In this document: piece after piece, positions 1 to 64,000 of the stretch
How the letters are laid out: the number at the start of each line of letters is the position of its first letter
Position numbering within the stretch: position 1 is the stretch's first letter
From: Joostella atrarenae
Lineage (GTDB): Bacteria > Bacteroidota > Bacteroidia > Flavobacteriales > Flavobacteriaceae
Assembly (NCBI RefSeq): GCF_021764745.1
Contig: NZ_JAETXX010000004.1
Location: 186,001 to 250,000, forward strand
DNA: 64,000 nt
Direction of reading: 5' to 3'
Notes under the pieces: generated by a model
What the model saw: the letters and a program-made list of their open reading frames with translations, nothing else
Database searches by the model: none
Told to the model about the DNA's origin: nothing
Translations under genes and position numbers: made by a program

Positions 1-297
<297 letters not shown>

Positions 298-1395
298 TTA
301 TAATAAATTTAAAAGGTTGGTTGTTATATATTTAATTTCTTCTTCAGTTAGATAAGGATTCATAGGAATACTCATAATCTCTTTTGAAACTATTTCAGAA
401 ATAGGAAAGTCTCCTTCTTTATAATTGAGATATTCAAAACACTCTTGTAAATGCAACGGCCTTGGGTAATGAACAGCTGTAGGAATACCGTTTTGCTTCA
501 ACTCTTCTTGTACTTCTTCTCTATTTTTTACACGTATTGAATATTGAGCCCAAACAGAGGTCTTATTATCCTGAACAATAGGGACTATCACATCTGATGC
601 TTTTAATAGTTGTGTGTATAGGTTTGCAACATACTGTCTTCTTTCTACATCTTTACTATAATGAGAAAGTTTAACATCCAGCACAGCAGCCTGGAGCGTA
701 TCTAAACGCCCTCCCATACCAATATATTTATGATAATAACGTTCTGTTTGACCGTGCAACCTTAGACTCTTTATTTTTTCAGCTAAATGATCATTGTTTG
801 TAAAGACCGCTCCACCATCTCCAAAACATCCTAAAGGTTTGGCTGGAAAAAAGCTTGTACAACCTAGCTTGCTAACATTACAACTTTTCTTTCCATTATA
901 TGTTGCTCCAAAGCTTTGAGCAGCATCTTCTATAACAACTAAATTATGCTTTGATGCTATTTCATTAATTGCATCCATATCTGCCACTTGTCCATATAAC
1001 GAAACTGGCATAATAGCTTTTGTTCTTGAAGTAATTGCGGCTTCAATTTTAGATGGATCTATATTATAACTTTCCTCATCAATATCAACAAAAACAGGCT
1101 TTGCCTTCAAAAACGCAATGGTTTCCGCTGTAGCAATAAAAGTAAATGGTGTTGTGATTATTTCATCTCCTGGCTGGATATCTATCGCCATCATAGCCAA
1201 TAGCAATGCATCCGTCCCAGACGAACAAGAAATACTATGTGAAGCGCCTGTATATTTTGATAAATTAGTTTCAAAATTAGTTACAACTTCACCCATAATA
1301 AAACTTGAATTATCGATAACTTCTGCTATTGCAGCATCTATCTCCTTCTTATGCTCTTTATAAGCTAAACCTAAATTAGCAAAATCTATTTTCAT
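298..1395 (-). CDS. wbpE: DegT/DnrJ/EryC1 aminotransferase, WbpE/WlbC-like
   Basis: This is a PLP-dependent sugar aminotransferase, about 365 residues and full length for the family. The Schiff-base lysine sits in SFFPAKPLGCFGDGGA (about K186), preceded by VVIEDAAQSFGA, the cofactor-binding Asp segment. Its probable role is to transaminate the 3-keto UDP-GlcNAcA made by WbpB, giving the 3-amino sugar. I place the start at the ATG at 1395; an in-frame TTG lies just upstream but gives no better context. It lies 6 bases after the acyltransferase gene and is co-transcribed with it. Confidence 0.88.
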   Translation of the reverse strand: MKIDFANLGLAYKEHKKEIDAAIAEVIDNSSFIMGEVVTNFETNLSKYTGASHSISCSSGTDALLLAMMAIDIQPGDEIITTPFTFIATAETIAFLKAKPVFVDIDEESYNIDPSKIEAAITSRTKAIMPVSLYGQVADMDAINEIASKHNLVVIEDAAQSFGATYNGKKSCNVSKLGCTSFFPAKPLGCFGDGGAVFTNNDHLAEKIKSLRLHGQTERYYHKYIGMGGRLDTLQAAVLDVKLSHYSKDVERRQYVANLYTQLLKASDVIVPIVQDNKTSVWAQYSIRVKNREEVQEELKQNGIPTAVHYPRPLHLQECFEYLNYKEGDFPISEIVSKEIMSIPMNPYLTEEEIKYITTNLLNLL

Positions 1396-1401
1396 CAATA
1401 A

Positions 1402-1983
1402 TTACTTTATACGTTTAACCGAATCATTTTCCAAGATATACTCTTGATTACTCTCTATACATACAGCCTTATTACTTTCTTCAAAATCTAAACGATGACC
1501 ATACTCACTAACCCATCCAATTTGCTTTGCTGGATTACCCACTAATAATGCATAATCTGGAACTTCTTTAGTTACAACAGCCCCTGCTCCAATTAGAGCA
1601 TATCTACCTATAGAGTTCCCGCAAACTATAGTAGCGTTAGCTCCAATAGATGCACCTTTTTTAACTAATGTCTCCGTATAACTATCTTTTCTAACAATAG
1701 CACTCCTAGGATTAATAATATTTGTAAAAACCATTGAAGGTCCTAAAAACACATCATCTTCACAAATAACTCCTGTATAAATAGATACATTATTCTGAAC
1801 CTTAACGTTATCTCCCAAAACAACTTCTGGAGAAATGACAACATTCTGTCCTATATTACATTTTTTCCCTAAAATACTATTAGACATAATATGAGAAAAA
1901 TGCCATATTTTAGTAGCTGCACCTATTATGCACCCTCCATCTATAACCGCTGTTTCGTGTACAAAATAATTAACCTTATCCAT
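1402..1983 (-). CDS. wbpD: Hexapeptide-repeat sugar N-acetyltransferase, WbpD/WlbB-like
   Basis: A 193-residue left-handed beta-helix acyltransferase. Imperfect hexapeptides of the type [IV]GxxxxI run from about residue 10 to 155, including IGQNVVISPEVVLGDNVKV and VKKGASIGANATIVCGNSIG. The N-terminal WHFSH (27-31) matches the histidine-containing active-site region of the WbpD group, and AVVTKEVPDYALLVGNPAKQ is the usual C-terminal coil. It should acetylate the 3-amino group of UDP-GlcNAc(3N)A. It sits between the dehydrogenase and aminotransferase genes, which fits that pathway. Confidence 0.87.
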   Translation of the reverse strand: MDKVNYFVHETAVIDGGCIIGAATKIWHFSHIMSNSILGKKCNIGQNVVISPEVVLGDNVKVQNNVSIYTGVICEDDVFLGPSMVFTNIINPRSAIVRKDSYTETLVKKGASIGANATIVCGNSIGRYALIGAGAVVTKEVPDYALLVGNPAKQIGWVSEYGHRLDFEESNKAVCIESNQEYILENDSVKRIK

Positions 1984-1997
1984 AATGTGATTTCCAA

Positions 1998-3269
1998 TTA
2001 TAAGCGATCCGTTACTAATTCTTTTGGCAAGAAACTTTTAACATCATAAATCACAGTATTATCATTAGATTTTAAAGCTTTATAATCTAACATCTTAAAC
2101 TCATTATGACCTACAGCTAATATAATTGCTTCATATTTGGACTTCAATTTATTTACCAAATCAACTCCATAATATTTCTTAACCTCATCTTTATCTGCAT
2201 AAGGATCATATGTATCTACTTTTACTCCGAAACTTATCAATTCATCAATTACATCAACAACTCTAGAATTCCTAACATCCGGACAGTTTTCTTTAAAAGT
2301 AACTCCTAAAATTAAGACTTTAGCATTTTTAACTCGCAACTCATGTTTAACCATAAGCTTCACTACATTATTAGCTATAAAAACTCCCATATTATCATTA
2401 ATCCTTCTTCCCGACAATATAACTTCTGGATAATACCCTAAACTTTCTGCCTTATGGGTTAAATAATAAGGATCCACTCCTATACAATGCCCTCCTACTA
2501 AACCAGGTCTGAATGGCAAAAAATTCCATTTACTCCCAGCCGCCTCTAACACTTCTAATGTATCAATACCAATTCTATCAAAGATTAAGGCCAATTCATT
2601 AATCAATGATATATTCAAATCTCTTTGTGTGTTCTCTATAATTTTAGACGCTTCTGCTACTTTAATACTAGAAGCCTTATGAGTTCCTACTTCTATAATT
2701 ACATTGTACAGATCATCAATAACCTGAGCTATTTCTGGAGTACTCCCCGAAGTAACTTTAACAATATTATGAACTCTACGTTCTTTATCTCCTGGATTAA
2801 TTCTTTCAGGAGAATACCCACAATAAAATCCTTCGTTATACCTAAGTCCACTCACTTCTTCTAGAACAGGAACACACTCTTCTTCTGTACAACCGGGGTA
2901 AACAGTGGATTCATATATAACAATATCATCTTGGAGCAGATATTTTCCTACTATCTTACTTGCAGAAATTATCGGAGTTAAATCTGGCTGCTTAAACTTA
3001 TCAATTGGAGTAGGCACTGTGACTATATAAACATTACATGAAGACAAGTCTGATTCTTGAGAACTGTAATTAATTTTCTCAGAAACTTTAATCAAATCTT
3101 CAGAAGAAACCTCATCAGTTACATCTTCATTATTTTTAAGTTGATTAACTCTAGTAGAATTTATATCAAAACCTAATACATCAAATCCTTTTTTTGCAAA
3201 TTCTGCCGCTAAGGGAAGTCCAACATAGCCTAAACCTATGATGGCTATCTTAAAATCATCTATTTTCAT
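1998..3269 (-). CDS. wbpA: UDP-N-acetyl-hexosamine 6-dehydrogenase (WbpA/TviB family)
   Basis: This enzyme oxidises C6 of a UDP-N-acetyl sugar to the uronic acid in two NAD-dependent steps. The GLGYVG nucleotide loop is at residues 12-17, YESTVYPGCTEEE at about 119-131, and the catalytic Cys is C262 in GLVGGHCIGVDPYY. All three domains are present (423 residues). It heads the wbpA-D-E-B gene order, so UDP-GlcNAc is the likely substrate. A closely similar paralogue lies at 9727-10992. The region just upstream (3270-3341) has no clear promoter, so it is probably read from the upstream operon. Confidence 0.85.
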   Translation of the reverse strand: MKIDDFKIAIIGLGYVGLPLAAEFAKKGFDVLGFDINSTRVNQLKNNEDVTDEVSSEDLIKVSEKINYSSQESDLSSCNVYIVTVPTPIDKFKQPDLTPIISASKIVGKYLLQDDIVIYESTVYPGCTEEECVPVLEEVSGLRYNEGFYCGYSPERINPGDKERRVHNIVKVTSGSTPEIAQVIDDLYNVIIEVGTHKASSIKVAEASKIIENTQRDLNISLINELALIFDRIGIDTLEVLEAAGSKWNFLPFRPGLVGGHCIGVDPYYLTHKAESLGYYPEVILSGRRINDNMGVFIANNVVKLMVKHELRVKNAKVLILGVTFKENCPDVRNSRVVDVIDELISFGVKVDTYDPYADKDEVKKYYGVDLVNKLKSKYEAIILAVGHNEFKMLDYKALKSNDNTVIYDVKSFLPKELVTDRL

Positions 3270-3341
3270 CTTAGTTGATTGCTTTTAAAAGAGCAAAAAT
3301 ACAATAATCCCCTATTTAACCAAGTGATTTCTTTCTCAATA

Positions 3342-4130
3342 TCATAAGCTTTGCATTAACACACTATACTTTGGTCTTGTCGCTAAGGTCTTATAACAAT
3401 TGTTTTTAGTGATTTTCAAGCCTTTGAGATGATTTTCTTTAATAATTTTTTTTGCAAAACCCAACCATGTTAAAATTTCTTCATCACAAAAATGATGAAT
3501 CCCGTAATACTTTTCTCTATCCTCTCGTAATATTAGCATCAAAATATGCCCCATGAGGCTCTGAGTATCTGTTGGACAGCCAGTTTGAGCATCGGTAATA
3601 AAAAGTTCTTTTTCTTTTTTTGCTTTTTCTAAAATTGTTCTGTAAAAATTCTTTCCAAATTCTTTACTATACAATCATGAAGTACGAATAATAAAATACT
3701 CTTCTAATTGCTCGTGAATAAATTGCTCCCCTCTAAGCTTAGATTTTCCATATTCATTAATAGGATTCGGAAGGTCATCTATCCTATAAGGTGTTGATTT
3801 ACTACCATCAAACACATAATCTGTTGAAATATGAACCAACGTTACTTTATGTGATTTACAAACTTGAGCTAAATTTTTAACTCCCTCAGCATTTACTAAA
3901 AAAGCTTTTTCAGGTTTTGCCTCTGCTTGCTCCACATTTGTATATGCAGCACAATTTATACAGTAATCAAACTTATACTGGTTAAAAACACTCACTATTG
4001 AATATTTATCGGTAATATCTAATTCCTTTGAATCACAAAAAATAAATTCAACACCTTTATAATTGTCTTTATATTTCTGAATAGTTCTACCTAGCTCACC
4101 ATTAGCACCTGTTACTAATACTTTAATCAT
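3342..4130 (-). pseudogene. rmlD: dTDP-4-dehydrorhamnose reductase with in-frame TGA
   Basis: RmlD reduces dTDP-4-dehydro-L-rhamnose to dTDP-L-rhamnose. The frame opens with MIKVLVTGANGELGRTIQ (Rossmann loop) and contains HISTDYVFDG and the catalytic-type segment NEYGKSKLRGE. At 3677-3675 a TGA interrupts the motif read as IIRTS-stop-LYSKEFGKNFYRTIL; family members have RTSWLYS, so a single TGG to TGA change explains it. The same frame then stays open to 3342. The C-terminus after RPKYSVL is also short for the family. The start overlaps the rmlC stop by 4 bases (ATGA). It is either a real nonsense mutation or a base error. Confidence 0.85.
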
Positions 4131-4672
4131 AGTCGTGCATTTTTTAACTCTGGTAATTCCATATCCTTAGGTGATAATAATAATTCTTCTTTATCTAAAC
4201 CCCAATCAATATTAATTCTAGGGTCATTATAAATTATACCTCCCTCAGATTCTTTAGCATAATAATTATCACATTTATAGAAAAACTCTGACGTTTGACT
4301 AAGCGTAATAAAACCATGGGCAAATCCTCTTGGAATAAATAATTGTTTCTTATTTTCTGCAGAAAGTTCCATTGCAATATGTTGCCCAAATGTTTTAGAG
4401 TCTTTTCTTAAATCTACAGCTACATCCAATACTTTTCCTTGTAAAACTCTTACCAATTTCGCCTGCGCATGTTCTCCTACCTGATAATGCAATGCTCTTA
4501 CCACTCCTTTTTTAGAAAAAGATTGGTTATCCTGTACAAAATTAACCTTTTGTCCTATCGCTTTATTAAATTGATCTTTATTAAAACTTTCAAAGAAATA
4601 ACCTCTTTCATCATTAAAGACCTTAGGCTCTATTATAAAACAACCTTTTAGTTTTGTTTCTGTAATCTTCAT
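4127..4672 (-). CDS. rmlC: dTDP-4-dehydrorhamnose 3,5-epimerase
   Basis: A cupin-fold epimerase of 181 residues, normal for the family. The catalytic pair of RmlC is visible as H62 (VVRALHYQ) and Y132 (SEFFYKCDN), at the numbers known for the enterobacterial enzyme. Other signatures are DERGYFFESF and IPRGFAHGF. It makes dTDP-4-dehydro-L-rhamnose, the substrate of the following gene rmlD, with which it is translationally coupled (ATGA). Upstream (higher coordinates) lie more than 2 kb of repeats before rmlA, so it may not share the rmlA transcript efficiently. Confidence 0.95.
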   Translation of the reverse strand: MKITETKLKGCFIIEPKVFNDERGYFFESFNKDQFNKAIGQKVNFVQDNQSFSKKGVVRALHYQVGEHAQAKLVRVLQGKVLDVAVDLRKDSKTFGQHIAMELSAENKKQLFIPRGFAHGFITLSQTSEFFYKCDNYYAKESEGGIIYNDPRINIDWGLDKEELLLSPKDMELPELKNARL

Positions 4673-4730
4673 TTAACACCTTAACGTTTAAAACTTAAAA
4701 ATCCTCCTTTTGCCCTTGCTTTTCGACCAT

Positions 4731-5586
4731 CCCTTCGACCTAGCCTTCGACAGGCTCAGGCTGACACACACATTCGACTGCTTCACTTGGCCTTCGACAA
4801 GCTCAAGATGACAATCTACAATAAAATAAATTTAGAATAAAAGCCTAAACAATGTTATGTTAAACTTTTCGAACCACATTATCTTGCTTACCAACACATC
4901 ATAAACTCAGGGCGATAATCTACAATAAAATAGATACAAAAATAACACTCAATCTATGTCATGCTGAGACTGCCGAAGCATATTCTCTTACTTACCAACA
5001 CTTCATAAACTCAGAGTGACAACTTCTATCAAAATAAATTCAAAAATAATAACTCAATCTATGTCATGCTGAGACTGCCGAAGCATATTCTCTTACTTAC
5101 CAACACTTCATAAACTCAGAGTGACAACTTCCATCAAAATAAATTCAAAAATAATAACTCAATCTATGTCACGCTGAGCCTGTCGAAGCATATTCTCTTG
5201 CTCACCAACACTTCATAAACTCAGGGTGATAATCTACAATAAAATAGATTCAAAAATAACAACTCAATCTATGTCATGCTGAGACTGCCGAAGCACATTC
5301 TCTTACTTACCAACATTTCATAAACCCAGAGCGACAACCTACATCAAAATAGATTCAAAAACAACAACTCAATCTATGTCATGCTGAGCTTGTCGAAGCA
5401 TATTCTCTTACTTACCAACATTTCATAAACCCAGAGTGACAACTTCCATCAAAATAAATTCAAAAATAATAACTCAATCTATGTCATGCTAAACCTGCCG
5501 AAACATATTCTCTTACTTACCAACCATTCATAAACTCAGAGTGACAACTTACATCAAAATAGATTCAAAAATAACAACTCAATCTA
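4731..5586. repeat. Tandem array 1, 105-bp units with leader
   Basis: A leader (4731-4850) holds three copies of a TTCGAC core, including CCTTCGACAGGCTCAGGCTGAC. Then units recur: the word AATCTATGTC (or a variant) starts at 4951, 5056, 5161, 5266, 5371, 5476 and 5581, an exact 105-bp period, with a degenerate unit from 4851. Each unit contains an imperfect dyad, GTCATGCTGAG about 40 bases before CTCAGAGTGAC (9 of 11 pairs), so each can fold as a hairpin. No protein is encoded. The sequence fills the gap between rmlC and the first GIY-YIG gene. Confidence 0.93.
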
Positions 5587-5975
5587 TGTCATGCTGAGCT
5601 TGTCGAAGCACCATCTTTACCATATTCTGTATAGTTTTTAGAGAACTTCACTAAATTATCCCAATTTTCTTCTATTAAAGCTTTCTTTTTTCTTCTACTC
5701 CAACCCTTAAGCTGTTTTTCTTTTTCAATTGCTATATTAACATTTGTAAATTCAGCAAACCATTTGATCTCTAAAGGTCTTCGATTGTATGTATAAGCAG
5801 AAGGATATATTCCTACATTATGCTCATATAATCTTTTATTGAGATTGGAGGTCATACCAATATAATATGAATCATCTGAGCATTCCAAAATATATACATA
5901 ATAGATTTTCATATTTTTAATATTTAGATGTATTAATAGTCCTTCGACCTGGCCTTCGACAAGCTCAGGCTGACA
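5587..5975. mobile_element. GIY-YIG cassette 1 bounded by inverted repeats
   Basis: A 389-bp unit. The left end reads TGTCATGCTGAGCTTGTCGA (from 5587) and the right end is its inverted partner CTTCGACAAGCTCAGGCTGA (ending near 5975); 19 of 21 core positions pair. The only gene inside is a small GIY-YIG endonuclease on the minus strand. A nearly identical 395-bp unit is at 6476-6870. The ends are the same word that builds the surrounding arrays. Mobility is inferred from duplication and structure; I see no target-site duplication. Confidence 0.6.
5589..5912 (-). CDS. GIY-YIG single-domain endonuclease, copy 1
   Basis: A 107-residue protein of the YhbQ/UPF0213-like GIY-YIG group. The first half of the motif is YYVYILEC (4-10, VYI in place of GIY), then YYIG (16-19), the catalytic Arg in NLNKRLYEHN (R27), and the metal-binding Glu in AIEKEKQLKGW (E63 or E65). 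The C-terminal ASTSSA and the TGA stop are encoded by the flanking repeat. The family cuts DNA by a single-domain GIY-YIG fold; here it may act on the repeats themselves, which is inference. It differs from copy 2 by one residue near the N-terminus (I8 versus L8) and by a 2-residue tail difference. Confidence 0.88.
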   Translation of the reverse strand: MKIYYVYILECSDDSYYIGMTSNLNKRLYEHNVGIYPSAYTYNRRPLEIKWFAEFTNVNIAIEKEKQLKGWSRRKKKALIEENWDNLVKFSKNYTEYGKDGASTSSA

Positions 5976-6475
5976 TACACATTCGACTGCTTTAATTGGC
6001 CTTCGACAAGCTCAAGATGACAATCTACAATAAAATAAATTTAGAATAAAGCCTAATCATTGTCATGCTAAACCTGCCGAAGCACATTCTCTTGCTTACC
6101 AACCATTCATAAACTCAGTATGACAATCTACAATAAGATAGATTTAGAATAAAAGCCTAATCATTATCATGCTAAACCTATCGAAGCACATTCTCTTGCT
6201 TACCAACATTTCATAAACTTAGGGTGATAATTTACAATAAAATAAATTTAGAATAAAAGCTTAATCATTGTCATACTGAACCTGTCGAAGCACATTGTCT
6301 TACTTACCAACATTTCATAAACTCAGGATGACAATCTAGAATAAAGTAGATTTAGAATAAAGCCTAATCATTGTCATACTGAACCTGTCGAACCACCTTA
6401 CCTTGCTTGCCAACATTTCATAAACTAGGGTGATAATCTACAGTAAAATAGATTCAAAAATAACAACTCAATCTA
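5941..6475. repeat. Tandem array 2, 103-104-bp units with leader
   Basis: The leader at 5941-6054 is clearly homologous to that at 4731-4850 (same order of three TTCGAC cores and the word TACACATTCGACTG). Units follow with AATCATTGTC or AATCATTATC at 6055, 6159, 6263 and 6366, and AATCTATGTC at 6470, a period of 103-104 bp. The units are more diverged from each other than in array 1. The array runs into the second GIY-YIG cassette, just as array 1 runs into the first. Confidence 0.9.
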
Positions 6476-6870
6476 TGTCATGCTGAGCTTGTCGAAGCAC
6501 CATCTCCATCTTTACCATATTCTGTATAGTTTTTAGAGAACTTCACTAAATTATCCCAATTTTCTTCTATTAAAGCTTTCTTTTTTCTTCTACTCCAACC
6601 CTTAAGTTGTTTTTCTTTTTCAATTGCTATATTAACATTTGTAAATTCAGCAAACCATTTGATCTCTAAGGGTCTTCGATTGTATGTATAAGCAGAAGGA
6701 TATATTCCTACATTATGCTCGTATAGTCTTTTATTGAGATTGGAGGTCATACCAATATAATATGAATCATCTGAGCATTCCAAAAGATATACATAATAGA
6801 TTTTCATATTTTTAATATTTAGATGTATTAATAGTCCTTCGACCTGGCCTTCGACAAGCTCAGGATGACA
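6476..6870. mobile_element. GIY-YIG cassette 2 bounded by inverted repeats
   Basis: A 395-bp near-copy of the unit at 5587-5975. The ends pair at 20 of 21 core positions (left TGTCATGCTGAGCTTGTCGA, right TTCGACAAGCTCAGGATGAC). It is 6 bp longer because CATCTC is duplicated next to the left end. A handful of scattered substitutions separate the two copies, so the duplication is recent but not brand new. Confidence 0.6.
6478..6807 (-). CDS. GIY-YIG single-domain endonuclease, copy 2
   Basis: A 109-residue twin of the protein at 5589-5912, with the same YVYLLEC, YYIG, R27 and EKEKQLKGW motif residues, so it should be catalytically competent. It carries L8 instead of I8. The tail reads GKDGDGASTSSA because a CATCTC duplication adds Asp-Gly. 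As in copy 1, the final codons and stop come from the inverted repeat. Only silent changes accompany most DNA differences, which hints that the protein is under selection. Confidence 0.88.
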   Translation of the reverse strand: MKIYYVYLLECSDDSYYIGMTSNLNKRLYEHNVGIYPSAYTYNRRPLEIKWFAEFTNVNIAIEKEKQLKGWSRRKKKALIEENWDNLVKFSKNYTEYGKDGDGASTSSA

Positions 6871-7046
6871 ATATACAATAAGATAGATTTAGAATAAAGC
6901 CTAATCATTGTCATGCTAAACCTGTCGAAGCACATTTTCTTGCTTGCCAACGTTTCATAAATTCAGAGTAACAACTTACATCAAAATAGATTCAAAAATA
7001 ACAACTCAATCAATGTCATGCTGAGCTTATCGAAGCACATTCTCCA
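6840..7046. repeat. Repeat array 3, partial
   Basis: This starts with the right end of cassette 2 and continues with one full 105-bp unit (AATCATTG at 6903 to AATCAATG at 7008). It ends in TGTCATGCTGAGCTTATCGA directly before the rmlA stop codon at 7050. Same family as arrays 1 and 2. Confidence 0.85.
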
Positions 7047-7049
7047 TTA

Positions 7050-7910
7050 TTATTTCAGCAAACTTAATAATTTCTTTCCGTAACCGCTCTTTACTAACGG
7101 CTCTGCCAAAGCTATAAACTGTTCCTTATTTATATACCCCATTTCATAAGCGGTAGCTTCTATCGAACCTATTTTCAAGCCTTGCCTCTCTTCCAACACC
7201 TCTACAAACTGCGAAGCCTGCATCAGCGATTGAAAAGTACCTGTATCTAACCATGCCGTACCACGATCCATAATACTAACCTTCAATTTTCCTTGTTCGA
7301 GATATACTCTATTTACATCTGTTATTTCTAACTCACCCCTTTTACTTGGCTTGATATTTTTCGCTATTTCTATCACCTCATTATCATAAAAATAAACCCC
7401 AGGAACAGCATAATTTGATTTTGGCTCTATTGGCTTCTCTTCTATAGAAATTGCTCTTCCTTCGTCATCAAATTCTACAACTCCATATCTCTCAGGATCA
7501 TTTACATGATATGCGTAAACTATGCCACCATTTGGATTATTATTCTCTTTAAGTAACTCACTTAACCCAGTCCCATAAAATATATTATCTCCTAGAATCA
7601 ATGCCACTTTATCATCACCTATAAAATCCGCTCCTATAATAAAAGCTTCTGCTAATCCATTTGGATTATCTTGAGTTTCATATTCAAAACGACAACCGTA
7701 TTTCTTTCCATCTCCTAACAAATCTTTAAATAACGGCAAATCTTTTGGAGTTGAAATAATCAAAATTTCCTGAATTCCCGCACTCATTAAAGTAGATAGC
7801 GGATAATAAATCATAGGCTTATCGTAAACTGGCATAAGCTGCTTACTTACCGCCAATGTTAACGGATGTAATCTAGTCCCTGAACCTCCAGCGAGAATAA
7901 TTCCTTTCAT
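7050..7910 (-). CDS. rmlA: Glucose-1-phosphate thymidylyltransferase
   Basis: RmlA joins dTTP and glucose-1-phosphate to give dTDP-glucose, the first step to dTDP-L-rhamnose. The 286-residue protein opens with [18 protein letters not shown], the nucleotidyltransferase signature, followed by [26 protein letters not shown] and [15 protein letters not shown], all diagnostic for RmlA. It is full length and intact. Repeat arrays flank it on both sides, so it is physically isolated from rmlB and rmlC although the gene order (B, A, C, D) is still the pathway cluster. Confidence 0.97.
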
Positions 7911-8019
7911 TTTTTTGTTATATTGTTACTAAGTTATGCTGTTAAACTATTTATTTAGCAGTATTCTGTGTTTCTATGTTATGTGAGCTTATTAAGACAT
8001 ATAAAAACTTTACTTGCTG

Positions 8020-8625
8020 TTCGACCTTACCTTCGACAGGCTCAGGTTGACTAATGTAACTAACTCTCTTCTAGTAACCCCAGAAAACACCCTCAATCAT
8101 TATCATGTTATGCTTACTAAATCACGAATCCCTTCTTTACCATCCCTTTGAGCTTACCTTCGACAAGCTCAGGTTGACAAACCCTAACTAACTCTCTTCG
8201 AGTAACCCCAGAATAAGGCCCTTAATCATTGTCATATTGTGCTTACTGAAGCGCGAATCCCTTCTTTACCATACCTTTGACAGGCTCAGGTTGACAAACT
8301 CTAACTGACTCTCTTCTAGTAAACCCAGAATAACACCTCAATCATTGTCATGTTGTGCTTACTGAAGCACTAATCCCTTCTTTACCATACCTTTGAAAGG
8401 CTCAGGTTGACAAACTCTAACTGACTCTCTTCAAGTAAACCCAGAATAACACCTCAATCATTGTCATGTTGTGCTTACTGAAGCACTAATCCCTTCTTTA
8501 CCATACCTTCTAGCTTACCTTCGACAAGCTCAGGTTGACAAACTCTAACTAACTCTCTTCGAGCAACTCCAGAATAAGCCCCTCAATCATTGTCATGCTG
8601 AGCTTGTCGAAGCACACTCACCTAT
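8020..8625. repeat. Tandem array 4, alternating 129/116-bp units
   Basis: The word AATCATT(G/A)TCAT starts at 8095, 8224, 8340, 8456 and 8585, giving spacings of 129, 116, 116 and 129 bp. Units share CAGGTTGACAAACTCTAACT and CCCTTCTTTACCATACC. The array begins with CCTTCGACAGGCTCAGGTTG (about 8030) and ends with TGTCATGCTGAGCTTGTCGA (from 8591), inverted relative to each other. It carries the same core word as arrays 1-3 but a different unit body. No gene is seen between rmlA and rmlB. Confidence 0.9.
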
Positions 8626-8667
8626 CTTTTAATAGACTTTGGGCGACTACGAAACCTCATACTGCTT

Positions 8668-9714
8668 TTAATAATATCTCTGATATTCTCCAGAAGTAAC
8701 ATTTCTAAGCCATTCTTTATTATCTAAATACCAATCGATCGTTTTTACCAACCCTTCTTCAAAAGTAACTGATGGCTCCCAACCTAACTGCTTATTTATC
8801 TTGCTAGCATCGATAGCATAGCGTAAATCATGACCTGGGCGATCTTTTACATATGTTATCAATGCTTCAGACTCCCCTTTCACCCTTCCTAATTTCTCAT
8901 CCATCAATTTACAGAGGATTTTCACTAAGTCTATATTTTTCCACTCATTGAAACCGCCTATATTATATGTTTCGTGATTTTTACCTTTATGAAACACTAA
9001 ATCAATAGCAATTGCATGGTCTAAAACATACAACCAGTCGCGTGTGTAATTTCCATCACCATATACTGGCAATGCTTGTTTCTGAATGATATTATTTATA
9101 AAAAGTGGAATTAACTTCTCAGGAAAATGATTTGGTCCATAATTATTTGAGCAGTTACTAATAACATATGGTAATCCATAAGTTTCTCCATAAGCTCTAA
9201 CAAAATGGTCTGAACTTGCTTTAGATGCAGAGTAAGGTGAATTTGGATCGTAGGATGTTTCTTCTGTAAACAAACCTGTTTCCCCTAAAGATCCATATAC
9301 TTCATCAGTACTAACATGATAAAAACGCTTTCCATCATAGTCTTCTCTCCATAAATCTTTTGCTGCATTTAAAAGATTCATTGTCCCAATAACATTTGTT
9401 TTAACAAAGGCTAAGGGATCTGTAATCGATCTATCCACATGGCTTTCTGCTGCTAAATGGATAACTCCATCAAACTTATATTGCTGAAATAAATCGTTAA
9501 TAAAATTAGCTTCAGTAATATCTCCTTTTACAAAAGTATAATTAGAAGCACCTTCCAAATCTTTTAGATTCTCCAAATTCCCAGCATAGGTTAACGCATC
9601 AAGATTTACAATTTGTGTGTTGGGGTATTTATTTACAAACAAGCGCACTACATGAGAACCGATAAATCCAGCACCTCCTGTTATTAAAATTGTATTACCA
9701 CTTTTCCCTATCAT
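8668..9714 (-). CDS. rmlB: dTDP-glucose 4,6-dehydratase
   Basis: An extended SDR enzyme converting dTDP-glucose to dTDP-4-keto-6-deoxyglucose. The NAD loop GGAGFIG is at residues 13-19, the catalytic T-D-E triad at 136-138 (VSTDEVYG) and YxxxK at Y161/K165 (SPYSASKASSDHF). HLAAESHVDRS and NNYGPNHFPEKLIP are family signatures. At 348 residues it is complete. It starts 12 bases after the second UDP-sugar dehydrogenase gene, so the two are co-transcribed. Confidence 0.97.
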   Translation of the reverse strand: MIGKSGNTILITGGAGFIGSHVVRLFVNKYPNTQIVNLDALTYAGNLENLKDLEGASNYTFVKGDITEANFINDLFQQYKFDGVIHLAAESHVDRSITDPLAFVKTNVIGTMNLLNAAKDLWREDYDGKRFYHVSTDEVYGSLGETGLFTEETSYDPNSPYSASKASSDHFVRAYGETYGLPYVISNCSNNYGPNHFPEKLIPLFINNIIQKQALPVYGDGNYTRDWLYVLDHAIAIDLVFHKGKNHETYNIGGFNEWKNIDLVKILCKLMDEKLGRVKGESEALITYVKDRPGHDLRYAIDASKINKQLGWEPSVTFEEGLVKTIDWYLDNKEWLRNVTSGEYQRYY

Positions 9715-9726
9715 ACTTCAAATCTA

Positions 9727-10992
9727 CTACAATCTTTCTGTTACCAATTCTTTAGGTAAAAAACTTTTTACATCATAAATAACTGTTCGGGGGCTAGATT
9801 TTAATTTTTCAAAATCTAATTCTAAAAACTGATTATGACCAACAGCTAAAACAATAGTTTCGTAACGTTCTGTAATTTCATCTATTAAGTCTACACCATA
9901 ATACTTTTTCACTTCCTCTTTGTCTGCAAAAGGATCATAGGTATCTACATTCAATCCAAAACCTTCTAATTCTTCAATAACATCTATAACTCTTGAGTTT
10001 CGAACATCAGGACAATTTTCTTTAAAGGTTATTCCTAACACCAATGCTTTTGCATTTTTTACAGGGAGCTGAGTTTTCACCATCAATTTAACGATTTTAT
10101 TAGCTATAAAAATCCCCATATCGTTATTAATGCGTCGTCCTGATAATATTACCTGCGGATGATATCCTAATCGTTCTGCTTTGTGCGTTAGGTAATATGG
10201 ATCTACACCAATACAATGCCCCCCTACTAACCCTGGGCGGAAAGGTAAAAAGTTCCATTTTGTACCTGCTGCCTCTAATACTTCTACAGTGTCAACTCCT
10301 ATTCTATCAAAAATTAGCGCTAATTCATTTACCAATGAAATATTAATATCACGCTGTGTATTTTCAATAATTTTAGAAGCTTCTGCTACTTTAATACTTG
10401 ATGCCTTATGCGTTCCTGCAGTAATTATAGCGTTATATAATTTATCTACTTCCTCTGCAATCTCTGGAGTACTTCCGGAAGTTACTTTCATGATATTTGG
10501 CAGTCTACGCTCTTTATCTCCTGGATTAATACGTTCTGGAGAGTACCCGCAGAAAAAATCCTGATTAAAAACTAGTCCACTTGACGCCTCCAAAACAGGC
10601 ACACAGTCTTCTTCTGTACATCCTGGGTATGTAGTCGATTCATAGATTACAATATCTCCTTTCTTAAGATATTTCCCCACCATTGTACTTGCAGAAATTA
10701 AAGGCGTTAAATCAGGCTGTTTAAAGTCGTTTACAGGCGTAGGAACTGTTACTATATATACGTTACAATCTTCTAAATCACTTTCATCGGAACTATACGT
10801 AATCCCCTGGACACTTTGCAAATCTTCATCTGCAACTTCATCAGTAACATCCTTTCCTTCTTTTAATCCTGATACTCGTTTTGTATTTATATCAAAACCT
10901 ATTACTGAAAACTCTTTTCTAGCAAATTCTACTGCTAAAGGAAGCCCCACATAACCAAGGCCTATTACTGCAATTTTATATTTATCTTTCAT
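9727..10992 (-). CDS. UDP-N-acetyl-hexosamine 6-dehydrogenase, paralogue 2
   Basis: A 421-residue nucleotide-sugar dehydrogenase very similar along its whole length to the one at 1998-3269. It has GLGYVG at 11-16, TYPGCTEEDCVPVLEA, and the catalytic Cys at about 260 in GLVGGHCIGVDPYY. Family membership (WbpA/TviB/WecC type) is firm, while the exact UDP-sugar (GlcNAc, GalNAc or ManNAc) is not readable. It is the first gene of the transcript that continues into rmlB. Duplication of this step suggests two uronic acids, or a duplicated cluster end. Confidence 0.88.
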   Translation of the reverse strand: MKDKYKIAVIGLGYVGLPLAVEFARKEFSVIGFDINTKRVSGLKEGKDVTDEVADEDLQSVQGITYSSDESDLEDCNVYIVTVPTPVNDFKQPDLTPLISASTMVGKYLKKGDIVIYESTTYPGCTEEDCVPVLEASSGLVFNQDFFCGYSPERINPGDKERRLPNIMKVTSGSTPEIAEEVDKLYNAIITAGTHKASSIKVAEASKIIENTQRDINISLVNELALIFDRIGVDTVEVLEAAGTKWNFLPFRPGLVGGHCIGVDPYYLTHKAERLGYHPQVILSGRRINNDMGIFIANKIVKLMVKTQLPVKNAKALVLGITFKENCPDVRNSRVIDVIEELEGFGLNVDTYDPFADKEEVKKYYGVDLIDEITERYETIVLAVGHNQFLELDFEKLKSSPRTVIYDVKSFLPKELVTERL

Positions 10993-11058
10993 CTATTTAT
11001 TTTTGTAGGTTTATTGATGTTAAGAAACCCTTTTACTAACATTTTATACAAATAATCG

Positions 11059-11066
11059 CAAAATTA
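11059..11066 (-). promoter_or_regulatory. Possible -7 element before the sugar locus
   Basis: Read on the minus strand this is TAATTTTG, matching the Bacteroidota -7 consensus TAnnTTTG, about 67 bases before the ATG at 10992. No TTG lies at the right distance for a -33 element, so the call is weak. Confidence 0.35.
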
Positions 11067-11184
11067 TTTCTCTAATCAATTCTAATTATTCGTAAAAATA
11101 GAACTTCTTATTCATAATATTCAATAACAGAAATAGGAATAAAGTTAAAAAAACTATAAGGTTTCCATTATTTATAAAAACAAA

Positions 11185-11226
11185 TAGGCAGGAAAGTGAC
11201 TAGCATAACGCTCACTTTCCTGCCTA
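11185..11226 (-). terminator. Rho-independent terminator after cysN
   Basis: A perfect 15-bp stem (TAGGCAGGAAAGTGA with its complement) and a 12-base loop. On the minus strand it is followed by TTTGTTTTT. It closes the cys operon before the sugar-locus promoter region. Confidence 0.93.
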
Positions 11227-11251
11227 CTTTATGTATTTTAAACTCTAAGAG

Positions 11252-12508
11252 CTATACAATCATTCCTGCAGCTACCGTTTGATTGGTTGCTGGATCTATT
11301 AAAATTAAGCTTCCTGTCATTCTATTCTCACGGTAAGAATCGTACATTAAAGGTTTTGTAGTTCTTATTTTTACTTTGCTAATATCATTCATATGAAGCT
11401 CCTTATCATCATTTTTTCTAGCTAACGTATTGATGTCAATTTTATAAATCACCTCTTTGATCATTGCCATCTGCTCATTCGATGTGTGACGAACTACATA
11501 TTTTGTTCTCGGTTTTGCCGATTCATTATTCAACCAACATAACATCACCTCTAAATCTTGAGAAGACTCTGGTTTGTTTTTGGTGCGAACAATCATATCC
11601 CCTCTGCTGATATCAATATCATCTTCTAAAGTAATAGAAACCGACATTGGTGCATATGCTTCGTTTAATTCTTTTTCAAAGGTATCTATAGATTTAATTT
11701 TAGATGTAAATCCTGAAGGCATTACCGTAACCTCATCTCCTTTTCTAAAGATTCCGCTAGAAATTCTCCCTGCATAACCTCTATAATCACGATGTTCCTC
11801 ACTCTGTGGTCTCAATACCGTTTGCACAGGAAAACGCCCATCCACCTTATTAATATCACTACTAATATGCATTGTTTCTAATGTATCTAGTAAAGGAGAT
11901 CCTTGATACCAGTCCATGTTTTTAGAACGATTAACAACATTATCGCCCAACAAAGCACTGATAGGAATAAAGCGTACGTCTTTCACTAGTAATTTAGATG
12001 AAAATTCTTCAAACTGAGCAATAATATCATTATAAACATCTTCTTTAAAATCTACCAAATCCATCTTATTGATACAAACTATAAGATGTGGAATTTGTAG
12101 TAATGACGCAATAAATGCATGACGTTTAGTTTGCTCAATAACTCCATGACGCGCATCTACCAGTATTATTGCTGCATTTGCTGTAGACGCTCCCGTAATC
12201 ATATTTCGTGTGTACTGAATATGCCCAGGTGTATCTGCAATAATAAACTTACGCTTTGGAGTGGTAAAGTATCTGTATGCCACATCGATGGTAATTCCTT
12301 GCTCTCTTTCATCGCGAAGGCCATCCGTAAACAAAGCTAAATCTACCCCTGCATGTCCTTTTTTCTTACTAGTGGTTTCTATAGCCTCCAACTGATCTTC
12401 GAATATAGATTTTGAATCGAATAATAATCTTCCGATCAAAGTACTCTTTCCATCATCTACACTCCCAGCAGTTGTAAATCTTAATAATTGATTGTTATCT
12501 ATTTGCAT
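11252..12508 (-). CDS. cysN: Sulfate adenylyltransferase subunit 1 (GTPase)
   Basis: This is the regulatory GTPase of heterodimeric ATP sulfurylase; it couples GTP hydrolysis to APS formation by CysD. The P-loop is GSVDDGKS (15-22), DTPGH is at 93-97 and NKMD at 148-151. The EF-Tu-like beta-barrel domains fill the C-terminal half. At 418 residues it is the stand-alone CysN form with no fused CysC kinase, matching a separate cysC upstream. It is separated from cysD by an inserted four-helix-bundle gene. Confidence 0.96.
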   Translation of the reverse strand: MQIDNNQLLRFTTAGSVDDGKSTLIGRLLFDSKSIFEDQLEAIETTSKKKGHAGVDLALFTDGLRDEREQGITIDVAYRYFTTPKRKFIIADTPGHIQYTRNMITGASTANAAIILVDARHGVIEQTKRHAFIASLLQIPHLIVCINKMDLVDFKEDVYNDIIAQFEEFSSKLLVKDVRFIPISALLGDNVVNRSKNMDWYQGSPLLDTLETMHISSDINKVDGRFPVQTVLRPQSEEHRDYRGYAGRISSGIFRKGDEVTVMPSGFTSKIKSIDTFEKELNEAYAPMSVSITLEDDIDISRGDMIVRTKNKPESSQDLEVMLCWLNNESAKPRTKYVVRHTSNEQMAMIKEVIYKIDINTLARKNDDKELHMNDISKVKIRTTKPLMYDSYRENRMTGSLILIDPATNQTVAAGMIV

Positions 12509-12540
12509 TATTTCAGGCTTTAGGCAATAAGCTCTAGGTG

Positions 12541-12894
12541 TTAAGCTATTAGCTTCTTGCTTAAATTATATAATTTACTTTTTATTTCATTAATTTTTAA
12601 AGTCAGCATATCAAAAATATCTTTAGAAATATACTTTAAATCCTTAGAAAGGAGAATAAAATACTCCAACTCATGCGCTGACCCTAAACAGATTTGAATA
12701 AATCTATTAAAATCTTTATCAGATCCTCGACCACAACCCTCACTAAAGTTTGATGGTATCGAATAAGCTGCTCGTTGCATTTGAGATATCAATTGAAATC
12801 TTTCCTCCGTTGGAAACCCTTTAGTCACCTTATATATTTCTAAGGTAAATTCATGACTAACATTCCAAACATTATACTTTTTAAAATCTCTCAT
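12541..12894 (-). CDS. Four-helix-bundle protein (23S rRNA IVP / S23 family)
   Basis: A 117-residue protein of the four-helix-bundle family first described from 23S rRNA intervening sequences. Signatures are FPTEERFQLISQMQRAAYSIPSNFSEGCGR and ELEYFILLSKDL. The function is unknown. It lies between cysD and cysN, a pair that is normally contiguous, and is flanked by a 9-bp inverted repeat (TAAGCTCTA at 12528-12536, TAGAGCTTA at 12932-12940). These facts suggest it arrived as an insertion. It keeps the operon orientation and so probably does not block cysN transcription. Confidence 0.87.
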   Translation of the reverse strand: MRDFKKYNVWNVSHEFTLEIYKVTKGFPTEERFQLISQMQRAAYSIPSNFSEGCGRGSDKDFNRFIQICLGSAHELEYFILLSKDLKYISKDIFDMLTLKINEIKSKLYNLSKKLIA

Positions 12895-12948
12895 ACATAA
12901 TTACAAGCCTAATGCAAATTAGCATATTGCATAGAGCTTAAGACCCAA

Positions 12949-13854
12949 CTAAAAATACCCTTGTCGCTTTCTGTCTTCCATGGCGGATTCTGAACGCTTA
13001 TCATCAGAGCGATTTCCTCTTTCTGTTTGTCGCATTGCAGAAACTTCTTGCGCTACTTTCTCTACTGTATCAGCATCGCTTTCTATTCCTCCAGTAATGG
13101 TAATATCTCCTAATGTTCTAAAGCGGATTTTCTTAGTCACCACTTCTTCATTATCATCTAATTGCAAGAATTCAGAATGTGGAATCCATGAATTACTTCG
13201 CCAAACTACTTTTCTTTCGTGAGCAAAATAAAGAGAAGGAATTTCTATATTCTCTCTGCTGATATAATTCCAAATATCCATTTCCGTCCAGTTACTTATT
13301 GGAAAGGCACGAAAATGCTCTCCTTCAAATTGCTTCCCATTAAAGAGATTCCACAATTCTGGTCGCTGATTTTTAGGATCCCATTGCCCAAAATCGTCTC
13401 TATGTGAAAAGAAACGTTCTTTAGCTCTCGCTTTTTCCTCATCTCTACGTCCACCACCAATGGCACAATCCACTTTATTCGCTTCTATAGCATCCAATAA
13501 TGTGGTAATCTGCAATGCATTTCTAGTTGCACTTTTTCCTTTCTCCTCAGCAACACGCCCTTCATCGATAGATTCTTGAACCGAACCTACAATTAATTGC
13601 ACACCAAGACTCGCTATCAAATCATCACGAAACTTAATCGTTTCAGGAAAATTATGCCCCGTATCTACATGCATCAATGCAAATGGAATCTTTGCTGGGT
13701 AAAATGCTTTTTTTGCTAAATGGGTTACCACTATAGAATCTTTTCCCCCTGAAAATAATATTACAGGGTTTTCAAACTGTGCCCAAACTTCACGCATTAC
13801 GTAAATGGCTTCCGATTCTAACTCGTCTAAATAATTTAAATAATACTTACTCAT
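12949..13854 (-). CDS. cysD: Sulfate adenylyltransferase subunit 2
   Basis: The catalytic subunit of ATP sulfurylase, a PP-loop adenylyltransferase that makes APS from ATP and sulfate. The PP-loop is SGGKDS (35-40), and ALMHVDTGHNFPET, GGGRRDEEKARAKER and FRTLGDITITG are CysD signatures. It is 301 residues and complete. It starts 2 bases after the cysC stop, indicating tight coupling, and pairs functionally with CysN downstream. Confidence 0.97.
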   Translation of the reverse strand: MSKYYLNYLDELESEAIYVMREVWAQFENPVILFSGGKDSIVVTHLAKKAFYPAKIPFALMHVDTGHNFPETIKFRDDLIASLGVQLIVGSVQESIDEGRVAEEKGKSATRNALQITTLLDAIEANKVDCAIGGGRRDEEKARAKERFFSHRDDFGQWDPKNQRPELWNLFNGKQFEGEHFRAFPISNWTEMDIWNYISRENIEIPSLYFAHERKVVWRSNSWIPHSEFLQLDDNEEVVTKKIRFRTLGDITITGGIESDADTVEKVAQEVSAMRQTERGNRSDDKRSESAMEDRKRQGYF

Positions 13855-13856
13855 TC

Positions 13857-14450
13857 TTATTTGAGTTCTAACTGATCCTTAATTTCTAAATATATCTTTG
13901 CAACAGCTTCTTCTGCGCTGTCGTTTTCTGTAATTTCAATATCGGCATTTTCTGGAGCTTCATAAGGAGCATTTACCCCTGTAAGATTTTTTATCTCTCC
14001 CTTTTCTGCCATTTTATACAATCCCTTTTGGTCTCTTTTTTTACAAATTTCAAGACTGGTATTCATATAAACTTCGACAAATATATTAGGTTTTATTGTC
14101 TTTTCTACATATTCTCTATCTTTTTTGTAGGGTGATACAAAGCTTGCTAAAACTACAACCCCAGATTGGAGTAATAAATTAGCTGTTTCTGCAACTCTAC
14201 GCACATTTTCAGAGCGCGCTTCTGCACTAAAGTCCAACCCTTTACAAAGTCTACCTCTAATATTATCTCCATCTAAAATAATAGTTCTAATTTTTTCAGA
14301 ATTTAATTTTTGTTCAAGCGCATCTGCCACCGTAGACTTTCCAGAACCCGATAATCCTGTAAACCAAATAAGCAAAGAGCGATGTCCATTTAATAAATTT
14401 CTATCCTCTTGAGTTATCTTAAAGTTATATGGAAAAATATGTTGCTCCAT
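13857..14450 (-). CDS. cysC: Adenylylsulfate kinase
   Basis: APS kinase phosphorylates APS to PAPS. The P-loop is GLSGSGKST (about 32-40), followed by ILDGDNIRGRLCKGLDFS, which binds APS, and the lid region FVSPYKKDREYVE. About 197 residues from the ATG at 14450; an in-frame TTG directly upstream is an unlikely start. The gene lies 3 bases after the DUF2061 stop. Making PAPS in an operon without a visible PAPS reductase points to either sulfation or a reductase encoded elsewhere. Confidence 0.96.
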   Translation of the reverse strand: MEQHIFPYNFKITQEDRNLLNGHRSLLIWFTGLSGSGKSTVADALEQKLNSEKIRTIILDGDNIRGRLCKGLDFSAEARSENVRRVAETANLLLQSGVVVLASFVSPYKKDREYVEKTIKPNIFVEVYMNTSLEICKKRDQKGLYKMAEKGEIKNLTGVNAPYEAPENADIEITENDSAEEAVAKIYLEIKDQLELK

Positions 14451-14453
14451 CAA

Positions 14454-14867
14454 TTAAATCTTATTCTTTCTTTTATTTAAACCGAAGTTTATTTTATACC
14501 AAGTTCGCTCATGGAAGTAATATAAAATCATCTTCGTAATAACCTCGGCTCCTCCAATTTTTAATCCCGTAAAAGGATCGCCAGAAATAACCCAAGCTAA
14601 TATCATTGTATCTAGAGTTCCCAACAAACGCCAAGTAATAGTTTTAAATAAATGCCTCCTTTTACTATCTGGGACATTGGCTTTAAACCATATCCGTTCA
14701 TGAAAATAGTAAAGCACCATTTTTGTGACCACCTCAGCTAATCCAATTTTCAATCCCGTAAAGGGATCTCCAGAAATAATCCACGATAATATTATCGTAT
14801 CTATTGTTCCTACAATACGCCAAGTTATCGCCTTAGCAATATGTCTTTTTCTTGATTTATCTTGCAT
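14454..14867 (-). CDS. Tandem DUF2061 membrane protein
   Basis: A 137-residue protein made of two DUF2061 units, roughly 8-66 and 68-130, each carrying AITWRIVGTIDTIILSW-type sequence and ISGDPFTGLKIGxAEVxTKM, then YYFHERxW. Each unit has a hydrophobic helix pair. DUF2061 has no assigned reaction but is repeatedly found in sulfate-activation operons. Here it is packed without gap between cysQ and cysC, so a role in sulfate or PAP handling at the membrane is plausible but unproven. Confidence 0.85.
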   Translation of the reverse strand: MQDKSRKRHIAKAITWRIVGTIDTIILSWIISGDPFTGLKIGLAEVVTKMVLYYFHERIWFKANVPDSKRRHLFKTITWRLLGTLDTMILAWVISGDPFTGLKIGGAEVITKMILYYFHERTWYKINFGLNKRKNKI

Positions 14868-15665
14868 TTAATTTACAATAAAAGAAGGATTTACCAACTC
14901 TTTTTTATTATACAATAATCGTTTTTTTGAAACAGCATCTACTACTTTTAGTCCTAAAGCACTACAAATAGCATCGCCAGCACATGTATCCCACTCCATA
15001 GTTGGTGAAAATCTAGGATAGATAGACGCCTTCCCATCCGCCAAATAACAAAATTTTATTGAACTTCCGATAGACACAAAAGATACTTCCTTGCCTGATT
15101 CTTTGATTTTGTTGATGTATTTTTCCGTTTCTGAAGATAAATGAGACCTACTCCCCATCACTTTCACTACTGAAGTATTTCTCTCTTTTCCTGACAATGG
15201 AGTAGCCTTATCAAGGAAATCAATTGAAAAATTGAATGTATTTATTTTATAGGCTTTTCCTTCTGAAACAATTCCAAAATACAAATCTCCAGAAACAGGC
15301 ACATAGATAACACCCATTATAGGCAATCCATTTTCTACTAGCGCAATATTCACCGTGAACTCTCCATTTCTCTTAATAAATTCCTTCGTTCCATCAAGAG
15401 GATCTACAATCCAACAACGGCTCCATGATTTTCTTTCCTCAAATTCAGCTATATTATTCTCTTCGCTGATTATTGGAATCTCGGTAGGTTTAAGGTGTTT
15501 ATTAATAACTGCGTTTGCATTTTTATCTGCTAGAGTAATCGGAGACGCATCGTTTTTTTGCTGAATCCCAAAATCATCTTGATCATATATCTTAAGAATC
15601 TCAGCTCCAGCTTCAATTGACGCCCTAACAATAATATTTAAAAGTGATCTTATATCGTCCTTCAT
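14868..15665 (-). CDS. cysQ: 3'(2'),5'-bisphosphate nucleotidase
   Basis: CysQ removes the 3'-phosphate from PAP (and may act on PAPS), preventing PAP from inhibiting sulfotransferases and reductases. It belongs to the Li-sensitive, Mg-dependent inositol monophosphatase fold: E69 in PIISEEN, DPLDGT at 88-93 and the late Asp in TMEWDTCAGDAI are the metal ligands. It is 265 residues and complete. It is the first gene of the cys operon, and a good promoter precedes it. Confidence 0.94.
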   Translation of the reverse strand: MKDDIRSLLNIIVRASIEAGAEILKIYDQDDFGIQQKNDASPITLADKNANAVINKHLKPTEIPIISEENNIAEFEERKSWSRCWIVDPLDGTKEFIKRNGEFTVNIALVENGLPIMGVIYVPVSGDLYFGIVSEGKAYKINTFNFSIDFLDKATPLSGKERNTSVVKVMGSRSHLSSETEKYINKIKESGKEVSFVSIGSSIKFCYLADGKASIYPRFSPTMEWDTCAGDAICSALGLKVVDAVSKKRLLYNKKELVNPSFIVN

Positions 15666-15691
15666 TTAATCAATGTCTTTATACCATTCTT

Positions 15692-15721
15692 CAAAAATAC
15701 TATAATTGGTAGGCACAGCAA
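15692..15721 (-). promoter_or_regulatory. Bacteroidota-type promoter for the cys operon
   Basis: Read on the minus strand: TTG (15721-15719), 19 bases, then TATTTTTG (15699-15692), the TTG/TAnnTTTG consensus of Bacteroidota sigma factors. It lies 27 bases before the cysQ ATG. Confidence 0.65.
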
Positions 15722-15887
15722 GTTATTTTTTTCTATAAAGCAAAGTGTTTATGTTATATATGGGTGTTAGGTGTTGGCAAATTAAAATTTTAAATCTCTG
15801 CTGAAATAATCAACAAAGGAAACATCAAATAACTACATCATATAAACTGCTATGCACTAGATGCTAAAAACTGACTAGCTCACAAAC

Positions 15888-15921
15888 AAAAAATGACCAG
15901 AGAAAGCTCCAGTCATTTTTT
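15888..15921 (-). terminator. Terminator after dnaB
   Basis: An 11-bp stem (AATGACCAGAG with its partner, 9 pairs) and a 4-base loop. It is followed on the minus strand by a T-rich run, directly past the dnaB stop codon. Confidence 0.75.
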
Positions 15922-15945
15922 ATAATTCTATATTTATATTACCAT

Positions 15946-17487
15946 TTAGAACGGCATATCGTCTTCTTCAAAATCATCATTCATTGCACTTCCAAAAGCT
16001 TCTTTTGCACTTGGCAATTCTTTTGTTGTAAATGGATTTTCATCTCCTGAATTCATTTTTGATTGAAATTCAAAAGGAGAGTCGAAATCATCTAAATTAT
16101 CAAACTTACCAAGATTCCCGATAAATTTAAGTCGGATGTTCTCTAATCCACCATTACGGTGTTTTGCAATAATAAATTCTGCTTGCCCTTGTGTAGGACT
16201 TCTTTCATCATCATCCCACTCATCAATTTTATAATATTCAGGACGGTAGATGAAAGATACAATATCGGCATCCTGCTCAATCGCTCCAGATTCACGAAGA
16301 TCGGAAAGTAACGGTCGCTTACTCCCTCCACGAGTCTCCACAGCACGCGATAACTGAGATAACGCAATTACAGGAACACTAAGCTCCTTTGCCAATGCTT
16401 TTAAGTTTCTAGAAATTGTAGAAATCTCTTGCTCTCGATTTCCTCCTTTCTGACTCCCTCCAGCGGTCATTAACTGCAAGTAGTCAATTATTATCATCTT
16501 GATTCCATGCTGAGATGCTAAACGACGTGCTTTTGCTCTTAAATCGAAGATTGATAATGATGGCGTATCATCAATGAATAACGGCGCAGATTCTAACGAC
16601 TTAACCTTCACATTAAGCTGCTCCCACTCATGCTTTTCTAATTTACCAGTTCTTAACTTTTCTGAAGATAATCCTGTTTCAGAAGAAATTAAACGAGTAA
16701 TTAACTGTACAGAGGACATCTCCAATGAAAAGAATGCTACAGGAATATTTGAGTTAACAGCAATATTCCTCGCCATAGAAAGCGTTAATGCCGTTTTACC
16801 CATACCAGGTCTTGCCGCCACAATAATTAAATCACTTGGCTGCCAACCTGAAGTTAATTTATCAAGCTTATCGAATCCAGATGGGATTCCACTAAGCCCT
16901 TCTTTATTAGAAATCTCTTCAATCTTCTTTTTTGCCTGAATAACTAAACTCTGTGCAGATTCAGAAGATTTCTTAATATTTCCTTGTGTTACTTCGTATA
17001 ATTTAGCCTCAGCATTATCTAAAAGATTAAAAACATCAGTTCCTTCATCATAAGCATCTTCAATAATCTCACTTGATATTTTTATAAGGCTACGTTGGAT
17101 GTATTTCTGTAAGATAATACGCGCATGAAACTCAATATGCGCCGAAGAAGCCACTTTTTTTGTCAGCTGAATGAGGTAAAAATCCCCTCCAACAGCTTCA
17201 ATTCTTTTGTTTCGTTTTAATTGAGCGGAAACTGTTAATAAGTCAATCGGCTCGGAAGTTTCAAAGAGCTGAACTACAGCTTCATAAATATATTTATGAG
17301 CCTCTTTGTAAAAAGCATCTGGATGAAGTATATCGATAATTTCATCAACTCCCTTTTTATCAATCATCATAGCTCCCAATACAGCCTCCTCTAAATCAAT
17401 GGCTTGCGGAGGTATTTTCCCTTTCTCCAGCTGAATCACATTAGATTTATCAACTCTTACTCCCTGTCTTGGCTCTACTTTTTCCAT
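15946..17487 (-). CDS. dnaB: Replicative DNA helicase DnaB
   Basis: The hexameric helicase that unwinds DNA at the replication fork. The N-terminal domain that binds primase covers about 25-130. The RecA-like domain has Walker A ARPGMGKT (225-232), PVAFFSLEMSS, the Walker B segment IIIDYLQLM and the DnaB motif LRESGAIEQDADIV. The tail ends in acidic DFEEDDMPF. At 513 residues it is complete and has no intein. It has its own terminator and stands alone between the cys operon and accA. Confidence 0.97.
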   Translation of the reverse strand: MEKVEPRQGVRVDKSNVIQLEKGKIPPQAIDLEEAVLGAMMIDKKGVDEIIDILHPDAFYKEAHKYIYEAVVQLFETSEPIDLLTVSAQLKRNKRIEAVGGDFYLIQLTKKVASSAHIEFHARIILQKYIQRSLIKISSEIIEDAYDEGTDVFNLLDNAEAKLYEVTQGNIKKSSESAQSLVIQAKKKIEEISNKEGLSGIPSGFDKLDKLTSGWQPSDLIIVAARPGMGKTALTLSMARNIAVNSNIPVAFFSLEMSSVQLITRLISSETGLSSEKLRTGKLEKHEWEQLNVKVKSLESAPLFIDDTPSLSIFDLRAKARRLASQHGIKMIIIDYLQLMTAGGSQKGGNREQEISTISRNLKALAKELSVPVIALSQLSRAVETRGGSKRPLLSDLRESGAIEQDADIVSFIYRPEYYKIDEWDDDERSPTQGQAEFIIAKHRNGGLENIRLKFIGNLGKFDNLDDFDSPFEFQSKMNSGDENPFTTKELPSAKEAFGSAMNDDFEEDDMPF

Positions 17488-17607
17488 GAATGCGAATGTA
17501 TATAATTGTAATCTGAAAAGAGGTTAAATAGCATAGTAGGTTTTTAACTGACTATAAACAATTTAACTGTTGATAACTTTCATTTCTTGTTAATAAAGGT
17601 AAAAAAA

Positions 17608-17627
17608 ACCGAAGCGTAAACTTCGGT
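17608..17627 (-). terminator. Terminator after accA
   Basis: The stem ACCGAAG/CTTCGGT with a 6-base loop; on the minus strand it runs into eight T residues. It lies just past the accA stop. Confidence 0.85.
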
Positions 17628-17656
17628 ATTAACATTAAGGTAACAAATACAAGGGT

Positions 17657-18610
17657 CTAACCTTTAAAGACACCCATATTTGCATATTTATCCATACGTT
17701 GTGCAACCAAATCTTTTGGGGATAACTTTTCTAACTCCTCATAAACAGTTGTAATATATTTTGCAACCGTTTTAAAAGTAGTCTCCCTATCAGAATGCGC
17801 ACCTCCAAGAGGTTCTTTAATAATATCGTCTACGAGATGTAATTTCTTCATATCAGTAGCCGTTAATTTAAGCGCATCTGCTGCTTGTTCTTTATACTCC
17901 CAGCTTCTCCATAAGATAGATGAACAAGATTCTGGAGAGATTACAGAATACCAAGTATTCTCTAACATCATTACTTTATCTCCAACACCTATTCCTAAAG
18001 CTCCTCCAGAAGCACCTTCTCCAATAATCATTACAATAATTGGTACTTTAAGGCGTGTCATTTCCAATATATTTCTTGCAATAGCTTCTCCTTGCCCTCT
18101 TTCTTCAGCTTCAATTCCAGGATATGCTCCAGGAGTATCGATTAAAGAAACTACAGGAATCCCGAACTTCTCCGCCATCTTCATTAATCGCAATGCTTTA
18201 CGATATCCTTCAGGATTTGCCATACCGAAATTTCTGTATTGGCGAGTTTTAGTATTAAAACCTTTCTGCTGACCGATAAACATATAAGTCTGGTCTCCAA
18301 TTTTTCCAAGACCACCAATCATCGCTTTATCGTCTTTTACATTTCTATCACCGTGAAGTTCTAAAAATGTATCTCCGCAAATTGCTTTGATATAATCTAA
18401 TGTGTAAGGTCTTGAGGGATGCCTAGACAATTGTACTCGCTGCCAAGCAGTAAGATTTTTATATAAATCCTTTTTGGTTTTTTCTAATTTCTTTTCTAAT
18501 TGCTTGCAGGTATCAGAAACGTCAATATCGCTTTCTGATCCTAGAACTTTACATTTACCTAATTGCTCTTCAAGCTCTTTAATTGGTAACTCAAAATCTA
18601 AATACTCCAT
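17657..18610 (-). CDS. accA: Acetyl-CoA carboxylase carboxyltransferase subunit alpha
   Basis: AccA forms, with AccD, the carboxyltransferase that moves CO2 from biotin to acetyl-CoA in fatty-acid synthesis. The 317-residue protein has the coiled N-terminus and the crotonase-like core with [50 protein letters not shown] and [15 protein letters not shown], which form the CoA-binding and oxyanion regions. It is complete. A CAAATATA element (18640-18647, TATATTTG on the minus strand) could be its -7 box. Confidence 0.97.
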
Positions 18611-18657
18611 GAGTCTGTTTTGATAATTTTATTAGCTTACAAATATAAAACTTTAAA

Positions 18658-19560
18658 CTATTTAGCCTGCCTTACTAGCGCTTTTCTTTTTAACGAATTC
18701 TTTAAAATACCGTTTGCCAGTACTGTAGACAAAATAATTAATGCTCCTATATAAAAACCTTCACTCATTTTTTCGGATTCTCCCAAAATAATAAAGGCTA
18801 ATATAATTCCGTAGATAGGCTCCAAATTAATGGTAAGCATTACTGTATAAGGACTTATTAGCTTCATAACTTTTACAGATCCTATAAAAGCATATGCTGT
18901 ACAAATACTTCCTAATAACAATAAATACATCCAATCTGATGTCGAAAGTATAAAAAATTCTGGAGAGAAGCCCCCAGATATTAATAAATATAATGTTATA
19001 AATGCAACGCCGCTTCCTAGCTCATAAAAAGAGATTACAGATGGTTTATACTGTTTTGCCAGCTTACCATTTATTAATGAAAAAGTAGCAGAGAGCAAGG
19101 ACGATATAAGCGCTAGCCCTATTCCGAGGACATATTGGGTTTCTACATTAAATATAATATAAAGCCCCGCTATTACTATTAGTCCAAAAACAATTTCATA
19201 CCAAATCATTTTTCGTTTATAAATAATTGGTTCTAAAATAGCAGTAAAAAAAGCACCTGTAGAAATGGTTGCCAAGGTTACAGAAACATTAGAAACCTTA
19301 ATAGCTTTAAAAAAGGTAATCCAATGTAACGCTATTACAATTCCTGCAATAACAAATGTAATCAAGGCCTTTCTGGGCACTCGAAGGGATATTTTTTTGA
19401 AAGCTACGTAGAGCCACACAAAAAAAGTTGCCAATAACATTCTAAACCATACTAATGGAATTGCATCGATGGTTATTAGTGCACCAAGCACAGCTGTGAA
19501 CCCCCAAATGAACACTATTAAGTGCAAATGGAGATAATTTCTAAGTTTATCGTTTAGCAT
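18658..19560 (-). CDS. EamA/DMT-family transporter
   Basis: A 300-residue inner-membrane protein with about ten hydrophobic helices arranged as two EamA halves (about 10-140 and 150-290). Typical pieces are FIWGFTAVLGALITIDAIPLVW at the start and PIYGIILAFIILGE in the second half. The family exports small metabolites such as amino acids; the substrate cannot be read from sequence. Its start overlaps the end of the upstream LptF/G gene by 14 bases, so the two are translated together. Confidence 0.9.
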   Translation of the reverse strand: MLNDKLRNYLHLHLIVFIWGFTAVLGALITIDAIPLVWFRMLLATFFVWLYVAFKKISLRVPRKALITFVIAGIVIALHWITFFKAIKVSNVSVTLATISTGAFFTAILEPIIYKRKMIWYEIVFGLIVIAGLYIIFNVETQYVLGIGLALISSLLSATFSLINGKLAKQYKPSVISFYELGSGVAFITLYLLISGGFSPEFFILSTSDWMYLLLLGSICTAYAFIGSVKVMKLISPYTVMLTINLEPIYGIILAFIILGESEKMSEGFYIGALIILSTVLANGILKNSLKRKALVRQAK

Positions 19561-20626
19561 TATTTAATAAGTAGATAGCAAGGAAACCAAATAAAATGTT
19601 AGGAATGGCAACAGCCAGAAGCGGATTAAAATCGGATTGCTCTGCCATGGTACCAAAAACTTTATCAAAGAATATATATATAAAAGCCAATGAAATTCCT
19701 ACGGCTAGATTAACTCCCATTCCACCTCTACGCTTCATAGAAGATACAGAAACGGCAATAATGGTAAGAATGAATGCAGAAATAGGCAAACTCCATCGCT
19801 TATATTTTACTACTAAATAGGTATTAATATTTGCAGCTCCTTTTTTTCGTTGCTGCTCTATAAAATCATTTAACTCAAATAAATTTTTTGTTTCAGCAAC
19901 ATAAGAAACAGGTGTTAAATCGTCTAGATCAAATTCAAATAAACTATCGAGTCGGTTTTTCTTCTCCAGTATATCATCATTTTCCCCTACGTTTCGCTTT
20001 ACATATCCTGCCAAACGGTAGGTACTATCTTTTTCAATCCAACGGATGTTACTTGCTTTTATCTTATAAGTAAGTTCATTGCCCTCAAAATGCTCTAAAG
20101 TAAAATTATACCCAATCTTAGTACTAGGAGAAAAACTACTCACATAGATATATTCATTATCATTAATCTGATTGAATATATTATTTGTTTCACGATCTTT
20201 ATCACGACCTCCCTTTAAGTATTTTATCCTAAAATCGTTATAACCTTCACTTGCTTTAGGCACAATGAACATCCCCATTACAAATGAAAACACAGCTATA
20301 ATAGAAGCTCCAATAAAATAAGGTCTTAGAAATCGCCAAAAAGATATCCCAGAACTTAAAATGGCTATCACTTCTGTGTTATTTGCCAATTTGGAGGTAA
20401 ACCATATAATAGACAAGAAAAGGAAAATAGGAAAAAGTAAGCTTGCAAAATAGAATGTAAAATCAATATAATATTCCAAAATAGCAGAAGCTGGCGCTTC
20501 ATTAACTATCATCTTATCGATTTTTTCAGATACATCGATCATGATTCCGATAGGAACAAACAACATAATCATCACAAAAAAGGTAGCCAAATACCTTTTT
20601 AGAATATACCAATCTATAATCTTCAC
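19547..20626 (-). CDS. LptF/LptG-family permease (YjgP/YjgQ)
   Basis: A subunit of the LptB2FG ABC transporter that extracts lipopolysaccharide from the inner membrane. Three helices lie at the N-terminus (about 12-110, starting DWYILKRYLATFF) and three at the C-terminus (about 280-355), separated by a periplasmic beta-jellyroll region (about 135-265). At 359 residues it is normal for Bacteroidota. I cannot tell LptF from LptG. The pairing with an EamA gene is probably just operon packing. Confidence 0.88.
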   Translation of the reverse strand: MKIIDWYILKRYLATFFVMIMLFVPIGIMIDVSEKIDKMIVNEAPASAILEYYIDFTFYFASLLFPIFLFLSIIWFTSKLANNTEVIAILSSGISFWRFLRPYFIGASIIAVFSFVMGMFIVPKASEGYNDFRIKYLKGGRDKDRETNNIFNQINDNEYIYVSSFSPSTKIGYNFTLEHFEGNELTYKIKASNIRWIEKDSTYRLAGYVKRNVGENDDILEKKNRLDSLFEFDLDDLTPVSYVAETKNLFELNDFIEQQRKKGAANINTYLVVKYKRWSLPISAFILTIIAVSVSSMKRRGGMGVNLAVGISLAFIYIFFDKVFGTMAEQSDFNPLLAVAIPNILFGFLAIYLLNNAKR

Positions 20627-20724
20627 TTGCTCTTTGTTTCGGGGTTTTAGGTTTTTATATCTCGACTACGCTATGCAAAACAGCAGTTAACTTAAAACTT
20701 ACTAATTTCTATTCAATAAAAAAA

Positions 20725-21855
20725 TTACAACCTTTTATCCATTTGTTTAACCATCATATCTTTCCACTGCGTAAAATCTCCCGCTAAGATATGTTTTCTT
20801 GCTTCACGAACCAACCATAAATAAAATCCTAAATTATGAATTGTTGCAATCTGCTTACCAAGGTATTCATTAGCAGCAAATAAGTGTCGCAAATATGCTT
20901 TTGTATAATATGTATCAACATCAGTAATAGCCATATCATCAATAGGAGAAAAATCTGCTTCCCACTTTTTATTCTTTATATTTATAGTTCCGTGTGCCGT
21001 AAACAACATTCCGTTTCTAGCATTTCTCGTCGGCATCACACAATCAAACATATCGACTCCCAATGCTATATTTTCTAATATATTAATTGGAGTTCCAACC
21101 CCCATTAAATATCGAGGTTTATCTTCAGGAAGGATATCACAAACAACTTCTGTCATCGCATACATCTCTTCCGCAGGCTCACCTACAGAAAGTCCACCAA
21201 TAGCATTTCCTTTAGCTCCAGAATTTGCAATATATTCAGCAGATTGTTTTCTTAAATCTTTATAAGTAGACCCTTGAACAATAGGAAAAAGCGTTTGCTC
21301 ATATCCATATTTATCAGGTGTATCGTTAAAACGTTTTATACATCGATCCAACCAACGATGTGTCATATGCATAGAACGTTTTGCGTAATTATAATCACAT
21401 GGATATGGAGTACATTCATCAAAAGCCATGATAATATCTGCTCCGATGGTTCTTTGAATATCCATTACATTTTCAGGAGTAAAAAAATGATAAGAACCAT
21501 CAATATGACTCTTAAATTTCACTCCTTCTTCTTTAATCTTTCTATTTGCTGATAAAGAATACACTTGATACCCTCCACTATCAGTTAAAATATTTCGATC
21601 CCAATTCATAAATTTATGAAGACCACCTGCGGCTTCAATAATAGATGTTTTAGGACGTAGGTATAAATGATATGTATTTCCTAGAATAATATCCGGATTG
21701 ATATCTTCTTTTAATTCTCTTTGATGCACCCCTTTTACTGTTGCAACAGTTCCCACTGGCATGAAAATAGGTGTTTCTATCGCTCCATGATCAGTTGTTA
21801 CTACTCCTGCTCTTGCCTTACTTCCGGCATCTTTTCCATGTATCTTAAAATCCAT
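20725..21855 (-). CDS. tgt: tRNA-guanine transglycosylase
   Basis: Tgt exchanges G34 for preQ1 in GUN-anticodon tRNAs on the way to queuosine. D92 (TDSGGYQVYS) and the nucleophile D271 (MFDCVMPTRNARNG) are present, as are GGLSVGEP and IHNLGFYLWLVREARKHI. The usual CxCxxC zinc ligands are absent: between SPIDD and KAYLRHL the sequence is MAITDVDTYYT with no Cys. The His of the zinc site (H340) remains. It is 376 residues and otherwise complete. The zinc-less form is probably a clade trait rather than damage. Confidence 0.95.
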   Translation of the reverse strand: MDFKIHGKDAGSKARAGVVTTDHGAIETPIFMPVGTVATVKGVHQRELKEDINPDIILGNTYHLYLRPKTSIIEAAGGLHKFMNWDRNILTDSGGYQVYSLSANRKIKEEGVKFKSHIDGSYHFFTPENVMDIQRTIGADIIMAFDECTPYPCDYNYAKRSMHMTHRWLDRCIKRFNDTPDKYGYEQTLFPIVQGSTYKDLRKQSAEYIANSGAKGNAIGGLSVGEPAEEMYAMTEVVCDILPEDKPRYLMGVGTPINILENIALGVDMFDCVMPTRNARNGMLFTAHGTINIKNKKWEADFSPIDDMAITDVDTYYTKAYLRHLFAANEYLGKQIATIHNLGFYLWLVREARKHILAGDFTQWKDMMVKQMDKRL

Positions 21856-22046
21856 TATTCTTTAGGGTATTTGGATATTTAGAATCGAGTTTATAAAAGT
21901 CAATTCTAAAGCAATCCATTTATCTTTATAACGTATGTCTTAATTTCGAATTTGCAAAGATAATCAACAAAGTTGCTATTTCTTCATAAAGAACACCTAA
22001 AACCTTACATTTAAAACAAATATATAGAATATGTGTGCTTAATTAC

Positions 22047-22077
22047 TTTGCTATAGTCTATTAAAGGTTTATTTTTG
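22047..22077 (+). promoter_or_regulatory. Bacteroidota-type promoter for the transketolase genes
   Basis: TTTG at 22047-22050, 19 bases, then TATTTTTG at 22070-22077. It fits the TTG/TAnnTTTG consensus and lies 27 bases before the ATG at 22105. Confidence 0.65.
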
Positions 22078-22104
22078 TTTATGATAATTAATTAACAATT
22101 ACAG

Positions 22105-22950
22105 ATGCCAGATACAAAAAAATTAAACGAATTAACAACCCAAGTAAGAAGGGATATTGTAAGGATGGTGCATAAAGTAAGCTCAGGACACCCTGGAGGT
22201 TCTTTAGGATGTACAGAGTTTCTTGTAGCATTGTATAACGAAGTAATGGAGATTGACACCGACTTTAAAATGGACGGTGTTGGAGAAGATTTATTTTTCC
22301 TATCCAATGGTCATATTTCTCCAGTTTTCTATAGCGTATTAGCAAGAAGAGGTTACTTCCCTGTGGAAGAATTAAATACATTCAGACTTTTAGATTCTCG
22401 TTTACAAGGACATCCAACTACACATGAAGGATTACCTGGAATTAGAATCGCATCTGGTTCTTTAGGACAAGGAATGTCTGTAGCAATTGGAGCTGCTTTA
22501 TCTAAAAAATTAAATAATGACAATCATTTAATTTATAGTTTACATGGAGATGGAGAGCTTCAAGAAGGACAAAATTGGGAAGCAATTATGTATGCTGCTG
22601 GTAAAAAAGTAGATAATTATATTGCTACGATCGACCTTAATGGTGAGCAAATCGATGGTTCTACAGATGAAGTACTTCCTATGGGAAATATCAAAGCTAA
22701 ATTTGAAGCTTTTGGTTGGGATGTTATGGTTGTAGAAAAAGGTAATGACCTTGAAGCAATTATTGCAGCTCTTAAGGAAGCAAAAACTCGTACTGGAAAA
22801 GGAAAACCTGTTTGTATTTTATTACACACTATTATGGGTAATGGAGTAGATTTCATGATGGGATCTAATGCATGGCACGGTAAAGCACCAAACGATGAGC
22901 AATTAGAAAAAGCATTGGCTCAAAATCCTGAGACATTAGGAGATTATTAA
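22105..22950 (+). CDS. Transketolase, N-terminal (TPP-binding) subunit
   Basis: One half of a split transketolase. It carries the TPP diphosphate motif GDGELQEGQNW (148-158) and the early histidines of the family (SSGHPGG at 27-33, SNGHIS at 67-72). It should form a heterodimer with the product of the next gene and transfer two-carbon units in the pentose phosphate pathway. At 281 residues it is the normal size for the split form. The next gene starts 43 bases on, on the same strand. Confidence 0.93.
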   Translation: MPDTKKLNELTTQVRRDIVRMVHKVSSGHPGGSLGCTEFLVALYNEVMEIDTDFKMDGVGEDLFFLSNGHISPVFYSVLARRGYFPVEELNTFRLLDSRLQGHPTTHEGLPGIRIASGSLGQGMSVAIGAALSKKLNNDNHLIYSLHGDGELQEGQNWEAIMYAAGKKVDNYIATIDLNGEQIDGSTDEVLPMGNIKAKFEAFGWDVMVVEKGNDLEAIIAALKEAKTRTGKGKPVCILLHTIMGNGVDFMMGSNAWHGKAPNDEQLEKALAQNPETLGDY

Positions 22951-22993
22951 TCCATTGCAGTAAAAACTAATTGTAAACAAAGAAATTAAAGAG

Positions 22994-23947
22994 ATGAAAA
23001 AATACACATATACAGAAAAAATAGATACACGAAGTGGATTTGGAGCTGGACTAACAGAATTAGGACGTACAAATCCTAATGTAGTTGCTCTTTGTGCTGA
23101 TTTAGTGGGATCTTTAAAAATGGCAGATTTCATTAAAGAGAATCCTGAGAGATTTTTCCAAATCGGAATTGCTGAAGCAAACATGATGGGAATTGCCGCA
23201 GGATTAACTATTGGTGGGAAAATTCCTTTTACAGGCACTTTCGCTAACTTTTCTACGGGAAGGGTATACGACCAAATAAGACAATCTATAGCTTATTCTG
23301 ATAAAAACGTAAAAATTTGTGCTTCTCACGCTGGATTAACGCTTGGTGAAGATGGAGCTACACATCAAATTTTAGAGGATATCGGATTAATGAAAATGCT
23401 TCCTGGAATGACTGTTATCAATCCTTGTGATTTTAACCAAACAAAGGCAGCTACAATTGCTATTGCAGAACATGAAGGGCCTGTTTATTTACGTTTTGGA
23501 CGTCCTGCTGTTCCAAATTTTACTCCTGCTGATCAAAAATTTGAAATCGGAAAGGCTGTAAAGATTAATGACGGTTCTGATGTTACCATTATTGCTACAG
23601 GTCATCTTGTATGGGAAGCTATCTTAGCTGGTGAAGAACTTGCTAAGCAAGGAATTTCTGCTGATATCTTAGACATCCACACTATAAAACCTTTAGATGA
23701 AGAGGCTATTATTGCTTCTGTTGCAAAAACTGGTTGTGTTGTTACTGCTGAAGAGCATAACTTCTTAGGAGGACTTGGAGAGAGTGTAGCTAGAACATTA
23801 GCGTTAAACAACCCTACACCGCAGGAGTTTGTTGCTACTCTAGATACTTTTGGAGAAAGTGGAACTCCAGCTCAATTAATGGATAAGTACGGCCTAAATA
23901 GTGAAGCTATTGTTAAAGCTGTTACAAAAGTGTTAAAAAGAAAATAA
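22994..23947 (+). CDS. Transketolase, C-terminal (pyrimidine-binding) subunit
   Basis: The second half of the split transketolase, with the pyrimidine-binding domain followed by the C-terminal regulatory domain. E61 in FFQIGIAEANMMG is the TPP-activating Glu, and ASHAGLTLGEDGATHQ and DVTIIATGHLVWEA are family signatures. It is 317 residues and complete. It needs the N-terminal subunit directly upstream for a full active site. It is part of the same transcript and is followed 51 bases later by a membrane-barrel gene. Confidence 0.93.
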   Translation: MKKYTYTEKIDTRSGFGAGLTELGRTNPNVVALCADLVGSLKMADFIKENPERFFQIGIAEANMMGIAAGLTIGGKIPFTGTFANFSTGRVYDQIRQSIAYSDKNVKICASHAGLTLGEDGATHQILEDIGLMKMLPGMTVINPCDFNQTKAATIAIAEHEGPVYLRFGRPAVPNFTPADQKFEIGKAVKINDGSDVTIIATGHLVWEAILAGEELAKQGISADILDIHTIKPLDEEAIIASVAKTGCVVTAEEHNFLGGLGESVARTLALNNPTPQEFVATLDTFGESGTPAQLMDKYGLNSEAIVKAVTKVLKRK

Positions 23948-23998
23948 ACAGAAAGTATTTCAGTTTACAATCTTAGAAACCACTTAAAAATAACAAAA

Positions 23999-24589
23999 AT
24001 GAAAAAGACACTTTTAATTATCTGTCTATTGGCAGGTTTTACAAGTTTTGCACAATCTGGATCTGGATTCGGACTAAAAGGAGGACTTAACTTTAATTCT
24101 AACGGAGATATCTCTGATGCATACGGAGTTCAAGACATAGGATCGGATACTAATGTAGGTTTCCATATCGGAGGATTTGGAAAGCTTGAGTTTGGCACAC
24201 TATATTTTAGACCAGAATTAGTTTATACAAAAACAAAATCTAAGTATGAAAATAATGCATACGATGGTAAATTTGATATGAGTAAATTAGATGCGCCTCT
24301 ATTGGTTGGATGGAATCTAATTGGACCTGTTCATATTTTTGCTGGTCCTTCATTACAATACATATTAGATACAGACCTTGATGATGTTGAATTAGAAGAC
24401 GTAGAAAATGATTTTACAGTAGGACTTAATATGGGTGTTGGTGTAAATCTAGGAGAAAAACTAGGAGTTGACCTTCGCTACGAAAGAGGTTTTAGTGACA
24501 ACGAAGCTGAGTTTACTGGCTTAGAAGGCACTGGAAGAATCGACACTAGACCATCTCAACTTATATTGAGTTTATCAGTGAAATTATAA
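23999..24589 (+). CDS. Outer-membrane beta-barrel protein (PorT/OmpW-like size class)
   Basis: A 196-residue secreted barrel. The signal peptide is residues 1-19 (MKKTLLIICLLAGFTSFAQ). The rest alternates polar and hydrophobic residues with glycine-rich turns (GFGLKGGLNFNSNG, GFHIGGFGKLEFG, LRYERGFSDNE), and the end is LILSLSVKL, a typical last strand. It belongs to the broad Bacteroidota outer-membrane barrel families; no specific ligand is readable. It may be transcribed with the transketolase genes and ends at a strong terminator. Confidence 0.82.
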   Translation: MKKTLLIICLLAGFTSFAQSGSGFGLKGGLNFNSNGDISDAYGVQDIGSDTNVGFHIGGFGKLEFGTLYFRPELVYTKTKSKYENNAYDGKFDMSKLDAPLLVGWNLIGPVHIFAGPSLQYILDTDLDDVELEDVENDFTVGLNMGVGVNLGEKLGVDLRYERGFSDNEAEFTGLEGTGRIDTRPSQLILSLSVKL

Positions 24590-24610
24590 TTCACATAAAT
24601 TCTTTAGACA

Positions 24611-24643
24611 AAAAAAATCCAGCGATATCGCTGGATTTTTTTT
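24611..24643. terminator. Bidirectional terminator
   Basis: The perfect palindrome AATCCAGCGATATCGCTGGATT is flanked by A-run and T-run. It serves the barrel gene (plus) and the FKBP gene (minus), which converge here. Confidence 0.92.
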
Positions 24644-24664
24644 GTTCTATTATTTCTAAACTTA

Positions 24665-25597
24665 TTATCCTCCAACACGTGGATCTGGATCTAAATAATC
24701 TGGAATTCCATCTCCGTCAGAATCATCTACAACGCCATCTTCATCGTAATCATATTCATATTTAGTTAAAACTCCATCTCCATCATCGTCTGCATCTTGG
24801 TAATTTGCAATTCCATCTTCGTCTGTATCATCGTTTCTAGGATCTCCATCACCGTCTACATCTTCTAAATGACTTGGAATTCCATCTGGAGAAGAGCTAG
24901 ACTGGGTAGATGAAATTAACACAACATCTTCATCTAATTCATTAAATTGTAATAAATCCATTTTAAAAATTAACGGACTGTATGCTGGGATTCCAGATTG
25001 AGCAGTACTAAAGTAACCCAAACCGGAAGGCATAAATACTGCTCCTATTCCGTAGTCTTGAACCCAATCAATCGTTCCATCTGGATTATCTGTATATGTA
25101 GTTCCAGTTTTTAATTTTGGATAAACAGCTCCAAAACCAGTAATAACCCCTAAAGTACTAAACACAGTTTCTACATTAGAAGCATCAAAAACCTCTCCTG
25201 TCATTAAGCTTCCCTCATATCTTGTTACTACTTGATGCCCCAATAAAGGACTCTCCCCAACACCTTCTCTTGCTATTAAATAATATAATGTATGATTTAC
25301 ATCTTGAAATTCTATAATCTCCTCCTCCACTTGATCTATTAGAGGAGTTTTATCAATATTATCTCCAGCAATCGTATCAAAAACTATTTTATAATCAAAA
25401 TCTGCAGATGGGCTTTCAAATTCTTCGTAATTATAAAAGTGAGTTTGTAAATACAATTGTAATTCTGCATCATCTTCAGCCTCAACCTCAGCTACATCTC
25501 TTACTTCTATTGTTGTCCCACTATCATCGTCATCATTATTACATGCAAAAAACAAACACGTAAATAACAAAACAGGCATTAAAATTTTAATCTTCAT
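24665..25597 (-). CDS. FKBP-type peptidyl-prolyl isomerase lipoprotein with Asp-rich tail
   Basis: About 310 residues. A lipoprotein signal ends at LLFTCLFFAC, then an Asp-rich linker. The middle is an FKBP-like domain (about 110-225; signatures TRYEGSLMTGEVFDAS and GIGAVFMPSGLGYFS), as in flavobacterial gliding-associated FKBPs. The last 70 residues are Asp-rich repeats such as DVDGDGDPRNDD and DGIPDYLDPD, resembling thrombospondin type 3 calcium-binding units. It probably folds proteins in the periplasm or at the surface. The ATG at 25597 is chosen over a TTG just upstream. Confidence 0.86.
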   Translation of the reverse strand: MKIKILMPVLLFTCLFFACNNDDDDSGTTIEVRDVAEVEAEDDAELQLYLQTHFYNYEEFESPSADFDYKIVFDTIAGDNIDKTPLIDQVEEEIIEFQDVNHTLYYLIAREGVGESPLLGHQVVTRYEGSLMTGEVFDASNVETVFSTLGVITGFGAVYPKLKTGTTYTDNPDGTIDWVQDYGIGAVFMPSGLGYFSTAQSGIPAYSPLIFKMDLLQFNELDEDVVLISSTQSSSSPDGIPSHLEDVDGDGDPRNDDTDEDGIANYQDADDDGDGVLTKYEYDYDEDGVVDDSDGDGIPDYLDPDPRVGG

Positions 25598-25708
25598 CAA
25601 ATTTGATTTTATTATGTATATTAATATATTCCATAAATTCAGGTGCGCAAGATACTATTTTCTAGTATTTTTGCTTCAACCATTAACGAAATTTTTTAAA
25701 TTAGTGAT

Positions 25709-26101
25709 ATGCGTATTGATAAGTATTTATGGTGTATTCGGTATTTTAAAACTAGAAGTATTGCTACCGAAGCCTGTAAGAAGGGACATGTAAAAATAAA
25801 TGATCAGAAAGTAAAGCCATCTCGCGATGTTTTTCCTACTGATAAAATAGAACTTCGCAAAAATCAAATTAACTATCAAATCAAAGTTTTAGATCTTCCA
25901 GATAGTCGCGTGGGTGCCAAAATAGTAGATATATACAGAAAAGACATTACTCCAAAAGAAGCCTTTGAACATGCTGACCTTTTAAAATATTCTAAGGATT
26001 ACTATCGCAAAAAAGGAACTGGAAGACCTACAAAAAAAGATCGTAGAGATATAGATGACTACAAAGAAGATGGAGCAGAAACTAGCTTTCCTATTGAATA
26101 A
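25709..26101 (+). CDS. S4-domain RNA-binding protein (HslR/Hsp15-like)
   Basis: A 130-residue protein with an S4 domain at the N-terminus (MRIDKYLWCIRYFKTRSIATEACKKGHV, then INDQKVKPSRDV). The Hsp15 family binds stalled 50S subunits that carry peptidyl-tRNA, and the same fold is used by other RNA binders. The C-terminus is basic, then acidic (KKGTGRPTKKDRRDIDDYKED), as in flavobacterial members. A TATTTTTG element at 25666-25673 is a possible -7 box. Confidence 0.88.
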   Translation: MRIDKYLWCIRYFKTRSIATEACKKGHVKINDQKVKPSRDVFPTDKIELRKNQINYQIKVLDLPDSRVGAKIVDIYRKDITPKEAFEHADLLKYSKDYYRKKGTGRPTKKDRRDIDDYKEDGAETSFPIE

Positions 26102-26259
26102 CAGAAATTGAGTATAAACGTTGATTTATAGTGAAACAAACACAAAATTAAAGAGTTGGTCTACCGATAACTTTTTTACTGAACACTACAAATTGGAAAC
26201 TGAATTTTGATCACTTATTTACTACCAAACTTTATTATCTTTGATAAAAAATATTTGTA

Positions 26260-26763
26260 ATGACAACTCAACAGAATAAGATTCTAAACCACAACGAAAT
26301 CGAACATAAAATTAAGCGTATAGCTTATCAAATTTATGAGACTTATGTTGATGAAGAAGAGATTATCATAGCTGGAATTGCTTCAAGCGGGCTTGAGTTT
26401 GCAAAAAAAATAAATACTGCCATTACAGAAATATCAGATATCAAAACTACTTTCTGCGAAGTTAATATTGACAAAGAAAACCTCCTTAGTCCAATTAAAA
26501 CATCTCTTACTGAAGAAGAATATCAAAACAAAGCTGTTATTCTTGTGGATGATGTTTTAAATTCTGGTGGAACACTTATTTATGGAGTAAAACATTTTTT
26601 GAATGTTCCCTTAAAAAAACTTAAAACCGTAGTTCTTGTTGATAGAAATCATAAAAGATACCCTGTAAAAGCTGATTTTAAAGGAATTTCCCTTTCCACC
26701 TCACTACAAGAACATGTAGATGTTGTTTTCGAAAAGGGAAATGATGCCGTTTATTTAGGCTAG
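26260..26763 (+). CDS. PRTase-fold phosphoribosyltransferase (PyrR-like)
   Basis: A 167-residue type I phosphoribosyltransferase fold. The PRPP loop is AVILVDDVLNSGGTLIYG (92-109) with D97/D98. It resembles PyrR in length and motif but shows no RNA-binding partner nearby, and there is no pyrimidine operon here, so a salvage or unknown role is equally possible. A clean -7 element, TATCTTTG, is at 26236-26243. Its end overlaps the convergent aroK stop by 9 bases. Confidence 0.8.
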   Translation: MTTQQNKILNHNEIEHKIKRIAYQIYETYVDEEEIIIAGIASSGLEFAKKINTAITEISDIKTTFCEVNIDKENLLSPIKTSLTEEEYQNKAVILVDDVLNSGGTLIYGVKHFLNVPLKKLKTVVLVDRNHKRYPVKADFKGISLSTSLQEHVDVVFEKGNDAVYLG

Positions 26764-27270
26764 TTTTTCTTCAATCTTATGCACTATCTCCTCTGGAGTT
26801 TCATCATTTACGGAAATAATATGATGTGCTCTTAAATAATAGAAATTCCTCTCAAAAAGATGTTTTCTAATAAACTCAGATAATTCAGCATCTGCTATAT
26901 CTTTTATAAGCGGTCTTTGCGCCTTTTCATGTTTTAAACGCTTTTCTAAAACATCTACAGAGAGCTTTAAATAAAATACATTTTCCGTAGCGTTTAAGAC
27001 AACATCCATATTGTTCCCAAAACACGGTGTTCCTCCTCCCAAAGAAACTACAGCATCAGGTTTTGCATTCAATAATTCTGATAGATACAATGTTTCTTTC
27101 TTTCTAAAATATATCTCACCCTTCTGCGAAAAGATTTCAGGAATAGATAAACCTTCCTTTTTTTCGATATATTCATCAAAATCTATAAACGCTAAATCGT
27201 TCTTTTTTGCTAATATTTTACCAATTGTAGATTTCCCACTACCCATATATCCTATTAAAACCTGAATCAT
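26755..27270 (-). CDS. aroK: Shikimate kinase
   Basis: AroK phosphorylates shikimate at O3 in aromatic amino acid synthesis. The P-loop is GYMGSGKST (7-15), the shikimate-binding Asp is in FIDFDEYIE (about 34), GGGTPC holds the conserved glycines and AQRPLI the lid Arg. It is 171 residues and complete. It is convergent with the phosphoribosyltransferase gene, with overlapping ends. Confidence 0.95.
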   Translation of the reverse strand: MIQVLIGYMGSGKSTIGKILAKKNDLAFIDFDEYIEKKEGLSIPEIFSQKGEIYFRKKETLYLSELLNAKPDAVVSLGGGTPCFGNNMDVVLNATENVFYLKLSVDVLEKRLKHEKAQRPLIKDIADAELSEFIRKHLFERNFYYLRAHHIISVNDETPEEIVHKIEEKLA

Positions 27271-27346
27271 TTATTTTACAATTTATTAATTTTCACTGAT
27301 TTACATATTCAACTCAAAAAAAAGACAAATTTATAGTAAAAATGGC

Positions 27347-27376
27347 TTGAATAATAAATAAATCATCTTATATTTG
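27347..27376 (+). promoter_or_regulatory. Promoter for the first tRNA-Lys
   Basis: TTG at 27347-27349, 19 bases, then TATATTTG at 27369-27376: a textbook Bacteroidota promoter 48 bases before the tRNA. Confidence 0.75.
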
Positions 27377-27424
27377 CACCCGCTAACAGGAAAAGTTAGC
27401 AACGTACTTTTAACATTACGTAAT

Positions 27425-27497
27425 GACTCGATAGCTCAGTTGGTAGAGCACAACACTTTTAATGTTGGGGTCCTGGGTTCGAGCCCCAGTCGGGTCA
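27425..27497 (+). tRNA. tRNA-Lys (UUU), copy 1
   Basis: A 73-base cloverleaf. Acceptor GACTCGA pairs with TCGGGTC, the D stem is GCTC/GAGC, the anticodon stem CAACA/TGTTG with loop CTTTTAA (anticodon TTT), the T arm CTGGG-TTCGAGC-CCCAG, and the discriminator A. CCA is not encoded. Confidence 0.97.
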
Positions 27498-27564
27498 CTA
27501 AGTAACAAATTATGTATATCTTTATAAAAGAAAACAAACTGTTACTTTTTTAAGTTAATTTCCT

Positions 27565-27594
27565 TTTGGAAAGTTAACTTATTTTATATTTTTG
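27565..27594 (+). promoter_or_regulatory. Promoter for the second tRNA-Lys
   Basis: TTTG at 27565-27568, 18 bases, then TATTTTTG at 27587-27594. It gives the second tRNA its own start. Confidence 0.65.
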
Positions 27595-27624
27595 CACAGT
27601 CAAATTTTGACTGTTATTTTTTTA

Positions 27625-27697
27625 GACTCGATAGCTCAGTTGGTAGAGCACAACACTTTTAATGTTGGGGTCCTGGGTTCGAGCCCCAGTCGGGTCA
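27625..27697 (+). tRNA. tRNA-Lys (UUU), copy 2
   Basis: Identical in all 73 bases to copy 1 and placed exactly 200 bases downstream of it. The flanks differ and it has its own promoter, so it is a gene-dosage copy. Confidence 0.97.
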
Positions 27698-27704
27698 CTA
27701 AATG

Positions 27705-27734
27705 AAAAAGTTAAGCAGTTTGCTTAACTTTTTT
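27705..27734 (+). terminator. Terminator after the second tRNA-Lys
   Basis: The stem AAAAGTTAAGCA/TGCTTAACTTTT with a 3-base loop and a T tail, 8 bases past the tRNA end. Confidence 0.75.
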
Positions 27735-27755
27735 CATTTTATTTAAATAGTAAAC

Positions 27756-27839
27756 ACCGGGATGCTGGAATTGGTAGACAGGCATGGTTGAGGGCCATGT
27801 GTCCATTAGGGCGTGTGGGTTCGACTCCCATTCCCGGTA
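27756..27839 (+). tRNA. tRNA-Leu (GAG)
   Basis: An 84-base class II tRNA. Acceptor ACCGGGA pairs with TCCCGGT, the anticodon stem is CATGG/CCATG with loop TTGAGGG (anticodon GAG), there is a long variable arm, and the T arm is GTGGG-TTCGACT-CCCAT. Discriminator A, no encoded CCA. Confidence 0.95.
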
Positions 27840-27845
27840 CAAAAA

Positions 27846-27870
27846 AAGCTCAGAATTAACTTCTGAGCTT
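27846..27870. terminator. Terminator after tRNA-Leu
   Basis: The stem AAGCTCAGA/TCTGAGCTT with a 7-base loop, A-run before and T-run after. It can work for the tRNA (plus) and the nitrate-reductase operon end (minus). Confidence 0.85.
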
Positions 27871-27970
27871 TTTTCATATAAATTCATTACCTAATGAATG
27901 ATTTTCAACAGTAACTTCTCTTTATTTTCTTCCGTAGATAAAATATAAACTTACTTAGTCTAACAGCTAC

Positions 27971-29242
27971 TTATTTATCAGCATCAACTAGATTCTGGTC
28001 ATAATGCCCCTTCTTTACAAGTTCTTTAGTCTTATATCTTAGTCTCCCAGTTTCAATAGCAATAGATGTTTTAGCCAAAATAGTAAATATAAAAGCTCCT
28101 AAAGACCATATTCCTAATGTAACGCCTATTTCTATGGCTGTTGGAGTGTATTCCGCTATTTTACCGTAAGGCCCCGGAATGAAGCCTGGAATGATTAAAC
28201 CAAAACCTTTATCAATCCAAATAGCTATAAAAAGAATGAAACAAGAAAAGTACAACACCTTAAAATTATTCCTCAACTTATGAATAGTAAGCATTGCTGT
28301 TGCTAATAAATTCAAACAAATAGAAGTCCAAATCCATGGCACCAAAGCATTTTTACCATGAAGTCCAAAAAACAAATAATAAGCACTCTCACTATGATGT
28401 GTAGGAGCATAAAACTCTTTAAAAAGCTCCGACCCTAACATTATTAAGTTTATCTGGGCAGCAACAACTACAATCACACTAATTTTATGAATCGTTTTAT
28501 CTGCTATTTTAAAATCGGTAGACGATCTTATAGCTGCTAATATTAAAATGATAAGTGCAGGTCCAGCAGCAAATGCTGATGCTAAAAAGCGAGGACCTAA
28601 TAATGCATTATTCCAAAAAGGTCTTGCTTGTAACCCTTGATACAAAAAGGCAGTCACTAAGTGAATTCCTACTGCCCAAAAAACAGAAAGCATAGCTCCA
28701 GGCACATACACTTTAGATTTCGCTTCTTTCCCCTGATAATGTCTAAAAAGAATATAAAAGGGCACTGTAATATTTATAAAAAGATATCCATTTAATACGA
28801 TAACATCCCAAGTAAGCATAGAATTAGGGAAGTTAAACACCCCTATTCCAGGGATCATATGCCAAAGCACCGATGGACCTCCCATATCTGCTACAACAAA
28901 AGCCAAACACATAATAAGTGCCGCAACAGCTAAGCCCTCTCCTATTAATACTGCTTGCTTGAAATCTACATCTTTTAAAATATAAGTTGGCATCACCAAC
29001 ATAACAGCTGCTGCTGCAACCCCAACCAAAAAAGTGAAGTTAGAAATATACAGTCCCCAACTTACACGATCATGCATACCAGTTACACTCAACCCCTCTT
29101 CTATTTGAATAGAATAACAATACATCCCTACTAACATTACAAATGTTAGCACTCCCATCCAAATATGATATTTTAAAGACCCCTGGGTTATTACATCCAA
29201 GCTATCCTTTACCAAGCTCTTAAACACTCTAAAAGTTCCCAT
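27971..29242 (-). CDS. NrfD/PsrC-type membrane quinol dehydrogenase subunit
   Basis: A 423-residue membrane protein with about ten hydrophobic helices (first near 28-48), of the NrfD/PsrC family that takes electrons from menaquinol and passes them to an NrfC-like Fe-S protein. Signatures include SWGLYISNFTFLVGVAAAAVM and HLVTAFLYQGLQARPFW. It is the last gene of the nap-type operon, 16 bases after the Fe-S subunit. It most likely replaces NapC or NapGH as the quinol oxidase for the nitrate reductase. The electron route is inference. Confidence 0.85.
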   Translation of the reverse strand: MGTFRVFKSLVKDSLDVITQGSLKYHIWMGVLTFVMLVGMYCYSIQIEEGLSVTGMHDRVSWGLYISNFTFLVGVAAAAVMLVMPTYILKDVDFKQAVLIGEGLAVAALIMCLAFVVADMGGPSVLWHMIPGIGVFNFPNSMLTWDVIVLNGYLFINITVPFYILFRHYQGKEAKSKVYVPGAMLSVFWAVGIHLVTAFLYQGLQARPFWNNALLGPRFLASAFAAGPALIILILAAIRSSTDFKIADKTIHKISVIVVVAAQINLIMLGSELFKEFYAPTHHSESAYYLFFGLHGKNALVPWIWTSICLNLLATAMLTIHKLRNNFKVLYFSCFILFIAIWIDKGFGLIIPGFIPGPYGKIAEYTPTAIEIGVTLGIWSLGAFIFTILAKTSIAIETGRLRYKTKELVKKGHYDQNLVDADK

Positions 29243-29258
29243 TAGAATTCTTCTATTT

Positions 29259-30323
29259 TTAGTCCATATAATACCAAAACTTAGGCTCTGTACCTAAATC
29301 TTCTTTTAATCGGAATACTTTTTTATTCTCAATAACCCATCGGATCGTACTATTAGGATCCAATAGATTCCCAAATACACGAGCTCCTGTTGGACAAGCA
29401 TCCACACAAGCTGGATTTTTCCCAGCACGAGATCTCTGCACACAAAAAGTACATTTTTCCATCACTCCTTTTTTACGCAAGCGATTCCCCAAATAATGTT
29501 GATTTTCATTCACCTCATCAGCGGGAACTTCTGGAGTACTCCAATTAAACCTTCTTCCATCATAAGGGCAGGCAGCCATGCAATAGCGACAACCAACACA
29601 CCAATCGTAATCAACAACTACTAAACCATCTTTTTCTCGCCATGTAGCCTGTACTGGACAAACTTCAACACACGGCGGATTATCGCAATGGAAGCATTGC
29701 GTACCCATGTAAAAATGCCCAGCAGCTGGGACTTCATGATAATAATTATCATCCGCCTCATCAAACTTAAAACCTTTACCGTCTTTCATCTCATGAATAC
29801 GGATATATTGCATTTCTGATTTTCGATCTTGGTTATTTTCCTTTACACAAGCACTTACACAGTCCATATAACCTTGACACTTAGAGATATTAAACGCATA
29901 ACCAAATAATACATCTGGTTCTGCATCTTTAGAAGACATGCTTATTTTGTCGCCTTTTCTCAATTCATAAGATCTAACCAATCTATTTACGGTAGCTTGT
30001 TTCTCATCTTCAGTCATTAATTTATAATTCCCCTTAAACTGCTCTTCCCATTCTATCTGAGATTTCTCTTTTGCTTCATCACCAGAGGTAACACTACAAG
30101 CAGTTTGTACCGCTCCAGCACCAATCATTAAACTAGCAGTAAGCTTTTTAAAAGCACTACGTCGACTCATAGGAACATCAAAAACTTGATCAAAACCATC
30201 TGGTTTCGATGTATCATCCTCCTTATGAGACCCACAACCTCCAGATTTTCCACAACCACAACTGGAGGATGCTTCTTCCTTCTTTCCTAAGTCTAATGAA
30301 AACCATTTTTTTTCTGTACTCAT
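29259..30323 (-). CDS. NrfC/NapG-like four-cluster ferredoxin with long Tat leader
   Basis: A 354-residue periplasmic Fe-S protein with four Cys groups for [4Fe-4S] clusters: CQGYMDCVSACV, CFHCDNPPCVEVCP, CVGCRYCMAACP and CTFC...CVDACP. The twin-arginine motif SRRSAFKK (about 53-60) follows an unusual 50-residue cytoplasmic stretch that contains CGCGKSGGC (22-30). A Cys at 76 (VQTAC) could be lipid-modified. Its partner is the NrfD protein downstream. Together they should relay menaquinol electrons to the cytochromes and NapA. Confidence 0.87.
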   Translation of the reverse strand: MSTEKKWFSLDLGKKEEASSSCGCGKSGGCGSHKEDDTSKPDGFDQVFDVPMSRRSAFKKLTASLMIGAGAVQTACSVTSGDEAKEKSQIEWEEQFKGNYKLMTEDEKQATVNRLVRSYELRKGDKISMSSKDAEPDVLFGYAFNISKCQGYMDCVSACVKENNQDRKSEMQYIRIHEMKDGKGFKFDEADDNYYHEVPAAGHFYMGTQCFHCDNPPCVEVCPVQATWREKDGLVVVDYDWCVGCRYCMAACPYDGRRFNWSTPEVPADEVNENQHYLGNRLRKKGVMEKCTFCVQRSRAGKNPACVDACPTGARVFGNLLDPNSTIRWVIENKKVFRLKEDLGTEPKFWYYMD

Positions 30324-30358
30324 ATTTGCTGGTGTATTATAGGTTTTATGCGTATATT

Positions 30359-30988
30359 TTATTTACGTTGCAATTCTTTCTTTGTGTTAAAAATTGCAGG
30401 TAACCGTTGGTTAAATTTTGGCTGATGTGGATTATGGCAATTAACACAACTGTTTATTGCTCTTGGAGGCGCCCATCCACTGATATTTTTTCCATGCGCT
30501 CCGCCTTTCCAATCTTTAAACTGAGTGGTGTGGCATTGTGAACATACCTGGTAACTTTTATTAAAGTCTATATCTTGCCCTGTAAGACTCTGCAGGTTAT
30601 CCATATTCTTACTATTATGGCAAGTCAGGCAATTCATAGTATTAGCATTCCCATGAACAATATCTATATCCCAATGTGATTTTGGGAGTTCTCCCCCTTT
30701 ACTTTTTAATTCTTCCAATGGCTTAGAGTGACATTCTGTACATGCATACATTGTTAGTTTCTGCTTTCGTTCTGGAATTAAAAAAGTATGCTCTCCCTCT
30801 GTAATTTCTATCAAATCCATTTCTTCAATATACTTCTCTGAAGAAATTGTAGTTCCATGATAATTCTTACTCTCCCCTTCTATTTTTTCTATAACGGAAT
30901 GGTATTCGGATTCTTTATGTTTATTACATCCAGATAAAACCATCAGTAATAAAACCGCCACTCCTACTATTCTATAAAAATGTCTCAT
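30359..30988 (-). CDS. Tetrahaem cytochrome c lipoprotein
   Basis: A 209-residue lipoprotein (signal ends LLLMVLSGC, Cys21) with four CxxCH haem sites: CTECH (83), CLTCH (120), CSQCH (149) and CVNCH (181). The spacing is irregular and does not match NapC/NirT. It is translationally coupled to the napB-like gene (ATGA overlap at 30985-30988). In this operon it is the probable electron carrier between the Fe-S/NrfD module and the NapB-like subunit; that order is inferred. No family name is certain. Confidence 0.83.
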   Translation of the reverse strand: MRHFYRIVGVAVLLLMVLSGCNKHKESEYHSVIEKIEGESKNYHGTTISSEKYIEEMDLIEITEGEHTFLIPERKQKLTMYACTECHSKPLEELKSKGGELPKSHWDIDIVHGNANTMNCLTCHNSKNMDNLQSLTGQDIDFNKSYQVCSQCHTTQFKDWKGGAHGKNISGWAPPRAINSCVNCHNPHQPKFNQRLPAIFNTKKELQRK

Positions 30989-31674
30989 GGTAGATTAATT
31001 TTAGCATTAAACATTTCCATATCCGTTCCTTCTTGTAATTTTAGTACGTGGCATTGCATACAATTTACACGCTCAGGATGTGTTACTCTTATTTCTTTCG
31101 GAGCTGCAGGCCCAGCATGACATGCTAAACAATTTTCTCGCATTTGTATATGATGCGGAATAACTGGTGGACTTCCTAAAAGAGCATTATTATCTCCTAC
31201 AGAAGCATGTTCTTTCTCCGTAAACTCGGTAGCCACAAAAAGTGATTCTGTATTTTTAACAACATGACACTGTCTACAGTTTACCATTTCTGGATGTGGT
31301 GTTATAGGCGCGTATGCATCATACTTTGTTACAAAACCTCCAGATTTATGACACTGCAAACAAGTTACTCCTCCTGCACTTCTCTCCTCAGCAACAGGGT
31401 GAGGAATAGAAGGTGGCGCTCCATCATATGCTCTATTATCATAGTAAGTATCTAAAGAACGCATATGAGCAGAATCGTAAGGCATAATCGCATACTTTAA
31501 TCCTTTTTCTGAGCCACTAAATACACCTCTATCTATAGGGAGATATGAATGATGTGATTTATTCACCACAGGAACATACGATTCTTCGAGTCCTGACCAA
31601 TAACTCTTATTCCATATCACTATAAATGCTATGAATAAAAGTGAAAAAAATATGATGATTCCAAGTCTCTTCAT
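30985..31674 (-). CDS. napB: NapB-like cytochrome c with four haem sites
   Basis: A membrane-anchored (helix 4-22) periplasmic cytochrome of 229 residues. NapB normally has two haems; here CLQCH (105), CRQCH (133), CLACH (182) and CMQCH (205) give four. The NapB hallmark PPxIPH occurs twice, as GAPPSIPH (86-93) and GSPPVIPH (168-175), each before a pair of haem sites, so the protein looks like an internal duplication. It is 3 bases from napA and should pass electrons to it. Confidence 0.85.
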   Translation of the reverse strand: MKRLGIIIFFSLLFIAFIVIWNKSYWSGLEESYVPVVNKSHHSYLPIDRGVFSGSEKGLKYAIMPYDSAHMRSLDTYYDNRAYDGAPPSIPHPVAEERSAGGVTCLQCHKSGGFVTKYDAYAPITPHPEMVNCRQCHVVKNTESLFVATEFTEKEHASVGDNNALLGSPPVIPHHIQMRENCLACHAGPAAPKEIRVTHPERVNCMQCHVLKLQEGTDMEMFNAKINLP

Positions 31675-31677
31675 AAT

Positions 31678-34002
31678 TTATGCTTTTTCAACTTTTACTG
31701 CACATTTCTTATAATCTGGCTGTTTTGATATTGGACAAAAGGCATCCAATGTAAGATCGTTAATTAACATATTCTCATCAAAGAAAGGCACAAATACCTG
31801 CATTGGAGCTGGCACTCCTCTTAGATTAATAGCTGCAGGAATAGTAATCTCCCCTCTTCTAGTTGTCAACTTTACCAAATCTCCAGTTACAATATCCAAA
31901 CGCTTCGCATCTGCTGGATTCAATTCTACATAAGAATGCGGCATTGCTTGGTGTAATACAGGAATTCTTCGAGTCATAGAGCCAGTATGCCAATGTTCTA
32001 CCACCCTTCCTGTACAAAGCCAATATGGGTATTCTTCATCTGGAACCTCAGGAGCAGGCTCATATGGACGCTGCCATATGATAGCTTTTCCATCTGGATT
32101 CCCGTAGAAATCAAACCCACTACCCTCCTTACAAGCAGGATCATACTTCTCATTAAATCGCCATTTTGTAGACTCTCCATCTACATAAGGCCATTGCATT
32201 CCTGGATTTTCTCTTAAAACTTCATAAGGAGCCATATTATGTTTCTTTCCAGCATGGTGCTTTCTATATTCATTATAAATCTCCTCTATATGAGTTTCTT
32301 TATTATAATTAAATTGCTTTTCGAACCCCATTCTACGAGCTATCTCCACAAGCTGCCATGTATCACTCATCGCCTCTCCCGGAGGAGCTACCATTTGATC
32401 AAAATGTTGGGTACGCCTTTCCGAGTTTCCGTACATTCCTTCACGCTCAATCCACATTGCTGAAGGCAAAATAACATCTGCTATTTCTGTGGTTGGTGTA
32501 GGATAAACATCTGAAACAACAATAAATCTTCCCTCCTTTTTTGTAGCATCACGATAGCGCTTCAATTTAGGCATCGTTACCATCGGATTGGTTACTTGAA
32601 TCCACATAAACCTCACATCTCCACGATCTAAAGCTCGGAACATCTCTACGGTATGATATGTTGGTTTCGGTGAAATATTTTCAACAGGAACTCCCCATAT
32701 TTCAGCAGCAAACTCACGATGTTCTTTATTCGTTACCACTCCATGAGGAAGTTTATGTGTTAATGTTCCCACCTCTCTTACTGTACCACAGGCACTCGGT
32801 TGTCCTGTAAGTGAAAAAGGACTGTTACCAGGAGTAGATATTTTTCCCGTTAGTAAATGGATGTTATATATAAGGTTATTCATCCAGGTTCCTCTTGTAT
32901 GCTGATTAGGTCCCATACACCAAAGCGACATCACCTTTGTATTTGGGTCAGCATAATAAGAAGCCATATACTTTATGTCTTTTACGGAAACCCCAGAATA
33001 TTTAGAAACTTTCTCTGGTGTATAGTCTTCAAGAAACTCTTTATATGATTCTAAATCGATGAGTTCTGGTTCATCCTTAAAGGAATAGTTATCCTCTAAC
33101 CCATAACCCATATCAACTTTTCCTTTCTTAAAAACACAATGCTTATCAACGAAAGAATGATTTACCCTTCCTTTATTTATCAATTCATAGCAAATAGCAT
33201 TTGCTACCGCCAAATCTGTCTGCGGATTAAAGAGTATCGACTTATCTGCCGCCATACTTGTTCTGGTAGTTCTTGTTGCAAAATCTACAATCTTAACTCC
33301 TCTCTTTAATCTTTGATCTAAGATTCTCGAAAACAAAACTGGATGCATTTCTGCCATATTATTTCCCCAAAGGAAAAAAACATTCGCATGATCTATATCA
33401 TCATAACACCCCATCGGTTCATCAATTCCAAAGGAAGTCATAAACCCAGTTACCGCACTAGACATACAAAGTCTTGCATTTGCCTCCACGTTATTGGTTC
33501 CGATACAACCTTTAAACAATTTTGAAGCTGCATATCCATCAGGAATTGTCCATTGCCCAGAACCATATATAGAAACAGAATCTTTACCGTATTCTTCAAT
33601 AGTCGATTTCATTTTAGAAGCAATTAAATCTAACGCTTCCTCCATGCTAGCCTCTACAAAAGTACCGTTCTTATTTATAAGTGGCTTTTTCAATCGGTCT
33701 TTACCATAAAGTGCCATGATAGAATGATACCCTTTCACACAGCAAAGTCCTTTATTCACTGAAGATGCAGGGTCTCCTTTTACAGCTACTGCTTTTCCGT
33801 TTTCTGTACCAATAAGAACACCACATCCCACTCCGCAGAATCTACAAGGTGCTTTTTTCCACTCTACATCTCCTATTCCCTCTAAGCCTGCTACTTGATC
33901 TTCTGCAAAAATAATTCCTGGAAACATGGTTGCCGCAGTTGCCATTGCGGATACCATCGCCATTTTCTTTAAAAACTCTCTACGATTTGTTGTTGTTTTC
34001 AT
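31678..34002 (-). CDS. napA: Periplasmic nitrate reductase catalytic subunit
   Basis: NapA reduces nitrate to nitrite at a Mo-bis-MGD centre. The Tat signal is NRREFLKK (R7/R8) with a hydrophobic stretch ending at IIFA. The [4Fe-4S] ligands are C53, C56, C60 and C87 or C88 (CRFCGVGC and GLCCVKGY). The Mo-ligand Cys is about C179 (NARLCMSSAVTGF). About 774 residues, complete. The start is taken as the ATG at 34002; an upstream TTG is less likely. It is preceded by napD and followed by the NapB-like gene. Assimilatory enzymes lack the NapB/NapD context, so the periplasmic form is favoured. Confidence 0.94.
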   Translation of the reverse strand: MKTTTNRREFLKKMAMVSAMATAATMFPGIIFAEDQVAGLEGIGDVEWKKAPCRFCGVGCGVLIGTENGKAVAVKGDPASSVNKGLCCVKGYHSIMALYGKDRLKKPLINKNGTFVEASMEEALDLIASKMKSTIEEYGKDSVSIYGSGQWTIPDGYAASKLFKGCIGTNNVEANARLCMSSAVTGFMTSFGIDEPMGCYDDIDHANVFFLWGNNMAEMHPVLFSRILDQRLKRGVKIVDFATRTTRTSMAADKSILFNPQTDLAVANAICYELINKGRVNHSFVDKHCVFKKGKVDMGYGLEDNYSFKDEPELIDLESYKEFLEDYTPEKVSKYSGVSVKDIKYMASYYADPNTKVMSLWCMGPNQHTRGTWMNNLIYNIHLLTGKISTPGNSPFSLTGQPSACGTVREVGTLTHKLPHGVVTNKEHREFAAEIWGVPVENISPKPTYHTVEMFRALDRGDVRFMWIQVTNPMVTMPKLKRYRDATKKEGRFIVVSDVYPTPTTEIADVILPSAMWIEREGMYGNSERRTQHFDQMVAPPGEAMSDTWQLVEIARRMGFEKQFNYNKETHIEEIYNEYRKHHAGKKHNMAPYEVLRENPGMQWPYVDGESTKWRFNEKYDPACKEGSGFDFYGNPDGKAIIWQRPYEPAPEVPDEEYPYWLCTGRVVEHWHTGSMTRRIPVLHQAMPHSYVELNPADAKRLDIVTGDLVKLTTRRGEITIPAAINLRGVPAPMQVFVPFFDENMLINDLTLDAFCPISKQPDYKKCAVKVEKA

Positions 34003-34014
34003 AAACAATATAAT

Positions 34015-34245
34015 TTATGGAGTATTATATCCAGATACCATTGCTAAAAATTTTAAGCTTCGGATGGATTCTAATTTAACTTTGAGCAGATCTTCTTCAG
34101 ACTCATTTTCTGTATCTGTTACTAAGAGCAAAATCTCTTCATTTGAAGCTTCTGCTATTTCGCAACCAGAAATTAATTGTAAGTCTTTTATTAAGGCTTC
34201 TTTTTCCCCATCATACGGAAGTACTATATAACTTTTAATAGGCAT
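34015..34245 (-). CDS. napD: NapD-like Tat-signal chaperone
   Basis: A 76-residue ferredoxin-like-fold protein, the size of NapD. MPIKSYIVLPYDGEKEALIKDL and GCEIAEASNEEILLLVTDT match the beta-alpha-beta pattern, and it sits 12 bases upstream of napA. NapD binds the NapA Tat leader and holds back export until the cofactor is in place. Sequence similarity within this family is weak, so the call leans on size and position. Confidence 0.8.
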   Translation of the reverse strand: MPIKSYIVLPYDGEKEALIKDLQLISGCEIAEASNEEILLLVTDTENESEEDLLKVKLESIRSLKFLAMVSGYNTP

Positions 34246-34623
34246 ATATTAATAATTAATTAAATGTATATGTATAAAATTACGGGGGAAATAGTTGTTA
34301 GAACATGACTTTAATCATACAGTAAGAAATATATCCGTCAACGGGCATAGAACCATATTCTATCGTTAAATTACAAAAAAAATAAGTTAACTAATTGATA
34401 CCTAATGATATTTAGAATCATTTTAAGTAACCTACTAAACAGTTGTCTAGATTAAATACGAACTATTTTCAATACATAGGAAATACATTCATCACTTTAC
34501 TTTTACCTTGAATAATGAAGACGTACTTTTGCAGATATAAATTACATGGCACTCTAACTAAAAGATTGTGCATTTATAAAACAATCCTTAATATCAATTA
34601 ATTGTCATCCTTATAAAACAAAG
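34246..34623. promoter_or_regulatory. Divergent control region, nap operon and globin
   Basis: This 378-base spacer separates two divergent units. A dyad ATGA-CTTTAA-TCAT at 34305-34318 has the TGA-N6-TCA core of Fnr-type sites. It lies about 60-70 bases before the napD start and could be bound by the Crp/Fnr protein encoded at 39395. A -7-like TACTTTTG at 34524-34531 faces the globin, with no good -33. I see no ORF or RNA gene here. Confidence 0.5.
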
Positions 34624-34992
34624 ATGAAAAAAGATATCAGTAACATAGAAGATGTAAAACTCCTTGTCAATGATTTTTATGATAGAGTTAGAAAAGATGA
34701 TTTACTAAAAGATATTTTTAATAATATCATTCAGGATAGATGGCCTATTCATCTAGAAAAAATGTACACATTTTGGGAAACTGTATTATTAGATAATCAT
34801 ACTTACTACGGAAGTCCATTTGCTCCACATGCAAAACTTCAAGTCTCTAAGGAACATTTTGATCGTTGGAAATCTCTTTTTTTTGCAACTATTGAAGAAA
34901 ACTTCAGTGGAAAAAAGGCTGATGAAGCGAAATGGCGTGCCGAAAAAATGGCTGAAATGTTTCTCTATAAAATTGAATACCTAAGAAGCTAG
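34624..34992 (+). CDS. Group III truncated haemoglobin
   Basis: A 122-residue 2-on-2 globin. The proximal His is in SKEHFDRWKSLF (H78), with FYDRVRKDDLL (B helix, Y19) and FWETVLLDNHTYYGSPFAPH typical of group III. These globins bind O2 or NO and are often linked to nitrosative stress. Its divergence from the nap operon fits NO defence during nitrate respiration, which is inference. Its end overlaps the convergent HPP gene by 12 bases. Confidence 0.92.
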   Translation: MKKDISNIEDVKLLVNDFYDRVRKDDLLKDIFNNIIQDRWPIHLEKMYTFWETVLLDNHTYYGSPFAPHAKLQVSKEHFDRWKSLFFATIEENFSGKKADEAKWRAEKMAEMFLYKIEYLRS

Positions 34993-35604
34993 CCCTACTT
35001 TTTTAAGGATTTTTTTGTTTATTATCTTCTTTTTTAACCTAAAAATACGTGTATACCGTCTGTCAGTAGGATATTGTCTGCTTGAAGTTATATTATTGAA
35101 TATTAAAGCTACTAATAACAAAATAAGACAACCTGTAAGAACTGGAGAAACCACATACATATACCCAAGACTTTTAACCTTTTCAGACCCTATTACAGCA
35201 ATAAGAGCTGTTGCACCTCCTGGAGGATGCAATGTTTTGGTTATTTGCATTAATACTATCGAAAGTGCTACCGCTAAAGGCGCGGTAATCCAAATGATAT
35301 CTGGCATTATTTGAAATACTGTAACACCTATTAAAGCAGATATAACATGACCTCCAATTAAGTTTCTTGGTTGCGCAAATGGACTTTGTATTGATCCATA
35401 TACGAGTACACTAGACGCTCCGAAAGATCCTATTAAAAATAAATTTTCATAGTCTGTTAAAGACTCACTATGAAAAAAAGCCATCAAACCTATTCCTATA
35501 AAGGCTCCAATAAAAGACCAAAAATGTTCTCTTATATCTATTAGAGTCTCTTTATAAACAACATACCTTGTTATTCTAGCGCTTCTTTTTATTTGTTTTT
35601 TCAA
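34981..35604 (-). CDS. HPP-family membrane protein
   Basis: A 207-residue protein with a cytoplasmic basic N-terminus and about four hydrophobic helices between 30 and 175. The family name motif is clear in TKTLHPPGGATALIAVIGS. HPP proteins have been linked to nitrite transport in some bacteria and plastids, so the position next to the nitrate-reductase locus is suggestive, but the substrate here is not shown. The C-terminal end is basic. Confidence 0.88.
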   Translation of the reverse strand: MKKQIKRSARITRYVVYKETLIDIREHFWSFIGAFIGIGLMAFFHSESLTDYENLFLIGSFGASSVLVYGSIQSPFAQPRNLIGGHVISALIGVTVFQIMPDIIWITAPLAVALSIVLMQITKTLHPPGGATALIAVIGSEKVKSLGYMYVVSPVLTGCLILLLVALIFNNITSSRQYPTDRRYTRIFRLKKKIINKKILKKVGLAS

Positions 35605-35731
35605 TGCCTATATTAAATTTCCTAGTGAACTATTTTTCAAACTCACTGCAAAAATAATTCACTAGAAAATGTTAGGCTATAAATTGAAATAATCAAACAA
35701 AATCATGTAAATAGTTGATAATTAAAAAAGA

Positions 35732-36679
35732 CTATGCCTTTTCAGCTACCATATGACTTAAAATATCTTTAGCCATTTTTTCAAGATCATAGTCATGCTG
35801 CCAATCCCAGTCTAATCTAGCTCTCGTATCGTCAATACTATCTGGCCATGAAGCCGCAATTTCTTGACGGAAATCTGGATTATATTTAATTTTAAAATCA
35901 GGATAGTATTTTAACAACACAGAATACATGTCTTTTGGACAGAAACTAACCGCAGACACATTATATGAAGAACGTACACTGATATCCTCTTTAGGAGCGT
36001 CCATAAGATTTAATGTCGCTTTAATTGCATCTGGCATATACATCATAGGCAAATACATATCTTCCTTCAAGAAACATTCAAACTCTTCATTATTTATAGC
36101 AGCTCCAAAAATCTCTACAGCATAATCTGTAGTTCCACCTCCGGCAGCAGATTTATATCCAATTAAACCAGGATACCTAATACTACGCACATCTACTCCA
36201 TACTTTTCGAAGTAATAAGAACACCAACGTTCACCAGCAAGTTTTGAGATTCCATATACTGTAGTTGGATCCATAATACAATCTTGAGGTGTATTATCCA
36301 TAGGTGTATTTTTCCCAAAAACAGCAATCGAAGATGGCCAATATATTTTATCTATCTTCCCTGCCTTTGCAAGCTCAAGTATATTTAGAAGACTATCCAT
36401 ATTTAATTTCCAAGTAAACAATGGATTCTTCTCTCCTACAGCAGACAAAATAGCTGCCAAATGGTACACTTGAGTTATTTTATATTTCTCAACAAGAGCT
36501 TCTAAACGATCGTTATCTAAAACATCTAATACTTCAAAAGTACAGTAATCAAACTTCGCTTTTGCAGCCTCGTTGATATCTGTAGCAATAATAGCATCCC
36601 CTCCGTACTTATCTGCTAAAGCTGCTGTAAGTTCAGATCCTAGTTGTCCTCCTGCTCCTGTAATTAATATTTTGACCAT
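35732..36679 (-). CDS. SDR-type L-threonine 3-dehydrogenase-like
   Basis: An extended short-chain dehydrogenase of 315 residues. The NAD loop is ITGAGGQLG (6-14) and YxxxK is Y142/K146 (TTVYGISKLAGE), preceded by WPSSIAVFG. The similarity is strongest to the GalE-like L-threonine dehydrogenases common in Bacteroidota (PRSSYNVSAVSFCP-type segment, WPDSIDDTRARLDWDW near the end). It would oxidise threonine to 2-amino-3-ketobutyrate. It stands alone between spacers. Confidence 0.85.
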   Translation of the reverse strand: MVKILITGAGGQLGSELTAALADKYGGDAIIATDINEAAKAKFDYCTFEVLDVLDNDRLEALVEKYKITQVYHLAAILSAVGEKNPLFTWKLNMDSLLNILELAKAGKIDKIYWPSSIAVFGKNTPMDNTPQDCIMDPTTVYGISKLAGERWCSYYFEKYGVDVRSIRYPGLIGYKSAAGGGTTDYAVEIFGAAINNEEFECFLKEDMYLPMMYMPDAIKATLNLMDAPKEDISVRSSYNVSAVSFCPKDMYSVLLKYYPDFKIKYNPDFRQEIAASWPDSIDDTRARLDWDWQHDYDLEKMAKDILSHMVAEKA

Positions 36680-36902
36680 ATATATATTTAAAAATTCTTA
36701 AAAAATAATCTTTTGAAAAGTTTAAATTTTCATTTTCGCAAATATCTTTAATTTTTAAAAGATTATCCCTACAAATAACATTTTTTTAAAGAAATAATCC
36801 ACCTAAAATATGCCTAATTAGTAGGCTGATACTTTTTTACGACAAAGCTAGTCATCGAATCTATAAAATCATTACTTTTGTTTAAAGAATTTCTTATTTA
36901 GC

Positions 36903-37802
36903 ATGAACATTGTAAAGGAAAATTTCAGTATAAAAGACCTAGAAAATCTTTCAGGTATAAAAGCTCACACCATACGTATATGGGAAAAACGCTACAACTT
37001 ATTAGAGCCTGAAAGAACTGAAACTAATATTAGGTTTTACTCTCTGAAAAATTTACAAAAACTCTTAAACATAACTTCATTATATAACAACGGATATAAA
37101 ATATCTAAAATTGCTAAAATTTCTGATGCTGATATTCAAATATTGGTAAGAGAAATCTCTTCTAAAAACACTAATGAAAGCCATATTTTAAATGATTTGA
37201 AAATGGCTATGATGAATTTTGATCAAGCACTTTTCTATGCTGTTTATAATAACCTTTTAGCAGAGAGATCTTTTCGTGAAGTATTTTTTGATGTATTCAT
37301 TCCTTTTTTAGAAGAATTGGGAATGTTATGGCAAACGGCTACAATAACGCCCGCTCATGAGCACTTTATAACACATCTTATCAAACAGAAGATTATTATA
37401 AACACCGAAAAGCTTCAGCAAGCTAATCCAACAAATAATAGCAAGGTGTTTGTTTTATTTCTTCCTGATAATGAAATTCATGAAATTGGACTTCTTTATT
37501 TGAACTATGAAATTATGCTCCGTGGATACAAATCTATTTATCTGGGACAAACACTTCCTATTCATGGGCTTCAAAACATAGCCAATCATCATGAGAATAT
37601 TATTTTCCTTTCTTATTTTACAATCAGCCCAGCAAAAGAACTAGTAGAAACTTATCTAGAAGAGTTAAATGATTGCATCAATACTGATAAAAAGCATGAT
37701 ATTTGGGTTCTAGGGCATCAAATCATAAACTTAGAGCTCTCTGAGAAATTTGATAACGTAACGCTGTTTCATAAAATAAATGAAGCGATAGAAAGATTAT
37801 AG
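36903..37802 (+). CDS. MerR-type regulator with B12-binding domain (CarH/LitR family)
   Basis: A 299-residue regulator. The MerR winged helix is at 8-75 (IKDLENLSGIKAHTIRIWEKR). The B12-binding part has Wx9EH (W143, E153, H154) and the cobalt-ligand motif ExHxxG (E191, H193, G196). These are the residues that let CarH use adenosylcobalamin as a light sensor: dark tetramers bind DNA and light breaks the Co-C bond. Carotenoid genes are the usual targets, but none is in the window. It ends 2 bases from the convergent tlpA-like gene. Confidence 0.9.
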   Translation: MNIVKENFSIKDLENLSGIKAHTIRIWEKRYNLLEPERTETNIRFYSLKNLQKLLNITSLYNNGYKISKIAKISDADIQILVREISSKNTNESHILNDLKMAMMNFDQALFYAVYNNLLAERSFREVFFDVFIPFLEELGMLWQTATITPAHEHFITHLIKQKIIINTEKLQQANPTNNSKVFVLFLPDNEIHEIGLLYLNYEIMLRGYKSIYLGQTLPIHGLQNIANHHENIIFLSYFTISPAKELVETYLEELNDCINTDKKHDIWVLGHQIINLELSEKFDNVTLFHKINEAIERL

Positions 37803-37804
37803 CA

Positions 37805-38365
37805 CTAATCTTTTATTAGATTATCTAAAAGCTCCCTCACGCTATCACTGTTCCAATTAGCTGCTCCTTTTTCATTTATAACAATCTCACCGCTCTTATT
37901 TATAAGGTAAGAAGCCGGAATAGAGCTTGATGATAATTGTGCTGGTGCATTTGCTAAAGCGCTATAAACAGGAAAAGTATAATTATGCTTTTCAACAAAA
38001 CTTGTTGTTACTTCTTGCTTCTCATTGCTTACAAACAAAAAAGTAACCTGATCACCATAATCGGTATACAATTTTTGAAAAGAAGGCATTTCTGCAATGC
38101 AAGGAGGACACCAAGTAGCCCAAAGATTAATCAATAAAATCTCCCCTTTAGCACTTTCTAAATTAAAATGCTCTCCATTCTGATTAAGCAACTTCCAATT
38201 ATAGTCCTTCAGTACTTCACGACTTTCAACAGACTCAATCCCTGGTGTAAAAGCAAAAATTCTATTAACAAAAACCTTAACATGCGTACCAATAGGAGTA
38301 AATAAAATTACTAATATTAGTACTAGGAAAAGTAAATTACTAATCTTTGATTTATCTATCTTCAA
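37805..38365 (-). CDS. TlpA-like membrane-anchored thiol-disulfide oxidoreductase
   Basis: A 186-residue thioredoxin-fold protein, anchored by a single helix (10-25) with the catalytic domain in the periplasm. The active site is WATWCPPC (C86/C89), with ASYLINKSGEIV carrying the cis-Pro region. Proteins of this kind reduce disulfides, for example for cytochrome c maturation, which would suit the many c-type haem proteins in the nap operon. That link is only by genome neighbourhood. Confidence 0.9.
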   Translation of the reverse strand: MKIDKSKISNLLFLVLILVILFTPIGTHVKVFVNRIFAFTPGIESVESREVLKDYNWKLLNQNGEHFNLESAKGEILLINLWATWCPPCIAEMPSFQKLYTDYGDQVTFLFVSNEKQEVTTSFVEKHNYTFPVYSALANAPAQLSSSSIPASYLINKSGEIVINEKGAANWNSDSVRELLDNLIKD

Positions 38366-38446
38366 AACTTATAAATTAAAAAGTGCACCTTCACAATTTA
38401 TGAAAGTACACTTTTTCAGCAATGATATATTTAATATTACGTTAAT

Positions 38447-39337
38447 TTATCTAGTTACAGATCCTGTAGGTAAACTACCTAAATTCAACCCTAAATCATG
38501 TGTAGTCGGTGCAGTCTCTGTTCCTGCAGCTCCTGCCAAAGGTTTTAAAGTAAATGGCGCAGGAGAGTTATCTGGAGAAGGCTCAACAGAAATAACAACC
38601 GTCTTCCCTCTCACATCTAAAGGAAAAGTAAAACCATCAGGTGCGTTTAAGAAAAAATCTTCACCTGGCACTGGTGGGCCAGCATTTGCCTCTGTACCAC
38701 TAAAAGGGTTTCCACTATCTACAGCATCAAATTCTGTAAACGTCCCCGTACTTAAAGGGCCTTCTTCTGCTACAACCCATCCTTCATAAACCCAACCAGC
38801 TGGAAGTGTTGGTAAATCTAGTCCTGCTGCAGGAGGTGCACCAGGAATTCCGAACCAAATTCCATTTTCATCATTCCCGTTATTAGTTCCAGTTTCATCA
38901 GTTGGAGTTCTTAGGAAAAAACTACCTGTAGCTCCACTGAAGTCTCCCACAATTCCTGTTGTTAATGAGGCACTGTCATTAGAGAAATCACCCACTAATA
39001 TTTTAGTATCTGCTGGAGCAGGATCAGAATCATTTGTTGGCTCTATGGAAAGAACAAATGTAGTTGCAGCGTCCAATATAGACTCTTCAATAGCAAAATC
39101 TGTCTGAGAGAGTTCTCCGTCTGCATTCACCGAAAATACTCCAGTACTCACTGGACTTCCGTTAACTATAATCCAACCTTCATACATATAATCAGCTCCA
39201 AGGTCTTCGAGGCCATCAATATTTAATGTAAGTGTATCTACATCTACACCATTATTATCGTCATCATCACTACACGATACAAACAAAAGAGATCCCACAA
39301 GCAATGCTGCCAAACCATTTCTTATAATTTTTTTCAT
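38447..39337 (-). CDS. Lipoprotein with two RskA-like domains
   Basis: A 296-residue lipoprotein (GSLLFVSC lipobox, then DDDDNN). It has two related domains, about 35-130 and 165-285: YMYEGWIIVNGSPVSTGVFS with FVLSIEPTNDSDPAPADTK, and WVYEGWVVAEEGPLSTGTF with VVISVEPSPDNSPAPFTLK. This pattern resembles the extracytoplasmic part of RskA-type anti-sigma factors, but there is no sigma-binding or membrane segment. The role is unknown. It lies 57 bases downstream of a Crp/Fnr regulator gene on the same strand. Confidence 0.7.
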   Translation of the reverse strand: MKKIIRNGLAALLVGSLLFVSCSDDDDNNGVDVDTLTLNIDGLEDLGADYMYEGWIIVNGSPVSTGVFSVNADGELSQTDFAIEESILDAATTFVLSIEPTNDSDPAPADTKILVGDFSNDSASLTTGIVGDFSGATGSFFLRTPTDETGTNNGNDENGIWFGIPGAPPAAGLDLPTLPAGWVYEGWVVAEEGPLSTGTFTEFDAVDSGNPFSGTEANAGPPVPGEDFFLNAPDGFTFPLDVRGKTVVISVEPSPDNSPAPFTLKPLAGAAGTETAPTTHDLGLNLGSLPTGSVTR

Positions 39338-39394
39338 AACATTTTGATTTAATTATTATAAGTCTAAGTTATGAATTGTAAAACCCAAGAAATG

Positions 39395-40075
39395 TTAGCT
39401 AGCTAACATTTCTCGATTTTTAGATAAAATAATCTCTTTTCTATCATAAACTAGCAGTCCTTCATCCTTTAAATCATTAAACAAACAATTAAGAGTAGGC
39501 CTAGAAGTTCCCAGTAAACTAGCCATATCTTTTTGTGTATAGGGATGTTTTATAATACGATTCCCTGTGTATTTACAATCATATCCGTATTCCTCTGAAA
39601 GTTCTTTTAGAAATTCTACAAGTCTAGATTTAGCATCTTTAAATAGCAGTATTGACAAGCGTCTTTCAATCTTTTTAAAACGAAGTCCTATAAACTTATA
39701 TATTTTTAAGCTGAAGTGTTGATTGTCTCTCATTAAGTCCAAAATTGTATCCAAAGACAAACAACAGATACTTGTGTCGGACAATGCCATTGCGAACTCA
39801 TTTCTGTTTTCTTCGCCTATAATTGCTTTTTCACCAAAAACATCTCCTTTTCCATGAATACTTTTTACAATCTCTCTTCCATCTTCTGTATAGTAACCAA
39901 TTTTCACTTTTCCACTTTCTATCAGAAAGATCTTATCTGAATTATCTTTTTCAAAATATATATAATCTTCCTTAGAATATTCCTGAAAAACATGTGCCTC
40001 TTTATAATTATCAAACTTATGCGGACATAGAATATTAAAAAGATTTACGTCTATTAGTGACCATGTACATGCCAT
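39395..40075 (-). CDS. Crp/Fnr-family transcriptional regulator
   Basis: A 226-residue regulator with an N-terminal cyclic-nucleotide-type beta-roll (about 25-140; IFLIESGKVKIGYYTEDGREI, GKGDVFGEKAIIGE) and a C-terminal winged helix (PYTQKDMASLLGTSRPTLNCLFNDLK). It lacks the N-terminal Cys cluster of true Fnr; the few Cys (C3, C14) are not in that arrangement. The ligand is unknown. It could regulate the nap/globin region some 5 kb away, where an Fnr-like box is found, but that is a guess. Confidence 0.9.
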   Translation of the reverse strand: MACTWSLIDVNLFNILCPHKFDNYKEAHVFQEYSKEDYIYFEKDNSDKIFLIESGKVKIGYYTEDGREIVKSIHGKGDVFGEKAIIGEENRNEFAMALSDTSICCLSLDTILDLMRDNQHFSLKIYKFIGLRFKKIERRLSILLFKDAKSRLVEFLKELSEEYGYDCKYTGNRIIKHPYTQKDMASLLGTSRPTLNCLFNDLKDEGLLVYDRKEIILSKNREMLAS

Positions 40076-40138
40076 TTTGATGATTTTAAGTTACTGGTTA
40101 GTAATAAAGTCGATAAAATGATCAAGTACTTACAAAAA

Positions 40139-40166
40139 AAAAGCTCCCGATTTCTCGAGAGCTTTA
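40139..40166 (-). terminator. Terminator after aconitase
   Basis: The stem AAAGCTC-CGA/TCG-GAGCTTT with one mismatch, followed on the minus strand by a run of nine T residues. Confidence 0.8.
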
Positions 40167-40188
40167 AATATATATTCTGAATACTTAC

Positions 40189-42453
40189 CTAAGAAGCATT
40201 TTCTTTTTTAATAAGATTCAATGCAGATCCTTCATTATACCATGCAATCTGAGAATTGTTATAAGTATGATTTAACTTAATAACATCTTTAGATCCATCT
40301 GCATGAACAATCTCTAATGTAAGAGGCTTGTCTGGCGCAAACTCATTAAGATCTAAAAAGTTGAAAGTATCATCTTCTTGAATAAGATCATAATCGTTTT
40401 CACTTGCAAAAGTCAATCCTAACATCCCTTGTTTCTTAAGGTTTGTTTCGTGAATACGAGCAAAAGATTTTACAATTACAGCGGCAACACCTAAATGTCT
40501 AGGCTCCATTGCTGCGTGCTCTCTAGAAGAACCTTCTCCATAGTTATGATCTCCAACTACTACAGAATAAACTCCTTTTGCTTTATAATCACGAGCTACA
40601 TCTGGAACTCCTCCAAACTCACCTGTTAATTGATTTTTCACAAAGTTTGTTTTCTTACCAAAAGCATTCACAGCTCCGATAAGCATATTATTAGAAATGT
40701 TATCTAAATGCCCACGGTAACGTAACCAAGGTCCAGCCATAGAAATATGGTCTGTTGTACATTTACCAAAAGCTTTAATTAACAATTTAGCTCCTTTAAT
40801 TTCACTTCCTATTGGCTCAAAAGGTGTTAATAACTGTAGTCTTTCTGAATCTGGACTTACAGAAACGTTAACTCCAGTACCATCAACCAAAGGCTCTACA
40901 TATCCTGCATCTTCTACAGCAAATCCTTCTGGTGGTAACTCTATACCTCTAGGCTCATCTAATTTTACCTCTTCTCCATCTTCATTAAGAAGTGTGTCTG
41001 TCATCGGGTTGAAGTCTAAGCGTCCAGAAATTGCAATTGCAGCAACCATCTCTGGAGACCCTACAAAAGCGTGCGTATTTGGATTACCATCCGCACGTTT
41101 CGAGAAGTTTCTATTGAATGAATGTACAATAGTGTTTTTCTCTTCTCCTTTTAAATCACTTCTATCCCATTGACCAATACAAGGTCCACAAGCGTTTGTG
41201 AATATTGTAGCATCTAAGTCTTCAAATATTTTTAGGATTCCGTCACGGTCAGCAGTAAAACGTATTTGCTCCGAACCTGGATTAATCCCAAAATCTGACT
41301 TCGCTTTAATCTTTTTATCTACCGCTTGTTTTGCAATAGAAGCAGCTCTTGTTAGATCTTCATAAGAAGAGTTTGTACAAGATCCGATTAATCCCCAGTC
41401 AACTTTTAAAGGCCAACCATTTTCTTTAGCTTTTTCACCTAGCTGTCCAACTGGAGTAGCTAAATCTGGTGTAAAAGGTCCATTTAAATGTGGTCTTAAT
41501 TCATCTAAATTGATTTCAATAACTTCATCAAAATACTGCTCAGGATTAGCATAAACTTCATCATCTCCTGTTAAGTATTCACGTACTTCATTAGCTGCAT
41601 CTGCAACATCTGCTCTATCTGTAGAACGTAAATAACGCTCCATAGAATCGTCATAACCAAATGTAGAAGTTGTAGCTCCTACTTCAGCTCCCATGTTACA
41701 AATAGTACCTTTACCAGTACAAGAAAGGTTTTTTGCCCCTTCTCCAAAATATTCTATAATTGCTCCAGTTCCTCCTTTTACAGTAAGGATTCCAGCTACT
41801 TTAAGAATTACATCTTTTGCTGAAGTCCATCCGTTAAGACTTCCTGTTAATTTTACTCCAATTAGCTTAGGGAATTTTAGCTCCCATGCCATTCCTGCCA
41901 TAACATCTACAGCATCAGCTCCACCAACACCAATAGCTACCATTCCTAATCCACCTGCATTTACAGTGTGAGAATCGGTACCGATCATCATTCCACCTGG
42001 GAATGCATAGTTTTCTAAAACTACTTGGTGAATAATTCCAGCTCCTGGTTTCCAGAAACCAATTCCATATTTATTAGATACTGAACCAAGAAAATCGAAT
42101 ACTTCATTACTTGTTTCATTTGCACGCTTTAAATCTGGTGCAGCACCTTGTTTCGCTTGGATTAAGTGATCACAATGTACCGTTGTTGGAACCGCTACTT
42201 TTGGTTTTCCAGCTTGCATAAACTGTAAAAGTGCCATTTGAGCAGTTGCATCTTGACACGCAATTCTGTCTGGTGCAAAATCAACATAATCTTTACCTCT
42301 TGTAAAAGCCTCTGTTGGTTTCCCTTCCCAAAGGTGAGAATAAAGAATTTTCTCCGATAAGGTTAGTGGCTTACCTGTTAGCTCACGAGCTTTGTCTACT
42401 CGTTCAGCCATAGTAGCATAAACCTTCTTAATCATATCAATATCAAAAGCCAT
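40189..42453 (-). CDS. Aconitate hydratase (mitochondrial-type)
   Basis: An aconitase that isomerises citrate and isocitrate in the TCA cycle with a [4Fe-4S] cluster. The 754-residue protein is of the mitochondrial ACO2 type, with cluster ligands in [11 protein letters not shown] and [17 protein letters not shown] and [14 protein letters not shown] near the N-terminus, and the swivel domain [19 protein letters not shown]. It is complete and stands alone with its own terminator. Confidence 0.95.
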
Positions 42454-42781
42454 ATTATTTTGTATATTATTTAATTTGAAAGTCCTGCGAAAATACGAAA
42501 AACCAAAGAGTTATTAAAGTTTTTAAGAAAACATTCAGGAGTCTATCTTATTTTAGAAATAATTCATGAAAAAATAATTTTCAATAAATTTAATGTAAAA
42601 TAAAATATCGTTTTTTATGATATAGTCAAAATATGAACTCTAAAAATTAGAACCCCTTAGTAAATAAATAGATTGACTACCAAAGTCGTAGTATTTTGTT
42701 AAAAAAATATATTCTATTTTATAGAAAAACCCCGCTTATCATTAAGAAATAAGCTTTTTTAAATGAAGTAAAACGATTAGA
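42454..42781. other. Intergenic spacer, aconitase to MoxR
   Basis: A 328-base very AT-rich spacer without an ORF or RNA gene that I can support. It holds a probable terminator at its right side (42725-42760) and presumably the aconitase promoter at the left. I see no repeats of the sugar-locus type. Confidence 0.6.
42725..42760 (-). terminator. Probable terminator after the MoxR gene
   Basis: The stem GCTTAT/ATAAGC with a 9-base loop; minus-strand order is A-run, stem, GGGG, T5. It lies about 20 bases past the moxR stop. Confidence 0.6.
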
Positions 42782-43735
42782 TTAAAATAAGGAAGTTATG
42801 ATTTTCTCAACAGACAACCCTTCAGCATCGGCCTTATAATTTCTCAAAATTCTATGTCTTAGAATTCCAGTCGCCACAGCTTGTACATCTTCTATATCTG
42901 GAGAGAATTTACCATTTACTAGCGCATGTGTTTTTGCCGCAAGAATTAAGTTCTGAGAAGCTCTAGGTCCCGCTCCCCAGTCTACATACTCATTAACCAA
43001 ATCTGTAGCCAATTCTGAATTAGGTCTAGTTTTACCTACTAATCTCACTGCGTATTCCACAACATTATCTGCTACAGGAACACGGCGAATTAAATGATGT
43101 ATTTCTATAATTTCTGAAGCTGAAAATAAAGGCTTCACTTTTGTAGTTACATCTATAGTTGTTGCTTTCACTACAGCGACCTCCTCTTCAAAAGAAGGAT
43201 AACCAAGTTCGATGGCAAACATAAAACGATCTAATTGAGCCTCTGGCAGCGGATAAGTTCCTTCTTGCTCAATTGGATTTTGTGTTGCTAAAACAAAGTA
43301 TGGTAAATTTAACTGGTATTGGTGTCCAGCTACTGTAACCGATCTTTCTTGCATTGCCTCTAAAAGTGCAGCTTGCGTTTTAGGAGGCGTACGATTAATC
43401 TCATCTGCTAAGATAATATTAGCAAAAATTGGTCCTTTAAGAAACTTAAACTCTCTATTTGTATCGAGAATTTCACTTCCTAAAATATCACTAGGCATAA
43501 GATCTGGAGTAAATTGAATCCTCTTAAAATCTAAACCTAAGGCAGTCGCAATTGTATTAACCATTAACGTTTTCGCCAACCCAGGAACACCTATCAAAAG
43601 GGCGTGCCCTCCAGAATATATCGCCAATAAAATTTCATCGACAACTTCTTCTTGCCCAATAATCACTTTTGCAATTTCTTGCTTTAAGGCTTTATGCTTC
43701 TTAACTAGGTTTTCTACAGCGGCAACGTCAGACAT
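42782..43735 (-). CDS. MoxR-family AAA+ ATPase
   Basis: A 317-residue ATPase of the MoxR/RavA class. Walker A is GVPGLAKT (49-56), Walker B is [15 protein letters not shown], and [22 protein letters not shown] is the sensor region. MoxR proteins act as chaperones for assembly of metal or membrane complexes and are usually next to DUF58 and VWA genes. Here the next gene is aconitase after a spacer, so partners lie elsewhere. It starts 6 bases after the SurA-like gene. Confidence 0.93.
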
Positions 43736-43741
43736 GGATTA

Positions 43742-45208
43742 TTATTTCTTTAACCAATTATTAGCAAAATCACAGTCTCTACTTCCTGAAGATACACTTA
43801 TGTATGTGTCTTTTATCTTCTCGTCCATCCATTTCCCAATCTCATCAAACTGCTTTTCTTTTAAAGCAAGCTCTTTAATTTTTACATAATCTTGAGAGTA
43901 ATCTGCTTTATGAGATTTATATCTTTCAGCTACTTTTAATAATTTAAACTGAACTCCTGTTCTTGTTTCTTCCATTAATGGCTGAGAAATCTCATCTCCC
44001 TCTAAAGGACTAATTTGACTGTATAATGTAGGATCCATTTTGGTAAGCTCAAACTTCGTGTCAAATGTTTGTGGATTTCTTAAAACCCCACCATCAAAAC
44101 GAGTTTCTTTTTCATCTGAAAAATTACGAGCAGCTTCTTCAAAAGTAAATTTCCCTTCAATAACCTTAGTTCTTATACTATCTAATTCTGCTTTAGTATC
44201 ATCAATAGCTTCCTGAGATATTTCTGGACGCAGTAATATATGACGCACATCTCTTTCTTGTCCTCTTATTTTTTCAACAAAAACAATATGATATCCAAAA
44301 TCAGACTTAAAAGGCTCAGATATCTCTCCTTGCTTTAAACTAAATGCAGCATCCTTAAACTCTTGAACAAATCCAGAGCTTTTGGAAATCTTATAAATTC
44401 CTCCATCTTGATTTTTTCCTGGATCTTCAGAATATAATGTTTGTTTTATAGCAAAACTAGCTCCATTCTCCTCTACATCTCTTTTATACTCATTTAATTT
44501 ATCTACAACTTCCTTAACCTCTTTTTCTGAAGGCTCAGGAACTTTTACAATCTGAGAAATTTCTACCTCATCACCAAATACTGGTAATTCATCTTCAGAA
44601 AGCTTAGCATACCATTGACGAACTTCCTCTGGAGTAATTTCTATCTCTTCTACTACTTTAGCTTGCATTCTAGAAGATAATTGTTGTGCTTTTACTATTT
44701 CAAACAACTCTTCTCTAAAACTCTGCTCATCCTTTTTTCTATAGAATTTTAAAAGTTTCTCCATAGAACCAACTTGATTTACTAGGAAATCTAATTGACG
44801 ATCTACTGTAGAGTTTACTTCAGCATCAGAAACAACAATACTATCTTGAATAGCTTGATGCGCATACAACTTGTCTTCCATTAATCTTCCAAGAACTTGG
44901 CAACGAGTAATATCTTTAGTGGATGCTCCTTGTGTTTCCATATCGATAAAACTCTTATCGATATCCGACTCTAAGATTACATAATCTCCAACCACGGCAG
45001 TTACACCATCAATTTTCTCACGTGTTGTATCAACAGCAGTTGTATCTACAACAGCATTTCCGTCTGCATTACCCGCTAAAGAATCATTATTCTCAGCAAT
45101 TATTGCATTTGTAGTAACCGCAAGGGAGTCTGCAGTTACCTCTTGCGCTAATACAGGTGTAATTGCAAACATCAACATAAATCCTGCTACATAAATAATT
45201 TTGTTCAT
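43742..45208 (-). CDS. SurA-like periplasmic chaperone/PPIase
   Basis: A 488-residue secreted protein. The signal peptide is 1-21 (ending PVLAQ). A SurA N-domain follows at about 65-185 (VTAVVGDYVILESDIDK, VLGRLMEDKL), then two PpiC parvulin domains: about 200-300 with KNQDGGIYKISKSSGFVQEF, and about 310-410 with RDVRHILLRPEISQEAI. It assists outer-membrane protein folding. The partner gene directly upstream encodes a second, lipidated member. Confidence 0.88.
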   Translation of the reverse strand: MNKIIYVAGFMLMFAITPVLAQEVTADSLAVTTNAIIAENNDSLAGNADGNAVVDTTAVDTTREKIDGVTAVVGDYVILESDIDKSFIDMETQGASTKDITRCQVLGRLMEDKLYAHQAIQDSIVVSDAEVNSTVDRQLDFLVNQVGSMEKLLKFYRKKDEQSFREELFEIVKAQQLSSRMQAKVVEEIEITPEEVRQWYAKLSEDELPVFGDEVEISQIVKVPEPSEKEVKEVVDKLNEYKRDVEENGASFAIKQTLYSEDPGKNQDGGIYKISKSSGFVQEFKDAAFSLKQGEISEPFKSDFGYHIVFVEKIRGQERDVRHILLRPEISQEAIDDTKAELDSIRTKVIEGKFTFEEAARNFSDEKETRFDGGVLRNPQTFDTKFELTKMDPTLYSQISPLEGDEISQPLMEETRTGVQFKLLKVAERYKSHKADYSQDYVKIKELALKEKQFDEIGKWMDEKIKDTYISVSSGSRDCDFANNWLKK

Positions 45209-45220
45209 TGTGATTATTTT

Positions 45221-46093
45221 TTATTCTGTTGTCTTCTCTTTTATTTCAAATATTTCAAACTCTTTCTTGCGAGTAGCTTCATCTAAAAGATCTTTTTCAA
45301 GATTTTTTATAAACTCCAACTTTCTCTTGTTCAAAATAATTTTCTTTACTGTTGGCTCTACATATTCTAAAGGAGCCATTTCAGTGCGATTAAGCACTTC
45401 ATTTACAGCGACCAAATATACTCCTAAAGAATCGGAAAGCTCAAAAAAATGTTCTTTTTTTAAGTATGAATCTTTATTATCAGTATTAATTTGTGGAATT
45501 TTTTGTACTACTGAAGATGATTTTACCCAAATAGAATCATTAAATGTATAAGCCTTAAATTTTATTGCTGAATTTTTTAAGTATTCTTTATCCTCCTTGT
45601 CAAACCTTTGGAAAGCCTCTTTTGCATGATCAAGATCTGCATACCCACTTGGTAAATTTATATATCTTAATTTCACCAAATCTTCATTAAGCTTAAAATT
45701 TATCTTATGCTCTTCATAAAAATATTGTAATTCCTCTTGACTTACTGTAGTATCCATAGATTTAGCAATAAGCCCCTCCTTATAAGCATTTATAAAAAGA
45801 TCAGCTCGGTATTGCTTTATTAAATCTTCAAATTCTGATTGTTTATCTTCTGAAAGATTAATTTTAGCTTTCTCTAAAAGTATTTGTTGCTGTGCCCAAC
45901 TTTGAATATAGTTATTCACGACAATCAAACTATCTTCTCTGGATATATTACTATTTAAAATCTTCTTTATATCTGATTTTAAAAGATAGTTATCTCCAAC
46001 TTTTGCTACAGCTTCTTCTACAGGCTCTGTTTTAAAATAACTACAGGAAACCAGTAGCATTACTGTAAATACACTTATAAATATTTTTTGCAT
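45221..46093 (-). CDS. SurA/PpiC-related lipoprotein
   Basis: About 290 residues. I place the start at the ATG at 46093 because it gives a clean lipoprotein signal, MQKIFISVFTVMLLVSC; the longer frame would bury it. The mature part begins VEEAVAKVGDNYLLKSDIKKIL, a SurA-type N-domain, and continues as a helical chaperone-like region; a parvulin domain is not clear. It lies 12 bases before the SurA-like gene and probably shares its outer-membrane chaperone work. Confidence 0.78.
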   Translation of the reverse strand: MQKIFISVFTVMLLVSCSYFKTEPVEEAVAKVGDNYLLKSDIKKILNSNISREDSLIVVNNYIQSWAQQQILLEKAKINLSEDKQSEFEDLIKQYRADLFINAYKEGLIAKSMDTTVSQEELQYFYEEHKINFKLNEDLVKLRYINLPSGYADLDHAKEAFQRFDKEDKEYLKNSAIKFKAYTFNDSIWVKSSSVVQKIPQINTDNKDSYLKKEHFFELSDSLGVYLVAVNEVLNRTEMAPLEYVEPTVKKIILNKRKLEFIKNLEKDLLDEATRKKEFEIFEIKEKTTE

Positions 46094-46364
46094 TCTTGAT
46101 TTAATTCTTAAAGCAAAGTCTTTAATTCGAACAAAAATAATAATTAGCCTATATGAATCAAGCATTTTAACAACACTATAAGATAGTTTACAATAATTCC
46201 TCGAAACATAAAGTCAATCATACTGATAACTCTTCCTCTTAAATAAACCCAAAAGAATATATACTTTTCGACATGCATACCCATCGATTCTGAAAATTAA
46301 AAACGAAGAAGATTAAGGCTAAATCGTGGTTATTAATAAATATATTTACAAAAAATTTCTCCTC

Positions 46365-46610
46365 ATGCAATTATTAAAACTCATTTGGGATTTTAGAAGT
46401 CCTACAGCACACGATACTGCAAAACATTATGAAATACATTTAAAAGAGTTTATGGCAATAGATAAGATTCCTTATTTAAAAGCTGGTGTAGAAGTTATTG
46501 TACCCGAAGAGCACGCTATAGCCTTTATTATTGTAGACCAAGAACATATGAAACCCGTAAGAGACGCCTTAAAACCGCATCGAGGACTTTACTATAAAGA
46601 GGAAGAATAA
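46365..46610 (+). CDS. Small conserved-looking hypothetical protein
   Basis: 81 residues from the ATG at 46365 (MQLLKLIWDFRSPTAHDTAKHYEIHLKEF). It looks like a compact alpha/beta protein with two histidines in the first helix region, a hydrophobic strand (HAIAFIIVD) and the end KPHRGLYYKEEE. I do not recognise a named family. It is single, faces guaB, and ends in a shared terminator. An upstream GTG 13 codons away is possible but less likely. Confidence 0.65.
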   Translation: MQLLKLIWDFRSPTAHDTAKHYEIHLKEFMAIDKIPYLKAGVEVIVPEEHAIAFIIVDQEHMKPVRDALKPHRGLYYKEEE

Positions 46611-46633
46611 CAAGTTTTATTTCTGAAGAATTC

Positions 46634-46677
46634 AAAAAAAGAGAGGCTTTGTTTAACAACAAAAGCCTCTCTTTTTT
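46634..46677. terminator. Bidirectional terminator
   Basis: A long stem with core AGAGAGGCTTT/AAAGCCTCTCT, A-run before and T-run after. It is shared by the small hypothetical gene (plus) and guaB (minus). Confidence 0.88.
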
Positions 46678-46696
46678 ATATCAACTAACTAAAGTA

Positions 46697-48184
<1,488 letters not shown>

Positions 48185-48336
48185 TTAGTTGCACGCAAAT
48201 ATACTGCTTTTTTTAGGAAGTATATGCCTGTTTTTTATTTTATGAATATCTTAACTCTATTTTTAAATTAATAGAAAATTTTAAGTCAAAAGACTACTAA
48301 AAACGGCTGTATTTAAATCAATTTGTTATTATAAGA

Positions 48337-50778
48337 TTACCATTTAAACTGTAATGTTGTATACCATGTAATAGGTTCTGCAGGTAAAATTCCTGGGCCA
48401 GGGTATCCAGTTGCTCTTCGTGTAAAATAACTATTATCTAAAAGATTATTAACTCCTGTTTCTATTTTCCATTTTCTAAATGTATAGGCCAAAGAAAGAT
48501 CCAAAATATCATACGAAGGAATCTCCCCAATTATTCCCGATGAACTACTAAAATCTCTAGGTGCATTTGTTGCATCTGTGTATTGACTAGACAAATATGT
48601 GTATTGTAAGTTCCCTTGGAAATTTTTATAACCAAATTTAATTCCCGTTTTTAAATTTACATGAGGTACAAACTCAACTTCTTTACCTTTTACATTTTCC
48701 TCTTCTGAATTTATATATTCAGAATTTGTAAATGCAGTATTTGCAAACACACTCAACTGCCAGTTATTATAATCTTGAAAAAAAGTGGACATAAGATTCC
48801 ATTCTGCAAAAGTCTCTACACCATAAATAACTGCATCCCCTATATTGCCTCTAAATCTTTTCTCTTCAATATCACTTATCTTTCTGCTAATAACTCCAAT
48901 TCTGTTGTTGTATGATAAAAAATAAGCACTAACATCGTAAGTAATAATATCTGAAAGTTTTCCCCTTACTCCTAAATCGGCTGTATAACCATCTTCATCT
49001 GTTATATCAGGATCCACAGTAAATGATGGATTTACCACCCGAATATCATTATAGGTAACAGAACGATAATTTTGAGATATATTACCGTACAACTCCAAAG
49101 AAGCGTCATGTTTATAACTTAAACCAAGTCCTAACAGCACAAAAGAACGATCGAACAACCTATTATCTTCCAATTCTTCATTAAGAATAGGATTCCCTGC
49201 TAGGTCAAGAATTATATTCTTGTAAGTCCCTTCGCTTTCTGTTTTTATATATTCGAATCGAAACCCTGGGGTTACAGAAAACCCCTTTACTATATTAAAT
49301 ACATTCTCTCCAAAGACCGCAATATTACGATTTGGAAATGTAAAATCTGACTGCCTAGGATAGTTTGGAAATTCGTCAGAATAAAATTTAAAATCCGCAT
49401 CACTTCCATCACTTCCTGGCCCCTGCATTTCAGAATTATTTGCTTGGTAATATTTAGAGCCTATTAGGAAAACGGCATCCCTTTTTGCTATCTTGTAACG
49501 ATGTAACAATCTAGCTTCTGCACCCCAATTTTTAAAATCTCCAGAAATAAAATCTCTAGGTGTATTCCCTTCATCTACTTGATCCACCCTATTTTCTCTA
49601 AAACCTAGAGCATCTCTTGTAGCATCTAATCCAAATACATTTAAACTAAAGTCGGTTTTTGAAGAAAACTGATGCTCAAACAACAATGAATACAAACGCC
49701 AATCTACCTGAAACCAGTTTCTATATCTATTACTATAAGTAGGATCCTCTTCAAATTGTGCGTCTGTAAGCCCACCTGGTTGCTTTGCTAAGTAATTTAA
49801 TAATGTAGTTTCAAAACTCAGCTTTGTATTCTCTGTGAAATTGTACCCTAAATGGACATAAAAGTTTCTAGAATTAAATTCAGAATTCGGTCTAAACCCT
49901 CCCCCTTGTTTGTAATTAAAATGGGTATAGTATTCTAATTTCCCTACCGTACCACTTAAACTATTAAAGCTAGTAAAAAGATCATAAGAACCTAGTGTCT
50001 GTCTACTTACCCACTCTAATTCTTTATTTGGATTAGGTTTTTTCATTTTGAAATTCACAAGTCCTCCAAATTGAGTCCCATATTGTAGAGAAGCAGCTCC
50101 TCTCACCACTTGTATTTCACTCAAAGCTTCCGCAGGAGGTGTATAATAACTTTCTGGATATCCTAAAACATCTGCACTAATATCGTATCCATTCTGCCTT
50201 GTGTTAAAGTTTGCTGTTCTATTAGGATCTAAACCACGACCTCCAATATTCAATTGTAAACCTGCGTCACCGTTTTCATAGATATTAAGACCAACAACCT
50301 GAGAGTAGATTTGCCTTGGATTATTCGCAGCTGTATTTCCTACAATCTGCTCCATATCCACTACTTCACTTTTCTTCCCTGCATAGATAGCAGTCCCTTC
50401 AACATCACGCAATTTTTTAAGAGCAAACACCTTTTCCTTTTGCCTAGTTATAACAACCTCAGAAAGTTTTTCGTTAAGCGCTTGTAGTGTATAGTCTTTA
50501 CTTAGATCACCATTTACTAACACTGTGTCTTCAATAATTTGAAATTCATAAGAAAAAACAGTTATAACATGAGTCCCTTCTTTTAAATTATTTAACTGAT
50601 AAATACCATCACTATCGGTTTGCACTAACTGCCCCGATTGAGAATCGTATATTTCTACTCCAGCTATTGGGTTGTTTGTTTCTGAAGATTTCACAACTCC
50701 ACTTACACTATGTTGTGCGAACAACGTAGTTAAACTAAATAAAAAAAATAATGTTACTTTAAAGTCCTTTAATGTCAT
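48337..50778 (-). CDS. TonB-dependent receptor, FecA/iron type
   Basis: An 813-residue outer-membrane receptor. The signal peptide is 1-21 (ending TLFAQ). A CarboxypepD-regulatory-like domain (23-95, SGVVKSSETNNPIAGVEIYD) precedes the plug (about 125-245, NPRQIYSQVVGLNIYENG) and a 22-strand barrel ending YTTLQFKW. With an imelysin and a DUF4856 lipoprotein in the same operon, iron or another metal chelate is the probable ligand. It overlaps the HTTM gene by 20 bases. Confidence 0.9.
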   Translation of the reverse strand: MTLKDFKVTLFFLFSLTTLFAQHSVSGVVKSSETNNPIAGVEIYDSQSGQLVQTDSDGIYQLNNLKEGTHVITVFSYEFQIIEDTVLVNGDLSKDYTLQALNEKLSEVVITRQKEKVFALKKLRDVEGTAIYAGKKSEVVDMEQIVGNTAANNPRQIYSQVVGLNIYENGDAGLQLNIGGRGLDPNRTANFNTRQNGYDISADVLGYPESYYTPPAEALSEIQVVRGAASLQYGTQFGGLVNFKMKKPNPNKELEWVSRQTLGSYDLFTSFNSLSGTVGKLEYYTHFNYKQGGGFRPNSEFNSRNFYVHLGYNFTENTKLSFETTLLNYLAKQPGGLTDAQFEEDPTYSNRYRNWFQVDWRLYSLLFEHQFSSKTDFSLNVFGLDATRDALGFRENRVDQVDEGNTPRDFISGDFKNWGAEARLLHRYKIAKRDAVFLIGSKYYQANNSEMQGPGSDGSDADFKFYSDEFPNYPRQSDFTFPNRNIAVFGENVFNIVKGFSVTPGFRFEYIKTESEGTYKNIILDLAGNPILNEELEDNRLFDRSFVLLGLGLSYKHDASLELYGNISQNYRSVTYNDIRVVNPSFTVDPDITDEDGYTADLGVRGKLSDIITYDVSAYFLSYNNRIGVISRKISDIEEKRFRGNIGDAVIYGVETFAEWNLMSTFFQDYNNWQLSVFANTAFTNSEYINSEEENVKGKEVEFVPHVNLKTGIKFGYKNFQGNLQYTYLSSQYTDATNAPRDFSSSSGIIGEIPSYDILDLSLAYTFRKWKIETGVNNLLDNSYFTRRATGYPGPGILPAEPITWYTTLQFKW

Positions 50779-52108
50779 CTTTGAAAGGTAATATCCAGTC
50801 TTTATGCTGGAATGATTCTTTTTCTTTTAATAAATTGGTTTTATTATCTACAAACCTCGTACTTCTTCTACCGTTAAGTGTTACAAAACTATCTACGTAA
50901 ATTTCTAGATTCTCGTGGCCTTGTTTAGCAAAATGAGAACCTAAATAATGCGCGTATTCTAGTATGAAATCGGCTTGTGCAGCCATCTCTTTTTCCTGAA
51001 AGGGAGTTAAAAAATCGGCGTTATCTACATAAAACCACTTTCCTGTTTTGCTATTTACAATTTTAAATTGTGCATATCCTGTTTTTTCAATTAACATTAC
51101 CCTCCAAGAAAAACGGAACCCCTCTTCTGTCCAAAACAACTCTCCTGGATAAGCTAAATAACGCCATGGTATTAATAATTGTATAAAAAAGAAAACAGCC
51201 AGCATAGGTACTAAAATCTTTTTAACCTTATACACAGGGTACAACTCTCTTTTTTCTGAAGTATTAAAGTGAAATACTCTTCTTAAAAATTCTAAAATTT
51301 TTATATGAAAACTAGCATCAAAAAAAACTAAAGCACTTACTATCATAATAAAAGGAAACATTCCAATAGGAAATAAAATCCTTGTTAATACATGAAAAAA
51401 CACAACTGCAAAAAATGCATAAGGCCTCGTTTTTTTATTCAACAATAAAAAAGGAATGGAGAGATCGTATGCAGCTCCACTCCAGCTAAGGAAATAATGC
51501 ATCCACTCTTGCTGTAGCAAACTTCCTATTAATGGCAAGTCATATTGAGTAGGAAGCCATATTTTTAAAGGCATTGCCTTAAAAAGCCAATCGCTATTTA
51601 ACTTTGCTAAACCAGCATAAAAGTACACTATTCCTAGGAGCAATTTTATACTATCTATAGTCCATTTCGGTATTTTATAATAAGCTCCATCGTTTTTTGC
51701 ATCAACAGAAAAATAAGCATTAGCTGGCAGAAAAATCATTAAAAAACTAAGTAATGATATAAAGTAGTAATGATTTAAATAAGTAGTTTTATCCATTAAC
51801 TCTATATACGTAAAGCTAATAAAAAACACGATTGTAGAAAGACGATACTTATAGCCCACAGCAATTCCAATTGCAGAAACCGCACAAATAATAAATATTA
51901 AATACGTATAAATTCCTAATGGTTTAACCCACTCGAAACCATAGTAAGAAAAGAAAAAATTTGGTTCTACATAAAGCTGATCTATCCAACCTCTTAAAGC
52001 AAAACGTACAATACTCAAAAACATCATTATACCAAAAAAAATACGAAAGACCGCCAATGGGGCGGCCTCCGTGTAAGTATTTAAATAATGTTTTATATAG
52101 TTATTCAT
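50759..52108 (-). CDS. HTTM-domain membrane protein (gamma-carboxylase-like)
   Basis: A 449-residue protein with about eight hydrophobic helices over residues 15-320 (horizontally transferred transmembrane domain, related to vitamin K-dependent gamma-glutamyl carboxylase) and a soluble C-terminal region (about 330-449, FSWRVMLIEKTGYAQFKI). The reaction in bacteria is mostly unknown. In this operon it could modify or assemble the metal-uptake lipoproteins, but this is only context. The gene is read together with the receptor. Confidence 0.85.
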   Translation of the reverse strand: MNNYIKHYLNTYTEAAPLAVFRIFFGIMMFLSIVRFALRGWIDQLYVEPNFFFSYYGFEWVKPLGIYTYLIFIICAVSAIGIAVGYKYRLSTIVFFISFTYIELMDKTTYLNHYYFISLLSFLMIFLPANAYFSVDAKNDGAYYKIPKWTIDSIKLLLGIVYFYAGLAKLNSDWLFKAMPLKIWLPTQYDLPLIGSLLQQEWMHYFLSWSGAAYDLSIPFLLLNKKTRPYAFFAVVFFHVLTRILFPIGMFPFIMIVSALVFFDASFHIKILEFLRRVFHFNTSEKRELYPVYKVKKILVPMLAVFFFIQLLIPWRYLAYPGELFWTEEGFRFSWRVMLIEKTGYAQFKIVNSKTGKWFYVDNADFLTPFQEKEMAAQADFILEYAHYLGSHFAKQGHENLEIYVDSFVTLNGRRSTRFVDNKTNLLKEKESFQHKDWILPFKDDIKGL

Positions 52109-52136
52109 TTCTTAATTCAATTAGCACAACTACATA

Positions 52137-53249
52137 CTAATCTCCGTCGTTATCTTGATAAGAAATTGTCACGTTTAAAGCAGAAACCATATCATTTTTA
52201 AACAAAATAGTGTTTACTTGCAACAAATCTCGCAACCCAATAAGAGCATTGTTATTATTTTCAACTTCATAAGAAAAGCTTTCATTTAACTTTGAAGCCT
52301 CCTCTCTAATCACATCAAACTGTTCTGAAATGTCGTCAGCAAGTTCATTTTGATCTAACCCCTTTAGAGCATCATAAATACTAGCTCCAGTAACATTAGT
52401 AGCTCCAGTTCCTAAATAAAAATCCTTAGAAGCGTCCAGTGCTTTCAAAAATAACTCTTTAGACATATCATTAACATAGTAAGCCTCAACACGATCTGGA
52501 AATTGTTGCCCTGAAAGAGCGCCTGCGGGGATTCCCACCTTTCCACTTCTAAGAAAACGCTCATAATAAGACACATATGCATTTACAGTTTTATTAAAAG
52601 AAGCATTCACCGCATCACTATCATTATTAACATATGTATCACGGTATCCTGTTTTCCAATTTTCTAAAACTTGCGAACCTAATTTATCCAATCTATTTAC
52701 TAATGCTAGCAAATAATCTTTTGCTGCTACTTGGTCTTCAAAATACGTTAAAACCATCTCATCGGTTTCTCCTGTACCATAAAGCAAATAATCTAAAGCT
52801 GGAAATCCTTGCTCTGAAAATGAAGAAGGTAACTCTAAATTATAACTTTCTAATCCTCCAGTTTTGGCATCTATATTCGCCTTATTAGTTGGATAGATAT
52901 TTGTGAAATTTCTTAATTGAATTCTTTCAGCTTCCCCAATCTCAAACATTGACACATGCTGCCAAGACAAATAAGCCTCTTTGTATGCAACTTTAAGATC
53001 TGTTAAACTCTGAATATTAGTTTCTACAACAAAATCATTTGCAGCTTTTGTAAGTTTAGAAGTTGCACTAACATATGCCGTATAATTAGGCATGATAAAA
53101 TTATCTGCCCAATTTGTTAATATACTCTTTCGGTTAAAATCATTATCTCCTCCAGTAGGGTTTTCATCTCCATCATTATTACTACTATCAGAACTACAAC
53201 CCAGAACAACTAAGGTTACTATTAACCCTATCCATTTATTTAACTTCAT
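52137..53249 (-). CDS. Imelysin-family lipoprotein
   Basis: A 370-residue lipoprotein (LIVTLVVLGC lipobox, then a Ser/Asp/Asn linker). The imelysin (M75-like) helical domain follows, with GFPALDYLLYGTG near residue 150, the position where the family's GxHxxE-type motif lies; the His is not present. Imelysins are iron-regulated, outer-membrane-associated proteins. The gene is between DUF4856 and HTTM in the same transcript, as in other Flavobacteriaceae. Confidence 0.88.
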   Translation of the reverse strand: MKLNKWIGLIVTLVVLGCSSDSSNNDGDENPTGGDNDFNRKSILTNWADNFIMPNYTAYVSATSKLTKAANDFVVETNIQSLTDLKVAYKEAYLSWQHVSMFEIGEAERIQLRNFTNIYPTNKANIDAKTGGLESYNLELPSSFSEQGFPALDYLLYGTGETDEMVLTYFEDQVAAKDYLLALVNRLDKLGSQVLENWKTGYRDTYVNNDSDAVNASFNKTVNAYVSYYERFLRSGKVGIPAGALSGQQFPDRVEAYYVNDMSKELFLKALDASKDFYLGTGATNVTGASIYDALKGLDQNELADDISEQFDVIREEASKLNESFSYEVENNNNALIGLRDLLQVNTILFKNDMVSALNVTISYQDNDGD

Positions 53250-53290
53250 ATTATTATATATTGAAAGTATATCAATTCAATTTAGACTTA

Positions 53291-54508
53291 TTAATCTACT
53301 GCCTGTGCTACGGTAAAACCAAATTTTGCAGCTATCTCTTCAGAGATTTCCTCTAACACTTCAGGAGAAACATCCCATAAACCATATTCTCCTTGCATCA
53401 TCTGATCTATAAACCCATTTACTTCAGAACTTGAAAAATAAGGAGCATCAGTTTCTGGATTATGAGTAAACTGTAAACTAAAAACAAAACCATATCCTTC
53501 TGACAATTCATGAAAAGCACTTCCAAAATCTTCCGCTTCAATAGAAGCTTTCCCTCCCATCAAATAGTGAACAGCTCTTACAGCTGGTACTATTGAAAGA
53601 TTTTCTTGGATAATTTCTGCTTGTTCATCTCTAACTTCGTAGTTTTTTGCAACGATAGCAGCTCTTCCTAACTTAAAAGCATCAAAAACATTTGCAGCAA
53701 CTCCATTAAAATCAGAATCTTCATCTACCTGTCCTAAATAGCTATTTAAAAAACGATCATCACCTAATGTCAAATTTGGGTTTGTAGGATCTTGAGAAGC
53801 ACCGTATAAATAACCATAAGCTTCATCCCACTTATGTTCCATAGTAGTGTAGTTTTTACCATCTTCTACTATATCATCATCATTATTACTTCTGTTATCT
53901 CCTTGATCTAAAACATCATCACTCAAATAGTTATTGATTGCTTGATCTAACATTAACGAACCAATAATAGATTTAGCAAAAGTTTGATTATACTCCAAAC
54001 CATTTGCACTTACATAACGTATTCTTGTTGATCCAACTCCAGTAATCTGTCCAGCTACTCCTTTTTCAGCAACAACTTCTTGATTAGGAAAAACTTCATT
54101 TATCTGAGAAGAAAGAAACCCTTCTAATTTTGTTTTAATTTCATTACTTAACACAGTATTAGTTGCAAAGTATTCTGCAGAAGCCGCAACTTTACTTTTT
54201 ATACTCTTACCTGACTCGTTTAAAGCTGTATCAGAGAAAGGATTCTCTTCATTTGCATACACGTTTAACAATAGAGCTTCACTTGAATTATCAAAATCCA
54301 TCATTGCAGATGCTAATTCAGTAGCCATTGCAATTCTTTGTGTTTGACCAGTAAAACTTACTGTAGTTTCAGACCCTCTATTAAAAACGTAACTAGCAGG
54401 AGCAGTAACTTCTATAACCTCTTCACCTCCCATATTATCATCGTCGCTTGAACACGATGCTATAGCTAAAGAAGCTATTAATAAAGATTTTGTAAATGTT
54501 GACTTCAT
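53291..54508 (-). CDS. DUF4856 lipoprotein
   Basis: A 405-residue lipoprotein (LLIASLAIASC, then SSDDDN). It is mostly helical after residue 60, with MEHKWDEAYGYLYGA and FGSAFHELSEGYGFVFSLQF, where HELSE resembles a metal-ligand motif. The DUF4856 family is found with imelysin and TonB receptors, so a role in iron uptake is inferred. It is the first gene of the four-gene operon. I saw no Fur-type box that I trust. Confidence 0.83.
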   Translation of the reverse strand: MKSTFTKSLLIASLAIASCSSDDDNMGGEEVIEVTAPASYVFNRGSETTVSFTGQTQRIAMATELASAMMDFDNSSEALLLNVYANEENPFSDTALNESGKSIKSKVAASAEYFATNTVLSNEIKTKLEGFLSSQINEVFPNQEVVAEKGVAGQITGVGSTRIRYVSANGLEYNQTFAKSIIGSLMLDQAINNYLSDDVLDQGDNRSNNDDDIVEDGKNYTTMEHKWDEAYGYLYGASQDPTNPNLTLGDDRFLNSYLGQVDEDSDFNGVAANVFDAFKLGRAAIVAKNYEVRDEQAEIIQENLSIVPAVRAVHYLMGGKASIEAEDFGSAFHELSEGYGFVFSLQFTHNPETDAPYFSSSEVNGFIDQMMQGEYGLWDVSPEVLEEISEEIAAKFGFTVAQAVD

Positions 54509-54635
54509 AATTTATTTAGACTTAATATATATAAATATGAAGCAAATATAGATTATGTTAACGCTTTTAACAAACTTATTTAGATTTAATTTAAATTATA
54601 TTGTTCTATAATAAAAAGGATTTCAATAGAAAATA

Positions 54636-55499
54636 TTAATGATAATATTGAAATAAATCTAAAGCTTCATTATAAGCACTTTCAAAACTCATTGCTTTGA
54701 TATTAGAATCAGCCTTTACAGAATTGGAATAAGAAAATAATTTTTCTGTAGGCATATTTCCCGTAAGTTCATCTGCAGCCATTGGGCAGCCACCAAAACC
54801 TTGAATCGCTCCATCAAACCTTCTGCAGCCCGCTTTATATGCTGCGTCTACTTTTTCATGCCAACTATCTGGAGTAGTATGCAAATGTGCTCCAAATTCT
54901 ACTTTTGGAAATTTTGGTATTAAATTAGAAAATAGATAATCTATAGTTTCTCCTGTAGAAGTACCTACCGTATCAGATAATGAAAGGATTTCGACTCCCA
55001 TGGCCGCTAATTTTTCAGTCCACTCCCCTACAATCTCAACATTCCACGGATCTCCGTAAGGATTTCCAAATCCCATAGATAAATATGCAACAACCTTTTT
55101 ATCATGTTTATATGCATGCTCTAAAATCTGCGAAAGCAATAAAACACTTTCTGCAATTGTTTTATGCGTGTTTCTCATTTGGAAGTTTTCAGAAATAGAA
55201 AAAGGGTATCCCAAATAATCGATCTCTGGATGTGTACATGCATCTTGAGCCCCTCGTAAATTTGCAACAATGGCCAATAATTTACTAGAAGTATTAGAAA
55301 GGTCTAATTGAGATAACACTTGAGCTGTATCTACCATTTGTGGGATGGCTTTTGGAGACACAAAGCTTCCAAAGTCTATAGTATCAAAACCACAACGTAA
55401 AAGAGATTGGATATACTGAACTTTTTTTTCAGTAGGAATAAAGGTTTTTATTCCTTGCATGGCGTCTCTAGGACACTCGATTATTTTTACAGCCTCCAT
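54636..55499 (-). CDS. Hydroxymethylglutaryl-CoA lyase
   Basis: A TIM-barrel lyase splitting HMG-CoA to acetyl-CoA and acetoacetate in leucine breakdown. R11/D12 (ECPRDAMQG), the metal histidines H205 and H207 (GAHLHTTPDS) and the catalytic Cys C238 (GAIQGFGGCPMA) are all present. It is 287 residues. Its start overlaps the stop of the HAD gene by one base (TAATG), so the two are coupled. Confidence 0.92.
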   Translation of the reverse strand: MEAVKIIECPRDAMQGIKTFIPTEKKVQYIQSLLRCGFDTIDFGSFVSPKAIPQMVDTAQVLSQLDLSNTSSKLLAIVANLRGAQDACTHPEIDYLGYPFSISENFQMRNTHKTIAESVLLLSQILEHAYKHDKKVVAYLSMGFGNPYGDPWNVEIVGEWTEKLAAMGVEILSLSDTVGTSTGETIDYLFSNLIPKFPKVEFGAHLHTTPDSWHEKVDAAYKAGCRRFDGAIQGFGGCPMAADELTGNMPTEKLFSYSNSVKADSNIKAMSFESAYNEALDLFQYYH

Positions 55500-56158
55500 T
55501 ATGAAGCTATTTTTTTTATTACTTCTGAAGTCAATTCAGAAAAACTATCTACAATTAGATCTGCTGCAGACAAATCTTGGTTTCCAGAGTTTACATTTCT
55601 AAACCCGATACAAGTCATCCCAGCAGCTTTAGCAGCAGTTACCCCATTATAACTATCTTCAATAACAATAAATTTTGAAGGGTCTTCATCAAAATGAGCT
55701 GCTACATTTAAAAAAATATCAGGGTTCGGTTTGCTTCGAGCAATCGATTCTCCACTCACCATATAATCAAAAAAAGGAGCTACTCCAATTTCATCAACAA
55801 ACCGGTTTATTAATTTTAAAGAGGAAGAGGAAGCCAAAGAGATTGTAAAATCTAATTCTTTCAAACGATTAATAAAAGCAACTACACCCTCCACAGGTGG
55901 TACATCTATAGAAGCTACTTCAATAAAGAATATCTCCTTATGGAAAGTCATCAATTCTCGAGCATTCGTTTCTAAACTGAAATCTGATCTTATTTTTTCC
56001 CACATCGGCACTGCAGCCATCCCCACCAAAGTTTGATGGTAACTATGAGAAAAATCTAGACCAAGTTCTCCAAAAACTTTCTTCAATATTTCTTTATGCA
56101 TAGGTTCGCTATCCATGATAACGCCATCCATATCAAAAATAAAATAGTTCCTTTTCAA
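55499..56158 (-). CDS. HAD hydrolase, beta-phosphoglucomutase-like
   Basis: A 219-residue HAD protein. Motif I is FDMDGVIMDSEP (D9/D11), motif II SLASSSS, motif III/K in ARSKPNPDIF, and motif IV VIEDSYNGVTAAKAAG. The cap lies at about 17-90. It belongs to the phosphoglucomutase/phosphatase subgroup; the substrate is not readable. It is coupled with the HMG-CoA lyase gene. Confidence 0.88.
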   Translation of the reverse strand: MKRNYFIFDMDGVIMDSEPMHKEILKKVFGELGLDFSHSYHQTLVGMAAVPMWEKIRSDFSLETNARELMTFHKEIFFIEVASIDVPPVEGVVAFINRLKELDFTISLASSSSLKLINRFVDEIGVAPFFDYMVSGESIARSKPNPDIFLNVAAHFDEDPSKFIVIEDSYNGVTAAKAAGMTCIGFRNVNSGNQDLSAADLIVDSFSELTSEVIKKIAS

Positions 56159-56274
56159 AATCAGTTGCTTTTAAACCAAAGGTAAACAACCTACACAGGT
56201 TTCACAAGTGTTTTCTAAAACCCTTAACCGTATGTTTTATAATAAAAGAAACTATTCTATTTATTTCTTAAAAA

Positions 56275-57762
56275 TTATTGGTTTGGCATTTTTCCACTAG
56301 GAGCAATCTGAGTTCTCTCTACCGGAAGACCGTCAGCAGAAATATTTACATACATAACTTTTCCACTAGAAGCACTACTACTTGAATTAACAAATAAAAC
56401 TAGCGACTCATTAGAAGAGAATCTTACATCTGTATCATTGGTTCCATTTGTCTTCTCTGCACTAACATCTACAACAGCACCATCACTCAATCGGTATGTA
56501 TACATTCTAGAGTTTAACTGTCTGCCGCTATCACTTTCATATCCTGAAATATCATGCGTATAGAGAACTTTACTTCCGTCTACAGAAATATCTACACCTC
56601 CAACGGTTCCTGTTACTCCACTAATAACAGTATGAGTTGTTGCTCCTGAAGCATCGATAACATACACAGCACCTTCGTAACCAGAAATATTAGTTTCTAA
56701 AATAGCTACTTTAGAACGATCAGCGCTCTGATCAATATCCAAAATATACCTACCACTTGCAGCGGTATAGAACAGTTGACTACTGCCGCCATTAGCACCA
56801 ACCTTATATATTTTATCATAACTTGGGAATATCAATGAAGCATCATTATCTGCCCAAGAAAAACCTAAACGCTCATTATCTATACCTTTAGGAGAAATAG
56901 AGCTCGTGAGTTGCTTAAGGTCACTTCCATCTAGATTCATTACAAAAAGTTGTGTTTTCCCAGCTACCGTTCTATAAAAGGCAAGCTTACTTGCATCAGA
57001 ATTTAATATAGGTCTGAAACTATTATAAGAACTGCTAGTAATTTGTGATTCATTTCCATCAGAATCAATAGAGAATATTACATTATTTCCGTCTACAACC
57101 TTTACAAAAAGGTAATCGAAAGTTGGTGTTTTTGAAGTTGTAAATGAACTTACTTCACTTAAAACAGGATCATTAATACTATCGGAAACTTTAACTTGCC
57201 AGAAATATTTCAATCCATAACTAAGATTATCAACTGTATAAGTAGTATCCTTTATTTCTGTGAACCTTAAGACGTTATTATTCGCGCTATTTTTAATTTC
57301 TAGTTCATAGGTAAGTTCATCACTTTCATTATCTTCAGCATTCCAAATAAACTGCACAGACAACTCTTGATCATCTGCTCCATCTGCAGGTGCTATTAAA
57401 ACTGGAGCAGAAGGTTGTTTATTATTAGCAGTCTCTATATTCAGTTCAAAAATTACATTTACTTCCAATCCTGTTTTTACGTTTGCCCCTTCAAAAGCAG
57501 TTAAATACCCATCTTTCTCAGCTTGAACAGAATATTCCCCTTCTTCAACATCATTTAAAACAAATTCTCCATTCTCATCAGTAAAAACTGTAGACGTAGA
57601 AGGACTGGTAGAAATCTTAACATTTTCAATTGGAGCGTTCTCTCCACTCAAAACTACTTTACCTGTTATAGTTCCAGTTCCAAAAGTATCGATAGTATCC
57701 TCGCTACAAGCAGCAATACACACTACAAATAATAATATTAAAACTTTTTTTATTGCATTCAT
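56275..57762 (-). CDS. Lipoprotein with regulatory-like, FN3 and beta-propeller domains
   Basis: A 495-residue lipoprotein (LLFVVCIAAC). Domain order: carboxypeptidase-regulatory-like beta sandwich (about 28-112, GTGTITGKVVLSGENAPIEN), fibronectin III (about 117-210, PSAPVLIAPADG), and a TolB/WD40-like propeller (about 215-480, repeats such as NSDASKLAFYRT and SVDGSKVLYTHDISG). It is the last gene of the curli-type operon, 9 bases after csgG. A role as surface-exposed accessory or anchor of the fibre machinery is inferred from position only. Confidence 0.8.
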   Translation of the reverse strand: MNAIKKVLILLFVVCIAACSEDTIDTFGTGTITGKVVLSGENAPIENVKISTSPSTSTVFTDENGEFVLNDVEEGEYSVQAEKDGYLTAFEGANVKTGLEVNVIFELNIETANNKQPSAPVLIAPADGADDQELSVQFIWNAEDNESDELTYELEIKNSANNNVLRFTEIKDTTYTVDNLSYGLKYFWQVKVSDSINDPVLSEVSSFTTSKTPTFDYLFVKVVDGNNVIFSIDSDGNESQITSSSYNSFRPILNSDASKLAFYRTVAGKTQLFVMNLDGSDLKQLTSSISPKGIDNERLGFSWADNDASLIFPSYDKIYKVGANGGSSQLFYTAASGRYILDIDQSADRSKVAILETNISGYEGAVYVIDASGATTHTVISGVTGTVGGVDISVDGSKVLYTHDISGYESDSGRQLNSRMYTYRLSDGAVVDVSAEKTNGTNDTDVRFSSNESLVLFVNSSSSASSGKVMYVNISADGLPVERTQIAPSGKMPNQ

Positions 57763-57771
57763 CTTGTAAAG

Positions 57772-59163
57772 TTATTTTGTAGATTGAAATTTATTTTTTA
57801 CTCCTAAGGTGAAATTTACCCCAAGCCCGAAATTATAATAATAATCATCCCGATTACCATTCTCTATATAATCTAGATTATCCGAAAAAGTCATGTTTTG
57901 CTCTGCAAATAGCTTTATTGAGAATTTCTGATTAATAAAATATTCTAGTCCCAATCCATATTGAATTTTAAAGAATGTGCTCTCGCTATTTTCTGGCGTA
58001 TCATCATCATCAAAACCAAAAAGAATACCTGGACCTCCATAAATAAAAGGTGTTAAATCGTCGTTTGGAAGAATTGTAAGACCAAGATTAGTGTCTACTG
58101 AAGCAAATTTCCTACTGAATAAATCTCCATTATTGAGTTCAAAAGTATTTGCATTTAGATTTAGTGATAAATAGCGGGATGCTCGATATTTATAATCAAA
58201 TCTAAAAACCGGTCGAACCTCAGCATTTCCATAATCTCCATTATTAAGGCTAGCACCAAAACTTAAACCCAAAGAATGACTATACTGCCTGTCTATGTAT
58301 TTTCTGTTATAAAGTTTTGTTAGTGAAGCTTCTTCTTTTTCTTCTTGATATGCAGTTAATAAAGCATTTTCTTCTGCTACACCATCTTTAGCATGCCATA
58401 AATCTGCTTCCATTCCTTCTAAAACCAAACCTTCTACAGCTTTTTCTATTGCTTCTGTTACTGCTAATTGAATAGGTTCATTTCTTGTAAAACCAACCTC
58501 AGCTTCTAAAAGTCTTTGAAACTTAACATATTTAAATAAACTAGCGTCTAGCGCTTGTGATAATATGGTTTTAGAAACATAAATATTTTTAAGGATTTTT
58601 CCGTTGGAAGTAGAAATGGCTCTAAGGTATATGGTTACTCTATCTTGTCTATATTGTGTGCTTCCGCCAACTCCAAAGTAACGAGCTCCCATTCCGCCAG
58701 TAATAATATTAGAATCGTAAGAAACAATTCCTCCTTCTAATAGAATTCCAGCAAACAATAATGGTGGCACTCCAGGATTTCCGTCTTGCTGACCTTGATA
58801 TTCTTGCCTTGTAGAACGTATGATATTACGTTCATTTAATAGATTTCCTATATTCTCTCTTTCTATAGGAGTAAACCACCCAGAATCTTCTAATGCATTT
58901 ATCAAGATTGCAGTTCCCCCTTGTGTAACAGCTGTACTAAAAGTACTTCCTATTTCGGTCTGCTTGTATTGTCCTGTTAAATCTCTAAAATTATACACCC
59001 CAACTACAACTTTACTTTCTGGTTCTGGCAAATTAGTAAGTCGTTTTGTTGCTGCTGTATTTTCGCCTATTCTAGCATCTGTAAAATCTACAGGTTGGTT
59101 AAAATAAGTTCCACAACCGGTTATAAACAGTAAGCTTATTCCAGTTAAAATTCGGTTAATCAT
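57772..59163 (-). CDS. csgG: CsgG-family curli secretion channel with barrel-like C-terminal extension
   Basis: CsgG forms the outer-membrane pore for curlin export. The lipoprotein signal ends LLFITGC; the CsgG domain spans about 18-260 (VVVGVYNFRDLTGQYKQTEIGSTFSTAVTQG, then AVTEAIEKAVEGLVLEGM). A further 170 residues follow (about 290-455) with the alternating pattern and glycine turns of an 8-strand barrel (GLSFGASLNNGDYGN, end FTLGVKNKFQ). The enterobacterial protein is 277 residues; the extension is a Bacteroidota feature. It follows csgF by 6 bases. Confidence 0.9.
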   Translation of the reverse strand: MINRILTGISLLFITGCGTYFNQPVDFTDARIGENTAATKRLTNLPEPESKVVVGVYNFRDLTGQYKQTEIGSTFSTAVTQGGTAILINALEDSGWFTPIERENIGNLLNERNIIRSTRQEYQGQQDGNPGVPPLLFAGILLEGGIVSYDSNIITGGMGARYFGVGGSTQYRQDRVTIYLRAISTSNGKILKNIYVSKTILSQALDASLFKYVKFQRLLEAEVGFTRNEPIQLAVTEAIEKAVEGLVLEGMEADLWHAKDGVAEENALLTAYQEEKEEASLTKLYNRKYIDRQYSHSLGLSFGASLNNGDYGNAEVRPVFRFDYKYRASRYLSLNLNANTFELNNGDLFSRKFASVDTNLGLTILPNDDLTPFIYGGPGILFGFDDDDTPENSESTFFKIQYGLGLEYFINQKFSIKLFAEQNMTFSDNLDYIENGNRDDYYYNFGLGVNFTLGVKNKFQSTK

Positions 59164-59169
59164 AATAAA

Positions 59170-59574
59170 TTATTGATTTGGTATCACTACTTGGGTTTGC
59201 TCTCCTGTATCTGTATCTAAAATATCTATCACCAATCCGTCTTCAGATGGGTAGATATCTACAGCTAAACCTTCTAATGCATAACTCCCTTCTTCCAAAG
59301 CACCATCGCCGAATTGTTCAGAAAATAAATTTCTTGTAATCTGACTTAATAACTGTGAGTTTAAACTTTCTTTAAAAGAGTCTAAACTTGATCCTTGCTC
59401 ATAATCTGTTGCATTAGGATCTGTAAAAGAATTTTGTGCTTGAGCAGAACTTAACAGCCATTGGTAATTAAAAGTTTGCCCTCCAAAATTTGGATTTTTA
59501 GGTGTGTATACAAGACTTTGAGCACTAAGTCCAGTAAAAGTTAGTAGTAATAATAGGTTGATTAGTAACTTCAT
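59170..59574 (-). CDS. csgF: CsgF curli assembly factor
   Basis: A 134-residue secreted protein. The signal peptide is 1-19 (ending GLSAQ). The mature N-terminus SLVYTPKNPNFGGQTFNYQWLLSSAQAQN carries the CsgF signature (NPNFGG, which inserts into the CsgG pore) and the rest is the C-terminal domain that holds CsgB. It lies between csgE and csgG as in other curli operons. Confidence 0.93.
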   Translation of the reverse strand: MKLLINLLLLLTFTGLSAQSLVYTPKNPNFGGQTFNYQWLLSSAQAQNSFTDPNATDYEQGSSLDSFKESLNSQLLSQITRNLFSEQFGDGALEEGSYALEGLAVDIYPSEDGLVIDILDTDTGEQTQVVIPNQ

Positions 59575-59586
59575 TATTATAATTAT

Positions 59587-60312
59587 TTAATATCGTGTTG
59601 GTCCGACGCTAGCTTGTTCTAGTTTTTGCAAATAGCCATTTAAATATATCATAGCTTGATCTGCATGAGCTTTTAAAAAGTCTAATTTAGGCTGAGCAAA
59701 AAATTGATATATAATTACATCTCCAACCTTAACTAGAATTCTTGTTGATCTTCCAAAACTTATAGCTTCTTCTATTTTTATAATTTTATTTGTTTTTATA
59801 TCATTCATATTATATTTCTGATAGAAAAAACCATAAAAATCTTTACCTGCCTTTGTTTTTGTGTCTTCTTCAACAATCCCTTCTAAAATGATACCTTCAT
59901 TTTTCTTATTAAAAGACTCCACTTGTTTTTCTTCTTCAAAAGAAAGAACTACTCGTTTTGTGCTTATTGGTTTTCCTTCATTATATATTAAAAGCAACAC
60001 AATAGTTTCCAAAGAATCATTCTTCTGAATCTGTGTTTCTGCCAACAGTTTATTTTCATATGGTTCGAGGGTAAAGCGACCTTCATCGGTGCTTTTATCT
60101 ATATGCTGTTGTGCATCTTTAACTATTATAGAAAACTCATAAGTCAGACTGTAATTTGTATTAGTCAAATTTTTCCCTGAAGCTGTTATGAAAACAATCC
60201 CCTCCTTTGGCCCTTTAACAATAATTTCTGCCGCTACCTCCTTATTAAAATTTTGAGCTAAGACAGAAAGAAAAGGAAAAAATAATAGGATTATTTTTAT
60301 AAAATTCTTCAA
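59587..60312 (-). CDS. csgE: CsgE-domain curli assembly protein
   Basis: A 241-residue secreted protein (signal 1-19, SVLAQ). The N-terminal half is a beta-sandwich-like region not in E. coli CsgE. The second half (about 140-235) carries the CsgE domain: GILEGIVEEDTKTKAGKDFYGFFYQKY and RSTRILVKVGDVIIYQFF. CsgE caps the CsgG pore and guides curlin subunits. The extra N-terminal part is typical of long Bacteroidota members. The start is clear and it sits between csgB and csgF. Confidence 0.88.
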   Translation of the reverse strand: MKNFIKIILLFFPFLSVLAQNFNKEVAAEIIVKGPKEGIVFITASGKNLTNTNYSLTYEFSIIVKDAQQHIDKSTDEGRFTLEPYENKLLAETQIQKNDSLETIVLLLIYNEGKPISTKRVVLSFEEEKQVESFNKKNEGIILEGIVEEDTKTKAGKDFYGFFYQKYNMNDIKTNKIIKIEEAISFGRSTRILVKVGDVIIYQFFAQPKLDFLKAHADQAMIYLNGYLQKLEQASVGPTRY

Positions 60313-60321
60313 GAGAAATTT

Positions 60322-60816
60322 TTATTTATAGTTCTTAACAATTACAGAACGGTCACTTCCAGTCATTTTAATCGTCATATTATCTCCAATACTGTTAGTT
60401 CCATATTTTTCTACCAATAAATTATTTCCTTGCTGAACTGTATTCACTTCTGAAATATTACTTGTATTTGTACCTACTTCTTGCAAGAAGTTATTATTTC
60501 CAGTCTGCGTAACTACTTCTGTTAATTTATCTACAGATTTAAATTGATTCACTTTATTATTTACTCCAGTTTGATATAAAGAATAATTCATATCCTCTGA
60601 CACGACATTTACATTGGCAGCATTTGCTTGTCCTATTTGTGAGATATAAATACCACTTTCTGAAACAGTCTTACTGCTAGCTTGCAAATTATTTTTCTGC
60701 ACTTGATTTGCGGCTACAATGGTTTTATAATCCTCTTTAGTCACCTCTTGAGCTAAACCAATAGAGGTTATAAATCCACTAAAAAATATTAATAATATAA
60801 ACTTTGTAGCATTCAT
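60322..60816 (-). CDS. csgB: CsgB-like curlin nucleator
   Basis: A 164-residue secreted protein (signal 1-22, IGLAQ). It has a few irregular curlin repeats: YISQIGQANAANVNVV, SLYQTGVNNKVNQFK, VVTQTGNNNFLQEVG, TVQQGNNLLVEKYG. The last part is less regular and basic at the end (SDRSVIVKNYK), as in CsgB, whose C-terminal repeat binds the membrane. It likely templates fibre growth. An unusually strong hairpin lies just before its start codon. Confidence 0.85.
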   Translation of the reverse strand: MNATKFILLIFFSGFITSIGLAQEVTKEDYKTIVAANQVQKNNLQASSKTVSESGIYISQIGQANAANVNVVSEDMNYSLYQTGVNNKVNQFKSVDKLTEVVTQTGNNNFLQEVGTNTSNISEVNTVQQGNNLLVEKYGTNSIGDNMTIKMTGSDRSVIVKNYK

Positions 60817-60830
60817 TACTTTATTTTTTA

Positions 60831-60861
60831 AAGTAGTGAGGGAATTACTCCCTCACTACTT
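60831..60861 (-). promoter_or_regulatory. Perfect 13-bp hairpin before csgB
   Basis: The stem AAGTAGTGAGGGA and its exact complement with a 5-base loop, in the 81-base gap between the long curlin gene and csgB. On the minus strand it is followed by TTAAAAAATAAAGTA and the ATG, with no T-run. It therefore looks more like an RNA processing or stability element than a simple terminator. Confidence 0.75.
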
Positions 60862-60897
60862 ATTTATTTAATTGTGTGTTATTATAATTACTCAATC

Positions 60898-62400
60898 TTA
60901 GTTTTGAGAAATATTAGCATTATTTCCATTACCTAGTTGAAATACTCCACTAGTTTGACCCATTCCACTTTGTGAAACTGTACTCATATTATTAGACCCT
61001 AATTGAGCAACGCCACTAATATTTCCTACTCCTCCTTGAGTTACAGTACTTGTGTTTGCTGCACCAACTTGTAATACCCCATTAACATTAGCGGTACCTG
61101 TCTGATTTACTGTGCTAACATTGTCTGCACCTACTTGAGCCACTGCATTTATTTGTAGTGCACCATCTTGAGTTACAGCACTAGTGTTTGAATCTCCTAA
61201 TTGGAATACACCATTTATTTGATTAGCTCCTGTTTGACTAGAAGTACTAGTATTTTCACCACCTACTTGTACAGCAACATCAATTTGATTAGATCCAACT
61301 TGTGTTACAGTTGCAGCATTTTCATTCCCTGCTTGATAAAGGAAACTTGCAGTCTCATCTCCTGTTTGTGCTACAGTAGCCTTGTTATCATCTCCTATTT
61401 GATCTAAATCACTAGAAATATCAGCAGATCCAAACCCAAGAAAAGTATTAACATTTGCCCCTTTTTGCGTAACAGAAGCATCATTTCTGTTTCCTTCTTG
61501 ATTTACATCACTAGTTATATCATTACTAACAGTTCCAAATGAAGAAGTATTATACTCTTGGTCTACCACTGCATTGTTACGGTTTCCGTCTTGAGTTACT
61601 GTACTCGTAAGACCTTTCCCGCTTAAAAACTGTTGTGTTCCACTTTGAGTAACTGAAGCATTGTTACGGTTACCAAGTTGATCTATTGAACTTGTTGCAT
61701 TATATCGATTTTGATCTACAGTCGCTCTATTACGATCTCCATCTTGCAATACAGTGCTTTGTAATTTTGTACTTGCTACAGAAGCATCGCCTTGAGTAAC
61801 ATTAGCTCTATTACGGTTACCTAATTGATCAACATCACTATTATTACTTTTTCCGTATTGAGTAACATTAGCTCTATTACGGTTACCCTCTTGATTTACA
61901 TCACTTGTTAGCATGTCTCCTTCTTGGCTAACATTAGCTCTGTTACGATTACCATCTTGAGCTACTGTACTAGATAGTATTTTACCATCTTGAGTAACGT
62001 TAGCTCTATTTCGATTACCTTCTTGATCTATATCAACAGTATTTTTTCTTCCTTCTTGTTTTACATCAGCATTGTTACGATTTCCTAATTGGTCAACAGT
62101 AACATAGCTTTTGCTTGTAGCTATAGTTGCAGTACTATTCTGCTCTACAGTAGCATTATTATTATCTCCAGTTTGATTTACATCAGACTGAGCATATTTA
62201 CCTCCTTGTGTAACCTCAGAGTTGTTATCATTTCCATCTTGAGTAATATTAGAAACAGTAAGCTCTCCAGCAGTTTGATCTACAACTACGTTGTTTGTAT
62301 CTCCAGTTTGACTTGATACACTCAGGTTTTCTTGAGCTACACCTACGGACACAGCCAAACCACTCACTAAGAAAAATAGTGTGCTTTTATTTATTTTCAT
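60898..62400 (-). CDS. csgA: Long curlin-repeat protein (CsgA-type)
   Basis: A 500-residue secreted amyloid-type protein (signal 1-22, GVAQ). About 22 curlin repeats of the type QxGxxNxAxVxQ are present. Residues 40-350 have repeats with charged cores (GNRNRANVTQEG); after K340 there is no Lys or Arg and the repeats become 22-residue units such as VGADNVSTVNQTG and INGVFQLG. E. coli CsgA has five repeats, so this is a very long version. It is likely a major or variant fibre subunit. Confidence 0.92.
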   Translation of the reverse strand: MKINKSTLFFLVSGLAVSVGVAQENLSVSSQTGDTNNVVVDQTAGELTVSNITQDGNDNNSEVTQGGKYAQSDVNQTGDNNNATVEQNSTATIATSKSYVTVDQLGNRNNADVKQEGRKNTVDIDQEGNRNRANVTQDGKILSSTVAQDGNRNRANVSQEGDMLTSDVNQEGNRNRANVTQYGKSNNSDVDQLGNRNRANVTQGDASVASTKLQSTVLQDGDRNRATVDQNRYNATSSIDQLGNRNNASVTQSGTQQFLSGKGLTSTVTQDGNRNNAVVDQEYNTSSFGTVSNDITSDVNQEGNRNDASVTQKGANVNTFLGFGSADISSDLDQIGDDNKATVAQTGDETASFLYQAGNENAATVTQVGSNQIDVAVQVGGENTSTSSQTGANQINGVFQLGDSNTSAVTQDGALQINAVAQVGADNVSTVNQTGTANVNGVLQVGAANTSTVTQGGVGNISGVAQLGSNNMSTVSQSGMGQTSGVFQLGNGNNANISQN

Positions 62401-62437
62401 CTTGCTTTTTTTAAAAAATTAGAAATAAGATTTTAAG

Positions 62438-62476
62438 AAAAAAGCGAGCATAAATAATACATTAATATGCTCGCTC
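62438..62476 (-). terminator. Terminator or attenuator between curlin genes
   Basis: The stem GCGAGCAT/ATGCTCGC, a 15-base AT loop and, on the minus strand, a T-run of six. It follows the first curlin gene by about 25 bases and lies ahead of the second, so it can reduce read-through. Confidence 0.8.
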
Positions 62477-62499
62477 ATTACTTATTTCAAATACAATGA

Positions 62500-63264
62500 T
62501 TATTGGTTGATTGAAGCAGAGTTATTGTTACCCATCTGCATAGTGTTAGCCATATTTGAAGCCCCTACCTGAGTAACTCCAGCAGTATTAGCATTTCCAT
62601 ACTGACCTAATACAGACATGTTTTGTCCACCATCTTGCATTACAGTACTCATGTTTCCATTTCCTCTTTGTGTAACCTCTGAGTCATTACCCCAAGCATT
62701 CTGAGTAACACTAGAAGTATTACCATTACCTCTTTGTAATGTTACAGAAGTTTGACCAGCTCCTTTTTGAAGGTCTGTTGCAACGTTTCCATTACCAACT
62801 TGTCTTTGTGAAGAGTTATGATTACTATTTTGCTGAGTGATAGTAGCCTCGTTACCGTTTCCAATCTGCACTTGTCTAGCTTCAGAATCTATTGTTCCTC
62901 CACCTGCTCCATTAGTATATGGAGAACTTTGATCTACTGTAGCTGTATTACCATCTCCAACTTGTCTTTGTCTTGAGAAGTTGTCTCCTCCTGGTGCTTG
63001 TAATCCAGTGTCATTCTGAGAAGAAGATGCCATGTTACCATTACCTTCTTGTAAAATACGTGCATGGTTACCCTCAGCATTTTGAGCAACAGCAGCTTCG
63101 TTACCATTCCCTACTTGATCAACATAAGAGATTGCAGTACCTCCAACTTGATCTACTTGTACATCATTTCCGTTTCCAGTTTGAGCAGAAGTACTCACAT
63201 TGTTTTGAGCCATCATTGTAGCTCCGAATAAAAGCGCCCCAGCGCATAAAATTACTTTTTTCAT
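62500..63264 (-). CDS. Curlin-repeat protein, first gene of operon
   Basis: A 254-residue secreted protein (signal 1-20, ATMMAQ). About 11 curlin repeats, for example QTGNGNDVQVDQ, QEGNGNMASSSQ, QRGNGNTSSVTQ and QMGNNNSASINQ, with short insertions. The N-terminal 20 mature residues lack repeats, like the CsgA secretion signal. As promoter-proximal gene followed by an attenuator it is probably the most abundant subunit. Both CsgA- and CsgB-type functions are possible. Confidence 0.9.
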   Translation of the reverse strand: MKKVILCAGALLFGATMMAQNNVSTSAQTGNGNDVQVDQVGGTAISYVDQVGNGNEAAVAQNAEGNHARILQEGNGNMASSSQNDTGLQAPGGDNFSRQRQVGDGNTATVDQSSPYTNGAGGGTIDSEARQVQIGNGNEATITQQNSNHNSSQRQVGNGNVATDLQKGAGQTSVTLQRGNGNTSSVTQNAWGNDSEVTQRGNGNMSTVMQDGGQNMSVLGQYGNANTAGVTQVGASNMANTMQMGNNNSASINQ

Positions 63265-63309
63265 AATAGATAGATATTTAAATGGTTAAAAATATTAATA
63301 ATCTAGAGC

Positions 63310-63324
63310 GTTCGGGGGACGAAC
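63310..63324. promoter_or_regulatory. Dyad GTTCG-N5-CGAAC in curli leader
   Basis: A perfect 5-bp dyad around GGGGA, about 45-60 bases upstream of the curlin start. It could be an operator or a leader hairpin. Confidence 0.45.
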
Positions 63325-63353
63325 AATAGCATTCTTCTACTTTGGGGCAGTAA

Positions 63354-63374
63354 TTATTGAGTATTTCTCAATAA
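63354..63374. promoter_or_regulatory. 21-bp dyad TTATTGAG-N5-CTCAATAA
   Basis: Perfect 8-bp arms around TATTT, about 90-110 bases upstream of the first curlin start. It is a good candidate operator for the curli operon. Confidence 0.5.
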
Positions 63375-63488
63375 CAATGTAAATGTATGAACAGGAATCT
63401 CATCTTGCATTTTAATCTCGATGAATAACAAAATTACTTGCTGAAATGAAGATTTTATTAAACTTTTCGTGTAATCCATATCTTTAAC

Positions 63489-63504
63489 GAAGATTAAAAT
63501 CTTC
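63489..63504. promoter_or_regulatory. 16-bp perfect palindrome GAAGATTAAAATCTTC
   Basis: A perfect palindrome 54-69 bases past the LysE-type stop and about 225 bases before the curlin start. It may be a terminator remnant or a regulator site; there is no T-run. Confidence 0.4.
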
Positions 63505-63557
63505 CTACAATAGAATTTAATCTATCTAAAAACAGTCAGAAAAGGATGATTTTACTC

Positions 63558-64000
63558 CTAAAAGAAAAGAAAAATTGCAATTCCCACGAAAACAATGATT
63601 TGAAGCCACTTTAAAACTACTCCAACGTTCTTATGTTTCAGTATATAATCAGACAACTTACCAGATAAAACAGCAATACAAGAAAAAATTATAAAAGAAA
63701 CTACCATGAAGATCGCTCCTAAAATATAAAACTGCCATATGGAGTTTAAAGTATCGCTAAAAAGGAATCCAGGGAAGAATGCCAAAAAGAAAATAGACAC
63801 TTTAGGGTTTAATACATTCATAAAGAACCCTTGCTTAAAAAGAGCTTTATATGTTTTTTTTGGGATTTGGGAAGAAGAGATATCAATTTCTGAACTCCCT
63901 TTATATACTTTATATGCCAAGTACAAAAGGTAACAGGCTCCAAAAAGCTTAAGAACTGTAAATAAAAAAGGTGTTTGTTTAATAAGTGTAGAAACTCCAA
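63558..64000 (-). CDS. LysE/RhtB-family exporter (5' part cut off)
   Basis: The frame is open from the right edge: GVSTLIKQTPFLFTVLKLFGACYLLYLAYKVYKG, then NPKVSIFFLAFFPGF and a last hydrophobic helix ending GIAIFLFF. These are the typical middle and end of LysE/RhtB amino-acid exporters, about 147 residues shown. The usual first 60 residues lie beyond 64000. A 60-residue frame at 63818-64000 in another register is a shadow. Confidence 0.88.
   Translation of the reverse strand, partial: GVSTLIKQTPFLFTVLKLFGACYLLYLAYKVYKGSSEIDISSSQIPKKTYKALFKQGFFMNVLNPKVSIFFLAFFPGFLFSDTLNSIWQFYILGAIFMVVSFIIFSCIAVLSGKLSDYILKHKNVGVVLKWLQIIVFVGIAIFLFF

Follow-up and report, generated by a model that had tools for sequence, protein, structure and literature searches.

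The rfbC-rfbA gap of one rfb cluster of Joostella atrarenae holds two closely similar units, each with one small GIY-YIG nuclease gene between inverted copies of a short tagged repeat, and further copies of this repeat lie around them. Is the nuclease the dedicated enzyme of the repeat, or is it a gene that came to lie among repeats spread by other means? A sequence-only reading of the window (the whole stretch of 64,000 nucleotides that was analysed) had proposed a repeat family with its own nuclease, parallel to REP elements with RAYT transposases. The features that bear on the question are listed below with their positions in the window.

4745..4806, minus strand: two inverted type A cores (4745 and 4792) at the rfbC edge of the region
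4870..5610, no strand: array of about 7 units of 105 bp, each made up of a repeat and, after a short spacer, a worn inverted one (e.g. CACTTCATAAACTCAGAGTGACA)
5587..5975, no strand: cassette 1 (389 bp), consisting of tagged repeat, GIY-YIG gene and inverted tagged repeat
5587..5610, plus strand: type A repeat TGTCA-TG-CTGAGCTTGTCGAAG-CA, carrying the ASTSSA C-terminus and the stop codon of gene 1
5589..5912, minus strand: GIY-YIG nuclease gene 1 (107 aa, PF01541); the closest solved structure by sequence is that of the UPF0213 protein 1zg2
5952..5975, minus strand: type A repeat in inverted orientation, upstream of gene 1, with core 5954-5968 and tag TGACA 5971-5975
6011..6454, no strand: array separating the cassettes, about 4 units of 104 bp
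6476..6870, no strand: cassette 2 (395 bp), consisting of tagged repeat, GIY-YIG gene and inverted tagged repeat
6476..6499, plus strand: type A repeat (core 6483-6497) at the 3' end of gene 2
6478..6807, minus strand: GIY-YIG nuclease gene 2, 109 aa (PF01541)
6847..6870, minus strand: type A repeat in inverted orientation, upstream of gene 2, with core 6849-6863
7021..7035, plus strand: type A core beside the rfbA stop codon, at the edge of the filled rfbC-rfbA gap (4673-7049)
8155..8605, no strand: third array, lying between rfbA and rfbB and having a period of 116 bp (type A cores at 8031, 8158, 8275, 8391, 8519 and 8598)

The two units had been placed at 5587-5975 and 6476-6870 with lengths of 389 and 395 bp, and both coordinates and lengths were found as claimed. 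Aligned over 389 columns, the cassettes differed by 6 mismatches and one 6-bp gap. The framing word has the general form TGTCA-nn-CTGAGCTTGTCGAAG-nn, with inverted copies at both ends of each cassette: the low end is TGTCATGCTGAGCTTGTCGAAGCA, and the high end is the inverted partner finishing in TGACA. When the cassette ends were compared in inverted register, 20/22 and 21/22 of the first positions matched, whereas the best inverted 22-mer in 216 control spans (same window, from position 9000 on) reached 16/22. Listing of open reading frames of at least 60 aa inside the cassettes returned two, one per cassette and both on the minus strand. Their products matched PF01541 with E-values of 3.8e-16 (gene 1, 59.6 bits) and 8.9e-16 (gene 2, 58.4 bits), compared to a curated cut-off of 22.6 bits. 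Each unit, as had been described, thus carries one GIY-YIG gene between inverted repeats. Because the stop codons of the genes fall within the repeat, the last residues of the proteins (ASTSSA) are encoded by the repeat itself.

The statement that the framing word also builds the surrounding arrays was confirmed: the arrays, with periods of 105, 104 and 116 bp, contain the type A word, and a 14-base word occurred 17 times in the window at up to 2 mismatches versus 0.30 times expected. With its repeat, short spacer and worn inverted repeat, the array unit resembles a cassette minus the gene. The two cassettes have the same orientation and stand at a distance of 889 bp, array DNA filling the space between. 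On this arrangement, tandem duplication by unequal crossing-over between array units, without any action of the nuclease, seems a fairly good explanation of the twin cassettes; it accounts for the local doubling but not for the association of gene and repeat elsewhere. Two cassettes also lie side by side in genome G302 (L198), which is compatible with both the crossing-over and the nuclease readings.

Both proteins appear to keep the catalytic residues, as had been claimed: Y7, Y17, G19, R27, H31 and E65, which correspond to catalytic positions of GIY-YIG nucleases, are among the residues invariant over 39 aligned relatives. NCBIfam assigned no family to the three GIY-YIG proteins queried. Relatives were present in 20 phage records, each at less than 60% identity.

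GIY-YIG genes framed by inverted repeats were then sought in Bacteroidota at large, the relatives sampled being the best 80 of 243 from one protein scan. Among these best 80, the window's own word (up to 2 mismatches) formed an inward-facing inverted pair within 500 bp in 39 loci. Inverted 20-mers found de novo (at least 16 matches) flanked the gene in 60 of 79 loci from the same best 80, versus 9 of 298 shifted windows; L076 was left out of this count because its contig begins at the gene and has no upstream DNA. The de novo search yielded further repeat words, namely type B (CTGAGCGnAGTCGAAG) and the C/D type (TGTCAnTTCGAGTGA with TTGTATCGAGAA). A chance origin of the repeats and of the framing was rejected on the excess of the 14-base word, on the inverted pairs found de novo relative to shifted windows, and on the control spans.

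In 78 of the best 80 loci, one of the four repeat types was present at a distance of up to 250 bp, about 50-fold above background; none of the four types was found within 250 bp of L036 and L090. The density of the four types was 10.6-10.9 per kb within 250 bp of the gene and 0.14-0.22 per kb beyond 1 kb, and the matched GIY-YIG domains contained no match to them. Orientation was counted for types A and B, leaving C/D aside. The nearest type A repeat within 150 bp pointed inward in 33 of 40 loci upstream and 43 of 47 downstream; for type B, the figures were 8 of 8 upstream and 8 of 10 downstream. The framing of GIY-YIG genes by tagged repeats is general in Bacteroidota. Seven Chryseobacterium copies shared one common location, which points to slow movement there.

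If enzyme and repeat belong together, the repeat type would be expected to follow the protein. In a tree built from 79 domains, with L032 and L079 omitted and two rows carrying no repeat label, the label required 7 changes, compared to a mean of 27.5 after shuffling, and none of 200 shuffles gave so low a number. The C/D label occupied one side of a single branch (22 rows, support 94), whereas types A and B were mixed in one part of the tree and less cleanly split. Different types occur within one genus: Tamlana has type A (L018, L019) and C/D (L042), and Aquimarina has type A (L023, L026) and type B (L076, L094). In genome G153 (L167), two dissimilar GIY-YIG genes lie 1.2 kb apart, each with its own repeat word. 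The gene at 4309-4596 is framed by a fifth word (type E, TGTCATGCTGAACTCGTTTCAGCA, with matches at 4223, 4275 and 4711) and the gene at 5816-6154 by type A (5747, 5821, 6178 and 6237); neither word was found beside the other gene. Scored against alignment A1, the two proteins, which belong to different branches, gave 69.4 bits (L138, first gene) and 155.1 bits (L128), and the first is 48% identical to the GIY-YIG protein of Sinorhizobium meliloti. Repeat type largely follows protein clade.

Based on genome counts, we compared the distribution of the gene with that of the repeat. The exact type A core was present in 51 of 149 genomes of the family, and a reversed control word in 2. A close GIY-YIG gene (best E-value of at most 1e-24 with alignment A1, a cut-off picked after seeing the table) was found in 35 of the 51 repeat-bearing genomes versus 19 of the 98 repeat-free ones (Fisher p = 7.6e-9); with a cut-off of 1e-30, the numbers in the family sample were 30 of 51 and 16 of 98 (p = 2.1e-7). 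In a phylum sample of 158 genomes, which overlaps the family sample in some genomes, a close GIY-YIG gene was present in 19 of 40 genomes with the repeat versus 13 of 118 without it (p = 3.5e-6), and any GIY-YIG match in 33 of 40 versus 68 of 118 (p = 0.004), the genomes of both samples being not independent. The repeat is thus not equally common in genomes that lack the gene. There are exceptions, in which the repeat was present and no GIY-YIG match was found: 3 of 51 genomes in the family sample (G015 with 8 copies, G041 and G121) and 7 of 40 in the phylum sample (G155, G162, G184, G196, G252, G255 and G277, the last being the largest with 25 copies). The repeat-rich genomes G114, G200, G223 and G231 have distant GIY-YIG genes only.

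What would such an enzyme recognise? The type A set comprised 217 distinct copies from 48 sources. Because the core had been imposed by the search (up to 1 mismatch), its conservation is not evidence. The bases flanking the core, two on either side, vary and stay complementary, forming Watson-Crick pairs in 96% and 87% of the copies versus 25% and 33% after shuffling, and all four pair types are present at the inner covarying position. The flanking pairs of type B (37 copies) were complementary in 86% and 84% versus 36% and 34% after shuffling. The tag TGTCA of type A, left free in the search, is nearly fixed (T, G, T and C in 81, 95, 97 and 93%), and pairing ends at the tag. Since the outer pairs covary and pairing stops there, the repeat probably acts as a hairpin with a free TGTC tag; in the fold that we propose from base complementarity, a hairpin of about 19 nt would be preceded by an unpaired TGTC/CGTC tag. 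The inner stem of type A contains G-A and A-G steps, which in our reading pair with each other as sheared G-A pairs. The putative hairpin of type A rests on the two covarying pairs and on this reading of the inner steps. Nearest-neighbour DNA folding did not predict hairpins for types A and B (z = -0.27, 0.90 and 0.66), whereas the CGTC repeats of Sinorhizobium and Azospirillum gave z = -4.7 and -3.3 in the same test.

The framing extends beyond Bacteroidota. A plasmid collection held 26 records with a relative, from which 18 loci were opened, one per record (the other 8 were of genera already opened), and scored by eye from inverted-repeat lists and flanks. Tagged inverted palindromes surrounded the gene in 11 of the 18 loci; in the part of the 18 loci for which shifted controls were run, these reached at best 14-17/18 matches and the framed loci 16-18/18. 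The earlier expectation that GIY-YIG homologues would go with the repeat therefore held for these 11 loci but not for the other 7, which are repeat-free: B. subtilis yazA, Radiobacillus, Listeria, Legionella lytica, Sphingomonas paeninsulae, Subdoligranulum and Cupriavidus. B. subtilis and Radiobacillus have a common neighbourhood (yabA, tRNA methyltransferase, GIY-YIG, rsmI), and their GIY-YIG genes look like settled genes. In L171, the downstream type B repeat overlaps the gene end. A phenomenon confined to Bacteroidota was rejected, as 11 of the 18 plasmid-collection loci, from other phyla, are also framed.

Alphaproteobacteria contributed 11 of the 18 loci, with 6 CGTC-tagged, 3 CCTC-tagged, 1 of type B and 1 without repeats. 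The CGTC-tagged word was CGTCATCCTCGGGCTTGACCCGAGGATCCA or a close variant in Sinorhizobium meliloti, Rhizobium and two Shinella, CGTCATCCCCGCGAAGGCGGGGATCCA in Azospirillum and CGTCACCCCGGGCTTGACCCGGGG in Sphingobium. CCTC-tagged framing was found in two Methylobacterium and in Sinorhizobium C101, and Sphingomonas parapaucimobilis carries type B with a GTTCA foot. CGTC repeats are one of two REP super-families described in 2013: they have a CGTC, TGTC or CCTC tag, an 8-9 bp stem starting with A-T, a 4-5 base loop and, in most, a CCA tail; head-to-head dimers predominate, and Bacteroidetes and Alphaproteobacteria, A. lipoferum and S. meliloti included, are among the carriers (Di Nocera 2013, PMC3733652). 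The CGTC-tagged framing repeats fit this description. The paper reports no transposase beside such repeats and leaves the question of a dedicated enzyme open, and the term "GIY" is absent from its main text (PMC3733652).

Loci of Azospirillum, Sinorhizobium meliloti, Rhizobium and Shinella have the CCA tail; type A shows none after its stem. A stem of 8-9 bp opening with A-T was recognised by eye in L175, L188, L190, L193 and L196. At the A/T position of type A, the bases were complementary in 51% of the copies versus 50% after shuffling. Both type A doublets opened in G223 (L203 and L204) are inverted, bear a literal CGTC tag and are spaced about 60 bp. Because of these CGTC-tagged inverted doublets, we consider type A a probable Bacteroidota relative of the CGTC class; in view of the missing CCA tail and the loss of the first A-T pair, it is not classed as a strict member. 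GIY-YIG proteins tied to REPs were not found in titles and abstract openings among the matches listed, which covered few subscription papers, and papers with a 12-base part of the window word looked unrelated, judged by title. These results suggest that the enzyme, whose branches tend to differ in their repeats, is the missing partner of a large repeat class without a known means of spread. It is reasonably probable that the CGTC super-family and its Bacteroidota relatives have their missing dedicated enzymes in GIY-YIG proteins of the UPF0213 kind; there would then be two chemically unrelated types of REP-building enzyme, with many enzyme-repeat pairs co-diverging.

The nuclease may instead serve as a gate on incoming or exposed single-stranded DNA, in transformation or replication, the repeats being marks spread by ordinary recombination and mobility a side effect. 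A hairpin with a free tag suits a single-strand substrate, and such a role is reported for the Ssn nuclease of Neisseria. The Neisseria dRS3 repeats are among the CGTC-1 repeats (PMC3733652). Alone, such a gate leaves the inward-repeat framing in most loci and the filled and empty sites described below unexplained, and we would put it at somewhat more than one chance in three.

Both filled and empty sites were seen in the window's genus, in Azospirillum and in Sphingobium. The rfbC-rfbA gap in the window (gene names confirmed with NCBIfam) is filled and measures 2,377 bp (4673-7049), compared to 0 bp in L164, the other rfb cluster of this genome. Among congeners, the gap amounts to 2 bp in L165, to 173 bp in L162 and, in L161, to 25 bp or slightly above that, according to which start codon is taken. 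The congener G030 (L163) has 955 bp between rfbC and rfbA and lacks all four repeat types there, and rfbC was not found near rfbA in L158, L159 and L160; a wide gap alone is therefore not diagnostic. None of the four repeat types was found within 1.5 kb of the eight other rfbA loci (L158-L165). The empty form is clear in L164, L165, L161 and L162, and L163, L158, L159 and L160 are uninformative.

The gap between cysC and cysD is 2 bp in the window genome, 0 bp in G152 and 667 bp in G153, where it holds a repeat-framed GIY-YIG gene; G152 has its own cassette between cysD and cysN. Azospirillum lipoferum 4B carries a framed GIY-YIG gene between sufB and sufC (617 bp), whereas the gap, without such repeats, is 87 bp in A. 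oryzae, 91 bp in A. ramasamyi and 129 bp in strain B510; the matched pieces of this comparison were 93.6-94.6% identical. Among six Sphingobium plasmid loci, three have the framed gene, two have a single near-symmetric repeat at the same place and one has neither. The single repeat may be a pre-insertion target or a deletion scar, the latter being equally possible, as the two end repeats have outer arms that are direct repeats of each other. As for features of insertion sequences, inverted ends are present; a target-site duplication was not evident by eye in alignments A2 and A3 (Azospirillum and Sphingobium), whose flanks are much diverged.

Could the gene be a homing-type parasite, a free-standing GIY-YIG gene inserting into pre-existing repeats as a safe harbour? 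The two Sphingobium strains with a single repeat where three others hold the cassette would agree with this, but the repeat may equally be a scar, the empty sites are repeat-free in the Azospirillum relatives and in the cysC-cysD gaps of 0-2 bp, and repeat type changes with protein clade, so that we consider such a parasite doubtful. It is very improbable that the repeats are transcript hairpins (terminators or stabilisers) that surround a small gene by chance: covariation is expected of RNA as well, but the inverted placement on both sides, the gene-less arrays and the tracking of clade by repeat type argue against it, and G-T cells at the two covarying positions are few (16/434), too few to decide between RNA and DNA hairpins and still compatible with RNA. 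Least credible of all is a RAYT or another HUH transposase as the mover of the repeats, with the GIY-YIG gene as a hitch-hiker, in the way that GTAG-tagged REPs are thought to be moved (PMC3733652, PMC8266576): the tag here is TGTC/CGTC rather than GTAG, and a search for Y1/RAYT transposases that was positive in 5 of 14 control genomes gave 0 PF01797 hits at E ≤ 0.001 in the window genome, which leaves a RAYT as mover unsupported for this genome.

The framing, the inward orientation, the co-divergence of repeat and enzyme and the filled and empty sites all speak for the repeat family with its own nuclease that had been proposed as a parallel to REP and RAYT. We assign a probability of about 0.72 to a REPtron-like unit with a GIY-YIG enzyme chemically unrelated to RAYT. 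In such a unit, a small UPF0213-type nuclease would recognise its own tagged repeat when the repeat is single-stranded or extruded, and would cut at the folded repeat. Repair or recombination that copies repeat-bounded DNA could then multiply repeat-gene-repeat units, and the same processes could multiply gene-less doublets and arrays. Cutting of the repeat and spread driven by the nuclease are inferences, as the earlier reading had already said of the spread. GIY-YIG enzymes hydrolyse DNA and are not known to form a covalent link to it. Since no such link is expected, copying would depend on repair or recombination between repeats, which fits the local tandem growth, the worn doublets and the slow movement. 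Recognition and cutting of a folded repeat are proposed after the example of TnpAREP, an enzyme that processes its cognate REPs in single-stranded form and has evolved together with these (PMC8266576).

REPs are common in bacteria, and the CGTC super-family was published without an enzyme (PMC3733652); a nuclease with a candidate target on both sides makes the question testable. The natural enzyme-repeat pairs (A, B, CD, E and several Alphaproteobacterial types) could be used as a specificity panel, and the covarying positions permit a clean break-and-restore test.

Several known systems resemble this unit in part. Free-standing homing endonucleases are small GIY-YIG genes at intergenic sites that are present or absent between relatives. 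The present genes share with them the small GIY-YIG gene and the variable intergenic sites, but are framed by repeats that are also found as gene-less doublets and arrays. Ssn of Neisseria (Nature Communications, about 2025) is reportedly a small GIY-YIG single-strand nuclease that targets a repeated genomic sequence; its homologues and the matching sequences are said to be numerous. The likeness lies in a small GIY-YIG enzyme with a repeated genomic target, whereas the present data show a framed unit that duplicates and inserts, repeat types of Bacteroidota and covariation. If that description of Ssn is right, cutting has already been demonstrated for a related enzyme, and the present work adds the framed, apparently mobile unit, the matching of enzyme and repeat in Bacteroidota, the covariation of the hairpin and the connection to CGTC REPs.

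CGTC REPs share with the present repeats the CGTC/TGTC/CCTC tag, a probable short-loop hairpin, the presence of head-to-head doublets (here in L203 and L204 and around genes) and the occurrence in Bacteroidetes and Alphaproteobacteria; they differ in that no dedicated enzyme is reported for them (PMC3733652), and in that type A contains G-A steps in its inner stem and lacks the CCA tail. With REP/REPIN and RAYT (PMC8266576, PMC3116915 and PMC3733652), the present system has in common short tagged imperfect palindromes, inverted doublets, an enzyme gene that is near or framed by them, and co-evolution. The enzyme there is of the HUH/Y1 type and the tag is GTAG, whereas here the enzyme is a GIY-YIG nuclease and the tag is TGTC/CGTC.

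The cysC-cysD-cysN cluster carries different insertions in the three species of the genus compared (the window genome and those of the counterpart loci L166 and L167), and at the place where the two congeners carry a GIY-YIG gene, the window holds an ORF for a four-helix-bundle protein (TIGR02436). The cluster looks like an insertion hot spot in the genus. The second rfb cluster of the window genome lies shortly ahead of the first base of the window; the rfbB of this cluster shows 96.5% protein identity over 340 residues.

Window 11252-14453: cysC-cysD-cysN cluster (counterparts L166, L167)
Window 12541-12894: four-helix-bundle ORF (TIGR02436), insertion in the cysC-cysD-cysN cluster
G000:C34:181909-185766: second rfb cluster of the window genome (L164)

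Among the repeat types found around GIY-YIG genes, C and D are usually paired, about 25-45 bp apart, as one composite unit (L042, L046, L052, L064 and other C/D loci). These units frequently form arrays around the GIY-YIG gene. Locus L073, with type C mostly without D, is the exception to the pairing. At three loci (L066, L078 and L092), the GIY-YIG frame continues via repeat-encoded stretches (e.g. SLRQAQTD) into a FabZ-type dehydratase; the FabZ match of L092, the one checked of the three, falls under its curated cut-off. Possibly, these frames represent a fusion created by the repeat.

Three additional small GIY-YIG genes are present in the window genome, on contigs C3 (L010, L013) and C67 (L012). 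Their surroundings contain apparent tRNA genes or partial tRNA copies, as judged by eye without a tRNA scan, together with CCTGCCTGCCGGCAGGCAGG-like palindromes. Perhaps these genes and palindromes constitute another enzyme-repeat pair, inserting at tRNA genes. Another group of GIY-YIG genes in the genus (L141, L153, L156) is flanked by GGCTTCTCGyAAGAGA palindromes. On a plasmid of Planktothrix agardhii (L176), a GIY-YIG gene is situated amid TGTCATTCTGAGTGAAACGAAGAATCTCT repeats, with an MmeI-type restriction gene on one side and the DISARM gene drmA on the other.
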